IMG/VR virus record: IMGVR_UViG_3300045741_000200
Span: 1-42,969 of that record
From: a virus
Reading direction: 5' to 3' (one strand)
DNA: 42,969 nt
Shown: in pieces, positions 1 to 42,969 of the stretch
How positions within the stretch are numbered: position 1 is the stretch's first letter
Layout of the letters: the number at the start of each line of letters is the position of its first letter
Position numbers and translations under genes: made by a program
The notes under the pieces: model-generated
The model's input: only the letters and a program-made list of their open reading frames with translations
Database searches by the model: none
What the model was told of the DNA's origin: nothing

Positions 1-89
1 CCCTGCCCGCCTCTCCCCGCGCGGTCCTCGACCAAGATCAACTCACGGAAAACGGCCGGCCAGCCTCCACCGATTTAGTCGACTTTCTC
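1..89. other. Left genome end, putative cos left arm
   Basis: No gene is seen. The first 25 bases are strongly C-rich, matching the G-rich right end of the window, and the 11-mer CCAAGATCAAC at 32-42 recurs at 42906-42916 on the other side of the presumed junction. Terminase genes follow directly and an HNH gene ends the window, so these are probably the physical ends of a cos phage. The exact overhang cannot be read from one strand. Confidence 0.4.
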
Positions 90-113
90 AACCCGTTGCG
101 CCGCAACGGTTTC
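90..113. repeat. cos-proximal palindromic repeat, copy L1
   Basis: The core TTGCGCCGCAA (96-106) is an inverted repeat around one base, flanked by AACCCG on the left and CGGTTTC on the right. It belongs to the same family as copies at 129-155 and at 42755, 42804 and 42852 near the right end. It lies in non-coding DNA, so codon use cannot explain it. Confidence 0.75.
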
Positions 114-128
114 AGCGCAGCGGATGAC

Positions 129-155
129 GAAACCCGTTGCAGCGCAACAGGTTTC
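129..155. repeat. cos-proximal palindromic repeat, copy L2
   Basis: This is the best-formed copy: left arm GAAACCCGTTG, centre CAGCG, right arm CAACAGGTTTC, a 27-bp near-perfect dyad. Its core starts 41 bp after that of copy L1. Together with the preceding GATGAC, its left half is a 17-mer found again, exactly, inside two genes (1585-1601 and 10972-10988). Protein binding, for example by terminase or a repressor, is inference. Confidence 0.8.
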
Positions 156-172
156 GAGAGTGGTGACGACTG

Positions 173-568
173 ATGGTGCAAGCGACGTTCGCCACGATGG
201 TGCCAGGCAGTGAAGGTGAAATGACTTTCCGCGTGGCTGCCATTGATGTTCCCAACATGTCACTCACGCTTGAACTTGTTGCGCTTGGTGTTGTGCTTGG
301 TACGGCGACCATCGATCTTGCGAATAACGTTGGCACGCTTGAGTTTTCGCAGCCTCTCGCAACGGCCGGTGTCAACATCGTGCGGCAGGTATTCGCCCAT
401 GGGGATCTCATTATCGGTCCCGATCGCACCATCGTGATGAGTCATGGCAGTGACCCCAGTAGTGGCAACGTGTTCCTGTCTGATGATTTCAACGTGCAGG
501 CACCGGGGATGTTCTATCGCAAGGTTGGGCACATCGATGCTGCATCTGTTCTGACAAGCGAGACGTGA
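173..568 (+). CDS. Hypothetical protein upstream of terminase
   Basis: 131 aa, function not recognised. The sequence is rich in beta-prone, hydrophobic stretches (about residues 25-60), with no signal peptide, membrane helix or cysteine motif. An in-frame stop at 164 leaves ATG 173 as the first good start, without an obvious Shine-Dalgarno. One base separates its stop from the ATG of the small-terminase candidate, so it heads the packaging/head operon. Position suggests a packaging or head-related protein, but this is only context. Confidence 0.65.
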   Translation: MVQATFATMVPGSEGEMTFRVAAIDVPNMSLTLELVALGVVLGTATIDLANNVGTLEFSQPLATAGVNIVRQVFAHGDLIIGPDRTIVMSHGSDPSSGNVFLSDDFNVQAPGMFYRKVGHIDAASVLTSET

Positions 569-569
569 G

Positions 570-854
570 ATGCACACTGTCATTCATCACAGCGGCGAGG
601 ATGAGCGCACGATTGTCGAGCATTACCGCGACAGGCTTGCAGAGGCTGGACGACTCAACACCCCTGAGGGTGCGCACGTCATGACGTTGGTGCACTTGCT
701 GCATCACTTGCAGCGCAACGACATTACTGCCGGTGCTGCTGCGCTCAGTAAGGAACTCCGCGATTCCATGACCTTGGCGCTCAAGAATGCGCAGGGCACG
801 GACAGCGTTGACATGCTGATGGCTAGGAGACGTGCGCGAATCACTGGCGCATAA
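570..854 (+). CDS. terS: Putative terminase small subunit
   Basis: 94 aa, charged and mostly alpha-helical, ending in a basic tail (MARRRARITGA). Size, helical character, the middle segment LSKELRDSMTLAL and the position immediately before the large subunit fit the short small-terminase family common in actinophages, in which a conserved ASxLSREL-like helix precedes a basic end. TerS recognises cos DNA and loads TerL. The 3' end overlaps terL by 23 bp. Homology is recalled, not searched, and there is no clear N-terminal HTH. Confidence 0.6.
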   Translation: MHTVIHHSGEDERTIVEHYRDRLAEAGRLNTPEGAHVMTLVHLLHHLQRNDITAGAAALSKELRDSMTLALKNAQGTDSVDMLMARRRARITGA

Positions 855-2304
855 GTCTGAACTCGTTGCGCCGCAATACTTGTGGGTACCGGATCACGTA
901 TCCACGTGCGGCACGGAAGCGATTGAACTTGCTGAGCAATGTGGCATCACGCTTGACCCCGAACAGAAACTAGCCATTAACGCCATCATGGCGGAAGACA
1001 GTGCGGGGCAATGGGTTTCGCTTGAGGCATGCGTGATCGAGCCACGACAGAACGGCAAGACAGGCGGCATCGTGCTGCCGGTGGTGTTGGCTGATGTGTT
1101 CATCCTCGGTAGCGGACTGATTGTGTGGACATCGCACCGGTTCCGTACCTCAGAGGAATCGTTCCGTGAGTTGGTGCAAGTCATTCAAGGCAACCCCGAC
1201 CTTGACCGACGCATCAAGCGCATCAGCAATGAGAACGGCTCAGAGGGCATTGAGTTCATCAACGGGTCACGTGTCGATTTCCTGGCGCGCAGCAAGGGTT
1301 CCGGCCGAGGGTTGACCGGTGACCGCGTGGTGTTGGATGAGGCATTCGACCTGTCTGCGGCTGAGATGGGTTCACTGTTGCCGACGCTCAGCGCGCGACC
1401 CAACCCGCAGGTCATCTATGCCAGCAGTGCGGGGCAGGAACACAGCGACGTGCTGCGCAGCATCAGGGATCGCGGACGGGCCGGTAATGATCCGTCATTG
1501 ACCTACCTTGAGTGGTGTGCGCCACCGGGGCAGTGTGGCACCACTGCATGCACGCATGCGCTGCACTCACCTCGCTGCGTGCTCGATGACGAAACCCGTT
1601 GGCAGCAAGCCAATCCCGCAATGGGTCGGCGCATCAGTGTGTCATTCATTCGCGCTGAGCGTCGTGCCATGGCAGCCGCACCGGATGAGTTCGCACGTGA
1701 GCGGCTTGGTTGGTGGGATGATCCGGTGGGCATGGTTCCCATCTCTGCTAAGGGTTTCGCTGCACTCATCCTTGAGCGTGACAAGCCCAACGGGACACCG
1801 GTGTTTTTCATCAACGTGGCACCGGGGATGCGCAGTGCCAGCATCGGTGTTGCGGTCCGTCAAGATGACATCACGCATGTTGAATTGGCCGATCATCGCA
1901 CCGGCACCGATTGGTTGCCGCAGCGCTGCAAGGAACTCGCAGACAACACCGATGAGGATGCAGTCTTTACCGCATGGTCAGCCGGTGCGGTCGGCAGCAT
2001 GCTGCCTGACCTTGAGGCTGTAGGCATCAAGCCTGAGTTGTTCAGCACTCATGACATGGGCCGTGCATGCGGGCACTTGCAGAAAGCGGTGCGGGACAAG
2101 ACACTCACGCACTCTGGCGATCCCTTGCTACTTATGGCATTGGCGGGCGCCGCAGCGCGCGACATGGGCGAGGGGTTGTGGCTATGGGATCGCAAGAAAT
2201 CCACGGCTGACATCTCGCCATTGTGGGCACTGACCGGTGCCCTATGGGGTAACGCCATCTATGGTCCCGATCGTTCACCCGTACCGCAATTCTATATAGC
2301 GTAA
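832..2304 (+). CDS. terL: Terminase large subunit (packaging ATPase/nuclease)
   Basis: 490 aa. N-terminal ATPase: Walker A RQNGKT at about 72-77 and Walker B VVLDEA at about 166-171, followed by the SSAGQ coupling segment near 198-202. The C-terminal RNase H-like nuclease region is recognisable by ELADHRTG (about 351-358) and STADISPLWALTGALWG (ADISP near 459-463). In relatives the first strand carries an Asp (DVxPD-like); here it reads FFINVAPG with Asn 328. The usual VLDPxGPA segment reads FTAWSAGA, with Trp in place of Asp. So two expected metal-binding acids seem absent, which is odd. GTG start at 832 is preceded by AGGAG at 825-829. The gene drives DNA translocation into the prohead and cos cutting. 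Confidence 0.9.
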   Translation: MRESLAHKSELVAPQYLWVPDHVSTCGTEAIELAEQCGITLDPEQKLAINAIMAEDSAGQWVSLEACVIEPRQNGKTGGIVLPVVLADVFILGSGLIVWTSHRFRTSEESFRELVQVIQGNPDLDRRIKRISNENGSEGIEFINGSRVDFLARSKGSGRGLTGDRVVLDEAFDLSAAEMGSLLPTLSARPNPQVIYASSAGQEHSDVLRSIRDRGRAGNDPSLTYLEWCAPPGQCGTTACTHALHSPRCVLDDETRWQQANPAMGRRISVSFIRAERRAMAAAPDEFARERLGWWDDPVGMVPISAKGFAALILERDKPNGTPVFFINVAPGMRSASIGVAVRQDDITHVELADHRTGTDWLPQRCKELADNTDEDAVFTAWSAGAVGSMLPDLEAVGIKPELFSTHDMGRACGHLQKAVRDKTLTHSGDPLLLMALAGAAARDMGEGLWLWDRKKSTADISPLWALTGALWGNAIYGPDRSPVPQFYIA

Positions 2305-2321
2305 CGAAAGGATGGCGCTCA

Positions 2322-2549
2322 ATGGTCGTACTCAGCGCACGGACCGTTGAGCGCATTGACACCTCAGCACGTGCGATGCATCCCGGACGCATGGTGCTTA
2401 CCATGCTGGCATCGGTGCTGTATGCCTTGGCATGGTTGGTGGCTAAGGTGTTCGCGGTTATCTGGCTCATCATCACGTGGTGTGTCGCTGCACTCAAGGT
2501 GGGGTTTACGGATGGCCTCAAGCGCAAGCGTATTGAGGATGACCGTTGA
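2322..2549 (+). CDS. Small membrane protein between terminase and portal
   Basis: 75 aa with one long hydrophobic region at about residues 24-58 (possibly two helices) and a basic C-terminal tail KRKRIEDDR. AAAGG lies about 10 bases before the ATG. A small membrane protein at this place between terL and portal is common in actinophages, role unknown. Its stop overlaps the TTG start of the portal gene, implying translational coupling. Confidence 0.7.
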   Translation: MVVLSARTVERIDTSARAMHPGRMVLTMLASVLYALAWLVAKVFAVIWLIITWCVAALKVGFTDGLKRKRIEDDR

Positions 2550-3958
2550 CGTTACTGTCTCGCATTGCAGCGGAACGGTTGGGGCGCAAGGGTTTCAGTG
2601 AGCCACCGTTCTGGGTATCGGATGCGTTCCGCCCGTATGCGGCAAGTACGCGTGACAAGGAACGCATTGACGTCGACTATCAATCGTACATCAACGATGC
2701 CTATAAGGGTGACGGCATCGTGTTCGCATGCATCGACCGTAGGCAGCAAGTGTTTTCGCAGGCTCGGTTCCTCTGGCGTCCGTTCATCAACGGCAAGCCG
2801 GGCGACCTATTCGGCACCACTGCGCTTGCCATCCTTGAACAGCCATGGCCGAACGGCACCACCGGTGAGTTGCTGGCACGCATGGAACTTGATGCCTCAC
2901 TCGCAGGCAACGCGTACCTGACCACCGTGGATGAGGCAGGCCGGATCGGTGCTGCTGCAACGGATGCGGGCAAGCGTATCGCGCGGATGCGGCCAGATTG
3001 GTGCACGCTCATCCTGAGCGCACCGAGCGGCAACTTGTTCAACGTTGATGCGCGGGTCGCAGGGTTGATGTACGAAACCCCTGAGAGCAAGGGTGATCCA
3101 CTCATCCTGATGCCCAATGAGTTCGTGCACTACTCGCCACGCCCCGATCCGTCCGCGCGGTTCCGTGGGATGTCATGGCTGACACCGATTCTGCGTGAGA
3201 TTGCAGCGGACATCGCAGCGACACAGCACAAGGGCGCGTTTTTCAAGAATGGCGCTGTACCGTCCTACGCCATCAAGTTCGATAAGGACACTGGGAAAAC
3301 CGCATTCCAATCGTTCATTGACAGGTTCAATGAGTCGCATCAAGGTACCGACAACGCTTACCGCACACTGTTCCTGACCGGTGGCGCCGATGTGGTGCCC
3401 ATGTCGTTGGACTTCAAGCAACTCGACTTCAAGACCACGCAGGGTGCCGGTGAGACACGCATTGCGGCTGCGGCCGGTGTACCTCCCGCCATCCTCGGCA
3501 TCAGTGAAGGGTTGCAGGGCAGCACGCTCAATACCGGCAATTTCGGTGCGGCGCGTCGCGTGTTCGTTGACACCACGATTCGCGACTTGTGGGGCAAGGC
3601 AGCGGCATCCCTTGCCACGCTAGTGGTTCCGCCTCGCACCGGTGTGCGTCTGTGGTACGACGAAAGAGACATCCCATTCTTGCGCGAGGATGCGCGCGAT
3701 GCAGCGGACATCCGGCAACTTGATGTTGCCGCATCACGTTCGCTGATTGAAGTGGGGTTCAAGCCTGATGCTGTACTTGACTACATGCTCAGTGGTGATC
3801 TGAACCGCTTGCGTGGCAACCACTCTGGCATGTTCTCCGTGCAACTCCGTCCGCCCGATAGCGCTACCGATGCGAATGCGAACGACACCAATACCAATGA
3901 CGTGGCAGCACTGATGAACGGGAATGGCAATGGACAGCAAGCGATTCCAGCACGTTGA
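2546..3958 (+). CDS. Portal protein (HK97-type)
   Basis: 470 aa. It forms the dodecameric portal at the head vertex through which DNA passes. The order terL-portal-protease-capsid, the length, and segments such as LEQPWPNGTTGELLARMELDASLAGNAYL split by YINDAY and the GVPPAILGISEGLQGSTLN motif (about 312-330) are typical of HK97-family portals. TTG 2546 was chosen: GAGGATGA lies just upstream and the codon overlaps the previous stop. The C-terminus becomes Asn-rich (DANANDTNTNDV). The last 35 bp overlap the protease gene. Confidence 0.88.
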   Translation: MTLLSRIAAERLGRKGFSEPPFWVSDAFRPYAASTRDKERIDVDYQSYINDAYKGDGIVFACIDRRQQVFSQARFLWRPFINGKPGDLFGTTALAILEQPWPNGTTGELLARMELDASLAGNAYLTTVDEAGRIGAAATDAGKRIARMRPDWCTLILSAPSGNLFNVDARVAGLMYETPESKGDPLILMPNEFVHYSPRPDPSARFRGMSWLTPILREIAADIAATQHKGAFFKNGAVPSYAIKFDKDTGKTAFQSFIDRFNESHQGTDNAYRTLFLTGGADVVPMSLDFKQLDFKTTQGAGETRIAAAAGVPPAILGISEGLQGSTLNTGNFGAARRVFVDTTIRDLWGKAAASLATLVVPPRTGVRLWYDERDIPFLREDARDAADIRQLDVAASRSLIEVGFKPDAVLDYMLSGDLNRLRGNHSGMFSVQLRPPDSATDANANDTNTNDVAALMNGNGNGQQAIPAR

Positions 3959-4859
3959 CATCAAGAGTGCTGACAAGGGTGAAGTGTCTGCAGTGTTCAG
4001 CACGTTCAACACCATCGACCTTGATGGGGACGTGACTGACCCTGCCGCATTCACTGACGGCGCAGAGGTTGTCATCTCGTCCTATGGGCATACCTCGCAT
4101 GATGGTGTGCTGCCGGTGGGCAAGGGTGTCATTCGCACAACCAAGACTGAGGCCATCATGGATGGCAAGTTTTTCCTTGACACCACTGGGGGTCGTGACA
4201 CGTTCACGGTGGTCAAGGAACTCGGCCCGCTCGGTCAGTGGTCGTATGGCTATGACGTGCAAGAGAGTGCGCCCGGCACTTTCGAGGGCACGGCCGTGCG
4301 ATTCCTCAAGCGGCTCAAGGTGCATGAGGTGTCACCGGTGTTGATCGGTGCAGGCATCAACACGCGTACCGTTGGTGCTAAGTCATTCAAGCCATGGGCC
4401 GATGTGCTGCCGCATCACCACGATGACGGAACCGTTGATGTACGTGCAGTGCTCAAGGGCATTGCGCGGTGCAATGGCGTCAAGGGTGTTGAACCCCTTG
4501 CGCCGCAAGACATTCGCGCAGCGTATGACCATCTCGCCGCGCACCTTGTTGAGACAGAGCATGACGTGCCTGCCTTGCGTACCAAGGCAACCGACACGCT
4601 GCGTTTCAACGATGAGGCAATCGACGTCATAACGGCGATGTCCTCACTGACTGACCGCGCCCGTGCCATCAAGGCACTGCGGTCGGAACAGGGCAAGGCG
4701 GAACTCATTGCGCCGCAGTCTCGCCACTTACTCGCGTGGCTGCGTGATGAGGTCAAGTCTCTGGATGCCTTGCTAGAGAACGAGTCCAACGCAGACACCA
4801 TCACGTCTGATGATGTCATGCGTGAGTGGCTCCGTTATGTTGCGTCCACTTATCGTTGA
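3924..4859 (+). CDS. Prohead (capsid maturation) protease
   Basis: 311 aa, peptidase U35/S78-like herpesvirus-type serine protease that cleaves the delta domain of the capsid protein during maturation. Catalytic His is in SSYGHTSHDG (His 56), Ser in GQWSYGYD (Ser 107), and VHEVSPVL (about 133-140) gives the third conserved site. The region after residue 150 is longer than a bare protease and probably acts as scaffold. It overlaps portal by 35 bp; the sequence at the start, CGGGAATGGCAATGG, recurs at the start of the membrane gene at 21123. Confidence 0.87.
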   Translation: MAMDSKRFQHVDIKSADKGEVSAVFSTFNTIDLDGDVTDPAAFTDGAEVVISSYGHTSHDGVLPVGKGVIRTTKTEAIMDGKFFLDTTGGRDTFTVVKELGPLGQWSYGYDVQESAPGTFEGTAVRFLKRLKVHEVSPVLIGAGINTRTVGAKSFKPWADVLPHHHDDGTVDVRAVLKGIARCNGVKGVEPLAPQDIRAAYDHLAAHLVETEHDVPALRTKATDTLRFNDEAIDVITAMSSLTDRARAIKALRSEQGKAELIAPQSRHLLAWLRDEVKSLDALLENESNADTITSDDVMREWLRYVASTYR

Positions 4860-4872
4860 GAGGTAGAGGGTA

Positions 4873-6102
4873 ATGCCGTTCCCAATGCTTGAGACCAAGC
4901 GTGGTGAACTCGACCACGTGCGCAAGGAAATTGCGGACATCTTCGCTGAGGCTGGCCCGGATCTTGACTTGGGCAAGGTCAAGTCTGTGCAGGGCAACAC
5001 GTCTGAGATTGCGGCGCACATTCGTGCACTGAACGAAAAGGCCACGGACCTTGGTGTCGAGGTAGACAACCTCACTGCCGTTGCCAACGCTGCCGAAAAG
5101 GCACGCGGCACAACGGGTCCCGAGGGTGAGAGTGGCGCGGAGCAGGATGAGCGCAAGGCCAAGCGCGAGGTTGAGGCCAAGAGTGTGGGCGAGTTGTTCA
5201 CTGACTCTGTGGCGTACAAGTCTCGCACCGGTGGTCAGGGACCCGTTGCCACGCTTGACGTTGAACTCAAGACACTGATGACCACCTCTGCGGGTTGGGC
5301 GCCGCAGAACATCCGCACTGGCACTGTCGTTGACTATGCCACGCGACCCATTCAGGTCATCGACATCATCCCCGGTACGACTACCTCGCAGGCTGCGGTG
5401 GTCTACATGGAGGAAACCACGTTTACGAACTCCGCTGCGGAAACCGCTGAGGCTGGCACCTACCCTGAGTCTGCCCTTGCACTGACTGAGCGCAGTAGCC
5501 CGGTGCGCAAGATCGCCACATTCCTGCCGATGACTGATGAGCAGTTGGAAGACATCCCGCAGGCTCAGGGGTATGTCAACAACCGTCTGCCGTTCATGGT
5601 GCGGCAGCGGCTTGATGGTCAGATCCTTGTGGGCAACGGCACCCCGCCGAACCTCACCGGTATCCTCAACGTGGCAGGGATTCAGACGCAGGCCAAGGGT
5701 GCCGACCCCACGCCCGATGCGGTGTATAAGGCACTTGTGTTGGTGCGTGTCACGGGTCGCGCATTCCCCAACGCGTTCGTGACTCACCCGCTTGACTGGC
5801 AGGATGTGCGACTGTTGCGCACTGCGGACGGTATCTATATCTGGGGTAACCCTAGCGATGCCGGACCGGAGCGTATCTGGGGACTCAACGTGGTGCAGTC
5901 CGATGCGATCACGCAGAACACTGGCCTTGTGGGTGACTTCGCGAACTACTGTGAACTTGCCGTGAAGCGTGGCATTGAGGTGCAGGTCAGCAACTCGCAC
6001 AGCACCTATTTCGTTGAGGGCAAGCAGGCCGTGCGCGCGGACATGCGTACCGCGTTCGTGGTGTACCGCCCGGCCGCATTCTGCACCGTCACGGGTATCT
6101 GA
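4873..6102 (+). CDS. Major capsid protein (HK97 fold) with delta domain
   Basis: 409 aa. Residues 1 to about 75 form a helical, charged scaffolding (delta) domain with heptad-like spacing, then a linker GPEGESGAEQDERKAK, then the capsid fold. Typical signs are TTSQAAVVYMEETTFTN (E-loop/N-arm side), RKIATFLPMTDEQLED, VRQRLDGQILVGNG and the C-terminal VVYRPAAFCTVTG. The protease encoded just before would remove the delta domain. TGAGAGGTAGAGGG precedes the ATG. It is the most abundant protein expected in the virion. Confidence 0.93.
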   Translation: MPFPMLETKRGELDHVRKEIADIFAEAGPDLDLGKVKSVQGNTSEIAAHIRALNEKATDLGVEVDNLTAVANAAEKARGTTGPEGESGAEQDERKAKREVEAKSVGELFTDSVAYKSRTGGQGPVATLDVELKTLMTTSAGWAPQNIRTGTVVDYATRPIQVIDIIPGTTTSQAAVVYMEETTFTNSAAETAEAGTYPESALALTERSSPVRKIATFLPMTDEQLEDIPQAQGYVNNRLPFMVRQRLDGQILVGNGTPPNLTGILNVAGIQTQAKGADPTPDAVYKALVLVRVTGRAFPNAFVTHPLDWQDVRLLRTADGIYIWGNPSDAGPERIWGLNVVQSDAITQNTGLVGDFANYCELAVKRGIEVQVSNSHSTYFVEGKQAVRADMRTAFVVYRPAAFCTVTGI

Positions 6103-6105
6103 GCC

Positions 6106-6507
6106 ATGGCAGTCATTGAGGGGACTACGGATCTCAAGACTGCGGTTGCTGAGTATGACTTCAGTGTTGACGGTGGTGCCATCTCCACCATCACGCTGCG
6201 GCCAGGTGACTCACTCGGCAACGTCATCCCCACCGGTTCCGTCATTGTTGACGGATACCTAGAGGTTGACACTCAGGTCACTGCGGCTGCCGGTGGCACC
6301 ATTGCCGTGCAGTGCGAGGGTGCCAATGACCTTGTCACCGCAACGATTTTCTCATCCGCACCATGGAACAGCACCGGGCGCAAGAGTCTCATTCCGCTCA
6401 GTGGTGCCACGTCCGTCAAGACAACCGCACAGCGCAACATCAAGATTGTCATTGCGGTTGGTGCTGTGTCGGCGGGTAAGTTCCGCGTGGTGCTGATCTA
6501 CCGGTGA
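6106..6507 (+). CDS. Candidate head decoration protein
   Basis: 133 aa, beta-rich, no cysteine motif, starting three bases after the capsid stop. It has a pattern of alternating hydrophobic residues (GSVIVDGYLEVDTQVTAAAGGTIAVQC) like small beta-sandwich virion proteins. Its position directly after the capsid gene suggests capsid decoration or a capsid spike; the family itself is not recognised, so this is a context inference. Confidence 0.6.
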   Translation: MAVIEGTTDLKTAVAEYDFSVDGGAISTITLRPGDSLGNVIPTGSVIVDGYLEVDTQVTAAAGGTIAVQCEGANDLVTATIFSSAPWNSTGRKSLIPLSGATSVKTTAQRNIKIVIAVGAVSAGKFRVVLIYR

Positions 6508-6509
6508 GG

Positions 6510-6704
6510 ATGATGACGTGCCCCGATCACGTCTACACCTCAGAGGATCGGCAGCGCATCATCATCGGTGATGGTGACCCTGACGCACGATTCCTGTTGT
6601 GCGGCAAGGGCACTGAGGTGAGTGACGAACAGTGGGCAGAGTGGCAGGCCAAGGCCGCCCCAATGCCTGCAACCAAGATGGTGCGTAAGGCACCGAACAA
6701 GTGA
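6510..6704 (+). CDS. Small hypothetical protein after capsid genes
   Basis: 64-65 aa, acidic middle (DGDPDA) and basic tail (MVRKAPNK). Two tandem ATGs (6510, 6513) follow GGTGAGGA; GTG 6504 would overlap the previous stop, but the ATGs have better spacing. The pattern of a short protein with a K-rich tail following capsid genes is seen in actinophages, function unknown. A strong hairpin follows at once, so it ends the head transcript segment. Confidence 0.6.
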   Translation: MMTCPDHVYTSEDRQRIIIGDGDPDARFLLCGKGTEVSDEQWAEWQAKAAPMPATKMVRKAPNK

Positions 6705-6707
6705 CCG

Positions 6708-6749
6708 GGGATCGGCGCGCGTACTGGGGAAGGTGCGCGCGCCGATCCC
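6708..6749 (+). terminator. Hairpin terminator after head genes
   Basis: Perfect 14-bp stem GGGATCGGCGCGCG / CGCGCGCCGATCCC with a 14-base loop, but without a T-run afterwards. It may act as an attenuator to keep capsid expression higher than downstream genes, or as a mRNA-stabilising hairpin. No other role is visible. Confidence 0.65.
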
Positions 6750-6769
6750 TTACCACGTAAAGGATTCCG

Positions 6770-6886
6770 ATGCCTGACCCTGACGCCATCGTTGCGCACA
6801 TTGGCATTGAGGCCATTGCCCACGTTGAGCACCACGCACCGTGCGTGCCTGAGTGCTCCACGTGCTACCCCGTTGAAAGCGAGTGA
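6770..6886 (+). CDS. Mini-protein with C-x4-C-x2-C motif
   Basis: 38 aa, starting MPDPDAIVAHIGIEA and ending with PCVPECSTCYPVESE. AAAGGATT lies upstream at proper spacing, and codon use resembles neighbours, so it is probably real though very short. The His-rich stretch (HVEHH) plus three cysteines could bind a metal. It is the first gene after the 6708 hairpin and ends 6 bases before the next ATG. Confidence 0.55.
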   Translation: MPDPDAIVAHIGIEAIAHVEHHAPCVPECSTCYPVESE

Positions 6887-6892
6887 TGCAAG

Positions 6893-7270
6893 ATGGTGGT
6901 TGGCCTCGCTGCGGCAAGCGCTAACAGCATTCTGAATGTCTACCGCAACACTGCCTATGCAGCCATTGCGACAGTAGGGGTTCAGTTGCACACCGCTGAC
7001 CCTGGCGCTGCGGGCACCAACGCTGTGAGCGTTGGGTCAAGCACCAAGAACACAGCGACATGGAATGCCCCGAGCGGTGGCAGCATGACCATCAACACGT
7101 TGTCGGCATGGACCAACGGCGGCACGTCCGAAACCATCACGCACATCAGTCTGTGGAATGGTGCAACGTTTCTGCAGTCTGCTGCGCTCAGCGTGTCTCA
7201 GGCTTGGGTGTCAACCAACACCCTCACCTTGACCACCTTGACCCTTTCCTACACACCCATTGCTACGTAA
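6893..7270 (+). CDS. Virion protein of the LHTADPGAAGT family (putative)
   Basis: 125 aa. The segment VGVQLHTADPGAAGTNAV, then TWNAPSGGSMT and THISLWNGATFLQ, recalls a widespread small phage virion family described as tail-fibre-like or minor structural. Ser/Thr/Ala-rich and beta-prone. GCAAG before the ATG is a weak ribosome site. It begins a three-gene block of beta-rich proteins lying between capsid and connector, a place where actinophages often carry head-fibre genes. Confidence 0.6.
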   Translation: MVVGLAAASANSILNVYRNTAYAAIATVGVQLHTADPGAAGTNAVSVGSSTKNTATWNAPSGGSMTINTLSAWTNGGTSETITHISLWNGATFLQSAALSVSQAWVSTNTLTLTTLTLSYTPIAT

Positions 7271-7285
7271 GGGTTGTGCGCTGAC

Positions 7286-7975
7286 ATGAGCGTCACCACG
7301 TGGCCCAAGGGTGCACCGCGACTGTATGACAACGTGCGTGAACAGCATGATTTCATCACGCGACTTGGGATCGCCGAGACCATCAAGGCCACCATGCGTC
7401 GCCACTACGCTTGCGCCACAAGGGGTGCAGCGTCGTTCGAGGACATGGCGCGTCGGGCCGGTGAGTTCTGGCCTGCATACGATGAGGTCAACACGCGGTG
7501 GACACCGGAAGATCCGGTGTACAGCAAGGTTGTCACCGGGGTTGCGTTGACCACCTCCAACGATTATTGGGAACTAGGTGCGGCAGCGGCAGGACAGTTG
7601 CGTATCCTTGAGTCGTTCATTGGTGGTGAGAACACTGTGTCTGCCGCAACCCGCGTGACCATCTCGCGGGTCACTTCGCAGGGCACCGGCACTACACCCA
7701 CTGCGTACACCCCGGAAAAGTTCAGCACGCGGTCACCGGCAGCGGCCGGAACCTATTACGGCGCAGTGGGTGCGCAAGTGGCATGGGGCACCACGCAGGC
7801 CACGCTATCCGCTAACTCATTGGTGTTGCACGTGTTCAACGCGTTCGGTGGCAGTGACCGATGGGTTGCGCAGCCTGGCGAGGAAATCTACTGCGTTAAC
7901 GCTGAGTTCGTCAGCATGCGCAGCCTGACCGGTACGTCAACGTGCAGTGCCATGGTGGTTGTTGAGGAGTTGTGA
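7286..7975 (+). CDS. Putative minor virion protein
   Basis: 229 aa from ATG 7286 (upstream TTG 7274 is possible but lacks a better ribosome site; TAAGGG precedes). The N-terminal third is alpha-helical and charged; the rest is beta-rich (GVALTTSNDYWELGAAAAGQLRILESFIGG). A weak likeness exists between its second half and the N-terminal part of the following gene (ESFIGGENT... KFSTRS versus RSACYGKSS... KYNTRS), suggesting related folds. Function unknown; neighbours imply a virion component. Confidence 0.6.
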   Translation: MSVTTWPKGAPRLYDNVREQHDFITRLGIAETIKATMRRHYACATRGAASFEDMARRAGEFWPAYDEVNTRWTPEDPVYSKVVTGVALTTSNDYWELGAAAAGQLRILESFIGGENTVSAATRVTISRVTSQGTGTTPTAYTPEKFSTRSPAAAGTYYGAVGAQVAWGTTQATLSANSLVLHVFNAFGGSDRWVAQPGEEIYCVNAEFVSMRSLTGTSTCSAMVVVEEL

Positions 7976-7978
7976 CGC

Positions 7979-9700
7979 GTGGCTGTATACAGCGCACAGC
8001 AAGCAACAGCCGCTGTACACCCACCCATCACTGTCAAGACTGCGAGTGGTGCGCAAGCATTCATCCGTAGTGCCTGCTACGGCAAGTCATCCACGACTGC
8101 CAGCGTCATTGAGCGTGTGTTCCTTGCACGCTATAACTCTGATGGTGGCACCCCAACCGCGCGCACCGAGAAATACAACACGCGGTCACGCACCAACGCC
8201 ATCGGCAACCAATGGTCTATCGGCCCGACCATCAACGGCAACCCGCTTGTCTACATCGATGCCGGTGACAAGCCTGTCCTCAATCAGCGGTGGCGACCGC
8301 CGCGACCGTTGGCAACACCGAGCATCATCGATGTCGAGGAAATTGGCATCGATGCGAGTAGTGCAGCGAACACCTCAACCTCCCATCACATCACGTGGGC
8401 GGACGCACCACCGGATGAGGAATCCCGCAAGGTAACCCGTCGGCCGATCCGTCGCGGACTGTTTCACCACTACGCGCACCATGTCGTGATCCGGGGTGGC
8501 CTCAGTGCCAACCCGCGTGCGAACATGCGGCGCAATTACTGCCTGTTCACCCCCAATGTCGTTGGGGCACAAGGGCAGTCGCTTGCGCTCAGCACACCTA
8601 CCGGTAACCTGACCGGTGACGTTTCGCAGGCCATCACAGCGGGCAGCACCGTCACCGGCCGGATGGACGCAACTTGCGCGGTCACCTCCACCATCACAGC
8701 CGGTGCAGCGGTCACGGCCGTTGTCGCGCGCACCGGTGCAGTCACCTCGACCATCAGCGCAGCGGCAACGGTCACCGGTGTTGACGGCAAGGTCGGCGCA
8801 GTCACATCCGCTATCACTGATGCCGCAACGGTTTCCGGTGTTGCCGGGGCAGTAGGCGCAGCCACCTCGACCATCAGCGCTGCGGCAACGACCACCGGTG
8901 TTGCCGGTGCGGTCGGTGCAGTCACATCCGCTATCACTGATGATGCAACGGTTTCCGGCACCGTCGCCGGTGGTGCGCCCACCGGTGATGTCAGTGCTGC
9001 CGTCACTGCCGCTGCATCCGTCACCGGTCTAGTTGCGGCAACCGGTGCGGTCACTGGCACCACAACCGCAACCGCAACCGTGATTGGTGTGGTTGCCCGC
9101 ACCGGGGTGGCAACCACCGCCATCACCCATGCCTCAACAGCGGCAGGCATCGTCGGTGATGTGGGTGCGGTGTCTGCATCCACATCAGCGAATGTGGTTG
9201 CGGTTGCGGTTGTGGCCCGAACCGGTGCCGTCACTGCATCGGTGACAGCATCGGCCACCGTCACCGGCACCACGGTTGCCGGTGTGATCGGCAGTGTCAC
9301 TGCCACCGTCACGGCAACGGCAACGATCACCGGTGTTGTTGCACGGGTCAGTGATGTCACTGCCACCATCACAGCGGGCAGCACCGTCGTTGCACGGGTT
9401 GCCCTCACTGCCGGTGTGTCGGCAACCGTGTCGGCAAGTCTGGCGAGTACCGCGCGGGTCGGCATGTTCGGCACGGTGCTCAGCCTCATCACTGCCGACG
9501 CGGACGTGATTGCACCACCCCGGCACCGGGGGGTTGCGGTCGGCATCGGCCGGGCCGGAACCGGCGCAGCGGCCGGACCCGCTGTAGGCCGTTCTGTGGG
9601 CACGGCGCAGGGGGGTGCCCCTACTGCTACCGGCCCGGCAGGGAACGGGCCGCAGACAGGCACGCGTGACCGCTCAGGACCATTAGCGCAGGGAGGGTGA
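7979..9700 (+). CDS. Fibre-like protein with 20-residue tandem repeats
   Basis: 573 aa. Residues 1 to about 200 form a globular N-terminal domain. From about residue 212 to 507 there are some fourteen 20-residue units of the form GAVTSTISAAATVTGV, rich in Ala, Thr, Val and Gly, as expected of an elongated beta-helical or stacked shaft. The tail (about 515-573) is Gly/Pro/Arg-rich and disordered-looking. GTG 7979 follows GAGGAG at good spacing. The gene sits between capsid and connector, so a head fibre or whisker is a reasonable guess, yet a tail role is possible. Repeats are near-identical at DNA level in places, inviting length changes by recombination. Confidence 0.7.
   Translation: MAVYSAQQATAAVHPPITVKTASGAQAFIRSACYGKSSTTASVIERVFLARYNSDGGTPTARTEKYNTRSRTNAIGNQWSIGPTINGNPLVYIDAGDKPVLNQRWRPPRPLATPSIIDVEEIGIDASSAANTSTSHHITWADAPPDEESRKVTRRPIRRGLFHHYAHHVVIRGGLSANPRANMRRNYCLFTPNVVGAQGQSLALSTPTGNLTGDVSQAITAGSTVTGRMDATCAVTSTITAGAAVTAVVARTGAVTSTISAAATVTGVDGKVGAVTSAITDAATVSGVAGAVGAATSTISAAATTTGVAGAVGAVTSAITDDATVSGTVAGGAPTGDVSAAVTAAASVTGLVAATGAVTGTTTATATVIGVVARTGVATTAITHASTAAGIVGDVGAVSASTSANVVAVAVVARTGAVTASVTASATVTGTTVAGVIGSVTATVTATATITGVVARVSDVTATITAGSTVVARVALTAGVSATVSASLASTARVGMFGTVLSLITADADVIAPPRHRGVAVGIGRAGTGAAAGPAVGRSVGTAQGGAPTATGPAGNGPQTGTRDRSGPLAQGG
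8614..9490 (+). repeat. 60-bp tandem repeat array inside the fibre-like gene
   Basis: The coding DNA has a period of exactly 60 bp over about 14 units. Some are close copies: 8801-8837 recurs at 8921-8957 (period 120), and GTCACCTCGACCATCAGCGC at 8741-8760 recurs nearly unchanged at 8861-8880. An A-B-A-B arrangement of two 60-bp types is visible between 8730 and 8960. Confidence 0.85.
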
Positions 9701-9704
9701 CCGG

Positions 9705-10532
9705 ATGACGTGGGCACTTGGCTCCACCGTGCCTTTAGAGGCCAGGGTCACCGATGAGAACAAGGCGCCCCTCGACGTCACCGGCGCCACGTTCACCCTG
9801 ACACCACCGGACGGCTCAGCCGCAGTGGTGCGCACCGGCGGCCAGGTCGGCCACCCCGAGCAAGGTCGGTACACCCTCGACTGGGATACGACAGGCAAGG
9901 TGATCGGCCGGTGGGAGTGGATCTTTACCGGCACCGTGCCTGCCGTTGCGTACGGGCCGGACACGTTCGAGGTTGCTGCCTCGATCGGTGCGCCCATCGT
10001 GGGTGTTGCCGATGCACGCGCACACCTTGGCTTGACCAGCACCACAAGCGATCTTGAGTTGTTGGGGTTCCTCAATACTGCAAGCGATGCATGCGAGGCA
10101 TTCACGCGTCAGTGTTGGCGACGCGCAACGTATACCGCTGAGCGTCACTACTGCGATGACGGACACGCGATATTCCTGCGTCATAGTCCGGTGGCAAGTG
10201 TGGCTGAGGTGAAGGTCAACGGTGCAGTCGTTGATGCCGCAGGGTATGCAGTGTCACCGGCCGGAGACATGCTGTACCGGATGGCAGGCTATTACCGCAC
10301 GGCATGGGAGTGCGGCATTATCGACGTAACGTATACCGTTGCGCCGCAGTCGATTCCGCACACCATCACACATGGTGTGCGTGAGATGGCCCGGCACCTC
10401 TGGGAAACGCAGCGTGGTCCGACCATTGCGCGTCAGGGTCCCGATGATGAGTGGGTTCCCGGTGTCGCATACAGCATCCCGCGCAGGGTTGCTGAGTTGT
10501 GGCAGCCGGAAGCGTTGGTGTTGGTGCAGTGA
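9705..10532 (+). CDS. Head-tail connector, Ig-like domain plus gp6-like adaptor
   Basis: 275 aa in two parts. Residues 1 to about 90 resemble an Ig-like/BppU-type beta domain (VPLEARVTDENKAPLDVTGATFTLTPPDG). Residues about 97-275 resemble the gp6/QLRG head-tail connector family: VADARAHLGLTSTTSDLELLGFLNTASDACEAFTRQ, then VTYTVAPQSIPHTITHGVREMARHLWE. The C-terminal part would dock beneath the portal. The fusion with an Ig-like domain is uncommon in minimal connectors but seen in actinophages. GGGAGGGTGA precedes the ATG. Confidence 0.75.
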   Translation: MTWALGSTVPLEARVTDENKAPLDVTGATFTLTPPDGSAAVVRTGGQVGHPEQGRYTLDWDTTGKVIGRWEWIFTGTVPAVAYGPDTFEVAASIGAPIVGVADARAHLGLTSTTSDLELLGFLNTASDACEAFTRQCWRRATYTAERHYCDDGHAIFLRHSPVASVAEVKVNGAVVDAAGYAVSPAGDMLYRMAGYYRTAWECGIIDVTYTVAPQSIPHTITHGVREMARHLWETQRGPTIARQGPDDEWVPGVAYSIPRRVAELWQPEALVLVQ

Positions 10533-10996
10533 GTTCGCAGGTTCCCGCCACCATCAGTGCGATGGTGGCGACGTTCAGCGCTGCGCTGCCTAACCTCACG
10601 GTGCATGACGGTTGGCCTACTAGCAACAGTGCCGATACCTCGCGGGTCATTGTCGGCGGAACCGATGTGCCGATGGAACCGGCTGTAACGGTGATGAACA
10701 ACGGTGACCTACTGCCAGACATGGTGTCGACAGACACCATGATTGTGCGGTGCACGGTGGAAACATGGTCAGGTAGCCCGGAAGATATTGCGGGGCAACG
10801 GGTTGCTGCGGTCACCATCATGGACACCATGCGCGTTGCGTTGCGCCCCAACAACGCAGGGATCACGTTGGGATTGCCAACCCTCGCATGGGCGCGCATC
10901 GCTGCTGCGTCAATGACGCAGGTTCAGACTGCCACCGGTGTCAAGGTGCAACTCATCCTTGACGTTGAGGTGATGACGAAACCCGTTGCTACCTAA
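10529..10996 (+). CDS. Tail terminator / tail completion protein (putative)
   Basis: 155 aa from GTG 10529, whose GTGA overlaps the previous stop. The opening SSQVPATISAMVATFSAALPNLTVHDGWP followed by VIVGGTD resembles the tail-terminator family of actinophages, which caps the tail tube where it meets the head. Position between connector and HK97 gp10-like gene agrees. The last codons (GTG ATG ACG AAA CCC GTT GCT) contain one exact copy of the 17-bp dispersed repeat. Confidence 0.65.
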   Translation: MSSQVPATISAMVATFSAALPNLTVHDGWPTSNSADTSRVIVGGTDVPMEPAVTVMNNGDLLPDMVSTDTMIVRCTVETWSGSPEDIAGQRVAAVTIMDTMRVALRPNNAGITLGLPTLAWARIAAASMTQVQTATGVKVQLILDVEVMTKPVAT

Positions 10997-11004
10997 GGCA
11001 TCTC

Positions 11005-11322
11005 ATGCGCATGCAGAACTTTCGACCTGAGGTGGTTGCTGCAATCTCGCAGTCTCCCACGGTGGCGCGTGCGGTGCGGCTGCAAGCCGCAGCCGTGCGA
11101 AACATCGCGCGCATCAATGCGCCTAAGCGGACGGGACAGGGTGCGAAATCCATTGCGGTGGCACGCGATTACGACCGAGCAACGCGCACGGTGTCCTATC
11201 GCGTGTCGTGGTCGAAAGACAGGTTTTACATGTGGTTCATGGAGAACGGGACACGCAAGGGATTGCCTGCCAGGCGGTTTCTCCGTAACGCAGCCGAACA
11301 AGTGCAGAGGAATGCGCGATGA
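11005..11322 (+). CDS. HK97 gp10-like neck/tail protein
   Basis: 105 aa, basic. The pattern RNIARINAPKRTGQGAKSI, then YMWFMENGTRKGLPARRFLRNAAEQ is typical of HK97 gp10-like proteins (Gly-rich FxExGT followed by PxRxFxRxA). These act at the head-tail interface. ATGA overlap with the next gene. Confidence 0.8.
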   Translation: MRMQNFRPEVVAAISQSPTVARAVRLQAAAVRNIARINAPKRTGQGAKSIAVARDYDRATRTVSYRVSWSKDRFYMWFMENGTRKGLPARRFLRNAAEQVQRNAR

Positions 11323-11624
11323 CTGACGACATGCTCACGGACTACGAGCGAGAGCAGGCAATTGAGTGGGGCACGTTCGTGGCACGCACCGTCATCACGA
11401 TTGATGGTGTGCGTGCGTTCAACCCTGGCGACTCCGTGCCTGCATCCCATGTAGCACGCGGGATTGTGCTGCCCGCTGAGGTCAGGCTTGTGGATGAGGT
11501 TGAGCCTGAGCCTGAGCCGGTGGCGGTCGCTCCACCGATCGGAACCCTTGAGATGCCAACGGATGAGGACTATGCCGCTGCCGTTGAGGCCAACGCTGCG
11601 GCCGGTGCAGGGAGTGACGACTAA
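11319..11624 (+). CDS. Small acidic tail-operon protein
   Basis: 101 aa. The core VITIDGVRAFNPGDSVPASHVARGIVL resembles short actinophage proteins of unknown function coded next to the major tail protein. The C-terminal part is acidic and repetitive (EVEPEPEPVAV). It overlaps the gene before by four bases (ATGA) and the next by one (TAATG), indicating coupled translation. Confidence 0.65.
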   Translation: MTDDMLTDYEREQAIEWGTFVARTVITIDGVRAFNPGDSVPASHVARGIVLPAEVRLVDEVEPEPEPVAVAPPIGTLEMPTDEDYAAAVEANAAAGAGSDD

Positions 11625-11953
11625 TGGCAACGTACACCGCGCAGGCCATCCCCAAGACAGGGTTGAACGCAACGTATAACGCTGCGTCTGCGGCTGACCG
11701 CGTGCCACCGGGCAGCATCATCCATGTCAAGAATGGCAACGCATCAAGCCTCATCGTCAGCATCGTGGCAACGGATACAGCCGATGGCGACCTAGCCATC
11801 ACCGATCGCGCGTGCACCTCGATCGCTGCCACTACCGGCATGGCGTTCATCAAGATTCCCAACGTGTGGCCCTACTACGACACAGCGGATGGCTTGGTGG
11901 GCATCACGTTCAGCGTCACCCCGTCCGTCACTTACGCAGTCATCAGCGTCTAA
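11624..11953 (+). CDS. Small beta-rich virion protein (putative)
   Basis: 109 aa, starting MATYTAQAIPKTGLNATYNAASAADRVPPGSIIHVKN, a pattern I associate with a small beta-sandwich protein common near major tail genes of actinophages, possibly a decoration protein. Start overlaps the previous stop by one base. No membrane or cysteine motif. Confidence 0.65.
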   Translation: MATYTAQAIPKTGLNATYNAASAADRVPPGSIIHVKNGNASSLIVSIVATDTADGDLAITDRACTSIAATTGMAFIKIPNVWPYYDTADGLVGITFSVTPSVTYAVISV

Positions 11954-11968
11954 GGGAGTTGACTCAAC

Positions 11969-12550
11969 ATGCCAGGCACTACCGCTATCCCTACGCTTCT
12001 GACTGACGCGGGGTATCTGTTCTGGGCACCACTCGCCACAAGCATTCCGACCAACACTGTTGCTGGCAGTGTGTTTACCGATTCGTGGTCGGGGCCGTGG
12101 GTGTCGCTCGGCGCAACCGAGGAAGGAACTGAGTTCAACTATGAACTCAGCGTTGAGGCTGTGAGCGTTGCTGAGTTCCTTGACCCCGTGAAGTATGTCA
12201 CCACCGGGCGCACCTCAAGCATTGCGTTCAACCTCACCAACTACACGCTCACCAATCTGACCAAGGCCATGAACGGCACTGCCTCATCGGTGGTCAGTGG
12301 CACCGGTGCCACCCTGTTGAGCCGCGCCCGACCGCTCACTCCTGGCACTGAGGTGCGCGCCATGATCGGTTGGGAGTCGCTTGACAACACCGTGCGACTC
12401 ATTGGGTATCAGGCACTGTCGTCCGGCCGCATCACAAGCGCGTTCAAGAAAGCACCGAGCATCGCGGTCATTCCGTTCCAATTCAATTTCGAGGTTCCGG
12501 TGTCCGGCATCCCGTTCGAGTTCTACAGCGCAGGAACGGCGCGTGCCTAA
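11969..12550 (+). CDS. Major tail protein
   Basis: 193 aa, beta-rich. It follows the neck genes and precedes the tail chaperones, the standard place for the tail tube subunit. Segments such as WVSLGATEEGTEFNYELSVEAVSVAEFLDPVKYVTTGRTSSIAFNLTNYTL and the late IPFQFNFEVPVSG fit tube proteins of siphoviruses. GGGAG lies 9 bases before the ATG. Expected to be abundant and to assemble around the tape measure. Confidence 0.85.
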   Translation: MPGTTAIPTLLTDAGYLFWAPLATSIPTNTVAGSVFTDSWSGPWVSLGATEEGTEFNYELSVEAVSVAEFLDPVKYVTTGRTSSIAFNLTNYTLTNLTKAMNGTASSVVSGTGATLLSRARPLTPGTEVRAMIGWESLDNTVRLIGYQALSSGRITSAFKKAPSIAVIPFQFNFEVPVSGIPFEFYSAGTARA

Positions 12551-13011
12551 TGGGTACCAATATCGGAACGTTCGGCAAGGTGCACGATGACCTTGACCTA
12601 GAGTTCACCTACTTCGGTGATGTCATCCGCATCAACCCCAAGGCATCCGACCTAGTGCCCCTTGACCTTGCGGTCAAGGCAGGTGACATGGATGAGGATG
12701 ACCCGCGTGCCATGGCGTTGGTCACTGAGTTCGTCAAGACTCTCATTCATCCTGATGACTGGGATGTGTTCTGGCGCAAGGCAATGGACAACCGGCAGTC
12801 TCAGGATGACTTGATGGATGTTATTGCGGGCATCCTTGAGTCACTAAGTGGGCGCCCTACACAGCGGCTCTCCGCCTCATCGGATGGGCCGCAGCCAACC
12901 ACCATCACATCAACGGACGGCTCATCCTCGCAGGCCGTGCAGCGTGCTTTAGAGATGCGCGGTCGGCCGGACCTAGCGAGGGCAGTGCGTCTAGCGCGCG
13001 AGAGTGCCTAA
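12550..13011 (+). CDS. Tail assembly chaperone (G-type)
   Basis: 153 aa. Length, acidic helical N-terminal part (LVPLDLAVKAGDMDEDDPRAMALV...FVKTLIHPDDWDVFWRKAMDN) and a Ser/Thr/Gln-rich linker ending RGRPDLARAVRLARES match G-type chaperones that keep the tape measure protein unfolded before tail assembly. TAATG overlap with the tail protein gene. The -1 reading frame is open from 12840 to 13262, which would allow a G-T fusion. Confidence 0.8.
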   Translation: MGTNIGTFGKVHDDLDLEFTYFGDVIRINPKASDLVPLDLAVKAGDMDEDDPRAMALVTEFVKTLIHPDDWDVFWRKAMDNRQSQDDLMDVIAGILESLSGRPTQRLSASSDGPQPTTITSTDGSSSQAVQRALEMRGRPDLARAVRLARESA

Positions 13012-13022
13012 CCCTCGCAGAC

Positions 13023-13262
13023 TTGTGTGATGTGTCGTATGCGTTGCTAGTCGAGCAAGTCACTGCGGTCACTCTCGCGGAACGGCAGGCAGCACTAGTC
13101 ATCGCATCGATGCGTGAGAAACCTGACGACCAACCGATACCCAACGTGCAAGAGGAACTTGCACGGCTTGACGCTGCACTGATGGAACCCATTGCGCCGC
13201 AAGCGATTGCGGGTGAGGTTGACTCAGCGCTGCGCAAGGCACTCAACCTTGAGAGGTGGTGA
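13023..13262 (+). CDS. Tail assembly chaperone T-part, probably made by frameshift
   Basis: About 79 aa from TTG 13023, but the -1 frame relative to the G-type gene is open already from 12840 and reads LTLADLCDVSYALLVEQVTAVTLAERQ across the G stop, so the true product is likely a fusion. There is no Shine-Dalgarno before the TTG, supporting frameshifting or coupling. No canonical XXXYYYZ heptamer is seen between 12840 and 13010, so the mechanism stays open. It lies directly before the tape measure gene, as usual. Confidence 0.65.
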   Translation: MCDVSYALLVEQVTAVTLAERQAALVIASMREKPDDQPIPNVQEELARLDAALMEPIAPQAIAGEVDSALRKALNLERW

Positions 13263-13268
13263 CCCTGC

Positions 13269-15716
13269 ATGGCATCGCTTGCTGATGTGTTCGTGCAAGT
13301 GCTGCCAGATATGGGAAAGTTCGAGGGTGAGTTCCGCAAGCGCATCAACAAGATTGATGCTGCGGCACATGGCAAGGACACCGGCAGCAAGTTCGCGGAC
13401 GGATTCAAGCGCAGCGTAAAGACTATGGCGCTTGGTGCGGTCGCTGGACTTGCTGCCGGTTTCTCTGTGTCCACGTTCCGTGGGTTCATCGATGGTGCAC
13501 GCGAGGGGCAGCGCGTTGCACAGATCACCGAGAACACCATCAAGACCATGGGTAACGCTGCGAACGTTACAGCGAAACAGGTTTCTGACCTTGCAACCGC
13601 CATCAGCCGCAAGGCAGGGGTTGATGATGAGGCAGTGCAGGCAGGGGAAAACCTCCTGTTGACGTTCGGCAACATCCGCAACGCAGCAGGGAAAAACAAC
13701 GACATCTTTAACCAAGCGACCAAGGCTGCCGTTGACATGGCTGCGGGGTTGAACAACGGTGAGGTGTCATCGGCCACCATGAAGCGCACAAGCATTGCGC
13801 TTGGCAAGGCACTCAACGATCCCATCAAGGGCATCACTGCACTGAGTCGCAGTGGTGTTTCCTTTACGGCGCAACAGAAGGAACAGATCAAGACGCTTGT
13901 TGAGTCTGGCGACACAATGGGCGCACAGAAAGTTATCCTCAAGGAACTTGGCCGTGAGTTCGGTGGCGCAGCGCGTGCGGCATCCACCCCTCTGTCAAGG
14001 CTCAAGGAAACTGTGCAGAATCTTGGCGAGGACCTTGCAACCAAGTTGCTGCCCTATATTGACCGGTTCGCTGCGTGGGTGCAACAGCGCGTGATTCCGC
14101 AAGTGTCTGCGTTGTTCGGTTGGATGGGCCGCAACAAGACTGTGTTACTCGCGGTGGTCGGCACCGTGACCGCATTGGTTGCTGCATATGGGATCTACAC
14201 CGGTACGGTGTTGGTGGTCAGCAAGGTCACTGCCGCATGGAACGTGGTGCACAAACTACTCAACGGGACCATGCGCCTCAATCCCATCGGCATCGTCATC
14301 ACTGCCATCGTCGCTCTCATCGCCATCATGGTCATTGCCTATAAGCGTAGTGACACCTTCCGTGCCATCGTGGACAAGGCATGGCGTGGCATCAAGGATG
14401 CCGCTAGTGCCACATGGGATTTTCTCAAGCGCGTGTGGGGTTGGCTGCAGCCTGGCCTCGCATTGCTCGGCAGACTGTTCACGCTGTATGGCCGCATCAT
14501 CGGTGCAGAGTTCAAGGCCATGGGCAATGTCATCAAGTGGTCTTGGGATCACATCATCAAGCCCACGTGGGATGCTCTGTCCAAGGCTCTGTCTGGCGTC
14601 AAGACGTTGTTTAGCAACGTGGCTAGCGGTATCGGCACAGTGTGGGGACGTATCGAGGGGTACGCATCCAAGCCTGTCAATTTCGTCATTGGCACTGTGT
14701 ATGACAAGGGCATCCGTGGGATGTGGGGCAAGGTGCGCAGCATCTTTAGCGGCTTGCCTGACTTGCCTTATGTGGCAACGATCGGTGGCAGTAGTAGCAG
14801 CAGCAGCGGCAGTCGTGGTGGCAGTGGCAGTCGTGGTGTGCAGGCATTCGCGCGAGGTGGCAAGTTCAACAGGGCAACCGCCATCGTGGGCGAGGGTAAC
14901 CCCAACTATCCCGAGTACGTCATCCCGACCGACCCCAAGTATCGGGGCAACGCTATGGCGTTGCTTGAGGACCTGTTCCCGCGCATGGCATCCGGCGGCA
15001 TCCTCGGCACGCTCAAGGACATCGGGGGATGGTTCGCTCATCCGGTTGACCACCTCAAGTCTCTGATGAGCGGTCCGCTCAGCGCGCTGCATTCCCTTGA
15101 GGGCAGTGGGTTCGGCAAGGCTGCGGCTGCCATCCCGCGCACCATCGTCAGTCATCTTGCTGACTTGGTGAAGCACGCTATCGGCAGCATCGGTGGTGGT
15201 GCCCTCGGTGGCATGGGATGGCAGCGCATGATGGACGTGCTGCACACTGCGTTCCCTGGCCTTGCCCTCATCAGTGGCTACCGGCCCGGTGCCATCACTG
15301 CCACCGGCAACCGTTCCTATCACGCATCCGGCCGTGCGGTTGACCTTCCGCCATCGGTGGCTGTGTTCAATTGGATTCGCAGCAACTTCGGCAGCACCAC
15401 CAAGGAACTCATCTTTAGCCCGATGGGCAACCTACAGATATGGAACGGCAAGCCGCACATGTACAGCGGCATTACGCGTGACATGCACTGGAACCACGTG
15501 CACTGGGCGTATGACAACGGAGGGTACCTGCCACCGGGATTCTCTATGGCATACAACGGAACCGGCAAGCCTGAGCGAGTCATGGGCCCCAACGATGCCA
15601 TCAACGTGCGCGTGTTCATTGGCGACCAAGAGTTGCGAGGCATCGTGCGCACTGAGGTTGACAGTGGCATTGGTAGGACTGTCCGCGCAGCGGCCAACCG
15701 TAGGGCTGACATCTAA
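13269..15716 (+). CDS. Tape measure protein with C-terminal M15-type peptidase
   Basis: 815 aa, setting tail length and spanning the tube. N-terminal part is helical with VLPDMGKFEGEFRKRINK; the hydrophobic segments at about 294-365 (VLLAVVGTVTALVAAYGIYTG; IGIVITAIVALIAIMVIAY) may help membrane passage of DNA. A Ser/Gly linker near 504-520 leads to a C-terminal domain with the zinc-peptidase pattern SxHxxGxAxD (SYHASGRAVD, about 683-692) and HWNHVHW near 740, as in D-Ala-D-Ala carboxypeptidase-like (M15) folds. This domain probably cuts peptidoglycan during infection. The stop overlaps the next ATG. Confidence 0.9.
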   Translation: MASLADVFVQVLPDMGKFEGEFRKRINKIDAAAHGKDTGSKFADGFKRSVKTMALGAVAGLAAGFSVSTFRGFIDGAREGQRVAQITENTIKTMGNAANVTAKQVSDLATAISRKAGVDDEAVQAGENLLLTFGNIRNAAGKNNDIFNQATKAAVDMAAGLNNGEVSSATMKRTSIALGKALNDPIKGITALSRSGVSFTAQQKEQIKTLVESGDTMGAQKVILKELGREFGGAARAASTPLSRLKETVQNLGEDLATKLLPYIDRFAAWVQQRVIPQVSALFGWMGRNKTVLLAVVGTVTALVAAYGIYTGTVLVVSKVTAAWNVVHKLLNGTMRLNPIGIVITAIVALIAIMVIAYKRSDTFRAIVDKAWRGIKDAASATWDFLKRVWGWLQPGLALLGRLFTLYGRIIGAEFKAMGNVIKWSWDHIIKPTWDALSKALSGVKTLFSNVASGIGTVWGRIEGYASKPVNFVIGTVYDKGIRGMWGKVRSIFSGLPDLPYVATIGGSSSSSSGSRGGSGSRGVQAFARGGKFNRATAIVGEGNPNYPEYVIPTDPKYRGNAMALLEDLFPRMASGGILGTLKDIGGWFAHPVDHLKSLMSGPLSALHSLEGSGFGKAAAAIPRTIVSHLADLVKHAIGSIGGGALGGMGWQRMMDVLHTAFPGLALISGYRPGAITATGNRSYHASGRAVDLPPSVAVFNWIRSNFGSTTKELIFSPMGNLQIWNGKPHMYSGITRDMHWNHVHWAYDNGGYLPPGFSMAYNGTGKPERVMGPNDAINVRVFIGDQELRGIVRTEVDSGIGRTVRAAANRRADI

Positions 15717-16567
15717 TGGCAACCGGCAACGTCACTGCCACCATCACGCGCAACGCATCCGTTGTTGCGGACGTGGGGGACAAGGCACCGACGGTATCCC
15801 TTGTCACGCTTACCGATCCGTCGCCCGGTGTTCAGATCACCGTGACCGCACTGGCCTCAAGCGCGTACACCATCAGCGTATGGCGGACGGACAGCACCGG
15901 AACCTATGAGGTGCGCGGCGCGGTCAACACCCCTGTTGTGGGTTCCTTTACTGTCAATGATTTCGAGGTGCCGCTAGGCACCACCGTGACCTATACCGCT
16001 GCAACTACTGACTTCGACGGGTTCCAATCGGGCACGTCAACCGGTGTAGCCATCACGCTAAACAGCACGCGTGCATGGTTGACCGATCCCATCATCCCGA
16101 CAACCGCACTGATGGTGCGGATTGCCGATGTGGGGGAACGGTCGCGGGACATCGACTCTGCGTCGTACAGCATTGTGGGCACTGATGCGCCGAGTTTCGT
16201 TGGTGGCACAAGGCAATCGGGACAGGGGAGCATCACGTTCAACACGCTCACACTGCAAGAGGCACAAGACTTGCGCGCACTGATGAGCGGTTCGCCGGTG
16301 CTGCTACTGCGTGCCCCGTATGACACATGGGATATCGGAACCATTCACTTGGGGTTCGGAAAGGTTACGGAGCAACGACTTTCGCGCAGCATCGTCGAGC
16401 CTGTCCGCAACCTTGTGTGTGATGTGGTGTACGCGCAGCGTCCGTCACCGATCATCCCGGGACCCAACCACACGTGGCAAGAATTGGCAGACAAGGGGTA
16501 CACGTGGCGGAACCTGTCTGACCCCAACCTCACATGGCTGCAGTGTGCGCAGCGGGGTGGCACGTGA
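15716..16567 (+). CDS. Minor tail protein, distal tail (Dit)-like
   Basis: 283 aa. Being the first gene after the tape measure, it is expected to be the distal tail protein joining tube and tip. N-terminal part carries a fibronectin-like beta domain (PGVQITVTALASSAYTISVWRTDSTGTYEVRG). The C-terminal section ends with paired repeats NHTWQELADKGYTWRNLSDPNLTWLQ, a tandem W-rich motif seen in actinophage minor tail proteins. TAATG start overlap. Confidence 0.72.
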   Translation: MATGNVTATITRNASVVADVGDKAPTVSLVTLTDPSPGVQITVTALASSAYTISVWRTDSTGTYEVRGAVNTPVVGSFTVNDFEVPLGTTVTYTAATTDFDGFQSGTSTGVAITLNSTRAWLTDPIIPTTALMVRIADVGERSRDIDSASYSIVGTDAPSFVGGTRQSGQGSITFNTLTLQEAQDLRALMSGSPVLLLRAPYDTWDIGTIHLGFGKVTEQRLSRSIVEPVRNLVCDVVYAQRPSPIIPGPNHTWQELADKGYTWRNLSDPNLTWLQCAQRGGT

Positions 16568-17718
16568 GGTCTAGGGATCGCAACCTCGCCGCTGCGTTCC
16601 GTGGATCGTTCCGCCTCGAAACCTATTGCGACGCTTGGTATAACGGCGAACCTACTTACGAACGCTTGCCCATCACCGGTGGCACGATTGAGTATGACCT
16701 TGATAGCAACGTGCAAGGCACCCTCACTCTAACCATCAGTGATGAGGATGGTGGCCTAGTACCGCTCAAGGCAACGGATGTGCTTGCCCCGTATGGGCAA
16801 GAGGTACATGTCACCATGGCGATTGCGGCATCAGATCACCCGTTGCTCGATCCCTTGTCTATCGGATGGTTTCGCATTCAAGACGTGCCGACCGCGCGTA
16901 AGTGGTGGTATCCCATGCCATCGGGCCGGTTGCGTTGCGGTGGTTCACTTGTTGAACTCACGGCGCAGGATCGCATGTCTGCCATTGCTGAGGCCAAGTT
17001 ACTGCAGACGTACCAACCGATTGCCAACGCAACAGTCATGGATGAAATCACAAGGCTTGCCGGTGACCTTGTGCCGATGGGGTCACTTGATCCGTTGCTC
17101 ACCGATGACGTGGTGAGTGCATCCCTGACCTACGATGAGGACAGGGTTGCCGCAATCACTGGCCTTGCTGCGTCGATCGATGGCGCACCACGCATGGACA
17201 GCATGGGATTCCTGCAAGTGGTCAAGCCAACCGAGTACGGCACCCTGCCGGTGTGGACGTTCGATGTGGGTGACCGAGGATTCGTCACGTCCTACACCAC
17301 AAGCATGACGCGTGATGGTGTGGTCAACGCAGTCATTGCATCGGGCGAGGCTGCCAGCGATCACGCACCGGTTGTGGGGTATGCGTTCGACCTTGACCCT
17401 GGCAGCCCATCCCGGTGGGCCGGGCCGTTCGGCGAGGTACCTGCGTTCTATACCTCACCGTTGCTGACCACTGCGGCCAAGGCAGCACAAGCCGCACGGA
17501 CAAGGCTGAACACGTTGCAGCGTGGGCGTGAACGTGAGTTCACCATCACGTGCCCGATCAACTTTCTGTTGGAACTTGACGACCCTGTTGTCATCAGCCT
17601 GCCGGACATCACGATTCCTGGCCGCATCGTCAAGATGTCACTACCCCTCACACCGGCTGACATGACAGTCACGGTGCGAGCACTCGACACCTCAGTGACT
17701 ACGGAGGTTGCAGAGTAA
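16564..17718 (+). CDS. Minor tail protein, DUF5047-like (Tal position)
   Basis: 384 aa from GTG 16564, which overlaps the stop of the previous gene (GTGA). The start RSRDRNLAAAFRGSFRLETYCDAWYNGEP and GTIEYDLDSNVQGTLTLTISDEDG fit the DUF5047-type minor tail family of actinophages, located where a tail-associated base protein is expected. Beta-rich, no membrane segment. Its stop overlaps the next ATG (TAATG), so the tail-tip genes are one coupled unit. Confidence 0.72.
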   Translation: MRSRDRNLAAAFRGSFRLETYCDAWYNGEPTYERLPITGGTIEYDLDSNVQGTLTLTISDEDGGLVPLKATDVLAPYGQEVHVTMAIAASDHPLLDPLSIGWFRIQDVPTARKWWYPMPSGRLRCGGSLVELTAQDRMSAIAEAKLLQTYQPIANATVMDEITRLAGDLVPMGSLDPLLTDDVVSASLTYDEDRVAAITGLAASIDGAPRMDSMGFLQVVKPTEYGTLPVWTFDVGDRGFVTSYTTSMTRDGVVNAVIASGEAASDHAPVVGYAFDLDPGSPSRWAGPFGEVPAFYTSPLLTTAAKAAQAARTRLNTLQRGREREFTITCPINFLLELDDPVVISLPDITIPGRIVKMSLPLTPADMTVTVRALDTSVTTEVAE

Positions 17719-18512
17719 TGGGTTTAGAACTAGGTGATGTCATCAAGCGCAACACCGATGGTAGTTATTACGTGCTCGGAACCGTAGTGCTGGCACCGGG
17801 AACCGGTGTCGTCACAGTGAACGTGCGCGGTTCGTTGTTGGTGCTGCCGCACTTGCGCGGCTATGTGCCTGCCGTCAATGACACCGTGATGATTATGGTG
17901 CGCGGTCAATCGCGGTTCGTCATCGATGCCGTGACCAACCCTGTTGATCCGGTTGCCCCGCGCAGCGATGCACCGGCACCGACACAGCCGACACCCAAGC
18001 CACCACCGGCACCGACACCACCCAAGGTCACCAAGACATCAACGTTTCTGGCAGCGGCAACCGCGTGCTACCGGGGTGGCAAGTGGCGCACGGACAACAT
18101 CCGTCCGCACCAAGGGGATTGGGGCAACTACGGCAACAACACCGGGGCATGGTTTTACGGCACCGGCATCCGTAGTGCGCTCAAGGGTGCGGTTGTGTTG
18201 AGTGCCAAGGTGTATCTCAAGCGTGTTGACGGTGGTGTGTTCGCTGCACAGACACCCACTGTCTACACCACCCCGCACCCTGCCAAGCCTGCCGGTGCGC
18301 CGACCCTGCAAGGTGGTGGCACCAACCTCTCAAGCGCCGCGGTCGGTCAAGCCAAGTGGGTGACGTTCCCTACCGCACTTGCGCAGGCATTCGTTGACGG
18401 CACTGCATATGGCTTGGCATGCAAGGTGTCTGGCGATTCGCCATACATCGTATTCGCTCAACTCAGTGAGTCGCGCAGCAGCGGCGCACTGTCGATCACG
18501 TACCGGAAGTGA
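17718..18512 (+). CDS. Minor tail protein with Pro-rich linker
   Basis: 264 aa. Residues 1 to about 75 look like a small OB/beta domain (ELGDVIKRNTDGSYYVLGTVVLAP... RGYVPAVNDTVMIMVRGQSRFVIDAV), followed by a Pro-rich spacer (PAPTQPTPKPPPAPTPP, about 89-105), and a C-terminal beta domain rich in aromatic residues (GDWGNYGNNTGAWFYGTGI). The last may bind host surface sugar. The modular shape, virion base plus stalk plus tip, suggests a receptor-binding role; not proven. Confidence 0.68.
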   Translation: MGLELGDVIKRNTDGSYYVLGTVVLAPGTGVVTVNVRGSLLVLPHLRGYVPAVNDTVMIMVRGQSRFVIDAVTNPVDPVAPRSDAPAPTQPTPKPPPAPTPPKVTKTSTFLAAATACYRGGKWRTDNIRPHQGDWGNYGNNTGAWFYGTGIRSALKGAVVLSAKVYLKRVDGGVFAAQTPTVYTTPHPAKPAGAPTLQGGGTNLSSAAVGQAKWVTFPTALAQAFVDGTAYGLACKVSGDSPYIVFAQLSESRSSGALSITYRK

Positions 18513-18518
18513 GAGAGC

Positions 18519-19211
18519 ATGGCGACTAGCGCATATGGGTTCACGGTGCCTAGCGCTGATGACCAAGTTGATGGCCCGGCACAGATGTTGGCACTTGCCG
18601 ACAGTATCGGTCCCTACATCAATGGCGTGTTCGCAAGCGAGGCAGAACGTGACTCGCTCATCCCTACACCCATTGTGGGGCAAGAGGTTTACACCGAGGA
18701 CAAGAAACGAAAGTTCGTCTGGGATGGCACGCGGTGGGTCACCTCGATGACCAATGTGCCTGCCGTGCAACTAGTTCAGACAGTTGCGCAGACGGGTTGG
18801 GCATCGGGCACATTCAATAGCATCACGTTCACCGGTGCCGACACCCTAGACCGTTGGGATCAGCACAACCCTGCGAGTAACAGTAGTCGAATTGTGTTGG
18901 GCAGCGTGCCCGGATGGTACCTAGTAGGTGGGCTGTACTGTCCGGCAGCCAATAGCGCTGCAACTCTGTTCCGTGCCTGCATCGCACTCAACGGGGTAAG
19001 GGTCGCAGGTACATATGTTGCCGTTCCTGGCCTTGGGGGTTCCCTACTGCCAGGGGTTCCCGCATCGCCGATGCTCATACAGATCACCAACCCTGGCGAC
19101 TATGTGGAACTTCACGGCCTTGTGACTGCTGCATCCGGCACGTTGGGTACATCGGTCAACGGAACCGATGGGGCATCGGCTCTCTGGGCCATCTACCAAT
19201 CGGGATTGTGA
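18519..19211 (+). CDS. Tail tip protein A, shared N-terminal module
   Basis: 230 aa. Residues 1-33 (ending DSIGPYI) are almost the same as the start of the next gene, including ADDQVDGPAQ and LALADSIGPY, and act presumably as a virion anchor. After residue 70 it differs and shows a jelly-roll-like pattern (FRACIALNGVRVAGTYV), compatible with a C1q/TNF-type trimer tip. TGAGAGAGC precedes the ATG with only short spacing. Probably a receptor-binding or tip protein. Confidence 0.7.
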   Translation: MATSAYGFTVPSADDQVDGPAQMLALADSIGPYINGVFASEAERDSLIPTPIVGQEVYTEDKKRKFVWDGTRWVTSMTNVPAVQLVQTVAQTGWASGTFNSITFTGADTLDRWDQHNPASNSSRIVLGSVPGWYLVGGLYCPAANSAATLFRACIALNGVRVAGTYVAVPGLGGSLLPGVPASPMLIQITNPGDYVELHGLVTAASGTLGTSVNGTDGASALWAIYQSGL

Positions 19212-19214
19212 GTC

Positions 19215-19844
19215 ATGGCAACGACTAACTATGGCTTTACCGTGCCAACCGCTGACGACCAAGTTGATGGCCCGGCACAGTTGCTAGCACTAGCGGACAG
19301 CATCGGGCCGTATACCATGATGCGTTTCGACTCTGCCGCAGCGCGCGATGCCCTTGTGACAGCACCACTCGAAGGCATGATGGCTTGGTGCCGTGACGTG
19401 TCATGCGCCTATTTCTATGATGGGGCAACGTGGCGCGCGTGGCCCGGCACCGCGTCGCAGGCCATCAACTATGAGGACACTAACGTCACCGGCATCACCA
19501 CAACGGAGACGCTGACTGACTCTGTGAGTTGCGTACTCATTCAAGGTCGTACCTATAAGGTCACGCATCAGTGCATGCACTACTCAACCGTTGCCAACGA
19601 TGCGCAGGTCGGCAAGATTCGCGAGGATGCAGGCACTGCGGGCACCATCTTGGGCCAAGCGCGAACCATCCTGCCCATTGGTAGCAACGCATTTATGTAC
19701 TACCTAGAGGTGTTCTATGTCGCGGTTGCTACGGCAAGCAAGACGTTCAGTGCAACGTCAGTCCGCAGCACCGGCACCGGCACCATCACGCGCTATGCCG
19801 CTGCGACCAATCAGTCAATCATGACTGTCTCACTGTGGAGTTGA
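19215..19844 (+). CDS. Tail tip protein B, paralogous N-terminal module
   Basis: 209 aa. Starts with the same module as the gene before (YGFTVPTADDQVDGPAQLLALADSIGPY), then a short helical segment and FYDGATWRAW, then a different C-terminal beta domain (about 90-209) with VKVTHQ-like strands. So a duplication of the anchor with a different tip. The nucleotide likeness is weaker at third positions, so the duplication is not very recent. Confidence 0.7.
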   Translation: MATTNYGFTVPTADDQVDGPAQLLALADSIGPYTMMRFDSAAARDALVTAPLEGMMAWCRDVSCAYFYDGATWRAWPGTASQAINYEDTNVTGITTTETLTDSVSCVLIQGRTYKVTHQCMHYSTVANDAQVGKIREDAGTAGTILGQARTILPIGSNAFMYYLEVFYVAVATASKTFSATSVRSTGTGTITRYAAATNQSIMTVSLWS

Positions 19845-19848
19845 CCCC

Positions 19849-20160
19849 ATGTCGCTTGCATCGTCCGCAGACCTAGCCACGCACAACGGTTTCCGGTCAC
19901 GCGTGCGCGTAGCCATGGTGACTGCTGCACTTAACGTGGCAGCGGAAGCGCCATCGGGCAACCCCACCAACGATCAGAAACGCAGCATCCTCGCAACCCG
20001 CGTGCTCGGTCCCGATCAGCCAACGTTCCTCGACTCATTCGCGTGGATCGTTGGTGCCAACGTGTCTATCTCGTCCACCGGTCTAGATACCCCGGATGGT
20101 GACATTCAATTCGCGGTCAACAGTGCATGGAATGCAGCGGCCGGTGTGACCGCAGGCTGA
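19849..20160 (+). CDS. Hypothetical protein before lysin
   Basis: 103 aa: helical N-terminal half (FRSRVRVAMVTAALNVAAEAPSGN), second half DSFAWIVGANVSISS. Short proteins of this type lie between tail-tip and lysin genes in many actinophages; function unknown. No Shine-Dalgarno is evident; it follows the previous stop by four bases, so it may be coupled. Confidence 0.65.
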   Translation: MSLASSADLATHNGFRSRVRVAMVTAALNVAAEAPSGNPTNDQKRSILATRVLGPDQPTFLDSFAWIVGANVSISSTGLDTPDGDIQFAVNSAWNAAAGVTAG

Positions 20161-20171
20161 GAGGCAAGGCC

Positions 20172-20948
20172 ATGGAACTCAAGTACAGCAAGGCATTATG
20201 GCGACCGTTGGGTGCGCAGACTGAACCGAGCATCGGGGTACCTCGCGTGCTCATCGTGCACACCATGGTTGGCAACCTTGCTGGCACCGATGCGATGTTC
20301 AAGCGGGATGGCTACATCGGTACTGAATCCACGTTCGGTATCGGGGGACCATGGGAAACACCGAGTCTTGATGGTGTTGTCTACCAATGGCAGGAACTCG
20401 ACCACTGCGCCGATGCGCAGTGGGATGGCAACGCATACGCCACAAGCATTGAGACTGCGGACGGTGGCAACCCCAACCACCCATGGACAGACAAGCAACT
20501 CGATGCGTTGGTGCACCTCGCAGTGTGGTGGTGTCAGCAGACGCATCACCCTGCCAGACTTGTCACATCACCGAGCGACACCGGCATTGGCTACCATGCA
20601 CAGTTTCCCGCATGGAACAAGTCTGCGCACACGTGCCCCGGTGCCGTCCGCATCTCACAGTTACGTGAGGCAGTCATCCCGCGCGCTGCCGGAATCCTCA
20701 AGGGTGGCAACGGTGGCAACGGCTCTGCGGTATTCACCTTGCGCCGCTACCTCAAGTTGACCAACCCCATGATGCACGGCAGTGACGTGGTGGAGTGTCA
20801 GCGCAAGGTGCGCTGTACCGATGACGGTTGGTTCGGCCCGGCAACACGTTCGCATGTCGTTGCGTGGCAACGGGATCACAACCTCATTCCTGATGGGGTG
20901 GTCGGTCCGCTCACTTGCAAGTCGTTCGGTTGGCACTGGGCCGGTTGA
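20172..20948 (+). CDS. lysA: Endolysin: N-acetylmuramoyl-L-alanine amidase plus PG-binding domain
   Basis: 258 aa from ATG 20172, preceded by CTGAGAGGCAAGG. Residues about 20-170 form an amidase-2 domain: Zn-ligand candidates His 30 (VLIVHT), His 142 (YHAQFPAWNK) and/or His 153, and Cys 155 (HTCPG). A Gly/Asn linker (about 178-184) leads to a peptidoglycan-binding domain (about 190-255: MHGSDVVECQRKVRCTDDGWFGPAT... GVVGPLTCKSF). It cuts the cell wall at the end of infection. An upstream start at 20127 overlaps the gene before and has no ribosome site. Stop overlaps the next ATG. Confidence 0.92.
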   Translation: MELKYSKALWRPLGAQTEPSIGVPRVLIVHTMVGNLAGTDAMFKRDGYIGTESTFGIGGPWETPSLDGVVYQWQELDHCADAQWDGNAYATSIETADGGNPNHPWTDKQLDALVHLAVWWCQQTHHPARLVTSPSDTGIGYHAQFPAWNKSAHTCPGAVRISQLREAVIPRAAGILKGGNGGNGSAVFTLRRYLKLTNPMMHGSDVVECQRKVRCTDDGWFGPATRSHVVAWQRDHNLIPDGVVGPLTCKSFGWHWAG

Positions 20949-21148
20949 TGGTCAGCAAGTGGGCAGCCAACCTCACACTTGTTGCGGCAGTAGTGGTGTG
21001 GGTTGCCAACCTCGCGCTAGCGGTGCTGCTGAAAGACTATGACCAATCGGAAGGGGTCAACGCCGTCGTACTCGCCATCATCGGTGCGTTGTTGGTGACT
21101 CGACCCCGTAACGGTAACGGGAATGGCAATGGCACTCGACCCACTTGA
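20948..21148 (+). CDS. Small membrane protein, holin-like
   Basis: 66 aa from ATG 20948 (TGATG overlap with lysin). Two hydrophobic helices at about residues 6-29 and 36-52, then a short Gly/Asn repeat tail (RNGNGNGNGTRP). Size, two helices and place directly after the endolysin suit a class II holin or its partner. The last 26 bp overlap the next gene. Confidence 0.65.
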   Translation: MVSKWAANLTLVAAVVVWVANLALAVLLKDYDQSEGVNAVVLAIIGALLVTRPRNGNGNGNGTRPT

Positions 21149-21437
21149 CCTGCCGACATCGTTGCTAGTCAACGGATGCAGCGGCTTGTTGCTCGGTGTG
21201 AGCCTGGCACTAGCGGCTGATGTCATTGAGTGGTGGCACAACAAGTGGTGGCAATTGATTGCGGTATGGGTCGCATGGGCCGCAGTCATCGTGACCGCAT
21301 CGATGCCGGATCTTGATTGGCTGCACGGTCGGCGCATCGCTAACAGCATGGTCGCGCTGTGGGTGGTGTATCTGTTGTTACGAAAGGTAAGGGGTCACGA
21401 TGCATCCGAGTCTCAAGCCACTGACCGTAGCGCGTAA
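21123..21437 (+). CDS. Membrane protein in lysis cassette
   Basis: 104 aa, with three hydrophobic segments (about 10-34, 43-60, 70-88) and a polar tail HDASESQATDRSA. ATG 21123 or ATG 21129. A second membrane protein in the lysis cassette may be a holin, antiholin or spanin-like factor. It overlaps both neighbours, a compact coupled unit. Confidence 0.6.
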   Translation: MAMALDPLDLPTSLLVNGCSGLLLGVSLALAADVIEWWHNKWWQLIAVWVAWAAVIVTASMPDLDWLHGRRIANSMVALWVVYLLLRKVRGHDASESQATDRSA

Positions 21438-21603
21438 GGCATTCGTTGCTGCATGCCTCATCATTGCCAACGGACTGCAGGCAGACGTGTTCCCGCACCC
21501 ATGGGATGACGTGCTCATTGCAGTCCTCGCGGTGGCAGGCTACTTCGGTGTGTACGCAACGCGTAACGCGCCGGTGGTCAACTCGACAGAGGACCAGCGT
21601 TAG
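21400..21603 (+). CDS. Putative holin (DUF7439-like)
   Basis: 67 aa with two hydrophobic helices (about 14-32 and 38-54), basic N-terminus, and the pattern ANGLQADVFPHPWDDVLIAVLAVAGYFGVYATRNAP, which I recall from a common actinophage holin-like family ending in a YxxPNxP-like segment. AAGGTAAGGGG precedes the ATG. It closes the late operon; a strong terminator lies 60 bp further. Confidence 0.7.
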   Translation: MHPSLKPLTVARKAFVAACLIIANGLQADVFPHPWDDVLIAVLAVAGYFGVYATRNAPVVNSTEDQR

Positions 21604-21628
21604 GCCATCATCGCTACTGCACCCAATC

Positions 21629-21642
21629 CGCTCGCTCTCTCA
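21629..21642 (-). promoter_or_regulatory. Orphan start-associated element
   Basis: The reverse strand reads CTGAGAGAGCGAGCGG, the same element that precedes many early genes, but no leftward gene begins here: downstream on that strand is the antisense of the holin gene. Possibly a remnant of a deleted gene, or the element has a role other than ribosome binding. Confidence 0.5.
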
Positions 21643-21662
21643 GGTGAATGGCAGTGGTGCGG

Positions 21663-21712
21663 CCGGGGCACCCTCGGAACTCCGCGTCACGGTGGGGGAG
21701 AGGGTGCCCCGG
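21663..21712. terminator. Rho-independent terminator of the late operon
   Basis: Perfect 13-bp stem CCGGGGCACCCTC / GAGGGTGCCCCGG with a 24-base loop, followed by TTTT at 21713. It lies between the convergent late operon and the leftward XRE gene, so it probably ends both. Confidence 0.85.
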
Positions 21713-21723
21713 TTTTCTTGTGT

Positions 21724-21963
21724 CTACAGCATCAGCCGTGCAACCTCATCAGGGTCGGCACCCTTGATGAGTTCATGGAATGAGATGCCTAGCGCTGCAC
21801 AGAGTTTCGGCAACTCATCCACCTTGACTGCGCGTGCTGCATTCTCGACCCCTGAGAGTGCAGTGCGACTCACTCCCACCATGTCCGCTAGTGCGGCTTG
21901 GGTCCAACCATGACGCGCACGCGCTGCACGCACGTTCATCGCGATGGCTTGACCCAATGACAT
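21724..21963 (-). CDS. XRE-family HTH regulator (repressor candidate)
   Basis: 79 aa from the ATG at 21963, chosen because GGAGGTGA lies 8 bases upstream. Residues about 8-65 make a Cro/C1-type HTH: NVRAARARHGWTQAALADMVGVSRTALSGVENAARAVKVDELPKLCAALGIS. It is almost only a DNA-binding domain, without a protease-type C-terminal part, so it would not respond to RecA cleavage like lambda CI. It may be the immunity repressor or an auxiliary regulator. It is transcribed opposite to the lysis genes and faces the unlinked region 21964-22321. A longer reading from 22047 lacks a ribosome site. Confidence 0.8.
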   Translation of the reverse strand: MSLGQAIAMNVRAARARHGWTQAALADMVGVSRTALSGVENAARAVKVDELPKLCAALGISFHELIKGADPDEVARLML

Positions 21964-22321
21964 GGCTGTATCACCTCCTACCATCGGTGCCCCTTTCCTT
22001 ACGGCGGTTGCGTTCTGGCGTCCGATGCGCGGTGCAGCATCAGACACCGTTCCCGGGGTGTTGCTGTGCGCACCTTAGAGGTAACTACCGGTGGATGTGC
22101 ACATTTCGTTCAGACGCAACGATCAAGCGATAAGACACTCTCAAGGTTGGAAGGTAAAGCGGACACGCTGCAGGAAAATCGAACATCGGTTATCGTGGTG
22201 TCTCGGCCCGGCCGGGTCGGCGGTTGCGTTCTTTCCGGGGTGTATCCCCGTCCCGGCCGGGTCCCTGCCCATGTGGGGTAGAGTCGATCCATTCCAGTGG
22301 CGTGACACACCGGAGGTTGTG
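21964..22321. other. Intergenic regulatory region with CCCGGCCGGG hairpins
   Basis: 358 bp between divergent genes, without a convincing ORF. CCCGGCCGGG occurs at 22207-22216 and 22252-22261; the two can pair with each other, enclosing the smaller hairpin CGGGG-TGTAT-CCCCG (22236-22250). ATCGAACATCGGTTATCG lies at 22179-22196; the 9-mer ATCGAACAT recurs beside the promoter candidate at 33175. Operators and an attenuator for the rightward gene 22322 are plausible but unproven. Confidence 0.5.
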
Positions 22322-22609
22322 ATGCCGACATTTTTCCTCAATGCGCGAATCGTTGTGCCGCAAGGCATCGACGCATTGCCGATGGGAACGGTCGAGCGAC
22401 TTGACTTGTTCAACCTCTGGGTCATCCGTAACCACCGCATTGAGAGTCATTGTGACGCAAGGGATGTAGAGAAATCTGTCTACGTCCGCTTGTCCGATGT
22501 GGTAGGTCATCCGCTGTGCCCCGCTGATGGTCGATGGTCGTTGAGCGGTTCACCCCTCATGCGTGACGCCATGCATGAGGCTGTAGTTGGTGGCAACTCA
22601 TACGACTGA
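22322..22609 (+). CDS. Hypothetical protein
   Basis: 95 aa from ATG 22322, GGAGG 6 bases upstream. Sequence: a hydrophobic start (MPTFFLNARIVVPQGI), charged centre with HRIESHCDARDVEKSVYVRLSDVVG, one Cys-pair without clear metal site. Preceded by a structured 5' leader (see 22207-22261) and followed by further small genes in the same direction. As a short gene on its own beside the repressor, it could be a lysogenic (prophage-expressed) gene; function not recognised. Confidence 0.65.
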   Translation: MPTFFLNARIVVPQGIDALPMGTVERLDLFNLWVIRNHRIESHCDARDVEKSVYVRLSDVVGHPLCPADGRWSLSGSPLMRDAMHEAVVGGNSYD

Positions 22610-22670
22610 CCCAACATGCCCCCCCATGACAACCGTTGTGGGGTAAGCAATACCGAGAGGAAACAGGGCA

Positions 22671-22844
22671 ATGCGTATCGTGCTGTGTTCGGCTGACCAG
22701 CCGTCGTGCCCGGTGGTGGAGGAGGTTGACGGTGGTGGCATCACCATCGGCAACACCAACACCCCGGATGTCACGGTCACCCTCGACGCGGACGAGCGTG
22801 CGAGGCTGACCGCGTACCTGACCGATGGCACCATCCCGCAGTGA
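22671..22844 (+). CDS. Small hypothetical protein
   Basis: 57 aa, opening with MRIVLCSADQPSCPVVEEVDGGGITIGN and ending LTAYLTDGTIPQ. GAGAGGAAACAGGG lies before the ATG. The arrangement (short beta-prone protein, two Cys near the N-terminus, DERARLTAYL helix) is like small actinophage proteins of unknown role. Codon third positions are strongly G/C, as in a real gene. Confidence 0.6.
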   Translation: MRIVLCSADQPSCPVVEEVDGGGITIGNTNTPDVTVTLDADERARLTAYLTDGTIPQ

Positions 22845-22948
22845 GCATCAACAGCGGGTCGCAGGGCAACGTGAATGCTGACCCGCGACTGACCGACCGC
22901 ACACCGTTCGGTGTGTTCGTGCCGGTAGTGGCGCACCGCATCCACTGA
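22841..22948 (+). CDS. Mini-ORF overlapping the previous stop
   Basis: 35 aa from GTG 22841 (GTGA overlap): SINSGSQGNVNADPRLTDRTPFGVFVPVVAHRIH. The coupled start and place before the terminator make translation possible, but the protein is short and unrecognised, so it may be fortuitous. Confidence 0.35.
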   Translation: MSINSGSQGNVNADPRLTDRTPFGVFVPVVAHRIH

Positions 22949-22964
22949 CCCACCGGCACAACAG

Positions 22965-23000
22965 AACACCCCCCGGCACGCCGCTGCGCCGGGGGGTGTT
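22965..23000. terminator. Bidirectional terminator between convergent genes
   Basis: Perfect 13-bp stem AACACCCCCCGGC / GCCGGGGGGTGTT, 10-base loop, followed by TTCT. It separates the rightward genes (22322-22948) from the leftward operon ending at 23014. Confidence 0.85.
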
Positions 23001-23013
23001 TCTGCGTCTGCTG

Positions 23014-23355
23014 CTAGAACGCGCTGTGTGCCTCGCTGGCAGCCTCAACCGGCCGGGCCGGTGTGTCGGTACCAACCGCCGTCTGCCAGGCAGGCAGCAG
23101 CGCAGACAGCGGCTTGGCAAGGCCAAGGCAGCGCACCCAACACGTGAGGTGATAGCGGGACCGACCGACAGACTTGAACTCGCTCAAGTGCGGCACCGTG
23201 ATGCCTTGGTCGGTCGGCAGGAACGTGACCATGCACAAGTCACATTCCTTATCAACCGGCACCTTGACCCGCGCAGCCTCATCACACACCGGTGCATCCC
23301 ATGGCTCACCGAACCAATGCACAGCACCGAACTCATTGCCCATCACTGTTGTCAC
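23014..23355 (-). CDS. Zinc-binding protein, unknown role
   Basis: 113 aa from GTG 23355, which overlaps the upstream stop (GTGA); ATG 23343 is an alternative. Contains CDLC followed by HLTCWVRC, a C-x2-C / H-x2-C-x3-C arrangement suited to one zinc site, set in KECDLCMVTFLPTDQGITVPHLSEF. The last part is Ala/Pro-rich. It is the last gene of a leftward operon of four (39-38-37-36 in order of transcription) that starts near 24740. Confidence 0.65.
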   Translation of the reverse strand: MTTVMGNEFGAVHWFGEPWDAPVCDEAARVKVPVDKECDLCMVTFLPTDQGITVPHLSEFKSVGRSRYHLTCWVRCLGLAKPLSALLPAWQTAVGTDTPARPVEAASEAHSAF

Positions 23356-23552
23356 TTCCCTTGTTCCAGAATGACTTTACGAATAGTCACCGGCACACTG
23401 ATGGTCACGCGTGCGGTGCGCCCATGGCTCACCACGCGTGTGGTGATAGCGGCATTACGCTCGGTCCCGAGTGCAATGGCTTGCTGCACAAGGGATTCAA
23501 GGTCAGCCAACGTCGCGCCCTCAAGGTCAATCGACAGACGCGCCGCCATCAC
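23352..23552 (-). CDS. Small hypothetical protein
   Basis: 66 aa: helical segment ATLADLESLVQQAIALGTERNAAI then a beta-prone end RTARVTISVPVTIRKVILEQGK. Both ends overlap the neighbours by four bases (ATGA and GTGA), so translation is coupled with the C2H2-protein gene. No recognised family. Confidence 0.65.
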   Translation of the reverse strand: MMAARLSIDLEGATLADLESLVQQAIALGTERNAAITTRVVSHGRTARVTISVPVTIRKVILEQGK

Positions 23553-24274
23553 TGTGCCTTTCCGCTTGCAGCAGGCTTGCGCGGTCGGCCACCGGGATGA
23601 CGTGGCAACGGTTGGTTGCGCTCCACCACCACGTTGAGCATGGGTGCATCGGGATCAACGGCAGGATGCGCCATCAGGTCAGCGTAATCCCCAACCTTGA
23701 TGCGCGCATGAGGCCAGGATGCCCACTCAGGAACGCGTGCAGCGATGATGCCGTGCGGGTCAACACCTTGGGTCAGGCACAACCAGAACATGCGCGTGAG
23801 GGTGTTATATTGCTGACCGCTGATGTCAGGGTGCAACTTGCTGTGCGAGGCAAGGCCAGTAACAGACGCGCATTCCTTGCCACACATCGGACATGTCTTG
23901 CCAATCATCGTCTCAGTGTCGTTGATGCCGTGCACTGTCTTGAGATGGTTGAGCACACCGGCAGTGCTATGTGCGAACCATTCGGGACAGGCCAGGCAGT
24001 GCACGCGGTTACGGTCGCTAGGGTCAATGGGTGCGCGACCCACGCCCGATGAACTCGCAGCCTTGCCCGGTGGCTTGGTGATGGGCCGTCCGAACTCATC
24101 CAACAACGTCAACGCGTTGAGCAATGACAGGCCGTGGTCAACGCAGACATCAACCTCACGCTCAACCGTGCCCGCACTGTTGGTGATGGTGACGCGCCAC
24201 GTCTCACCCCGTACCTTGGTGCCGTCCTTGAGGTGCGGATCGCACCATGACTCGATCACTATTTCTTGCACCAT
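23549..24274 (-). CDS. Two-finger C2H2 protein with AT-hook-like tail
   Basis: 241 aa. Residues 1 to about 66 resemble the beta-hairpin/helix layout of Lsr2-type dimer domains (ETWRVTITNSAGTVEREVDVCVDHGLSLLNAL). Two zinc fingers follow: C93-x2-C96...H110-x4-H115 and C128-x2-C131-x12-H144-x3-H148, the second a canonical C2H2 finger. Residues 228-234 GGRPRKP look like an AT-hook. So it is most likely a DNA-binding, perhaps xenogeneic-silencing or counter-silencing, protein. Eukaryote-style C2H2 fingers are rare in bacteria but seen in actinophages. ATG 24274 is preceded by the element CTGAGAGAGCGAGCG. Confidence 0.78.
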   Translation of the reverse strand: MVQEIVIESWCDPHLKDGTKVRGETWRVTITNSAGTVEREVDVCVDHGLSLLNALTLLDEFGRPITKPPGKAASSSGVGRAPIDPSDRNRVHCLACPEWFAHSTAGVLNHLKTVHGINDTETMIGKTCPMCGKECASVTGLASHSKLHPDISGQQYNTLTRMFWLCLTQGVDPHGIIAARVPEWASWPHARIKVGDYADLMAHPAVDPDAPMLNVVVERNQPLPRHPGGRPRKPAASGKAQ

Positions 24275-24292
24275 CGTTCGCTCGCTCTCTCA
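24275..24292 (-). promoter_or_regulatory. Start-associated element before C2H2 gene
   Basis: Reverse strand CTGAGAGAGCGAGCGAACG directly before ATG 24274. GAGAG and GCGAG replace a classical AGGAGG site. It matches the element before at least nine other genes. Confidence 0.75.
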
Positions 24293-24296
24293 GGTT

Positions 24297-24740
24297 TCAG
24301 CCCGCGCGCTTACCGCGTCGGGGGGTTGCGGTTGCTGCGTTGATTCTTTCCTCGGCGACAGTCACGTGACGCATGTTCACCATGGCGAGTGCCGGACCAC
24401 CGGTCAGCCGACCAATACCCTTGGCGAGATAGCCACGCGGATAGGTCACCTGCGGTCGGTCAATGCGCTCAAGGCCATAGCGCGATTGGGTGTATTGGGT
24501 GACGCGTCGCGCACCACACGCGCACTGCTCCGTGACTGTGATGATCTTGTCTCGATGCACGGTGTAGGGATCGAATCGGTGCCGACGCGCACGGCACTCG
24601 ATCATTTCCAGCGGCAGCGATTCAAGGAACTCCCGAGCATCACCCTCATTGGCCCATAGGTCGGTGTGCCGCTGTGCCTGCTGCTCACCTTGAATGCTGA
24701 GCGGCTTGGTTCCTTCTGGCGTTCGCTTACGTGGGGTCAT
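24297..24740 (-). CDS. Hypothetical protein with CxCG zinc site
   Basis: 147 aa from ATG 24740 (GTGTGAG upstream; the longer start at 24803 has none). Contains IECRARRHRFDPYTVHRD, then EQCACGARRVTQY, and YPRGYLAKGIGRLTGGPA, a chain of motifs I recall from a common actinobacterial phage family of unknown function with a C...H...CxCG metal site. It is the first gene of the leftward operon and starts beneath the promoter candidate at 24788-24816. Confidence 0.7.
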   Translation of the reverse strand: MTPRKRTPEGTKPLSIQGEQQAQRHTDLWANEGDAREFLESLPLEMIECRARRHRFDPYTVHRDKIITVTEQCACGARRVTQYTQSRYGLERIDRPQVTYPRGYLAKGIGRLTGGPALAMVNMRHVTVAEERINAATATPRRGKRAG

Positions 24741-24787
24741 CTCACACTCATTCCGGGGTGTGTAGTCGTGACGTTGCAGAGGGCAGC

Positions 24788-24816
24788 GTAATAGATCCGG
24801 CACGGTGCGTTGGTAA
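24788..24816 (-). promoter_or_regulatory. Leftward sigma70-like promoter candidate
   Basis: On the reverse strand TTACCA (24816-24811), 17-base spacer, TATTAC (24793-24788). Position about 50 bp before the ATG of the gene at 24740 fits. Only two-box likeness supports it. Confidence 0.5.
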
Positions 24817-24905
24817 TTCGGACCGAACGTGCCCTAGCCTGTCTTGCGGCGCGGTTAGGTGAATCCGCTCAACAGGGATTCGCGAATCACGGGAACACGT
24901 CAGAG

Positions 24906-24993
24906 GGTGGCCGCGCCACTGCCCCGGTCGGACCGCTCATCCTCGCCAGGGAGTGCCCAACCGGCCGGGGCAGCCACCCCGGCAGCACGCTGC
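24906..24993. other. Strongly structured intergenic DNA
   Basis: CTGCCCCGGTCGG (24919-24931) pairs with CCGGCCGGGGCAG (24961-24973), extended by GGTGGC/GCCACC outside; a second short hairpin GGCAG-CACG-CTGCC follows at 24980-24993. It lies between a leftward operon and attP, a stretch without genes from 24741 to 25147, so it could isolate transcription of the two sides. No T-run. Confidence 0.5.
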
Positions 24994-25030
24994 CAGCACG
25001 CGTGATCTTGCATCGTCGCAGGTCAGGGCA

Positions 25031-25080
25031 GTGTGGTTGTCAGCGCGTGTCGAGAACTAGACACCCTCGCTCAACCACAC
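25031..25080. other. attP: Candidate attP of the serine integrase
   Basis: 50-bp dyad: outer arms GTGTGGTTG / CAACCACAC (9 bp), 7-base gaps, inner arms GTGTC / GACAC (5 bp), 8-base centre GAGAACTA whose middle dinucleotide is AA (25055-25056). Length, imperfect dyad with unpaired gaps, asymmetric central dinucleotide and location 68 bp before the integrase ATG are all as known for attP sites of large serine recombinases. The host attB is not in the window, so this is unproven. Confidence 0.7.
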
Positions 25081-25102
25081 CAATTGAGGTACCCTTGAGG
25101 TG

Positions 25103-25120
25103 TTGGCACGCGCGTGCCAA
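25103..25120. promoter_or_regulatory. Perfect 18-bp palindrome, operator candidate
   Basis: TTGGCACGCGCGTGCCAA is identical to its reverse complement. It lies between attP and the integrase start, 28 bp before ATG 25148, in the expected leader. A dimeric regulator controlling integrase transcription, or the phage repressor, could bind here. Confidence 0.65.
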
Positions 25121-25147
25121 CAGCCTGAGAGAGCAAGGGTGAGAACG

Positions 25148-26689
25148 ATGGGAACCAAGACTAAGCAAGCGCGATTGGTCGGAATGTATCGCACCAACCG
25201 CAAGCCTTATCCGGCGAACTATCAACCGACATGCATTGGCCTTTACGCCCGTATGTCGCATGACACCATGGATGCCGAGGGGGTTGAGCAACAACTTGCC
25301 GACCTTGAGGACCTTGCAGCGGAACTCTACCCCGGAATCCCGACCCGTCACTATACCGATAACGATGAGGGTGCATCGGCACTCAGTGCCAACAATGGTG
25401 AGCGTGACGAATACGCGCGGATGATCGGTGACGCCAATGACGGAATCATTGATGCGTTGCTCGCACCGAACATGGATCGATGGACGCGCGTACTGCGGGA
25501 TGTCATCGACTCTATTGAGTGGATGGTTTACCTCAACATCCCGTTCACCACCCTTGAGGGTGACACCACACGTACTCACGCAGGCATCAAGGCCATGAAA
25601 CAGAAAGTGCTAGATGCCGAGTATGAGGTGCAGCGCATTTCGCAGCGGATGAAAGCGCGTAACCGTCGGCGCAGGATGGCCGGTAGGTTCGGCAGCGTGC
25701 ACCGTCGTTATGGGTGGGCATATGACAGCAACAAGGATGGCAAGCAATTCTGCTACTTCACCGAGCACGATGAGCATGAGGCTGAGATTGTGCGTGGCCT
25801 CTATGAGCGTGCAGCCAAGGGAATGCCACCGGCTGAGTTGCTGCGGTGGGTGCGGTCGGTTGAGCCTGTCCGCAACCTCAAGGGCAAGCCTGTCCAGTGG
25901 ATGAGCAACACTGTCAACGAAATGTTGCGCTGCCCCACGTATGCCGGTGGCATGTCCTATGAGGGCAAGCCGCTGCGTAACGATGATGGTTCGCTGCAAC
26001 TGTCCACCAACATCAACCCCATTGTCAGTGTCGATGAATGGGAAACGGTGCAGCGCGTCATCAGTGAGCGGCCGGTGGTGAGTGTGCACAACGGTGAACG
26101 TCGGCACGTGCTCGCAGGCTTGGTTATCTGTTCCTTGTGTGGTGCCAAGATGGCCGCAGAGGTCTATAACCGCAATGGCAAGCGTCGTGCCCGGTGGGCA
26201 TGCACCAAGGCACGTGGTGGATGCGGGCACATGATGCGTGATTATCGCGCTGTGCACAACATGGTCATGGAATTCGTTGAGGGTCAGATCAAGTCTGGCA
26301 GCCCGGTGCCGGTGACCCTGCCTGCCGAGACTGACACCGTGTCCGGCCGGATCGCTGCCCTTGAGGGCAAGATTGCAGCGTTGGACGCACTGCGGGGCGG
26401 CGCATTCAGCGACGCTGAGATTGCCATGATGATGGAAACACCCCGTGCAGAGTTGCACCGGTTGCAGTCTCAGCGCGAGACAGCAGCACGTAAGGTCAAG
26501 GCTGCCAGTATGGCCGATGCAGACAGCATGCTCAAGGTGCTGCATGACGAGACACCACAAGCATTCTGGCAGCGGCGCAGCATCATCACCGATGAGGTTG
26601 ACCGCATCGTCATCAAGCCTGCACGCCGATCCCGGGGTGTTGATCTGACGTCGATTGAGGTTGTCCCCAAGCGCAGGATCACAGCCTGA
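25148..26689 (+). CDS. int: Large serine integrase
   Basis: 513 aa. Catalytic domain: TCIGLYARMSHDTMDAEGVEQQLADLEDL with the nucleophile Ser 37 and Arg 35; later YTDNDEGASALSANNGERDEYARMI and LLAPNMDRWTRVL match the serine recombinase core. The recombinase domain is at about 180-290 (RFGSVHRRYGWAYD... GLYERAAKGMPPAELLRWV... YAGGM). A zinc-ribbon region with CSLCGAKMAAE and CTKARGGCGHMM follows at about 334-366, then a coiled-coil (about 395-455). ATG 25148 was preferred over GTG 25100 because CTGAGAGAGCAAGGGTG precedes it; the earlier codon lies inside the leader palindrome. It inserts and (with a directionality factor) excises the genome. Confidence 0.95.
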   Translation: MGTKTKQARLVGMYRTNRKPYPANYQPTCIGLYARMSHDTMDAEGVEQQLADLEDLAAELYPGIPTRHYTDNDEGASALSANNGERDEYARMIGDANDGIIDALLAPNMDRWTRVLRDVIDSIEWMVYLNIPFTTLEGDTTRTHAGIKAMKQKVLDAEYEVQRISQRMKARNRRRRMAGRFGSVHRRYGWAYDSNKDGKQFCYFTEHDEHEAEIVRGLYERAAKGMPPAELLRWVRSVEPVRNLKGKPVQWMSNTVNEMLRCPTYAGGMSYEGKPLRNDDGSLQLSTNINPIVSVDEWETVQRVISERPVVSVHNGERRHVLAGLVICSLCGAKMAAEVYNRNGKRRARWACTKARGGCGHMMRDYRAVHNMVMEFVEGQIKSGSPVPVTLPAETDTVSGRIAALEGKIAALDALRGGAFSDAEIAMMMETPRAELHRLQSQRETAARKVKAASMADADSMLKVLHDETPQAFWQRRSIITDEVDRIVIKPARRSRGVDLTSIEVVPKRRITA

Positions 26690-26717
26690 CTTGCATGACA
26701 CGCACCATGCGATGCAT

Positions 26718-26753
26718 GATGTGCCCCGTACCCCGCAGGGTGCGGGGCACATC
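26718..26753 (+). terminator. Hairpin after integrase
   Basis: 16-bp stem GATGTGCCCCGTACCC / GGGTGCGGGGCACATC (one G-U pair) with the loop CGCA. No T-run; the next gene's start element follows at once, so read-through or attenuation is possible. Confidence 0.7.
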
Positions 26754-26770
26754 GATTGAGAGAGCGAGTG
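26754..26770 (+). promoter_or_regulatory. Start-associated element
   Basis: TTGAGAGAGCGAGTGAG, 6 bases before ATG 26777; same motif as before other early genes. Confidence 0.7.
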
Positions 26771-26776
26771 AGTCAC

Positions 26777-27133
26777 ATGGCAGACGTCGAGACCATCAAG
26801 CCCACGTTCGGCAAGGGTCGCAGCATCCCCAAGCGCAAGGGTGGTGCGCAGGCCATCCCCAACCCGTTCCTCGACATGGTGGACGAGATGCGCGCCGAGG
26901 TGGACGCGGACGGGTTCACCACGGACGGCAACGTCCGAACCGCTGAGTTCGAGGGTGTCGCGGACCGCAAGGACACCAACGTCAACCGCGCGTGGCGCCA
27001 GTTCAGCAAGGCTGCCGAGGTGGCAGGGTTCAAGCCTGGTCGTCAGTGGGATGTGGAGAACAAGGGCACAGCGGCCAAGCCCAAGGTTGTGGGCGTCATG
27101 ACTTTCTGGTTCGCCGGAAAGCGTGAGGGGTAA
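26777..27133 (+). CDS. Small basic protein downstream of integrase
   Basis: 118 aa, opening MADVETIKPTFGKGRSIPKRKGGAQAIPNPFLDMVDEMRAEV, Lys-rich, and ending PKVVGVMTFWFAGKREG. The PNPFLDMV segment and a central VNRAWRQFSKAAEVAG helix recall an actinophage family of unknown function; a nucleic-acid-binding role is possible. Being the first gene after integrase, it is one candidate for the recombination directionality factor, on position alone. Codons are more G/C-rich than those of neighbours. Confidence 0.7.
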   Translation: MADVETIKPTFGKGRSIPKRKGGAQAIPNPFLDMVDEMRAEVDADGFTTDGNVRTAEFEGVADRKDTNVNRAWRQFSKAAEVAGFKPGRQWDVENKGTAAKPKVVGVMTFWFAGKREG

Positions 27134-27166
27134 GCCCTCAATTGGTTCGACTTTCGGACCAAGCCT

Positions 27167-27208
27167 AGAAACCCCCCGGGATGCTCAGGCATCATCCGGG
27201 GGGTTTCT
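27167..27208 (+). terminator. Rho-independent terminator
   Basis: Perfect 13-bp stem AGAAACCCCCCGG / CCGGGGGGTTTCT with an inner continuation GATGC/GCATC, so nearly 18 bp; TTTCT end. It closes the 26777 gene. A weaker hairpin TTGGTTCG/CGGACCAA lies just before (27142-27163). Confidence 0.8.
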
Positions 27209-27214
27209 GCATGT

Positions 27215-27262
27215 CCACTACCTGAGCCACTACCTGAGCCACTACCTGAGCCACTACCTGAG
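27215..27262 (+). repeat. Four 12-bp direct repeats fused to a start element
   Basis: Four exact copies of CCACTACCTGAG at 27215, 27227, 27239 and 27251. The last copy runs straight into CTGAGAGAGCGTG, the start-associated element of the gene at 27272. Non-coding on the plus strand. Confidence 0.9.
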
Positions 27263-27271
27263 AGAGCGTGA

Positions 27272-27574
27272 ATGGCTGTGCCGTGCTCGCATCGGTGGGT
27301 GTTGACCGGTGCCGATGAGTTATTGGGTCAAGTGGTGTTGTCGATTCGGTGCGACTATTGCGAGTCTGAATCGGTACAGTCATTAGATGAACTCATCACC
27401 AATGGCGTAGGTGTGTTCATGCCATCACGTGATTGGTACGCCATCGATGATGAGGGCAACCCTCGGGCACCGTGGGCCGTGCCCGGTGTGCTGCGTCGGC
27501 TGTACGGGTCGCAGGATGTGCCACCCTCGGCCACCCCGGACGGACCGGACGGAAATGCCCCGGAACAGCCCTAG
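27272..27574 (+). CDS. Small zinc-binding protein
   Basis: 100 aa: PCSHRWVLTGADELLGQVVLSIRCDYCES forms a C-x-H ... C-x2-C zinc site near the N-terminus (residues about 5-30); the remainder is polar and ends with a Pro/Gly-rich tail. ATG 27272 follows AGAGAGCGTGA. It sits behind the four 12-bp repeats, which may regulate it. Unknown function. Confidence 0.65.
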   Translation: MAVPCSHRWVLTGADELLGQVVLSIRCDYCESESVQSLDELITNGVGVFMPSRDWYAIDDEGNPRAPWAVPGVLRRLYGSQDVPPSATPDGPDGNAPEQP

Positions 27575-27935
27575 GATCGATTCTCCCGGCCGATCACCCC
27601 GGGGCGCGTGTGCTGGCACGTCCGGCTCGTTCCGGCAGCCTCAGCGGGCAGCCTGGCCGACGGGCTGCCAGCAACCCCCCTGGCGCGTAGGACCATGGTC
27701 CCGAACCGGACAGGATCGGCCGTCCGGCCCGTCGGTACTGTAGGGCTACGGGCCGGATGTGCCTCTCATTGGCCTCAGGATGCGTTTTAAGACAAGATCA
27801 CCCCCTCCCCGGTGCAATCACATCGACCCCTAAAAGATCATGGCCCTACGGGGCACACAGCGGCTTGACACGCACCGTGGGTCAGCAAGATCAACAGCAC
27901 AGCACCGCAGCAAGATCAAGAGAGAGCGAGCGACC
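27575..27935. other. 361-bp gap with AAGATCA repeats
   Basis: No convincing gene. AAGATCA occurs at 27794, 27834, 27887 and 27912 (spacing 40, 53 and 25 bp); the last two share CAGCAAGATCAA. CAAGATCAACAGCAC at 27886-27900 recurs at 42907-42921 beside the right end. A hairpin GGCAGCC/GGCTGCC lies near 27651-27670. It could be a promoter/operator region or a site for a DNA-bending factor. Confidence 0.55.
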
Positions 27936-28061
27936 ATGGTCAACAACGTTCCGCCTCAGGGTGGTGGCTGCGATGAGGCACGTTCATTGCTGCCAGTGTC
28001 ACGCGCCACGATTGATGAGGTATTCACTCACGTCAATCATCAGCGCAGAATGCAGCGCTAG
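27936..28061 (+). CDS. Mini-protein
   Basis: 41 aa, MVNNVPPQGGGCDEARSLLPVSRATIDEVFTHVNHQRRMQR. It has the start element AGAGAGAGCGAGCGACC before ATG 27936. Single Cys, helical second half; no known family. Begins a group of five short genes ending at the 28899 terminator. Confidence 0.55.
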   Translation: MVNNVPPQGGGCDEARSLLPVSRATIDEVFTHVNHQRRMQR

Positions 28062-28070
28062 GCCATCGTG

Positions 28071-28259
28071 ATGATTGCCATTGGGGTCACGGTCGTCATC
28101 AACACCATCTTTACGCTCAAGGGACATCAGCCACCGAATTGGTATACCGGTGCGTTGTTGGTGTTCGCATGGGTGATGACGTGGTTTATCTGGCGAGACA
28201 CGCGACGGATGCGCAAGCACCGGCAGACTGAGTGCACATGGATGGGTCATGACCGATGA
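28071..28259 (+). CDS. Small membrane protein
   Basis: 62-63 aa (GTG 28068 or ATG 28071). Two hydrophobic helices at about 2-17 and 26-43, followed by a basic RDTRRMRKHRQ tail. Overlaps the next gene by 11 bp. Could be a superinfection-exclusion or envelope protein expressed in the lysogen, but this is only suggested by size and place next to the integrase. Confidence 0.6.
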   Translation: MIAIGVTVVINTIFTLKGHQPPNWYTGALLVFAWVMTWFIWRDTRRMRKHRQTECTWMGHDR

Positions 28260-28467
28260 CGCAGCACAATGGCTAGTGCGTATTCTCATCATTACCGGAT
28301 GCGATGCCCTCATCATCATCGGCGCAGTATCTCTCACACCATCACTGCCGTTCATCGGACACATGATCCTCGGCGCAGTGGTCACGGCTGCCCTCGGTGC
28401 GCTGCCGTTGAGCGGCTTGGCGCAGAACGACGATGGCGAGACTGTCCGCACACCGGATGATGAGTGA
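28249..28467 (+). CDS. Small membrane protein
   Basis: 72 aa, two hydrophobic segments (about 9-29 and 34-54) and an acidic tail NDDGETVRTPDDE. Overlaps the preceding membrane-protein gene, so the two probably act together. No known family. Confidence 0.6.
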   Translation: MTDDAAQWLVRILIITGCDALIIIGAVSLTPSLPFIGHMILGAVVTAALGALPLSGLAQNDDGETVRTPDDE

Positions 28468-28476
28468 GGTGCGCTG

Positions 28477-28728
28477 ATGTACCAAGAGACTCATGCAGTG
28501 GTGGTGCTTGATCGCACGGCAGACGTGCCAACCCCTGAGTATTGCGTGCATGGCTACGCCACATGCGTGGCATGCGGGGCATGGTGCTACCTCGGCAGCG
28601 AATCGGTGCGGTTGGTGGAGTCGCGGCACGTCAAGCCACTGTGCATGGTGTGCGCGCCCAAGGTGATACCGCTAGGCATGTTCCCTAGCGGCAAGGCCAA
28701 CGACCGACCACACAAGGATGATGAGTGA
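28477..28728 (+). CDS. Small zinc-ribbon protein
   Basis: 83 aa with CVHGYATCVACGAWC and CMVCAP, six cysteines consistent with a zinc ribbon; the C-terminal end is polar and charged (KANDRPHKDDE). Unknown function. GAGGTGCTG precedes the ATG. Confidence 0.65.
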   Translation: MYQETHAVVVLDRTADVPTPEYCVHGYATCVACGAWCYLGSESVRLVESRHVKPLCMVCAPKVIPLGMFPSGKANDRPHKDDE

Positions 28729-28730
28729 GC

Positions 28731-28898
28731 ATGGGTGTGGGTGAGGAACTAGGCGCACTGAGTGAGGAACTAGTGCGGGCACTGCGAGCGCTTGAGCATG
28801 TGTGGTCATGCCCTGATGAACCGTTCGCATGCCGTGACCCCATGCATGCGTTGGCAACGGAGATGGTTGCTGCATATCGCGCCGAGGAACAGCAGTAG
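28731..28898 (+). CDS. Mini-protein, helical
   Basis: 55 aa: MGVGEELGALSEELVRALRALEHVWSCPDEPFACRDPMHALATEMVAAYRAEEQQ. Amphipathic helices around a C...C pair. Starts 2 bases after the previous stop, with TGAGTGAGC upstream. Ends two codons before a 20-bp terminator stem; real on spacing and codon pattern. Confidence 0.6.
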   Translation: MGVGEELGALSEELVRALRALEHVWSCPDEPFACRDPMHALATEMVAAYRAEEQQ

Positions 28899-28955
28899 AC
28901 ACAACACAAGGCACCCCGACCGCTCTGCATGCGGCCGGGGTGCCTTGTGTTGTGT
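28899..28955. terminator. Bidirectional terminator with 20-bp perfect stem
   Basis: Stem ACACAACACAAGGCACCCCG pairs perfectly with 28936-28955; loop of 17 bases. It divides the rightward short-gene block from the leftward operon (28965-32422). The longest perfect stem seen in the window. Confidence 0.9.
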
Positions 28956-28964
28956 GGCTAGTGC

Positions 28965-29414
28965 TCAGAGGTAGTCCGAGTGAATGGCGCGATTGATGTG
29001 CTGTGCCAATTCACGTCCCCTGTCAGGGGCATCATCCATATCCTCATCCTCGGAAGGGTCATGCAGTGTGAACGTGCGAGGCAGGCCGCGCACCTCACGC
29101 TCATAGGCACTGATGATGGCGACACGCGCTGCCTCGCTTGAGATGTCATCCCACCGGCCGACATACACCCTGCGAGGCTTGAGGCCGGGCAACCCGTTGC
29201 TGAGCACTTGCACTCCGTGCCCCGACCACCGGACATCGACACAACCAAGGTTCTCAAGATCGGCGCTCATCGTGACTTGCATGCTGTGCACGTACACCGT
29301 GCCACCGTCGGCATCGGTCACCTTGAACCGTGCCGAGGGGTCAAGGTCGAGGTGCACCAACACGTTGCCGGTTGCGTAGGTGCACCGTGCGGCCGGTAGA
29401 GGCTTGATGGTCAT
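28965..29414 (-). CDS. Hypothetical protein of the leftward operon
   Basis: 149 aa from ATG 29414, chosen because AGAGAGAGCGAGTGAG lies 5 bases upstream; a longer in-frame reading from 29531 has no such site. Beta-rich middle (GNVLVHLDLDPSARFKVTDADGGTVYVHSMQVTM) and a helical, acidic C-terminal end. Not recognised. Last gene of the leftward operon. Confidence 0.65.
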   Translation of the reverse strand: MTIKPLPAARCTYATGNVLVHLDLDPSARFKVTDADGGTVYVHSMQVTMSADLENLGCVDVRWSGHGVQVLSNGLPGLKPRRVYVGRWDDISSEAARVAIISAYEREVRGLPRTFTLHDPSEDEDMDDAPDRGRELAQHINRAIHSDYL

Positions 29415-29434
29415 TGTTCTCACTCGCTCTCTCT
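29415..29434 (-). promoter_or_regulatory. Start-associated element
   Basis: Reverse strand AGAGAGAGCGAGTGAGAACA immediately before ATG 29414; same element as other early genes. GTGAGAACA before ATG is shared with the starts at 31870 and 32114. Confidence 0.7.
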
Positions 29435-29514
29435 GTTGGGTGTTGAGTTGTGCAGCCTTACTGCGCTGCCGTTCCTTGAGGTGTGCCGCATCCTGTCTGC
29501 CGATGCGCTCAACA

Positions 29515-30576
29515 TCATCGGTTGAGGTCATAGACATGCCTTGTGGGTGCGAGTTCCGCATCAGCGGGACCCTTGATGAACGGGGCAATCCATATCCGTG
29601 CCCGGTACCCCTTGTCTGTTTCCTGCGCACCGGCATAGGCGGAACCCACGTGCTGCCAACGCCAGTGACCACGCACCACCCACCGATGTGACCACTGCAC
29701 ATCACGCTTGATCCCTGATGCGTCAGTCACCTTGCGCCGTAGCGAGACAACAGACACGCGGGCAGGCAACCCCTTGCGCCGTGCCGTTGCCTCAACCGTC
29801 CGCGTGAGGTGCTGCGGTTCAACCTCGGTGATGGTCTGCTGCATCATCGTCCACGTTGCGTGCAAGTACCGAAACGTGTTGGTGAAGCGATGCGGGATGG
29901 CACCCTCATTGAGAATGCGTGCCATGTCTTCGGGGTTCACCTCAGCCATCGGGGCACCAAGCCGCTGCCCATCTTGATAGATGTCTGCGCCGATCAACCC
30001 CCATCGGCCAAGCCTGCGGGTTGTCTCGGCCACGTTGGTCATCGGACTACGCAGCATCTCAAGCGCAATCTCATCCGGCTCGGTTGCGTGGTCATTCCAC
30101 CATGACACTGCGATACCGGGCCGTTGTGCATACTTGCGCCCGAACGCGTCCGTACCCTGCACATCAACGGCTGCACGGAACCATAGGAACCAATGTGCGA
30201 GCATCGTCCGGCCGCGCACATCAAGGATGGGCAGCGGCTTGGCAAGCCGCATGAGGCCAACCGATGACGGAGCAAGATCAACGCTGAACGTGTCCTCATC
30301 GTTGAGTTGACTTGCTGCGTACTCATTGAGGATGCACATATCCCGAGACACGCGGTAAAGGTCAGCCGCACGCGCTGCCTGCGTGAAACCTGTCATGAGT
30401 TGTGCAGGCATCGTGCGAGTGTTGCGGATATCCCGCACTCGATCCTCATTGCTCATTCGGTTGAGCACCGAGTCAACGAACGCACGGAACTCATCATTAC
30501 GTGCGAACCGTTCCGCTAGATCAGCCTGCATATCAAGCATCTGACTAGGGCTGAAATCATGCTTCCGCTTGCTCAT
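29515..30576 (-). CDS. Conserved actinophage-type hypothetical protein
   Basis: 353 aa, the largest protein of the leftward operon. Helical N-terminus; SHRWVVRGHWRWQHVGSAYAGAQETDKGYRARIWIAPFIKGPADAEL near the end resembles a C-terminal motif (HRWxVxGHWR...xWIxPxxKGP) that I recall from actinobacterial phage and plasmid proteins of unknown function. Starts four bases inside the previous gene's end (ATGA). Role not known; replication or regulation possible. Confidence 0.65.
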   Translation of the reverse strand: MSKRKHDFSPSQMLDMQADLAERFARNDEFRAFVDSVLNRMSNEDRVRDIRNTRTMPAQLMTGFTQAARAADLYRVSRDMCILNEYAASQLNDEDTFSVDLAPSSVGLMRLAKPLPILDVRGRTMLAHWFLWFRAAVDVQGTDAFGRKYAQRPGIAVSWWNDHATEPDEIALEMLRSPMTNVAETTRRLGRWGLIGADIYQDGQRLGAPMAEVNPEDMARILNEGAIPHRFTNTFRYLHATWTMMQQTITEVEPQHLTRTVEATARRKGLPARVSVVSLRRKVTDASGIKRDVQWSHRWVVRGHWRWQHVGSAYAGAQETDKGYRARIWIAPFIKGPADAELAPTRHVYDLNR

Positions 30577-30968
30577 GACTCATCACTCTCAACGATGCCA
30601 TAGCGGCACATGTTGATGATGGCCTCACCCATCGGACCATTCACGCTGCGCCATCCCGGACGCGCACGCTTGTCCGGCTCACCCTTGCGTGTGAGGTCAA
30701 CGGCATACACGCTCACGGTGGTGTCAGTGTACCCATTGGCATGCACGGAATCAGTGATTCGCGCGCGGTCGGCGCGCACCCATGGATCACCGTGAATATC
30801 GCGCAGGTCAGTGGACACGTTGAATCGAAACTCCCGCGTCGTGGTGACCCACATAGTGCAGGCAGTGAGTTTCACGTTGCGTAGGTCCCTGCGTGCCTGC
30901 GCAGCGGTTGCCAGGTCATTGAGTCGCTTGGCCTCAGCAATGGCCTCATCGACGCTGTACGTGCTCAT
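30573..30968 (-). CDS. Hypothetical protein
   Basis: 131 aa from ATG 30968 with GGAAAGGTGA upstream; the earlier codon at 31022 has no ribosome site. N-terminal helix STYSVDEAIAEAKRLNDLATAAQARRDLRN, then beta-rich. Overlaps both neighbours by four bases. No recognised family. Confidence 0.65.
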   Translation of the reverse strand: MSTYSVDEAIAEAKRLNDLATAAQARRDLRNVKLTACTMWVTTTREFRFNVSTDLRDIHGDPWVRADRARITDSVHANGYTDTTVSVYAVDLTRKGEPDKRARPGWRSVNGPMGEAIINMCRYGIVESDES

Positions 30969-31339
30969 GAGTAGATCACCTTTCCGAATGCCGCAGTCTG
31001 AATGATGGCATCCGAACCGCACGCGTCAAGGTTGTCGATATCGAGCGGCAACCCCGTGCACGCGTCGACGCACTCACGCTGAGCCTTGTTGAATGCCTCA
31101 ACAAGAATCTCAAGGGTGATGGTGTAGCGCTCAGCCTTGGCACCCAACACGTCAGGGTCACGTGCCCACACGATGAGTTCGGCACCCTCGGGGCAGGTAT
31201 CCCAATCGGCACCCTTGCTGTAACGCACCTTGCGCCACCACGGCATCGATTCCCAACCGGCACCGAGCACGTTAGGCCAGAACTCACTAGCCTCAATCTC
31301 GCGGACGATGCGGACAGTCTGTGTCTTGGTCTCAGTCAT
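30965..31339 (-). CDS. Hypothetical protein
   Basis: 124 aa from ATG 31339, preceded by CTGAGAGAGTGAGTGAC. Trp-rich N-terminal third (EFWPNVLGAGWESMPWWRKVRY), two Cys later. Not recognised. GTG 31348 would lie inside the start element. Confidence 0.65.
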   Translation of the reverse strand: MTETKTQTVRIVREIEASEFWPNVLGAGWESMPWWRKVRYSKGADWDTCPEGAELIVWARDPDVLGAKAERYTITLEILVEAFNKAQRECVDACTGLPLDIDNLDACGSDAIIQTAAFGKVIYS

Positions 31340-31360
31340 GTCACTCACTCTCTCAGGGTT

Positions 31361-31870
31361 TCAGTGTTGCTCAGCGTGCTTGCGTGCCACCTTGACCGGA
31401 CATTCCCCAAGGTTGGGGTACATCCGGTTGGTGATGTCATAGTGCAGGGAGAACTCTAGTTCACTGCGCATGGGGTGACCGCAGCCGCTGCACACAATGG
31501 CATCAGTCCATTGGCGGTCATCGCGGGCCGACCGCAAGCGGGAATTGATGCCATCAACCCTGTCTTGCGCAATCCTGAGTTGTTTCTCTGCGTCCCTCAG
31601 GTTCAGCAGCAGCGCATCAATGCGAGTCATGCGCGGCCGGGGGACCGATTCCCACACGCGACGCACCGGCAGATAGTTGACGGCTGTGATGTCCTCAGCG
31701 GGCACGTAGGCCTCACCCTCACCGGTGTCCACGGTGTAGGTGTCAGCCTTGCCATTCACGGCAATGATGGTGCCCCGTGCATAGGATGTGCTGCTAGTGC
31801 TGCCATCCCAATGCGACACCTCGAAATCAACGATCATGCCGACCTTGAGCATCTTGCGCTTGTCAGGCAT
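31361..31870 (-). CDS. Protein with SH3-like start and C-terminal zinc site
   Basis: 169 aa from ATG 31870 (GGAGGATGAGAACA upstream). Residues about 8-60 look like a small SH3/KOW-type barrel (KVGMIVDFEVSHWDG... GTIIAVNGKADTYTVDTGEG), then a helical coiled region RIDALLLNLRDAEKQLRIAQDRVDGINSRL, then CSGCGHPM and a later Cys, a possible zinc site. Function unknown. Confidence 0.62.
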   Translation of the reverse strand: MPDKRKMLKVGMIVDFEVSHWDGSTSSTSYARGTIIAVNGKADTYTVDTGEGEAYVPAEDITAVNYLPVRRVWESVPRPRMTRIDALLLNLRDAEKQLRIAQDRVDGINSRLRSARDDRQWTDAIVCSGCGHPMRSELEFSLHYDITNRMYPNLGECPVKVARKHAEQH

Positions 31871-32114
31871 TGTTCTCATCCTCCACCACAACACGCAGGT
31901 CACTGAAAGGGCAGGGGCATTCTGGCGCCCCATGGGTGTTGGTGATACCGGCAGCCACAATCTCAGGGTCAGGCTGCACAAGATGTAGGTTGCGCTGCCA
32001 TGCATTCTTGGTGAGATAGCGGGCACCCTGATGATGCACGCAGGTCAGGGTTTTCATCGTGCTGAAATCCCGCCACTGTTCTGCGGGCAGGTCAGACAGT
32101 TCAATGAGTCGCAT
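31863..32114 (-). CDS. Small hypothetical protein
   Basis: 83 aa from ATG 32114. Contains CVHHQGARYLTKNAWQRNLHL and APECPCPFSD: three cysteines and two His that might bind metal. Overlaps the next gene by 8 bases. Unknown. Confidence 0.6.
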   Translation of the reverse strand: MRLIELSDLPAEQWRDFSTMKTLTCVHHQGARYLTKNAWQRNLHLVQPDPEIVAAGITNTHGAPECPCPFSDLRVVVEDENNA

Positions 32115-32119
32115 TGTTC

Positions 32120-32422
32120 TCACCGATCCCTAACAACGGTGCTGTACTCACCATCAGTGGCGTGATCCATGATGCGATCGGTGAACAGTGCCCATGCCCT
32201 TGCCGCATTGACGAAATACTGACCGGACACCCACCATTCAATGTCACCGTTGGCCTTGACGGCATCCTCAGTCACGTAGGACACCACGTATTCACCTTGG
32301 TCAATCAGGTGAGCAATGATGAGGTAGGAAAGATCACCCTCATTCTCACCGATCAACGCAGCCGATCCGAGGATCGTGACATTTCCTGTCTTTCCATGTC
32401 CGCCGACCTTGGGTCCTAACAT
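32120..32422 (-). CDS. First gene of the leftward operon, hypothetical
   Basis: 100 aa: MLGPKVGGHGKTGNVTILGSAALIGENEGDLSYLIIAHLIDQGEYVVSYVT, not a Walker motif although Gly/Lys-rich; the remainder VKANGDIEWWVSGQYF. CTGAGAGAGCGAGAGGATGAG precedes the ATG by a few bases. As the first gene after the leftward promoter candidate it may be a regulator or early takeover protein, but no family is recognised. Confidence 0.62.
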   Translation of the reverse strand: MLGPKVGGHGKTGNVTILGSAALIGENEGDLSYLIIAHLIDQGEYVVSYVTEDAVKANGDIEWWVSGQYFVNAARAWALFTDRIMDHATDGEYSTVVRDR

Positions 32423-32711
32423 TTCCGCTCATCCTCTCGCTCTCTCAGTCAGGGCATACCTGCCCCAACCCCACCATGATAACACATGATGATGAGCAAG
32501 GTGATTCTCATGATGAGGGGTCATTCCGTTGGCATATCGATTCGGCCAGATTACCGGACCAAGTGTATTGCCTCAGGCATGCCGCTAGGCCAGGATGGTC
32601 ACGCCACCCCGGCCGCATTCCCGTGACTCTCCCCCGTGCCACGTGTTGAGCGGCCGGGGTGGTCTGCGTCTGCGCTCAGTCCCGTTCAGATCAACAGCGC
32701 ACATTCATCTC
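32423..32711. other. Intergenic region upstream of leftward operon
   Basis: 289 bp without a convincing gene. It holds the start element (32428-32447) and the promoter candidate at 32476, with CATGATGATGAG and CATGATGAG close repeats (32485-32517). The rest, to the end of the small gene at 32712, shows nothing clear. Confidence 0.45.
32476..32484 (-). promoter_or_regulatory. Extended -10 promoter candidate, leftward
   Basis: Reverse strand TGT-TATCAT (TGN plus -10) at 32484-32476, about 30 bp upstream of the start element of the gene at 32422. No clear -35 at 17 bases. Confidence 0.4.
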
Positions 32712-32888
32712 TCAGGCAGGGTCAGTGGTGCGACCCATCGTGGCCCGATCCAAGAGGAACTCAGCACACTCACGCGCACGTTCCTGCAGTCGCTCACGTT
32801 CCTCATCGGTGCGCGGACGGACCATGGCGAATGTGTCAGCCAATGCAGCACGTACAGCGGCACGCTCAGCGTCCGTCATTGGCTGCAT
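32712..32888 (-). CDS. Small helical protein
   Basis: 58 aa, MQPMTDAERAAVRAALADTFAMVRPRTDEERERLQERARE ... TDPA. Strongly helical and charged. GAGAGGTGAG stands 3 bases before ATG 32888 and the codons fit neighbouring genes, so it is probably real. Isolated gene between the two regulatory stretches; A-rich DNA upstream (32911-32917 reverse complement AAAAAAT) might hold its promoter. Function unknown. Confidence 0.6.
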   Translation of the reverse strand: MQPMTDAERAAVRAALADTFAMVRPRTDEERERLQERARECAEFLLDRATMGRTTDPA

Positions 32889-33396
32889 GACTCACCTCTC
32901 AGAATGAGATATTTTTTCAAGGTGCTTGACACCCAACAATGACCCAACACCAAGAGGTGTCGCAATGGGGTCACTGTTGATCGGATGATGCCAAGCACCG
33001 TGCCACTGATGATGGCGAATCGATCCGGCATCCTGTCAAGGCCACCGTTCGTAGGCTAATCCTGCAGCATGATGACTTATCGATCATCCTGCCAGGCTCA
33101 ACAACTAGGACCTAGGGACGCTTGCGAAAACGCGCAGGTCATGGCAGCGACGAAATATGGCATAACCACTGGCGTTGGCTTAGCCATCACTATGACGTGT
33201 TATCGAACATTTCGTGTCTTGCGTATGTCCAACGCAACGACTAGACATGACCCACCACCGAACCGGCCGCGCAGCACCGGTTCAACGTCCACCACCTTGC
33301 AGGCACCGTGCGGGCATTCCCCATGGTGTGCATTGCGTCATGCACATCATGCCCCGCAGGGTGATAGGTGACGCGCGCCGAAAGTGGGTGCGGGCA
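32889..33396. other. Early regulatory region, about 500 bp
   Basis: No convincing gene. Contains GACACC...GGTGTC inverted elements (32928-32961) and related words at 32975 (reverse complement GGCATCATCCGATC), 33028 (GGCATCCTGTCAAG) and 33089 (ATCATCCTGCCAGG), which might be operators. A promoter candidate is at 33175. Lies between leftward and rightward early units, the usual place for a lysis-lysogeny control region. Confidence 0.5.
33175..33203 (+). promoter_or_regulatory. Rightward early promoter candidate
   Basis: TTGGCT (33175-33180), spacer 17 bases, TGTTAT (33198-33203). It would transcribe the early operon from the Cro-like gene at 33397 with a long leader of about 190 bases. ATCGAACAT right after it recurs upstream of the 22322 gene. 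Confidence 0.55.
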
Positions 33397-33696
33397 ATGC
33401 AGTACGTGGTTCATCGCGAGGCATTGGCAGAACTCATGCAGCGCAAGGGGTTCAACACCCCGCGACTCGCAGCGGCAGCCGGTGTCTCAGCATCGTTCGT
33501 CAACTACCTACTCAACGGACAACGCGTCATCATCAGCGCAGCCGTCCGTGAGGGGTTGGCCGATGCACTCACGGTCTGTCCCGATGACATCGGGACAGAC
33601 ACCGATGTGATTGGTCTGATGTTCAGCACGCTTGCCATGCGCCGCAACCCTGCCGGAAACACCATGCCCCACAAGGGATGTGAGCGTGCGTCATGA
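33397..33696 (+). CDS. XRE-family HTH regulator, Cro-like candidate
   Basis: 99 aa from ATG 33397. HTH at about residues 10-45: LAELMQRKGFNTPRLAAAAGVSASFVNYLLNGQRV. The C-terminal part has only short polar stretches. As first gene of the long rightward early operon, next to the regulatory region, it is a natural Cro-like (lytic) regulator opposite to the XRE protein at 21724. Upstream in-frame codons exist, but this ATG starts right at the conserved domain. The stop overlaps the next ATG. Confidence 0.75.
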   Translation: MQYVVHREALAELMQRKGFNTPRLAAAAGVSASFVNYLLNGQRVIISAAVREGLADALTVCPDDIGTDTDVIGLMFSTLAMRRNPAGNTMPHKGCERAS

Positions 33697-33830
33697 CCCT
33701 GCCTGCGCAACGACACGTTGACAGGCGGCCGGGCGCTACGCGTGGTTTCTGGCGCGGCATGACCTACGCACTGTTGTTCGAGGCTGCCATCGGCAGCGTC
33801 ATCCTGATCGGTTGGTGGTTCCTGCGATGA
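33693..33830 (+). CDS. Single-pass mini membrane protein
   Basis: 45 aa: basic start QRHVDRRPGATRGFWRG then a hydrophobic helix YALLFEAAIGSVILIGWWFL (about 24-43). ATGA overlap with both neighbours shows that it belongs to the translation chain. Role unknown. Confidence 0.6.
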   Translation: MTLPAQRHVDRRPGATRGFWRGMTYALLFEAAIGSVILIGWWFLR

Positions 33831-34678
33831 CTACTGCTGCAACGGATCTAGACACATGCCTGCCGGAACCCCTTGCAGCACAAGAGATGCAACTAGGTGC
33901 TGACCCTGACCTGATTGACAGGGAACTCATCGACATCATCGTGCGTGCGATCCGGCAGGCACCACGCAGCGTGCAGCGTGCGATTGGACCGAGCGAGATG
34001 GGGTCCGCATGTCTGCGCAAGATCGGTTACCGGCTCAGCGACGTTGAGCCGTTGAACATCGGTGCGGCATGGCTGCCCCTAGTGGGCACCGGGGTGCACG
34101 CCATGGTTGCCGACATGTTCGCAGCACACAACCTTGCCAGTGGCTTTACTCGCTACCTGATCGAGCAACGCGTGACGGTCGGAACCGTTGCAGGACAACC
34201 GATCGAGGGCACGTGCGACTGCTACGACAGAGTGACGGCGACTGTCATTGACTGGAAATGTGTTGGCCTCTCAACGTTGCGCAAGGTCAAGCGTGATGGC
34301 CTACCGCGCAACTACCGGATGCAAGCGCACCTCTATGGGCGTGGGTACCGCAACGCAGGCCATCACGTTGAGCGTGTGGCTGTGATGTTCCTACCCCGCA
34401 ACGCTGAGTTGCGTGACCGCATCTTTATCACCGAGCCGTATGACGAATCCGTTGCGCTAGAAGCACTTGCGATAGCCAACGCTGCGGCTAGCGGACTGGC
34501 GGAACTCGGCAACGCGTTGCTGCCGCTGCTGCCTGCCGCTGAGGACTACTGCGAGTCGTGCCCATGGTTCAACCCGTTCAGCCGCGATGTCACGCAGGCA
34601 TGTCCCGGGCCGGACGGCAAGACATTGCTACCTGAGGGCAGCGGCGACAATGACCCCTCATTGGCTGGAATCATCTAG
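33827..34678 (+). CDS. Cas4/RecB-type exonuclease (PD-(D/E)XK)
   Basis: 283 aa from ATG 33827. Cys 62 (SACLRK), His 91, then the nuclease core IEGTCDCYDRVTATVIDWKCVG (about 126-147, with Asp 142 and Lys 144), and YRMQAHLYGRGY with Gln 166. Late cysteines C241-x2-C244 and C258 together with C62 make a four-Cys arrangement like the iron-sulfur cluster of Cas4/AddB-type nucleases. Probably degrades DNA ends in recombination-based replication; no crispr array is present. ATGA overlap upstream; followed by the ssDNA-binding candidate. Confidence 0.85.
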   Translation: MTTAATDLDTCLPEPLAAQEMQLGADPDLIDRELIDIIVRAIRQAPRSVQRAIGPSEMGSACLRKIGYRLSDVEPLNIGAAWLPLVGTGVHAMVADMFAAHNLASGFTRYLIEQRVTVGTVAGQPIEGTCDCYDRVTATVIDWKCVGLSTLRKVKRDGLPRNYRMQAHLYGRGYRNAGHHVERVAVMFLPRNAELRDRIFITEPYDESVALEALAIANAAASGLAELGNALLPLLPAAEDYCESCPWFNPFSRDVTQACPGPDGKTLLPEGSGDNDPSLAGII

Positions 34679-34689
34679 GAGAGAGCGAC
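34678..34689 (+). promoter_or_regulatory. Start-associated element
   Basis: AGGAGAGAGCGAC directly before ATG 34690. It combines a classical AGGAG with the GAGAGCGA motif. Confidence 0.65.
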
Positions 34690-35433
34690 ATGACGACATA
34701 CCCCGGTAACATGGCACCCACATTCCAGGCACCCCCTGCCACTGCATCCGTTGCGCCGCAGTCCTATGCGCCACCCTCGGTGGAGGATGTGCTAGCCACT
34801 GCAGGCAAGGCACCGCAGGCTGCATCGTTCGGTGAGCATGCCCCGAGCACCATCGGTGGCAAGGTGCTGCGCAAGCCCATGTCTTATCACGCCAGGGAAT
34901 ACGACCCGTCCGGCCGGGGGATGGGTGCGCCCAAGTTCACCACCGATGGGCGGCCGGTATGGGGCATCAGTGTCGATGTGCAGACAGCGATGCGTGAAGG
35001 TCCCGAGGACAACGGGGTACGGCGCATGTACCTCGAAAAGCCGCGACAGTTGGCCGCAGTGCGTGAAGCGCTTGCCCCGTATGAACTTCCCGGGGTGGAG
35101 GTGGGCGGCATCATTGAGGTGACATGGACAGGTACCGAGCCTGGCCGTGGATCGATCGAGGCCAACACCTACAGCGCGCGCTACATCACTGCCGCGCAGG
35201 CTGCCAGCATGCCCCATGGTGGCGTGCCGCAGCCTGTCTACACCACGCCCACTGTTGGCAACATCGGCAACGGTCAGCCACCCCCCGCGTGGGCACAGCC
35301 GACCGCACAGCCTCAGATTGCCGTGCAGCCTGGCGCGCAGGCCGATCCGGCCAAGGTGGTCACTGCCACCACTGCGGCAGCGCTTGCCAATGCCGGTGTT
35401 GACCTGAGCGGTTACACCATCATTCCCGGTTAA
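34690..35433 (+). CDS. Putative ssDNA-binding / recombination accessory protein
   Basis: 247 aa. Pro-rich N-terminal end, a central beta-rich domain at about 55-165 (STIGGKVLRKPMSYHAREYDPSGRGMG... PVWGISVDVQTAMREGPEDNGVRRMYLEKPRQLAAVREALA... VGGIIEVTWTGTEPGRGSIEANTYSARYI), and a flexible Pro/Gln-rich tail. The central part resembles an OB-fold-like actinophage family often placed next to Cas4-type exonucleases, which suggests ssDNA binding. The pair exonuclease plus binding protein would serve recombination. No catalytic motif. Confidence 0.6.
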   Translation: MTTYPGNMAPTFQAPPATASVAPQSYAPPSVEDVLATAGKAPQAASFGEHAPSTIGGKVLRKPMSYHAREYDPSGRGMGAPKFTTDGRPVWGISVDVQTAMREGPEDNGVRRMYLEKPRQLAAVREALAPYELPGVEVGGIIEVTWTGTEPGRGSIEANTYSARYITAAQAASMPHGGVPQPVYTTPTVGNIGNGQPPPAWAQPTAQPQIAVQPGAQADPAKVVTATTAAALANAGVDLSGYTIIPG

Positions 35434-35470
35434 AGCCTTGCGGGGCAGGTGATTCGGTAGGCATCCCGCG

Positions 35471-35749
35471 ATGACTGCACACCTCAATGATGCACTGTGG
35501 GAGACGCTGACACCGCTACCGTTCATCGGGCAGCGTGACCGACCACGATGCGCGGAAGTGTTGTGGCGCAGCGTGTTCCAAGAGGCAGGGGACTACGGCA
35601 GCGGTAAGACTGTCGCCCTTGCCAAGCAAGTCTGTGCTCAGTGTCCATTGCGGGATGCCTGCCGTGACTATGCCATCACCACTCGACAACGGTGGGGTGT
35701 GTGGGGCGGAAAGTTGATGGGCTATGAACAACGCGAACGCAAGCGCTAG
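35471..35749 (+). CDS. WhiB-like iron-sulfur transcription factor
   Basis: 92 aa with all Wbl marks: Cys 27, then C55-x2-C58-x5-C64 (QVCAQCPLRDAC), GVWGG at 76-80 and a basic tail QRERKR. Wbl proteins are restricted to Actinobacteria and their phages, bind a [4Fe-4S] cluster and usually act with the primary sigma factor. Here it lies in the early operon and may regulate host genes or the superinfection response (phage Wbl proteins such as TM4 WhiBTM4 are known). No clear Shine-Dalgarno; 26 bases overlap the next gene. Confidence 0.92.
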   Translation: MTAHLNDALWETLTPLPFIGQRDRPRCAEVLWRSVFQEAGDYGSGKTVALAKQVCAQCPLRDACRDYAITTRQRWGVWGGKLMGYEQRERKR

Positions 35750-35930
35750 CACGCTTTCCGCTGAGTGGTGGCCCGATGTGTTGGGGCCGATGATCGAGGC
35801 ACGATGCGCGGTGCTGCGCTGCAACGCCATCGTGCACACTCATCAAGTGTTCGTGCACCACATCACCCGCGAGATGGTCGGCATTCCCTTGTGCCGCAAC
35901 CATTACGGTCTAGTGGACGTGATGAGATGA
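35724..35930 (+). CDS. Small zinc-binding protein
   Basis: 68 aa overlapping the WhiB gene by 26 bp. Contains ARCAVLRCNAIVHTHQVFVHHITREMVGIPLCRNHYGL: two Cys, several His, then C-x2-H. Such a C-x5-C...C-x2-H site suggests zinc. Function unknown. Confidence 0.6.
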   Translation: MNNANASASTLSAEWWPDVLGPMIEARCAVLRCNAIVHTHQVFVHHITREMVGIPLCRNHYGLVDVMR

Positions 35931-36163
35931 CGGATGCTGTACCGATCGACGGCACGCAGAATGCGCGTGCATACCTTGCGCTGCAACATGTTCAGCAGCA
36001 TGGCCGCTACTGCCGCAGGTTTCAAGGCAACGTCACCACCAAGCGATGCCCTTGCGGTAAAAGCCGTGAAGTCTACTGCGCTGAATGCAAGTGGTTGCTC
36101 ATCTCGATGACGGACGTGGGCAACCAACCGTGCGAATGCCTACAGCCTGGCACGCGGATCTGA
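35927..36163 (+). CDS. Small protein with cysteine pairs
   Basis: 78 aa from ATG 35927, which overlaps the previous stop (ATGA). Two groups of cysteines (YCRRF...RCPCGKSREVYCAECKW and PCECLQPG) form a possible double zinc site. A longer reading to 35765 overlaps the gene before and lacks a ribosome site. Unknown function. Confidence 0.6.
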   Translation: MTDAVPIDGTQNARAYLALQHVQQHGRYCRRFQGNVTTKRCPCGKSREVYCAECKWLLISMTDVGNQPCECLQPGTRI

Positions 36164-36178
36164 GAGAGGGTGAGCAGG

Positions 36179-36565
36179 ATGACTCACGTTATGGATGTGC
36201 CTGATTCAATCTGGGAGTGGGGTCAGAGGCATTTCAACACAAGCAATCCCGCACCACACTTGCGCAACATGGTCATACAGAGCATGGTGCAACTACTGAC
36301 GGTCCCTGCCGATGAGGTTACTACTGAGATTGATGAAGTCATCGCCGAACCTGTTGCTATGCGGACGTTCGAGCAACGACGCAACGCATTAGGTATCACG
36401 TTCGTGCCGGTCGACCCTGACAGGCAAGCGTCATACGTGTGGGGTATGGAGATGTTCGGTGGCGAGGAAGAACTACTGACATTCCTTGAGGAAAAGGCTG
36501 CCGATGGGATCAACAACCCCATGTTGTTCCTGATTGCGTTGTGGGCCAAGCGGTCCCGAGGTTGA
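36179..36565 (+). CDS. Hypothetical protein
   Basis: 128 aa from ATG 36179, with the element CTGAGAGAGGGTGAGCAGG before it. Helical N-terminal DNA-binding-like part (WEWGQRHFNTSNPAPHLRNMVIQSMVQLLT), acidic second half (GGEEELLTFLEEKAADGI). Not recognised. Confidence 0.62.
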   Translation: MTHVMDVPDSIWEWGQRHFNTSNPAPHLRNMVIQSMVQLLTVPADEVTTEIDEVIAEPVAMRTFEQRRNALGITFVPVDPDRQASYVWGMEMFGGEEELLTFLEEKAADGINNPMLFLIALWAKRSRG

Positions 36566-36566
36566 C

Positions 36567-36881
36567 ATGCCACAACCTAAGCCTGACAGGCATGTTGACC
36601 CTATCGGCACCGATGCGATGTTCGACGTTGAGCCGTTACGCCATGCCAAGCAACGCACCAAGTCTGTACCGAGCGCAGCGCAAGGCAATTGCCCGCGATG
36701 CCTGCGAGGCAAGACAGGTCTGATGCCGCAAGGTCGGCACCTTGTCTGGCGTCAACACAACTACACCACATGGTCAGGGGCGCGGATGCCTTGCCCCGCA
36801 AGCGGTATCGCAGTGTGTGCACTGCCTGAGGTTAACCCGCTAGATGGACTGTTCACAGTGAGGTGCATGCACGATGACTAG
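36567..36881 (+). CDS. Zinc-ribbon-like protein
   Basis: 104 aa from ATG 36567, two bases after the previous gene's stop. Contains CPRCLRGKTGLMPQGRHLVWRQHNYTTWSGARMPCPASGIAVC, a Cys-pair plus later Cys/His that suggests a zinc ribbon. One of many such small proteins in this operon. Confidence 0.6.
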   Translation: MPQPKPDRHVDPIGTDAMFDVEPLRHAKQRTKSVPSAAQGNCPRCLRGKTGLMPQGRHLVWRQHNYTTWSGARMPCPASGIAVCALPEVNPLDGLFTVRCMHDD

Positions 36882-37365
36882 CCAAGCCTGCGGCATGGCG
36901 ACCGCTGAGGTTCCCAACCCGCTACTGCGAGCGCATGCCACCGGGGGGTTTAGTCTCACCCTCGGCACCACCCACATTGCAGCCATGGTCTATGTGGACT
37001 ACACCATACGCAGCAAGGTGCCAAGCGTGATGGACTTGATAAACGAGCCTGACCGCTCATTCCTACTCACCTCATCGTTGCCGCACAAGGCACCATGGAG
37101 CCATTACGTGCCAGGCATTCGCGGTGTCTTGGGTCGCGGGTTGCTGATCGAGTCTGCGGCATGGCTGCAGGCACGGCGCAAGCATGAGATGCGCGAGGCT
37201 GCATTGGGTCGCAATATTGCGATGCACTTTCCTACCTGGCGGATGTACCGGTTCACCAAGGCCGGTGTGATGGCACGTGGACTGCTGCAGGAATGCGGTG
37301 TGTGGCAAGAGTTCGCGGAGCAACTTGCCGCGCATCAACGGGCGCAGGTTCGGGGTGTGGCATGA
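36874..37365 (+). CDS. Hypothetical protein
   Basis: 163 aa, start overlaps the previous gene by 8 bp. The centre is helical (VPGIRGVLGRGLLIESAAWLQARRKHEMREAALGRN). No clear motif; the C-terminal part is basic. Unknown; possible DNA-binding by charge. Confidence 0.6.
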   Translation: MTSQACGMATAEVPNPLLRAHATGGFSLTLGTTHIAAMVYVDYTIRSKVPSVMDLINEPDRSFLLTSSLPHKAPWSHYVPGIRGVLGRGLLIESAAWLQARRKHEMREAALGRNIAMHFPTWRMYRFTKAGVMARGLLQECGVWQEFAEQLAAHQRAQVRGVA

Positions 37366-37490
37366 GCATCGACATGGTGGACGACTGGTCCGACCTTGAG
37401 CGGTGGGAGAAACGTGAAGGGTTGTTGGTGTTCGTGCGGACAACCAAGACGTTGGCTATCTGTGTTGATGGGCAATGGGTTGAGTGTTGA
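37362..37490 (+). CDS. Mini-protein
   Basis: 42 aa, MSIDMVDDWSDLERWEKREGLLVFVRTTKTLAICVDGQWVEC. ATGA overlap with the previous gene. Charged helix then a beta strand. No known family. Confidence 0.5.
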   Translation: MSIDMVDDWSDLERWEKREGLLVFVRTTKTLAICVDGQWVEC

Positions 37491-37492
37491 CC

Positions 37493-37609
37493 ATGCCCAC
37501 CGTTGACGTCGCCGATGACGAAACCCCTTGCCCGGTATGCGGTTACGTGGGTCCGAAACCCATGATCTATCGACCCTACTGCAATCAGAGATGTTGGGAA
37601 GCACGATGA
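37493..37609 (+). CDS. Mini zinc-ribbon protein containing a dispersed repeat
   Basis: 38 aa from ATG 37493, two bases after the previous stop: C-x2-C (TPCPVCGYVG) and C-x3-C (YCNQRC), a compact zinc ribbon. The DNA for DDETPC (37514-37530) is a near-copy of the 17-bp dispersed repeat. ATGA overlap with the next gene. Confidence 0.55.
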   Translation: MPTVDVADDETPCPVCGYVGPKPMIYRPYCNQRCWEAR

Positions 37610-37887
37610 CAACGCCACCCATGACCTTGACTGACAGGCAGCGTGCGAGCATCCTGCTCACTCGCGTATTCCTTTACAGCAGTAGGGTTGCGCACCTCCT
37701 GAGGCCACATCACAGCCCTAACGATGGCTATGGACTTGCCTACTGCGGTGCTAGCCCTCAGTGGGGCATGTCGTGGTACGGCACCGGTTCGGATGCGGAA
37801 CAGCACAAGGCTGCAACCCTGGCGCTGTGCAAGCGATGCGTGAAGTACGCACCACCGGAGTGGGTCCCTACATCCGTTGCGGAGTAA
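37606..37887 (+). CDS. Small cysteine-containing protein
   Basis: 93 aa from ATG 37606. The segment VAHLLRPHHSPNDGYGLAYCGASPQW...LALCKRCVKYAPPEW has Cys/His positions like small actinophage zinc proteins whose end reads CxxC. Unknown role. It precedes the primase/helicase gene by three bases. Confidence 0.6.
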   Translation: MTTPPMTLTDRQRASILLTRVFLYSSRVAHLLRPHHSPNDGYGLAYCGASPQWGMSWYGTGSDAEQHKAATLALCKRCVKYAPPEWVPTSVAE

Positions 37888-37890
37888 GGG

Positions 37891-40206
37891 GTGTGCGCGT
37901 TGGTGGTGGTTGGTGATGACCGACCGCTGATGGTGCCTGAGGTAGTGCCTGGCGATGAACCATTAGGCGCAGGTATCAAGTATGGCAACTGTGGTTGGTA
38001 CACCGGACCACTTGCTCACGGCAGCAAGAATCCCGGTAGCGTGCTCGGTAAGGGTTGGGATGCAAGCACATCACGCGACCCACAAGTCATCGCATCATGG
38101 CTTGCAGGGACAGACTATGGCTTGTTTCTGCATGCTGGCCGCAGTGGCGCCATCATCCTCGACATTGACCGACCTGAGTTAGTGCCCGATGTCATCCGGC
38201 ATGCCATCGACACACTCAACCCACCGTTTCAGTCAACGCGCCCGAGCAACCCCGGTAGGGGTCATGCCATCTTTAGGCAGCCGCCCGGCCGCACCATTGG
38301 CAACGGCAATGGTGAATTGGGCCGTGAGTGGGGTGAGGTGCGGGGTAAAAACGGTGTCATCGTTGCATGCCCATCGGTGCACCCTGACCCGTCCGGGCTG
38401 TACCGGTGGGAGAGTTTCGGTCCCGTTCCTGTTCTGCCGCAAGCCATTGCGAACATGTTGCCCGATGCTCATGACTCGGCAGCATCGATCACCGTATCGG
38501 ATGCGGCATTGGCGCAAGCCTTGCAGTCATGGCCTACCGGTGCGCCATGCGCTGCGGTGCAACGCACCTTGAGCCGTTGGCTTGAGGGGTTGGGGATCGG
38601 CAGCAGGCATGATGCTGCGCTGTACGGCTCAAGGGCATTGGCTGTACTGGCCGCAGAGGGGCACCGGGGCGCGTCTGAGGCACTGGCAGCGCTCGGTCAG
38701 GCATTCATCCGGGCAGCCACCTCGCAACCCCCCACAAGGGCACTGAGCGTGGCGTCCGGGGAGTGGGCAGAGATGGTCCGGGGTGCCGTTGCGCTTGCCC
38801 TCCCACTCACAGCGGCACCCCGGCCGGGCGAGGCTACCCCAAGCCTGGCCGATCCCTGCAGGCCACCCATCGTTGAGGGCATCATCGCGCCTCACGATAG
38901 GCAGCCATACCGGCACCTCGACATGCACGGCCGGTTCGCAGGCTACTCGCTCGATGGTGAACGGGTTGATCCCAACATCGTTGTGCCGCAACGGGTTGAG
39001 CGAGATATCTGTGACATCATCGCCAATCCCGACGACCCGCTAGAGAACGTCATGCATCCACAAGAGGATGCACAGTCTGTGGATGTGCTTGATTGGGTTA
39101 TCGCACAAGGCATTCCGCTAGACAAGCATGAGACTGCACGGCAACTAGTGCGCATCAAGGCACGCGACCACGCACGCATGTTGCTGCGCGAGGTTGAGGT
39201 GTCGCAGACGTTCGTGATGCCAACCCCTATGAGCGGCACTGAACTCATTGCATGCGCTGATGATCAGACACGTTGGTTGATCGATGGTCTGATGCCCTAC
39301 GGCGGCAACGTGGTGCTGACTGCACAGTTCAAGACAGGCAAGACAACGACACTCAACCAACTAGCCATGTCGCTTGTGGATGGCGTGCCGTTCCTCGGCC
39401 GGTTCGATGTGATTGAGCGGCAACGCGTTGGCATCCTCAACTATGAAATGACCGATGCGCAGTATGGCCGTTGGCTGCATTCGTTGCCTATCAAGAACAT
39501 TGACAACCTCAAGGTGTTCGGGCTGCGTGGCATGAACGTGCCGCTATGGGTTGACCCCATCATTGAGCGCATGGCGAAACTCATTGCAGCGGAAGGGATC
39601 GAGACACTGATTATCGATCCCTTGGTGCGCGCCATGTCTGGCCTCGATGAGAACAGCAACGCCGATGCGGTCAAGTTGACTGACGGCATCGACAGACTCA
39701 AGGAACTTGCCAAGGTGCCCAACCTCATTGCAGCGCATCACACTGGCAGGGTTGCCATGGATGTTGGTGCTGAAAGGTCGCGCGGCGCAACGCGTTTCGA
39801 TGACTGGCCGGATGCCTTGTGGGTGTTGGTGTCTGGCAAGGGTGACGATGAGGGTGTGCGATTCTTTAGGGCATACGGTCGTGACGTTGATGTGCCTGAG
39901 GGTGCGCTGATGTTCGATTCATTGACGCGTATGTCGGTGCTCGGCAACAACGACGGCCGGGCCGTCCGCAAGGCTGAGGGTGCACGCATTACTGATGGCG
40001 TCATGCAGAACTCAATCATGAGCATCATCAAGGATTCGCCAGGCATCGGCACACGTGGCATCAGGGATGCACTCAAGTTGCGTGGTCATGGTGGCGCAAC
40101 TGCCCGCATCAGTGACCTGATCAATGCCCTTGTCTCGCAAGGCATGGTGACACGCGAGGGTGAACCCCGAACGGGTTATGTCCACTACGCAGCAGGAGCA
40201 GAGTAA
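37891..40206 (+). CDS. Primase-polymerase / RepA-like helicase fusion
   Basis: 771 aa from GTG 37891 (GGAG six bases upstream). N-terminal prim-pol domain: acid pair Asp 91/Asp 93 in GAIILDIDRPE, His 125 in GRGHAIFR, and a GVIVACPSVHPDPSGLYRW end near 160. The middle is a helical linker. The C-terminal RecA-like helicase carries Walker A QFKTGKTTT (about 481-489) and Walker B TLIIDPLVR (about 571-579), then AAHHTGR. A winged-helix-like tail (GIGTRGIRDALKLRGHGGATARISDLINALVSQGM) ends it. It would unwind and prime DNA; no phage DNA polymerase is seen, so the host enzyme must extend. Confidence 0.9.
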   Translation: MCALVVVGDDRPLMVPEVVPGDEPLGAGIKYGNCGWYTGPLAHGSKNPGSVLGKGWDASTSRDPQVIASWLAGTDYGLFLHAGRSGAIILDIDRPELVPDVIRHAIDTLNPPFQSTRPSNPGRGHAIFRQPPGRTIGNGNGELGREWGEVRGKNGVIVACPSVHPDPSGLYRWESFGPVPVLPQAIANMLPDAHDSAASITVSDAALAQALQSWPTGAPCAAVQRTLSRWLEGLGIGSRHDAALYGSRALAVLAAEGHRGASEALAALGQAFIRAATSQPPTRALSVASGEWAEMVRGAVALALPLTAAPRPGEATPSLADPCRPPIVEGIIAPHDRQPYRHLDMHGRFAGYSLDGERVDPNIVVPQRVERDICDIIANPDDPLENVMHPQEDAQSVDVLDWVIAQGIPLDKHETARQLVRIKARDHARMLLREVEVSQTFVMPTPMSGTELIACADDQTRWLIDGLMPYGGNVVLTAQFKTGKTTTLNQLAMSLVDGVPFLGRFDVIERQRVGILNYEMTDAQYGRWLHSLPIKNIDNLKVFGLRGMNVPLWVDPIIERMAKLIAAEGIETLIIDPLVRAMSGLDENSNADAVKLTDGIDRLKELAKVPNLIAAHHTGRVAMDVGAERSRGATRFDDWPDALWVLVSGKGDDEGVRFFRAYGRDVDVPEGALMFDSLTRMSVLGNNDGRAVRKAEGARITDGVMQNSIMSIIKDSPGIGTRGIRDALKLRGHGGATARISDLINALVSQGMVTREGEPRTGYVHYAAGAE

Positions 40207-40407
40207 ATGATCAAGGTAGGTGGTTCTAAGAGTGTGGTTCTCAGTGGTTCTGTGGTTCTGCAATCGGTCCCGGCAGGTGGTTCTGGCGGGGGGTATATGA
40301 ACGAAGTTCATACCCCGCCGGAACCGCCGACCGACGGGAGACCACCCCTCAGAACCAGAACCACCCTCGGCAGCCCGCTGAGTGCGGATGAGCGGACTGA
40401 CCGCTAA
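40207..40407 (+). CDS. Doubtful ORF across the iteron/hairpin patch
   Basis: 66 aa from ATG 40207, directly after the helicase stop. The protein is low-complexity (SVVLSGSVVLQSVPAGGSGGG) because the DNA holds five GTGGTTCT repeats and a long hairpin. No ribosome site, no recognisable motif. More likely non-coding control DNA than a gene. Confidence 0.25.
   Translation: MIKVGGSKSVVLSGSVVLQSVPAGGSGGGYMNEVHTPPEPPTDGRPPLRTRTTLGSPLSADERTDR
40220..40364. repeat. GTGGTTCT iterons, candidate replication origin
   Basis: Five exact copies of GTGGTTCT at 40220, 40234, 40244, 40252 and 40277, and inverted AGAACCA at 40351 and AGAACCAC at 40357. They surround a long hairpin (40276-40328). Location directly after the helicase gene is where plasmid- and phage-type origins often lie, but function is not proven. 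Confidence 0.65.
40276..40328 (+). other. Long bulged hairpin
   Basis: The left arm (40276-40302: GGTGGTTCTGGCGG, then a G-run, then GTATATGAAC) pairs with the right arm (40306-40328: GTTCATACCCCGCC, then GGAACCGCC), about 23 bp with two bulges and several G-T pairs; loop GAA. It could be a terminator, an attenuator or a single-strand initiation structure. Confidence 0.6.
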
Positions 40408-40817
40408 TGCATCCCGACATGAGGGCAATGCTGATCGAGCAAGGCAGCATAGATGCCGATGGGGGTAAGCGGACGGTACAGCGTTGGCAATGCATGCGTT
40501 GCGGCGCACCGATTCTTGCGGGCAGAGATGATGCCAGGCTTGCCGACCTTGCGTTGTGTGATGTGTATGCCCTTGATGCGGTCGGTGAGGTTGCTGCGTT
40601 GTTGGATGGGTTGCGCACCTATGAGATGCACCGTGAGGGTGGTGCATGGGTGATTGACTTTCGGGATCAATGGCGCGTCGCATCACGTCCGGCCGGACGA
40701 ACGCCACGCAATGATGTGTTGGCACAGCACAGGTGTGGACGCGTACCGCAAGGTGTCACATCATCGTCGTTCCCAATCCCTTGCGCCGTAAGGGATTCCG
40801 ATACACCACCATTCTGA
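40407..40817 (+). CDS. Hypothetical zinc-binding protein
   Basis: 136 aa. MHPDMRAMLIEQGSIDADGGKRTVQRWQCMRCGAPILAG, with a Cys-x2-Cys pair near 30 and a later Cys; the centre is helical. The end of the gene contains the palindrome CCCTTGCGCCGTAAGGG (40782-40798), a variant of the repeat family. Start overlaps the doubtful ORF stop by one base. Unknown. Confidence 0.6.
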   Translation: MHPDMRAMLIEQGSIDADGGKRTVQRWQCMRCGAPILAGRDDARLADLALCDVYALDAVGEVAALLDGLRTYEMHREGGAWVIDFRDQWRVASRPAGRTPRNDVLAQHRCGRVPQGVTSSSFPIPCAVRDSDTPPF

Positions 40818-40829
40818 ACAGGGGTCAAC

Positions 40830-41165
40830 ATGCTCGGTGCTATGGATGCCTTAGCGGACAGGCTGCGTCTGTCAGTGTTCGCATGCCTCGATCAAGACAA
40901 CGTGAGTGCAGCAACCGCCATCGTGGTGAGCCATCGTGATGAGGCTGATGCAGCGTTCTGGCAAGACTTGTTGCACGTGAGGATTGTGGAGGTCAGCAAC
41001 GATGAGCACAGCCGCAGTGATCCCGATGACGCCACTGTTGACGTTGCAGCGGGACGTGATGCCGATGACTCTCAACGTGGCGAAACAGTCGACCAAGATG
41101 TGGTTGATTCGTCGCGAGTTGATGGCATGGCGCGCATGGGCAATGGCAGAGGCAAGCGCAAGTGA
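40830..41165 (+). CDS. Hypothetical protein, 3' half overlaps the resolvase gene
   Basis: 111 aa from ATG 40830 (AGGGGT upstream). First 60 residues are ordinary (ADRLRLSVFACLDQDNVSAATAIVVSHRDEADAAFWQDLLHVRIVEV). The rest is acidic and lies in another frame over the first 164 bp of the RusA-like gene, unusual. Its C-terminal tail (DDATVDVAAGRDADDSQRGET) may be dispensable. Confidence 0.5.
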   Translation: MLGAMDALADRLRLSVFACLDQDNVSAATAIVVSHRDEADAAFWQDLLHVRIVEVSNDEHSRSDPDDATVDVAAGRDADDSQRGETVDQDVVDSSRVDGMARMGNGRGKRK

Positions 41166-41406
41166 GGTCACGATTGGTGTTCCTGTTGAGGTATGGGTTG
41201 AGCACTTGCGCCCCAACCGCGCAGGATGGCCCGACACTGGCGCACCCATCCTCGCGGTCAAGGCCATGGTTGATGGCCTTGTTGATGCAGGGGCATTGCC
41301 GAACGATCGGCCGGAAACGGTGCGGTGGTTGCATTTCGCACCACCCATCGTGACGGGTCATCATGGCTTGCGTCTGACGTTGACTGAGGCACGGATTGGG
41401 GCATGA
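41002..41406 (+). CDS. RusA-like Holliday junction resolvase
   Basis: 134 aa from ATG 41002, GGAGG 10 bases upstream. The layout PMTLNVAKQS-...-IRRELMAWR, then RPNRAGWPDTGAPILAVKAMVDGLVDAGALPNDRPETV, follows RusA-type proteins: Asp 78, Lys 87, Asp 91 and Asp 102 are in the usual acid/Lys positions. RusA cuts Holliday junctions, useful in phage recombination and before packaging. The DxDN form is replaced by PDTGAP, so a divergent member. Confidence 0.7.
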   Translation: MSTAAVIPMTPLLTLQRDVMPMTLNVAKQSTKMWLIRRELMAWRAWAMAEASASEVTIGVPVEVWVEHLRPNRAGWPDTGAPILAVKAMVDGLVDAGALPNDRPETVRWLHFAPPIVTGHHGLRLTLTEARIGA

Positions 41407-41413
41407 TCTAGCG

Positions 41414-42220
41414 ATGAGGAAACGCGCTACTCAGCAAGCATGTGCGCACTGCGGTGCTGCATGTCGGGATGCGTTGCTGTGTAACGCATGCACAAGGCAT
41501 CTATGCGAGATGATTGCGGATGCTGAGGTGATGCTTGATGAGTTGGCTATCACAGCAACTCGACAGTCACGCACCATGGCGAAACTTGCAGAGGTGCGCG
41601 GTGGTGCTGAGCAAGCCTTGCCGTTCGATGAGCGAGCGGCAAGGCTTGCACGGCGCATTGAGCAAGTGCTGACGATGGCTGCGGTTTTCATGGGTTGGCC
41701 CGGCAGGGGACGCGTAACCCATTGGCTAGTAAGGCATTCAGACATCATGCGACGGCATGACGTAGGGGTGAAGTTGAGTGATGAGTTGAAACCGTTGCTA
41801 GACAACGCATTGGAGGTCATCGACATTCCGCCGCAGCGTTGGTATGCCGGAGTGTGTGAGGCTGATGCCGACGGAGCATCGTGCATGGCTGACTTGTGGG
41901 GTATTCCTGATGAACTAACGATCACGTGTGCCAAGTGCGGAACGCGTTATGACGTAAGGGAACGCAAGGTCATGTTGATGCGCATGGTTGAGGACAGGCT
42001 TGCAACGGCAAGCGAGATTGCCAAGGCTGTGCACATCATCGACATTCGCGTGACTGATGACATGGTGTGGTCATATGCCAAGCGTGGACGCATTGCGGCC
42101 AGAATGGTGACACCTCAAGGTGATCCGATGTACCGCATTGGCGATGTGCTGAACGTGGTTCGCGAGGCTGCGCAGCGCCGCGCTGAGCGAACCGCTGCCC
42201 GGAAAGTCATCAAGAAATGA
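41414..42220 (+). CDS. Zinc-ribbon/HTH DNA-binding protein
   Basis: 268 aa from ATG 41414. N-terminal zinc ribbon CAHCGAACRDALLCNACTRHL, a helical centre (RQSRTMAKLAEVRGG... PFDERAARLARRIEQVL), a second Cys group (CEADADGASC ... CAKCGTRYDV) and a C-terminal HTH with a MerR-like pattern (TASEIAKAVHI... TDDMVWSYAKRGRIAARM... GDPMYRIGDVLNVV). This order recalls a widespread actinophage/actinobacterial family annotated as HTH DNA-binding. Probably a late-gene or packaging regulator; exact job unknown. Confidence 0.75.
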   Translation: MRKRATQQACAHCGAACRDALLCNACTRHLCEMIADAEVMLDELAITATRQSRTMAKLAEVRGGAEQALPFDERAARLARRIEQVLTMAAVFMGWPGRGRVTHWLVRHSDIMRRHDVGVKLSDELKPLLDNALEVIDIPPQRWYAGVCEADADGASCMADLWGIPDELTITCAKCGTRYDVRERKVMLMRMVEDRLATASEIAKAVHIIDIRVTDDMVWSYAKRGRIAARMVTPQGDPMYRIGDVLNVVREAAQRRAERTAARKVIKK

Positions 42221-42257
42221 TCTTGAAAACTTCGCCCGAAACGTGAGTGTGCCCGGT

Positions 42258-42282
42258 AGCGTGTGGTTGTCTCACCACACGT
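42258..42282 (+). other. Small hairpin
   Basis: CGTGTGGT (42260-42267)/ACCACACG (42274-42281) with a TGTCTC loop. Shares the word GTGTGGTTGTC with the left arm of attP (25031-25041), likely by chance. May form part of the terminator region of the early operon. Confidence 0.4.
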
Positions 42283-42309
42283 GGTTGATGACCAATCCGC
42301 GTAGTCATC

Positions 42310-42350
42310 CGAAACCCCTTGCAGCGCAACACATGCAGCAAGGGGTTTCG
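42310..42350. terminator. Hairpin built from repeat-family arms
   Basis: Perfect 13-bp stem CGAAACCCCTTGC / GCAAGGGGTTTCG with the loop AGCGCAACACATGCA. The stem sequence is itself the repeat half-site; its right arm plus TCAT is the exact reverse complement of 37515-37531. Acts perhaps as the operon terminator; no T-run follows. Confidence 0.6.
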
Positions 42351-42404
42351 TCATGTTCACCCGTGCCCATCCACTCACACAATCCACTCACACAATGACT
42401 AGCC

Positions 42405-42740
42405 ATGTATAACCCTCATGACAAGGCACGTGATACTGCGCAGTATCGGCGCAATCGTGCACGACTCAAGGCCATGCGCATACTTGAGTGCGCTAGATGT
42501 GGTGGCCTCATTGACTATGAGGGTGCGCGATACGTTGAGTATCAAGGCAAGCGCACAGAAAACCCATGGGCATTCGATGCAGGGCACATCGTTGATGTTG
42601 CATTGGGTGGCAGCAATGACATCACTAACCTCCAACCCGAACACGTGCGATGCAGCAGAAAGGCAGGATCATTGCTAGGTCATGCTCGGCGTTGGGGTGT
42701 CAAGAAACCCAACCGTCCCACCACTGCGAATCGGTGGTGA
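42405..42740 (+). CDS. HNH endonuclease next to cos
   Basis: 111 aa. Cys 29-x2-Cys 32 (LECARCGG), AGHIVDVALGGSNDITNLQPEHVRC with His 61, Asn 75, His 80 and Cys 83: a complete HNH motif with zinc-binding cysteines. HNH proteins coded beside cos and terminase act in genome packaging with TerL in HK97-like phages. It probably helps cutting at cos; relevant here as TerL lacks two expected nuclease acids. 185 bases separate it from the HTH gene. Confidence 0.9.
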   Translation: MYNPHDKARDTAQYRRNRARLKAMRILECARCGGLIDYEGARYVEYQGKRTENPWAFDAGHIVDVALGGSNDITNLQPEHVRCSRKAGSLLGHARRWGVKKPNRPTTANRW

Positions 42741-42749
42741 GGATGCGCA

Positions 42750-42770
42750 ACACGTTGCAGCACAACGGTT
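42750..42770. repeat. cos-proximal palindromic repeat, copy R1
   Basis: Core TTGCAGCACAA (42755-42765), flanked by ACACG and CGGTT. Non-coding. First of three copies with cores 49 and 48 bp apart. Confidence 0.75.
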
Positions 42771-42800
42771 CCGCAAGGTTCCCTGTTGCCTATGCTGGAT

Positions 42801-42822
42801 GCCTTGTGCTGCAACGTGTTTC
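42801..42822. repeat. cos-proximal palindromic repeat, copy R2
   Basis: Core TTGTGCTGCAA (42804-42814), then CGTGTTTC. The preceding TGCTGGATGCC is repeated as TGCTGGATACG before the next copy, so R2 and R3 are about 30-bp direct repeats. Confidence 0.8.
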
Positions 42823-42848
42823 GCGCATTGCCGACATTGATGCTGGAT

Positions 42849-42870
42849 ACGTTGTGCCGCAACGGGTTTC
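42849..42870. repeat. cos-proximal palindromic repeat, copy R3
   Basis: Core TTGTGCCGCAA (42852-42862), then CGGGTTTC. The nearest copy to the right end, about 100 bp from it. Confidence 0.8.
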
Positions 42871-42905
42871 CGCATCAGTGCACACCATGACAGGCAGAAT
42901 GCTGC

Positions 42906-42969
42906 CCAAGATCAACAGCACATACCATGGGGGGGGAGGGTATGCGACGGAGGGTGACGGGGGGAGCAC
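42906..42969. other. Right genome end, putative cos right arm
   Basis: CCAAGATCAAC (42906-42916) repeats the left-end 11-mer (32-42). The last 40 bases carry several G runs (eight G at 42930-42937, then GGGTATG, GGAGGGTGACGG, GGGGGG), able to form a quadruplex or a terminase-recognised structure. When joined to the C-rich left end the junction shows an imperfect dyad (GGGGAG-like against CTCTCCCC). The exact cut site is unknown. Confidence 0.4.

Follow-up and report, generated by a model that had tools for sequence, protein, structure and literature searches.

Organisation of the integrase locus

The DNA analysed here (the window) is the whole 42,969-nucleotide stretch of the viral record IMGVR_UViG_3300045741_000200. 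It contains a divergent gap of 344 bases (24804-25147), bordered on the left by leftward ORFs and on the right by an integrase gene, int. The features of this region, with the evidence used for each, are as follows.

21724-22047, minus strand: HTH_3 regulator of the Cro/C1 type, close to the integration module and a candidate immunity repressor (domain match)
24297-24803, minus strand: leftward ORF matching phrog_4480 (no assigned function), probable start ATG at 24740 (phrog match)
25031-25080, no strand: candidate attP, 50 bp, 24+AA+24 imperfect dyad (sequence, repeat finder, dyad scans)
25031-25039, plus strand: left outer arm GTGTGGTTG, covering positions 24-16 of the half-site and proposed as the zinc-domain motif (sequence; geometry from PMC3783163)
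25047-25051, plus strand: left inner arm GTGTC at positions 8-4, where the recombinase domain makes contact in the model (sequence)
25055-25056, no strand: central AA, proposed crossover dinucleotide (centre of symmetry)
25060-25064, minus strand: right inner arm GACAC (sequence)
25072-25080, minus strand: right outer arm CAACCACAC, complementary to the left arm at every position (sequence)
25101-25122, no strand: perfect 22-bp palindrome TGTTGGCACGCGCGTGCCAACA between the candidate attP and int (repeat finder, palindrome and fold scans)
25125-25133, plus strand: leader word CTGAGAGAG ahead of int, with further copies ahead of other genes in the window (word scan)
25148-26689, plus strand: int, large serine recombinase of 513 aa (domains, phrog_95, conserved residues, fold search)

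Between the phrog_4480 ORF and the HTH_3 regulator lies a further leftward protein with a weak zinc-finger match. The palindrome at 25101-25122 is the longest in the window by six bases (the next being 16) and is unique there even when three mismatches are allowed; no viral contig of the collection searched contains an exact copy of its 18-bp core. The palindrome is perhaps a control site or operator of int, or a hairpin in the 5' leader. The gap also holds a GC-rich inverted repeat at 24919-24973, with 13-base arms that are 92% complementary. The leader words CTGAGAGAG, GAGAGAGC and GAGAGCGAG occur at 25125, 26758, 27258 and 27920 on the plus strand, at 24281, 29423, 31348 and 32436 on the minus strand, and elsewhere. 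Several stand just before gene starts on both strands, as an extended sequence of the ribosome-binding type, and this recurrence before gene starts supports the ATG at 25148 as the start of int.

int encodes a distant large serine recombinase

A serine integrase had been proposed beside the dyad in the initial annotation, and domain, residue and fold analyses bear this out. The int product carries the Resolvase (1.5e-14), Recombinase (2.4e-12) and zinc-ribbon (5.2e-07) Pfam domains, all above cut-off and all within a single protein of 513 aa, a length inside the range of about 400-650 aa that serves as a size filter for large serine recombinases in PMC10083194. It matches the phrog_95 integrase family at 1e-63 and is the sole phrog_95 match in the window. 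Residues S37, R35, R111, R114, C328 and C331 are invariant in all three integrase alignments, and C352 and C359 are conserved in two of the three; we take S37, R35, R111 and R114 to be the catalytic serine and arginines, and C328, C331, C352 and C359 to be the zinc cysteines.

A Foldseek search with the int model returned 26 PDB chains at E<=0.001, of which 25 are large serine integrases and one is a transposon serine recombinase; 4kis (the LI integrase on an attP half-site), Bxb1 and phiC31 are among them. The model itself is weak, with a mean pLDDT of 65.9, TM values by query length of 0.17-0.35 and unreliable domain packing. It places coiled-coil helices at residues 395-413 and 422-453, after the zinc ribbon, as in the fold of solved integrases. 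When the PDB was searched by sequence only, int had no significant match (best E 0.11). The int gene product is thus a large serine recombinase, and a distant one.

A 50-bp two-block dyad upstream of int

The letters and coordinates of the 50-bp candidate, 25031-25080, are exactly those reported initially, and the layout 9-7-5-8-5-7-9, with symmetrical outer arms, GTGTC/GACAC and a central AA, could be read back from the sequence. In order, the site consists of GTGTGGTTG, 7 nt, GTGTC, GAG-AA-CTA, GACAC, 7 nt and CAACCACAC. The repeat finder returned arms at 25031-25054 and 25057-25080 that are 75% complementary and 2 nt apart; in the 24+2+24 dyad around AA, 18/24 positions are complementary. 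Counted outward from AA, the matching positions are 1, 2, 4-8, 10, 12 and 16-24, and the mismatched ones are 3, 9, 11 and 13-15, so that the outer block is symmetric at 9/9 positions (a symmetry of sequence only) and the middle block at 2/7. The claim that the site lies directly upstream of int holds as to the side, but "directly" is loose, as 67 bases separate its end from the ATG at 25148, with the 22-bp perfect palindrome between them; its centre lies 93 bases before int.

The score of 18/24 is the highest among even dyads with a 2-nt centre in the window (followed by 17 and 16). Under a dinucleotide Markov model, 18 was reached by one whole window among 30 simulated and by 0.03% of 20,000 simulated 350-base stretches. 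In real DNA from 80 related viral loci, 14 of 979,510 positions scored at least 18, hairpins included, which by our scaling amounts to about 0.6 per window length and about 0.005 per 344-base gap. Because real phage DNA is richer in hairpins, a score of 18/24 alone is unremarkable genome-wide, yet it is notable within one 344-base gap. The joint pattern of 9/9 outer (16-24) and 5/5 inner (4-8) matches, which was defined after the site had been seen, occurred at none of the 979,510 positions of related viral DNA and at none of 2,577,000 simulated positions; the outer block alone occurred at 20 simulated positions.

The word made up of the arm plus the inner block is found in the window only as the two halves of the candidate site, even when two mismatches are allowed. 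The arm word GTGTGGTTG alone has five exact copies in the window, two of them within the candidate; with up to one mismatch there are 38 copies against 23.9 expected, a number equalled in none of 100 shuffles.

A dyad of this strength in a divergent gap might also be a regulatory element, either the operator of a phage repressor or an RNA hairpin or terminator. As RNA, either strand of the site folds stably, at -25.1 kcal/mol (z -4.9) and -24.2 kcal/mol (z -3.7), the HTH_3 regulator is encoded in the same region, and the 22-bp palindrome adjoins the site. Such folding would, however, be expected of an attP with a strong dyad; neither strand has a T-run after the dyad, and a terminator scan of 24400-27400 called none. 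The paired arm word has no copy elsewhere in the window, and two symmetric blocks, at 16-24 and 4-8, in a 50-bp dyad with a 2-nt centre are more than a simple operator would be expected to have. A regulatory role in place of attachment is therefore improbable.

Comparison with known attP sites

Serine-integrase attP sites are described as about 45-50 bp long with inverted repeats in PMC5311408, which also gives the attP of Streptomyces phage Joe as an experimentally confirmed site of 50 bp or less with a central GG. The 50-bp imperfect inverted repeat around a 2-bp centre that precedes int agrees with this description. In the A118/LI attP structure (PMC3783163; LI integrase, PDB 4kis), position 0 is the central dinucleotide, and the 9-bp motif recognised by the zinc domain occupies positions 16-24 in a site of 24+2+24 form. 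The perfect outer arms of the candidate coincide exactly with these zinc-motif positions of the A118 family; unlike its AA, the A118/LI crossover holds a G according to the same source.

Known sites were measured by the same dyad scan as the candidate. Joe (KX815338, attP annotated at 36556-36605) gave 17/24, centred on the annotated crossover GG; phiBT1 gave 16/24, centred on GT inside its annotated attP; phiC31 gave 15/24 on TT and Bxb1 16/24 on GT. The dinucleotides named for phiC31, Bxb1 and phiBT1 are their crossover dinucleotides. For Joe, phiBT1 and phiC31 the known site was the best dyad within 200 bases before int, and for Bxb1 it was the second-best over the same distance, behind a hairpin followed by T's.

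The Joe attP resembles the candidate in being a 50-bp imperfect dyad with an exactly central dinucleotide just before a serine integrase gene, and differs in its core GG, its distance of 18 bases from int and its other arm sequences. In both cases a leftward gene borders the other side of the site, which in Joe encodes the directionality factor. Because Joe's factor occupies that place, the ORF at 24297-24803 was considered for the same role; this assignment is unproven, and tblastn of the ORF in phages gave no match at E<=0.01. The Bxb1 attP shares with the candidate an outer symmetric block (17-23) and an inner one (5-9) with weak symmetry between them, but has a core GT and a centre 26 bases before the int start, and its integrase is 17% identical.

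In A118, the best dyad of a 6,001-base stretch (19/24, CC/GG core) lies 20 bases past the int stop (L015:3949-3998) and holds TTTAGTTTC exactly at positions 24-16, one letter off the printed LI motif; before int, the best dyad scored 13/24. In our reading, the dyad past the stop fits the published geometry and is a candidate for the A118 attP. It has 8/9 outer matches, but its middle block is symmetric at 6/7 positions against 2/7 in the candidate upstream of int, and it is placed after int rather than before. TP901-1 gave at most 14/24, both before int and throughout the 3,000 bases scanned.

The scan was extended to 16 other regions upstream of integrase genes, comprising 14 hand-picked among 88 phage records and two viral loci (L018 and L019); the integrase had led to four viral loci in all, of which L017 has no sequence before int and L003 was left out of the scan. 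Six of the 16 had a dyad at simulated P<0.05, so that the dyad method is not universal, and part of these significant dyads may be terminators, such as that of Reindeer, which ends in T's. The candidate's 18 equals the highest score reached in 18 other upstream regions. Three of the 16 regions, from the Microbacterium phages Caron, UtzChips and SuMoo, agree in the place of the dyad, its centre lying 22 bases ahead of int; they score 16, 18 and 14, respectively. The integrases of Streptomyces phages Urza, phiScoe54 and Speedwell, about 25% identical over 91-95% of the query, are among the best full-length matches, and their best upstream dyads are centred 76-96 bases before int, compared with 93 here; these dyads have a core CA, have no arm sequence in common with the candidate and are weak in Urza (P 0.37) and Speedwell (P 0.07).

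As a separate observation, the CA-centred dyads of Urza (L008), phiScoe54 (L012) and Speedwell (L106) look alike by eye and are candidate attP sites of these phages. Around the integrase starts of seven other phages, the arm word was no more frequent than expected by chance, and an apparent conservation of arm words (GTGT words, seen by eye) near the nearest Streptomyces integrases was dropped as not above chance.

A different stretch near int might be the true attP. The palindrome at 25101-25122 and the pair 24919-24931/24961-24973 are both strong inverted repeats of the same 344-base gap, and the A118 case suggests that an attP may also follow the int stop; just past the int of the window, the best dyads listed score 15 (26722 and 26735). 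The palindrome, however, is 22 bp long and pairs without a break across its self-complementary CG centre; measured as a 24+2+24 dyad it scores 15, with 4/9 outer matches. The pair has no 2-bp centre because its span of 55 bases is odd (our reading of its parity). It is accordingly very unlikely that the attachment site lies at one of these places.

The structure expected of an attP and a place before int, both put forward initially, are therefore upheld by length, a 2-nt centre, block positions and nearness that match known attP sites. We infer that 25031-25080 is very probably the attP of this phage. As such it is a typical and well-situated member of a familiar class of sites, and it leaves what is known about serine integrases unchanged.

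Relatives of the integrase and of the phage

Genome contigs were searched with the integrase only, and in them no attL, attR, attB or lysogen was found; the scan returned three weak Oscillospiraceae loci. The full arm pattern was present in no viral contig. Integrase scans of viral contigs gave one locus with the whole protein, three with a three-member alignment and none with a fragment; integrase relatives can be missed in such contig scans because these need a matching peptide word. No integrase relative above 29% identity was seen among the 40 of 88 phage records listed, all 88 falling below 60%, or among the matches listed from viral contigs, genome contigs and plasmids, and the best full-length phage matches, among those listed, were about 25% identical. 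A plasmid search with the integrase returned six records (best identity 24%), and blastn of 24000-27200 against phages gave no close relative.

Terminase and primase scans of viral contigs confirmed no relative. The capsid scan of the same collection confirmed 249 relatives, of which 80, 52-70% identical, were kept. Among the 45 longer records of these 80, phrog_95 had three matches at E<=0.001; in two of them a stop codon is flagged within the matched region, and one is partial. The genome is a mosaic, as the capsid gene (4873-6099) and the terminase and endolysin genes (832-2301 and 20127-20945) differ in their nearest phages: the best-listed phage relatives of the capsid (45-52%) are phages of Sinorhizobium and Microcystis together with one other phage, and those of the terminase and endolysin infect Mycobacterium and Streptomyces.

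Predicted integration reaction and host site

What the window itself shows is the site with its geometry and, next to it, a gene for a large serine recombinase; binding, cleavage at AA, integration and the nature of the host site are taken from the family. On this basis, two integrase subunits would bind the two 24-bp half-sites of attP, the zinc-ribbon domain of each contacting the outer 9-bp arm (16-24) and its recombinase domain the inner region. The attP-bound subunits would synapse with two subunits on the host attB, the integrase would cut around the central AA, the subunits would rotate and the strands would be rejoined, leaving the phage genome inserted between attL and attR. Since the complement of AA is a different dinucleotide, the central AA can dictate a single orientation of integration.

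In the A118/LI model (PMC3783163), attB keeps a similar recombinase-domain region (positions 1-12) and carries the zinc-domain motif 5 bp further inward than attP. By analogy, the attB of the present phage should be about 10 bp shorter than its attP, with the inner region kept and the zinc motif 5 bp inward. One conceivable attB half-site under this model would, going inward, have GTGTGGTTG at positions 11-19 and GTGTC at 4-8. The initial prediction that attB shares the central AA and little else would be too pessimistic under this model and needs changing.

Integration at AA would part int and the palindrome from the leftward genes, joining host DNA to both. We suggest as an unlikely further consequence that this switches transcription of int and of the immunity genes, with the palindrome as the control site.

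The locus provides an integrase-attP pair that is ready for trial and names the exact bases to seek in lysogens. Because the integrase has no close relative in the collections searched, the pair is a possible new and independent integration tool. More generally, an attP can be located from symmetry combined with the half-site geometry in the literature, even without knowledge of the host.

Other repeats in the window

A dispersed motif, TTGC-N3-GCAA, is found for example at 96, 137, 866, 4498, 13192 and 42319, and in several places it is preceded by AACCC; there are 14 copies against 1.4 expected, the largest number in 40 simulations being 4. It could be operator-like or coding. An exact tandem repeat of the 12-mer CCACTACCTGAG occupies 27215-27262, just before an ORF at 27272, and runs into the leader word. 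Repeats with a 60-base period extend over 8676-9372, inside an ORF (7979-9700) with no phrog match at E<=0.001. When centres of 0-8 nt are allowed, inverted repeats stronger than the 50-bp dyad occur at about 28924 and 41628. A strong hairpin at 28900-28954, with 24-base arms complementary at 23/24 positions and a 7-nt loop, stands between apparently converging ORFs and is perhaps a two-way terminator.

What the first reader, a model, noticed from the sequence alone, without database searches (positions are those of the whole stretch)
42741..42969. Array of 24-27 bp palindromes around the cos junction
Five non-coding copies of a TTGYRSYRCAA core palindrome with GAAAC/GTTTC-side arms flank the window ends: cores at 42755, 42804, 42852 on the right and 96, 137 on the left. 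Right-hand spacing is regular (49 and 48 bp), left-hand 41 bp. If the genome is circularised the set brackets cos. It resembles in layout the R sites of lambda cosB, bound by small terminase, but the sequence, palindromic form and two-sided layout are not ones I know. An additional full hairpin of the same family is at 42310-42350.
Basis: partly seen in the sequence, partly recalled or inferred. Interest (0 to 1): 0.82.

Follow-up and report, generated by a model that had tools for sequence, protein, structure and literature searches.

The report
Paired palindromes bracketing a phage cos
At the two ends of this uncultured actinobacterial phage genome lie five copies of a 27-bp palindrome; the same palindrome, usually in pairs on both sides of the DNA-cutting (packaging) site, recurs in at least ten other phages whose packaging enzymes are only distantly related, so it is very probably a previously undescribed type of recognition array for cutting and packaging phage DNA.

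Summary
The five cores are real, at the stated coordinates, and far beyond chance. A weight matrix built only from other phages ranks two of them first and second among all window positions.

The window is almost certainly a whole linear cos genome. Its left end resembles physical ends of cultured actinophages. Its terminase genes lie first and an HNH nuclease gene last.

Motif-only scans of IMG/VR, blind to genes, landed just upstream of terminase large-subunit (TerL) genes in ten contigs. Five contigs that run through cos show sites on both sides, with inner sites 113-120 bp apart. One apparently whole relative (G001, TerL ~30% identical) has six of its seven strong sites at its two ends. 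Where the end is known, the array is centred within about 8 bp of the cut.

The consensus is GAAWNNYGTTGYGSCRCAACRNNWTTC. Opposite positions do not co-vary, so it is a protein-binding DNA palindrome, not an RNA hairpin.

The binder is unknown. Carriers fall in at least five terminase lineages with different small terminases, which argues against small terminase alone and leaves a host factor open.

The 42310-42350 hairpin is probably a terminator. The window and one relative (G002) also carry many degenerate copies inside genes. I judge it a new variant of cos architecture.

The parts
88..114 (.). cos-flanking palindrome, TerL side, inner (centre +101 from left end)
   Evidence: TCAACCCGTTGCGCCGCAACGGTTTCA; core at 96
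129..155 (.). cos-flanking palindrome, TerL side, outer (centre +142); best site of the genome
   Evidence: GAAACCCGTTGCAGCGCAACAGGTTTC; score 34.5 with a matrix from other phages only
42844..42870 (.). cos-flanking palindrome, right side, inner (112 bp from right end)
   Evidence: TGGATACGTTGTGCCGCAACGGGTTTC; second-best site of the genome
42796..42822 (.). cos-flanking palindrome, right side, second (160 bp from right end)
   Evidence: TGGATGCCTTGTGCTGCAACGTGTTTC
42747..42773 (.). cos-flanking palindrome, right side, third (209 bp from right end)
   Evidence: GCAACACGTTGCAGCACAACGGTTCCG
42930..42969 (+). right half of the cos region (G-runs up to the physical end)
   Evidence: contig end; G-runs also seen at cos in L104, L017, L027
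1..25 (+). left half of the cos region, CCCTGCCCGCCTCTCCCC
   Evidence: CTCTCCC 6-11 nt from the left end also in cultured phages Rebel and Kittykat and in contig L129
570..854 (+). small terminase candidate (phrog_6975 C-terminal part only; lacks the Zn-ribbon half)
832..2304 (+). terminase large subunit
   Evidence: phrog_9, E 5e-67
42405..42740 (+). HNH endonuclease, last gene before cos
   Evidence: phrog_338, E 8e-15; same position as right-end genes of Charlie and Eyre
42310..42350 (+). hairpin, probably a transcription terminator, not a cos site
   Evidence: arms 16 nt, -26.2 kcal/mol, z -5.7; exact hairpins of this kind follow genes/tRNAs in bacterial genomes

Best explanation
The palindromes are the recognition part of the cos site: two-sided arrays of 27-bp binding sites, usually paired, for a dimeric or multimeric DNA-binding protein. 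They flank the staggered cut and are roughly symmetric about it. Bound protein on both sides would mark and probably fold the ~115-210 bp between the inner sites, so that terminase (with HNH in phages that have it) nicks at the centre, starts packaging at one side and stops at the next cos in the concatemer. Shown by sequence: cos position, two-sidedness, pairing, protein-site-like conservation, recurrence. Inferred: protein binding, bending or looping, role in cutting. Not determined: which protein binds (small terminase, HNH partner or a host DNA-binding factor).
For: Left-end sequence and gene order match cultured cos phages. Motif scans made without gene information land within about 1 kb upstream of phrog_9-type TerL in L008, L017, L021, L027, L116, L117, L118, L124, L129, and at the start of L119; L104 and L111 were found independently through TerL. 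Read-through of cos with sites on both sides: L104, L017, L124, L116, L027; inner-to-inner 113-120 bp; pair spacing equal on both sides in L124, L116, L027 and G001. G001: strong sites (>=18) at 33, 67 and 46726, 46760, 46818, 46852 of 46,905 bp plus one internal. Array axis minus end junction: window -6 to -8, G001 -2.5, L017 +0.8, L124 -2.5. Conservation of two half-sites with free positions 5-6/22-23 and no co-variation of opposite positions. Pair pattern absent from 397 Actinomycetota genomes.
Against: No binding or cleavage data. About 90% of TerL relatives examined lack this motif near TerL (92 of 101), so it is not a general requirement. The window and G002 carry many further degenerate copies inside genes, which a pure cos function does not explain. 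The window's inner spacing (213 bp) and unequal pair spacing (48-49 vs 41) are atypical. An inverted repeat at the axis is only weakly significant (Fisher p 0.003-0.01, driven by L116). L124's end is assigned by likeness to Atcoo, not by a contig end.
Confidence: 0.72

Rival explanations
1. The sites are operators for transcription of the late (terminase-head) operon or the right-end genes; they lie at cos only because cos sits in the intergenic region upstream of that operon once the genome is circular.
For: Sites precede TerS/TerL in all carriers; two-fold DNA palindromes with partly degenerate arms are typical of repressors and activators. Dispersed copies in the window and G002 recall stoperators (PMC9283540).
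Against: Sites lie on both sides of the cut, centred on it within about 8 bp in the four phages where the end is known, with near-constant 113-120 bp between inner sites in five read-through contigs. In G001 six of seven strong sites are at cos. No sigma-70-like promoter was found in 41900-42969 (the scan does not cover other promoter types).
Confidence: 0.14
2. The sites bind a genome-wide organising, silencing or replication/partition protein (host or phage), and the cos clusters are merely the densest part of a dispersed system.
For: 31 window sites >=12 vs 0.3-0.55 expected; 89 in G002 vs 0.5-1.05, rising toward its right end; coding copies exceed codon-shuffle expectation tenfold.
Against: In G001, G003, G004, G009 and G010 nearly all sites are at cos; constant geometry about the cut.
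Confidence: 0.1
3. They are RNA hairpins, such as transcription terminators.
For: Left-hand copies fold (z -3.1 and -4.4); exact hairpins of similar sequence serve as terminators in bacterial genomes.
Against: Right-hand copies do not fold better than shuffles; opposite positions show no co-variation over 68 sites; no T-tract and no Rfam match.
Confidence: 0.03

Closest known systems
Phage lambda cosB (R3-I1-R2-R1 with IHF)
   Same: Several short protein-binding sites beside the cos cut; a host protein (IHF) helps fold the DNA (PMC4669245).
   Different: R sites lie on one side of cosN, R2 is inverted relative to R3/R1 and they are TerS sites; here sites are individually palindromic, usually paired and on both sides of cos, and the core has no likeness to R sequences known to me.
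HK97 cos (TerS site at +15..+29, HNH gp74)
   Same: Same broad packaging type: phrog_9-type TerL and an HNH nuclease in many carriers; HK97 has a 10-nt 3' overhang (PMC11331095, PMC9410871).
   Different: HK97 TerS uses a single 15-bp site on one side; here there are four to six 27-bp palindromes.
cos regions of cultured actinophages (Charlie, Rebel, Atcoo, StressBall, Eyre)
   Same: Gene order, left-end sequence style, and repeats on both sides of cos.
   Different: Their repeats are CCAGCAAAC (M. smegmatis phages) or GTGCCA palindromes (Eyre); none of 14 cultured genomes searched or held has the TTGYGSCRCAA array at cos.
Stoperators of cluster A mycobacteriophages
   Same: Many copies of one binding site spread over a phage genome (as in the window and G002).
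   Different: Stoperators are asymmetric repressor sites (PMC9283540); these are palindromes and centred on cos.

Membership tests
cos site of an HNH-associated, HK97-like (phrog_9) terminase phage | lies at the physical genome ends | tested here: met
   Left end like Rebel/Kittykat/L129 ends; other contigs end at the corresponding place; terminase genes first, HNH last
cos site of an HNH-associated, HK97-like (phrog_9) terminase phage | TerL of the phrog_9 type next to it | tested here: met
   (E 5e-67); carriers
cos site of an HNH-associated, HK97-like (phrog_9) terminase phage | HNH nuclease gene near cos | tested here: met
   Window 42405-42740; not found in relative G001
cos site of an HNH-associated, HK97-like (phrog_9) terminase phage | cohesive 3' overhang of about 10 nt | not testable with these tools
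   needs virion-end sequencing or ligation
lambda-type cosB | TerS-binding R sites on one side of cosN only | tested here: not met
   Sites on both sides
lambda-type cosB | sites bound by the phage small terminase | not testable with these tools
   TerS type varies among carriers: phrog_6975 with Zn ribbon, phrog_1496, others
intrinsic terminator / RNA hairpin | stem maintained by co-variation, or T tract | tested here: not met
cluster A stoperator | asymmetric site spread over the genome | tested here: not met
   Palindromic; mostly confined to cos in relatives

The most novel reading that the evidence does not exclude
The palindromes are sites for a host-encoded DNA-binding protein that unrelated terminases of phages in the same host range use to set up cos, an actinobacterial counterpart of IHF at lambda cos. 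The cos-flanking motif would then follow the host rather than the terminase: Zn-ribbon TerS phages and phrog_1496 TerS phages each occur with the TTGYGSCRCAA array (L104/L111; L124) and with CCAGCAAAC (Charlie/Rebel; Atcoo/StressBall).
Probability: 0.33. Interest if true: 0.82.

Novelty: new variant of a known kind. Interest (0 to 1): 0.64.

Why it matters
How cos sites of the very common HNH/HK97-type phages of Actinobacteria are recognised appears little studied: HK97 has one characterised site, and I found no paper on repeats flanking actinophage cos. A two-sided palindrome array with fixed geometry, present in at least five terminase lineages, gives a concrete target for finding the cos-recognition protein, marks genome ends in metagenomes from sequence alone, and raises the testable idea that different terminases share a host factor.

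Tried and rejected
RNA hairpin reading (no co-variation; Rfam none). Repeats as a host chromosomal element: exact GAAAC-core-GTTTC hits in GTDB are isolated terminator hairpins next to host genes or tRNAs; pair pattern 0 in 397 Actinomycetota genomes. Stricter palindrome pattern in IMG/VR gave nothing, so arms are loose. Close relatives by DNA or by TerL alone: none. Search for a phage protein shared by all carriers found only TerL. Seeking prophages with the array to learn the host failed. Regular ~2 kb spacing of the in-gene copies in the window's left arm: p 0.06, not claimed. My first symmetry calculation mis-placed one weak L017 site by 11 bp (a spacing I assumed); one search is the corrected version. 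CCAGCAAAC as a universal M. smegmatis cos motif: absent in Olga, Patt, Che8, Brujita, Giles. L131 and L123 carry the motif but more than 1 kb from TerL and are not counted. L025 has palindromes with other arms and L013 a tandem repeat; both set aside.

Full report
WHAT IS THERE. The five cores are at 96, 137, 42755, 42804 and 42852 as stated. Core TTGYRSYRCAA occurs 16 times in the 42,969-bp window against 0.48 in order-1 shuffles. To avoid circularity I built a weight matrix from 39 cos-flanking sites of other phages only: the best two positions in the window are 129-155 and 42844-42870, and all five named sites are in the top 14, where random order-2 genomes have a best score of 9.3 on average and 16.8 at most.

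ARE THE ENDS COS? The record is an IMG/VR linear virus contig. TerL (832-2304), portal, major capsid, tape measure and primase/helicase were identified. The nearest cultured phages by TerL (about 39% identity) are Gordonia phage Eyre and Mycobacterium phages Charlie and Rebel, whose records start about 500 bp upstream of TerL and end at or just after an HNH gene, as the window does. The window's left end CCCTGCCCGCCTCTCCCC resembles ends of Rebel (GTCAGGAATCTCTCCC) and Kittykat (GTGTCCTCTCCC) and contigs L129 and L119. In many TerL relatives the contig itself begins 400-850 bp upstream of TerL. The 42,969-bp contig is therefore very probably a whole genome cut at cos.

THE SAME ARRAY ELSEWHERE. 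Two motif-only scans of 2.9 million viral contigs returned 24 and 22 stretches. In nine contigs (L008, L017, L021, L027, L116, L117, L118, L124, L129) the motif lies within about 1.1 kb upstream of a phrog_9-type TerL, and L119 begins with two sites directly in front of a TerL-position reading frame and a portal gene. L104 and L111 were found independently as TerL relatives and carry the array at the same place. Five contigs run through cos and show sites on both sides: L104, L017, L124, L116, L027. In these the inner sites are 113-120 bp apart. Pair spacing is equal on both sides in L124 and L116 (44/44), L027 (33/33) and G001 (34/34), unequal in L017, L104 and the window. The apparently whole relative G001 (46,905 bp) has strong sites at 33, 67, 46726, 46760, 46818, 46852 and one internal, the layout of the window with about 30% TerL identity. 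Contigs L021 and L008 independently end at the same sequence TTGGCC(A/G)TTTTCTCT.

SYMMETRY. Where the end is known, the four-site axis falls close to the end junction: window -8 bp (inner pair -6), G001 -2.5, L017 +0.8 (inner +3.5), L124 -2.5 (end by likeness to Atcoo). A 3' overhang of about 10 nt, as in HK97 (PMC11331095), would put the centre of the two nicks at about -5; that fits but is inference. A short inverted repeat near the axis is suggestive only (Fisher p 0.003-0.01, mostly L116).

WHAT KIND OF ELEMENT. From 68 sites the consensus is GAAWNNYGTTGYGSCRCAACRNNWTTC. Positions 5-6 and 22-23 carry almost no information, and opposite positions pair no more than their column composition predicts. 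That is the signature of a protein dimer site with two contact blocks per half, not of an RNA stem. The hairpin at 42310-42350 has long near-perfect arms and lies 90 bp after a stop codon; similar hairpins follow genes and tRNAs in bacterial genomes, so I read it as a terminator.

WHO BINDS. TerS is the textbook candidate, but carriers have different TerS types: Zn-ribbon phrog_6975 (L104, L111), the same family without the ribbon (window), phrog_1496 (L017, L124), an unassigned type (L021, G001), an HTH protein (L118), and no separate small-terminase frame evident between array and TerL in L117/L119. In the TerL tree carriers need at least five changes; L124 is sister to Atcoo, and L104/L111 fall beside Eyre, Charlie and Rebel, all of which lack this motif. 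Apart from TerL no protein is shared by the carriers (many contigs are partial). Conversely, cultured M. smegmatis phages of different clusters carry another word, CCAGCAAAC, almost only at their ends: Charlie 2/2, Rebel 3/3, Atcoo 2/2, StressBall 2/2, Amelie 2/3, Samty 1/1, though Che8, Brujita, Giles, Olga and Patt do not. The motif thus does not follow the terminase. A host factor is an attractive but unproven reading; fast-evolving TerS or HNH specificity remains possible.

DISPERSED COPIES. In the window, copies inside genes exceed a codon-shuffle null (16 vs 1.5 at score >=12) and are absent from about 24-33.6 kb. In G002 (67,761 bp, TerL at 2.8 kb) 89 sites rise in density toward the right end, with about 23 copies, many at 40-41 bp pair spacing, in the last 2 kb. 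Other carriers lack this. The meaning is open.

KNOWN SYSTEMS. Lambda cosB has R3-IHF site-R2-R1 in about 120 bp on one side of cosN (PMC4669245). HK97 TerS binds one 15-bp site at +15 to +29, and its HNH protein stimulates cos cutting (PMC11331095, PMC9410871). Literature searches found no description of palindrome arrays around actinophage cos; the library holds open-licence papers only. I file it as a new variant of cos-site architecture, works-like cosB, binder unknown.

Noticed in passing
Charlie, Rebel, Atcoo, StressBall, Amelie, Samty (phages collection): The 9-mer CCAGCAAAC occurs 12 of 13 times within about 250 bp of the genome ends in these M. smegmatis phages of different clusters, and not at the ends of any Gordonia, Arthrobacter or Streptomyces phage searched for it, with one Arthrobacter and one other copy internal.
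   Followed up: partly
window 858-23500 and 33656-41800: Excess of degenerate copies of the palindrome inside genes (16 vs 1.5 expected at score >=12), none between about 24 and 33.6 kb.
   Followed up: partly
L014 7400-10300 (contig IMGVR_UViG_3300019776_000296, 64.4-67.3 kb): Non-coding 2-3 kb at the right end packed with the palindrome in pairs 40-41 bp apart; density rises over the last 12 kb of the contig.
   Followed up: partly
Eyre (L030) first and last 250 bp: GTGCCA/TGGCAC palindromes on both sides of cos, a different sequence in the same layout.
   Followed up: no
window 570-854: The small terminase candidate matches only the C-terminal part of phrog_6975 and lacks the N-terminal Zn ribbon of its relatives.
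   Followed up: partly
window 173-568: Reading frame of 131 aa between cos and TerS, weak match to phrog_16931 only; function unknown.
   Followed up: no
L111 25-41 and L014 7640-7960: These carriers also hold GTTTGCTNGCAAAC-like palindromes or halves near cos, resembling the M. smegmatis CCAGCAAAC word.
   Followed up: no
L025 94-250: Four palindromes CTACAACCGTTGCNGCGCAACGGTTGTAG at a contig start: same inner core, different outer arms.
   Followed up: no
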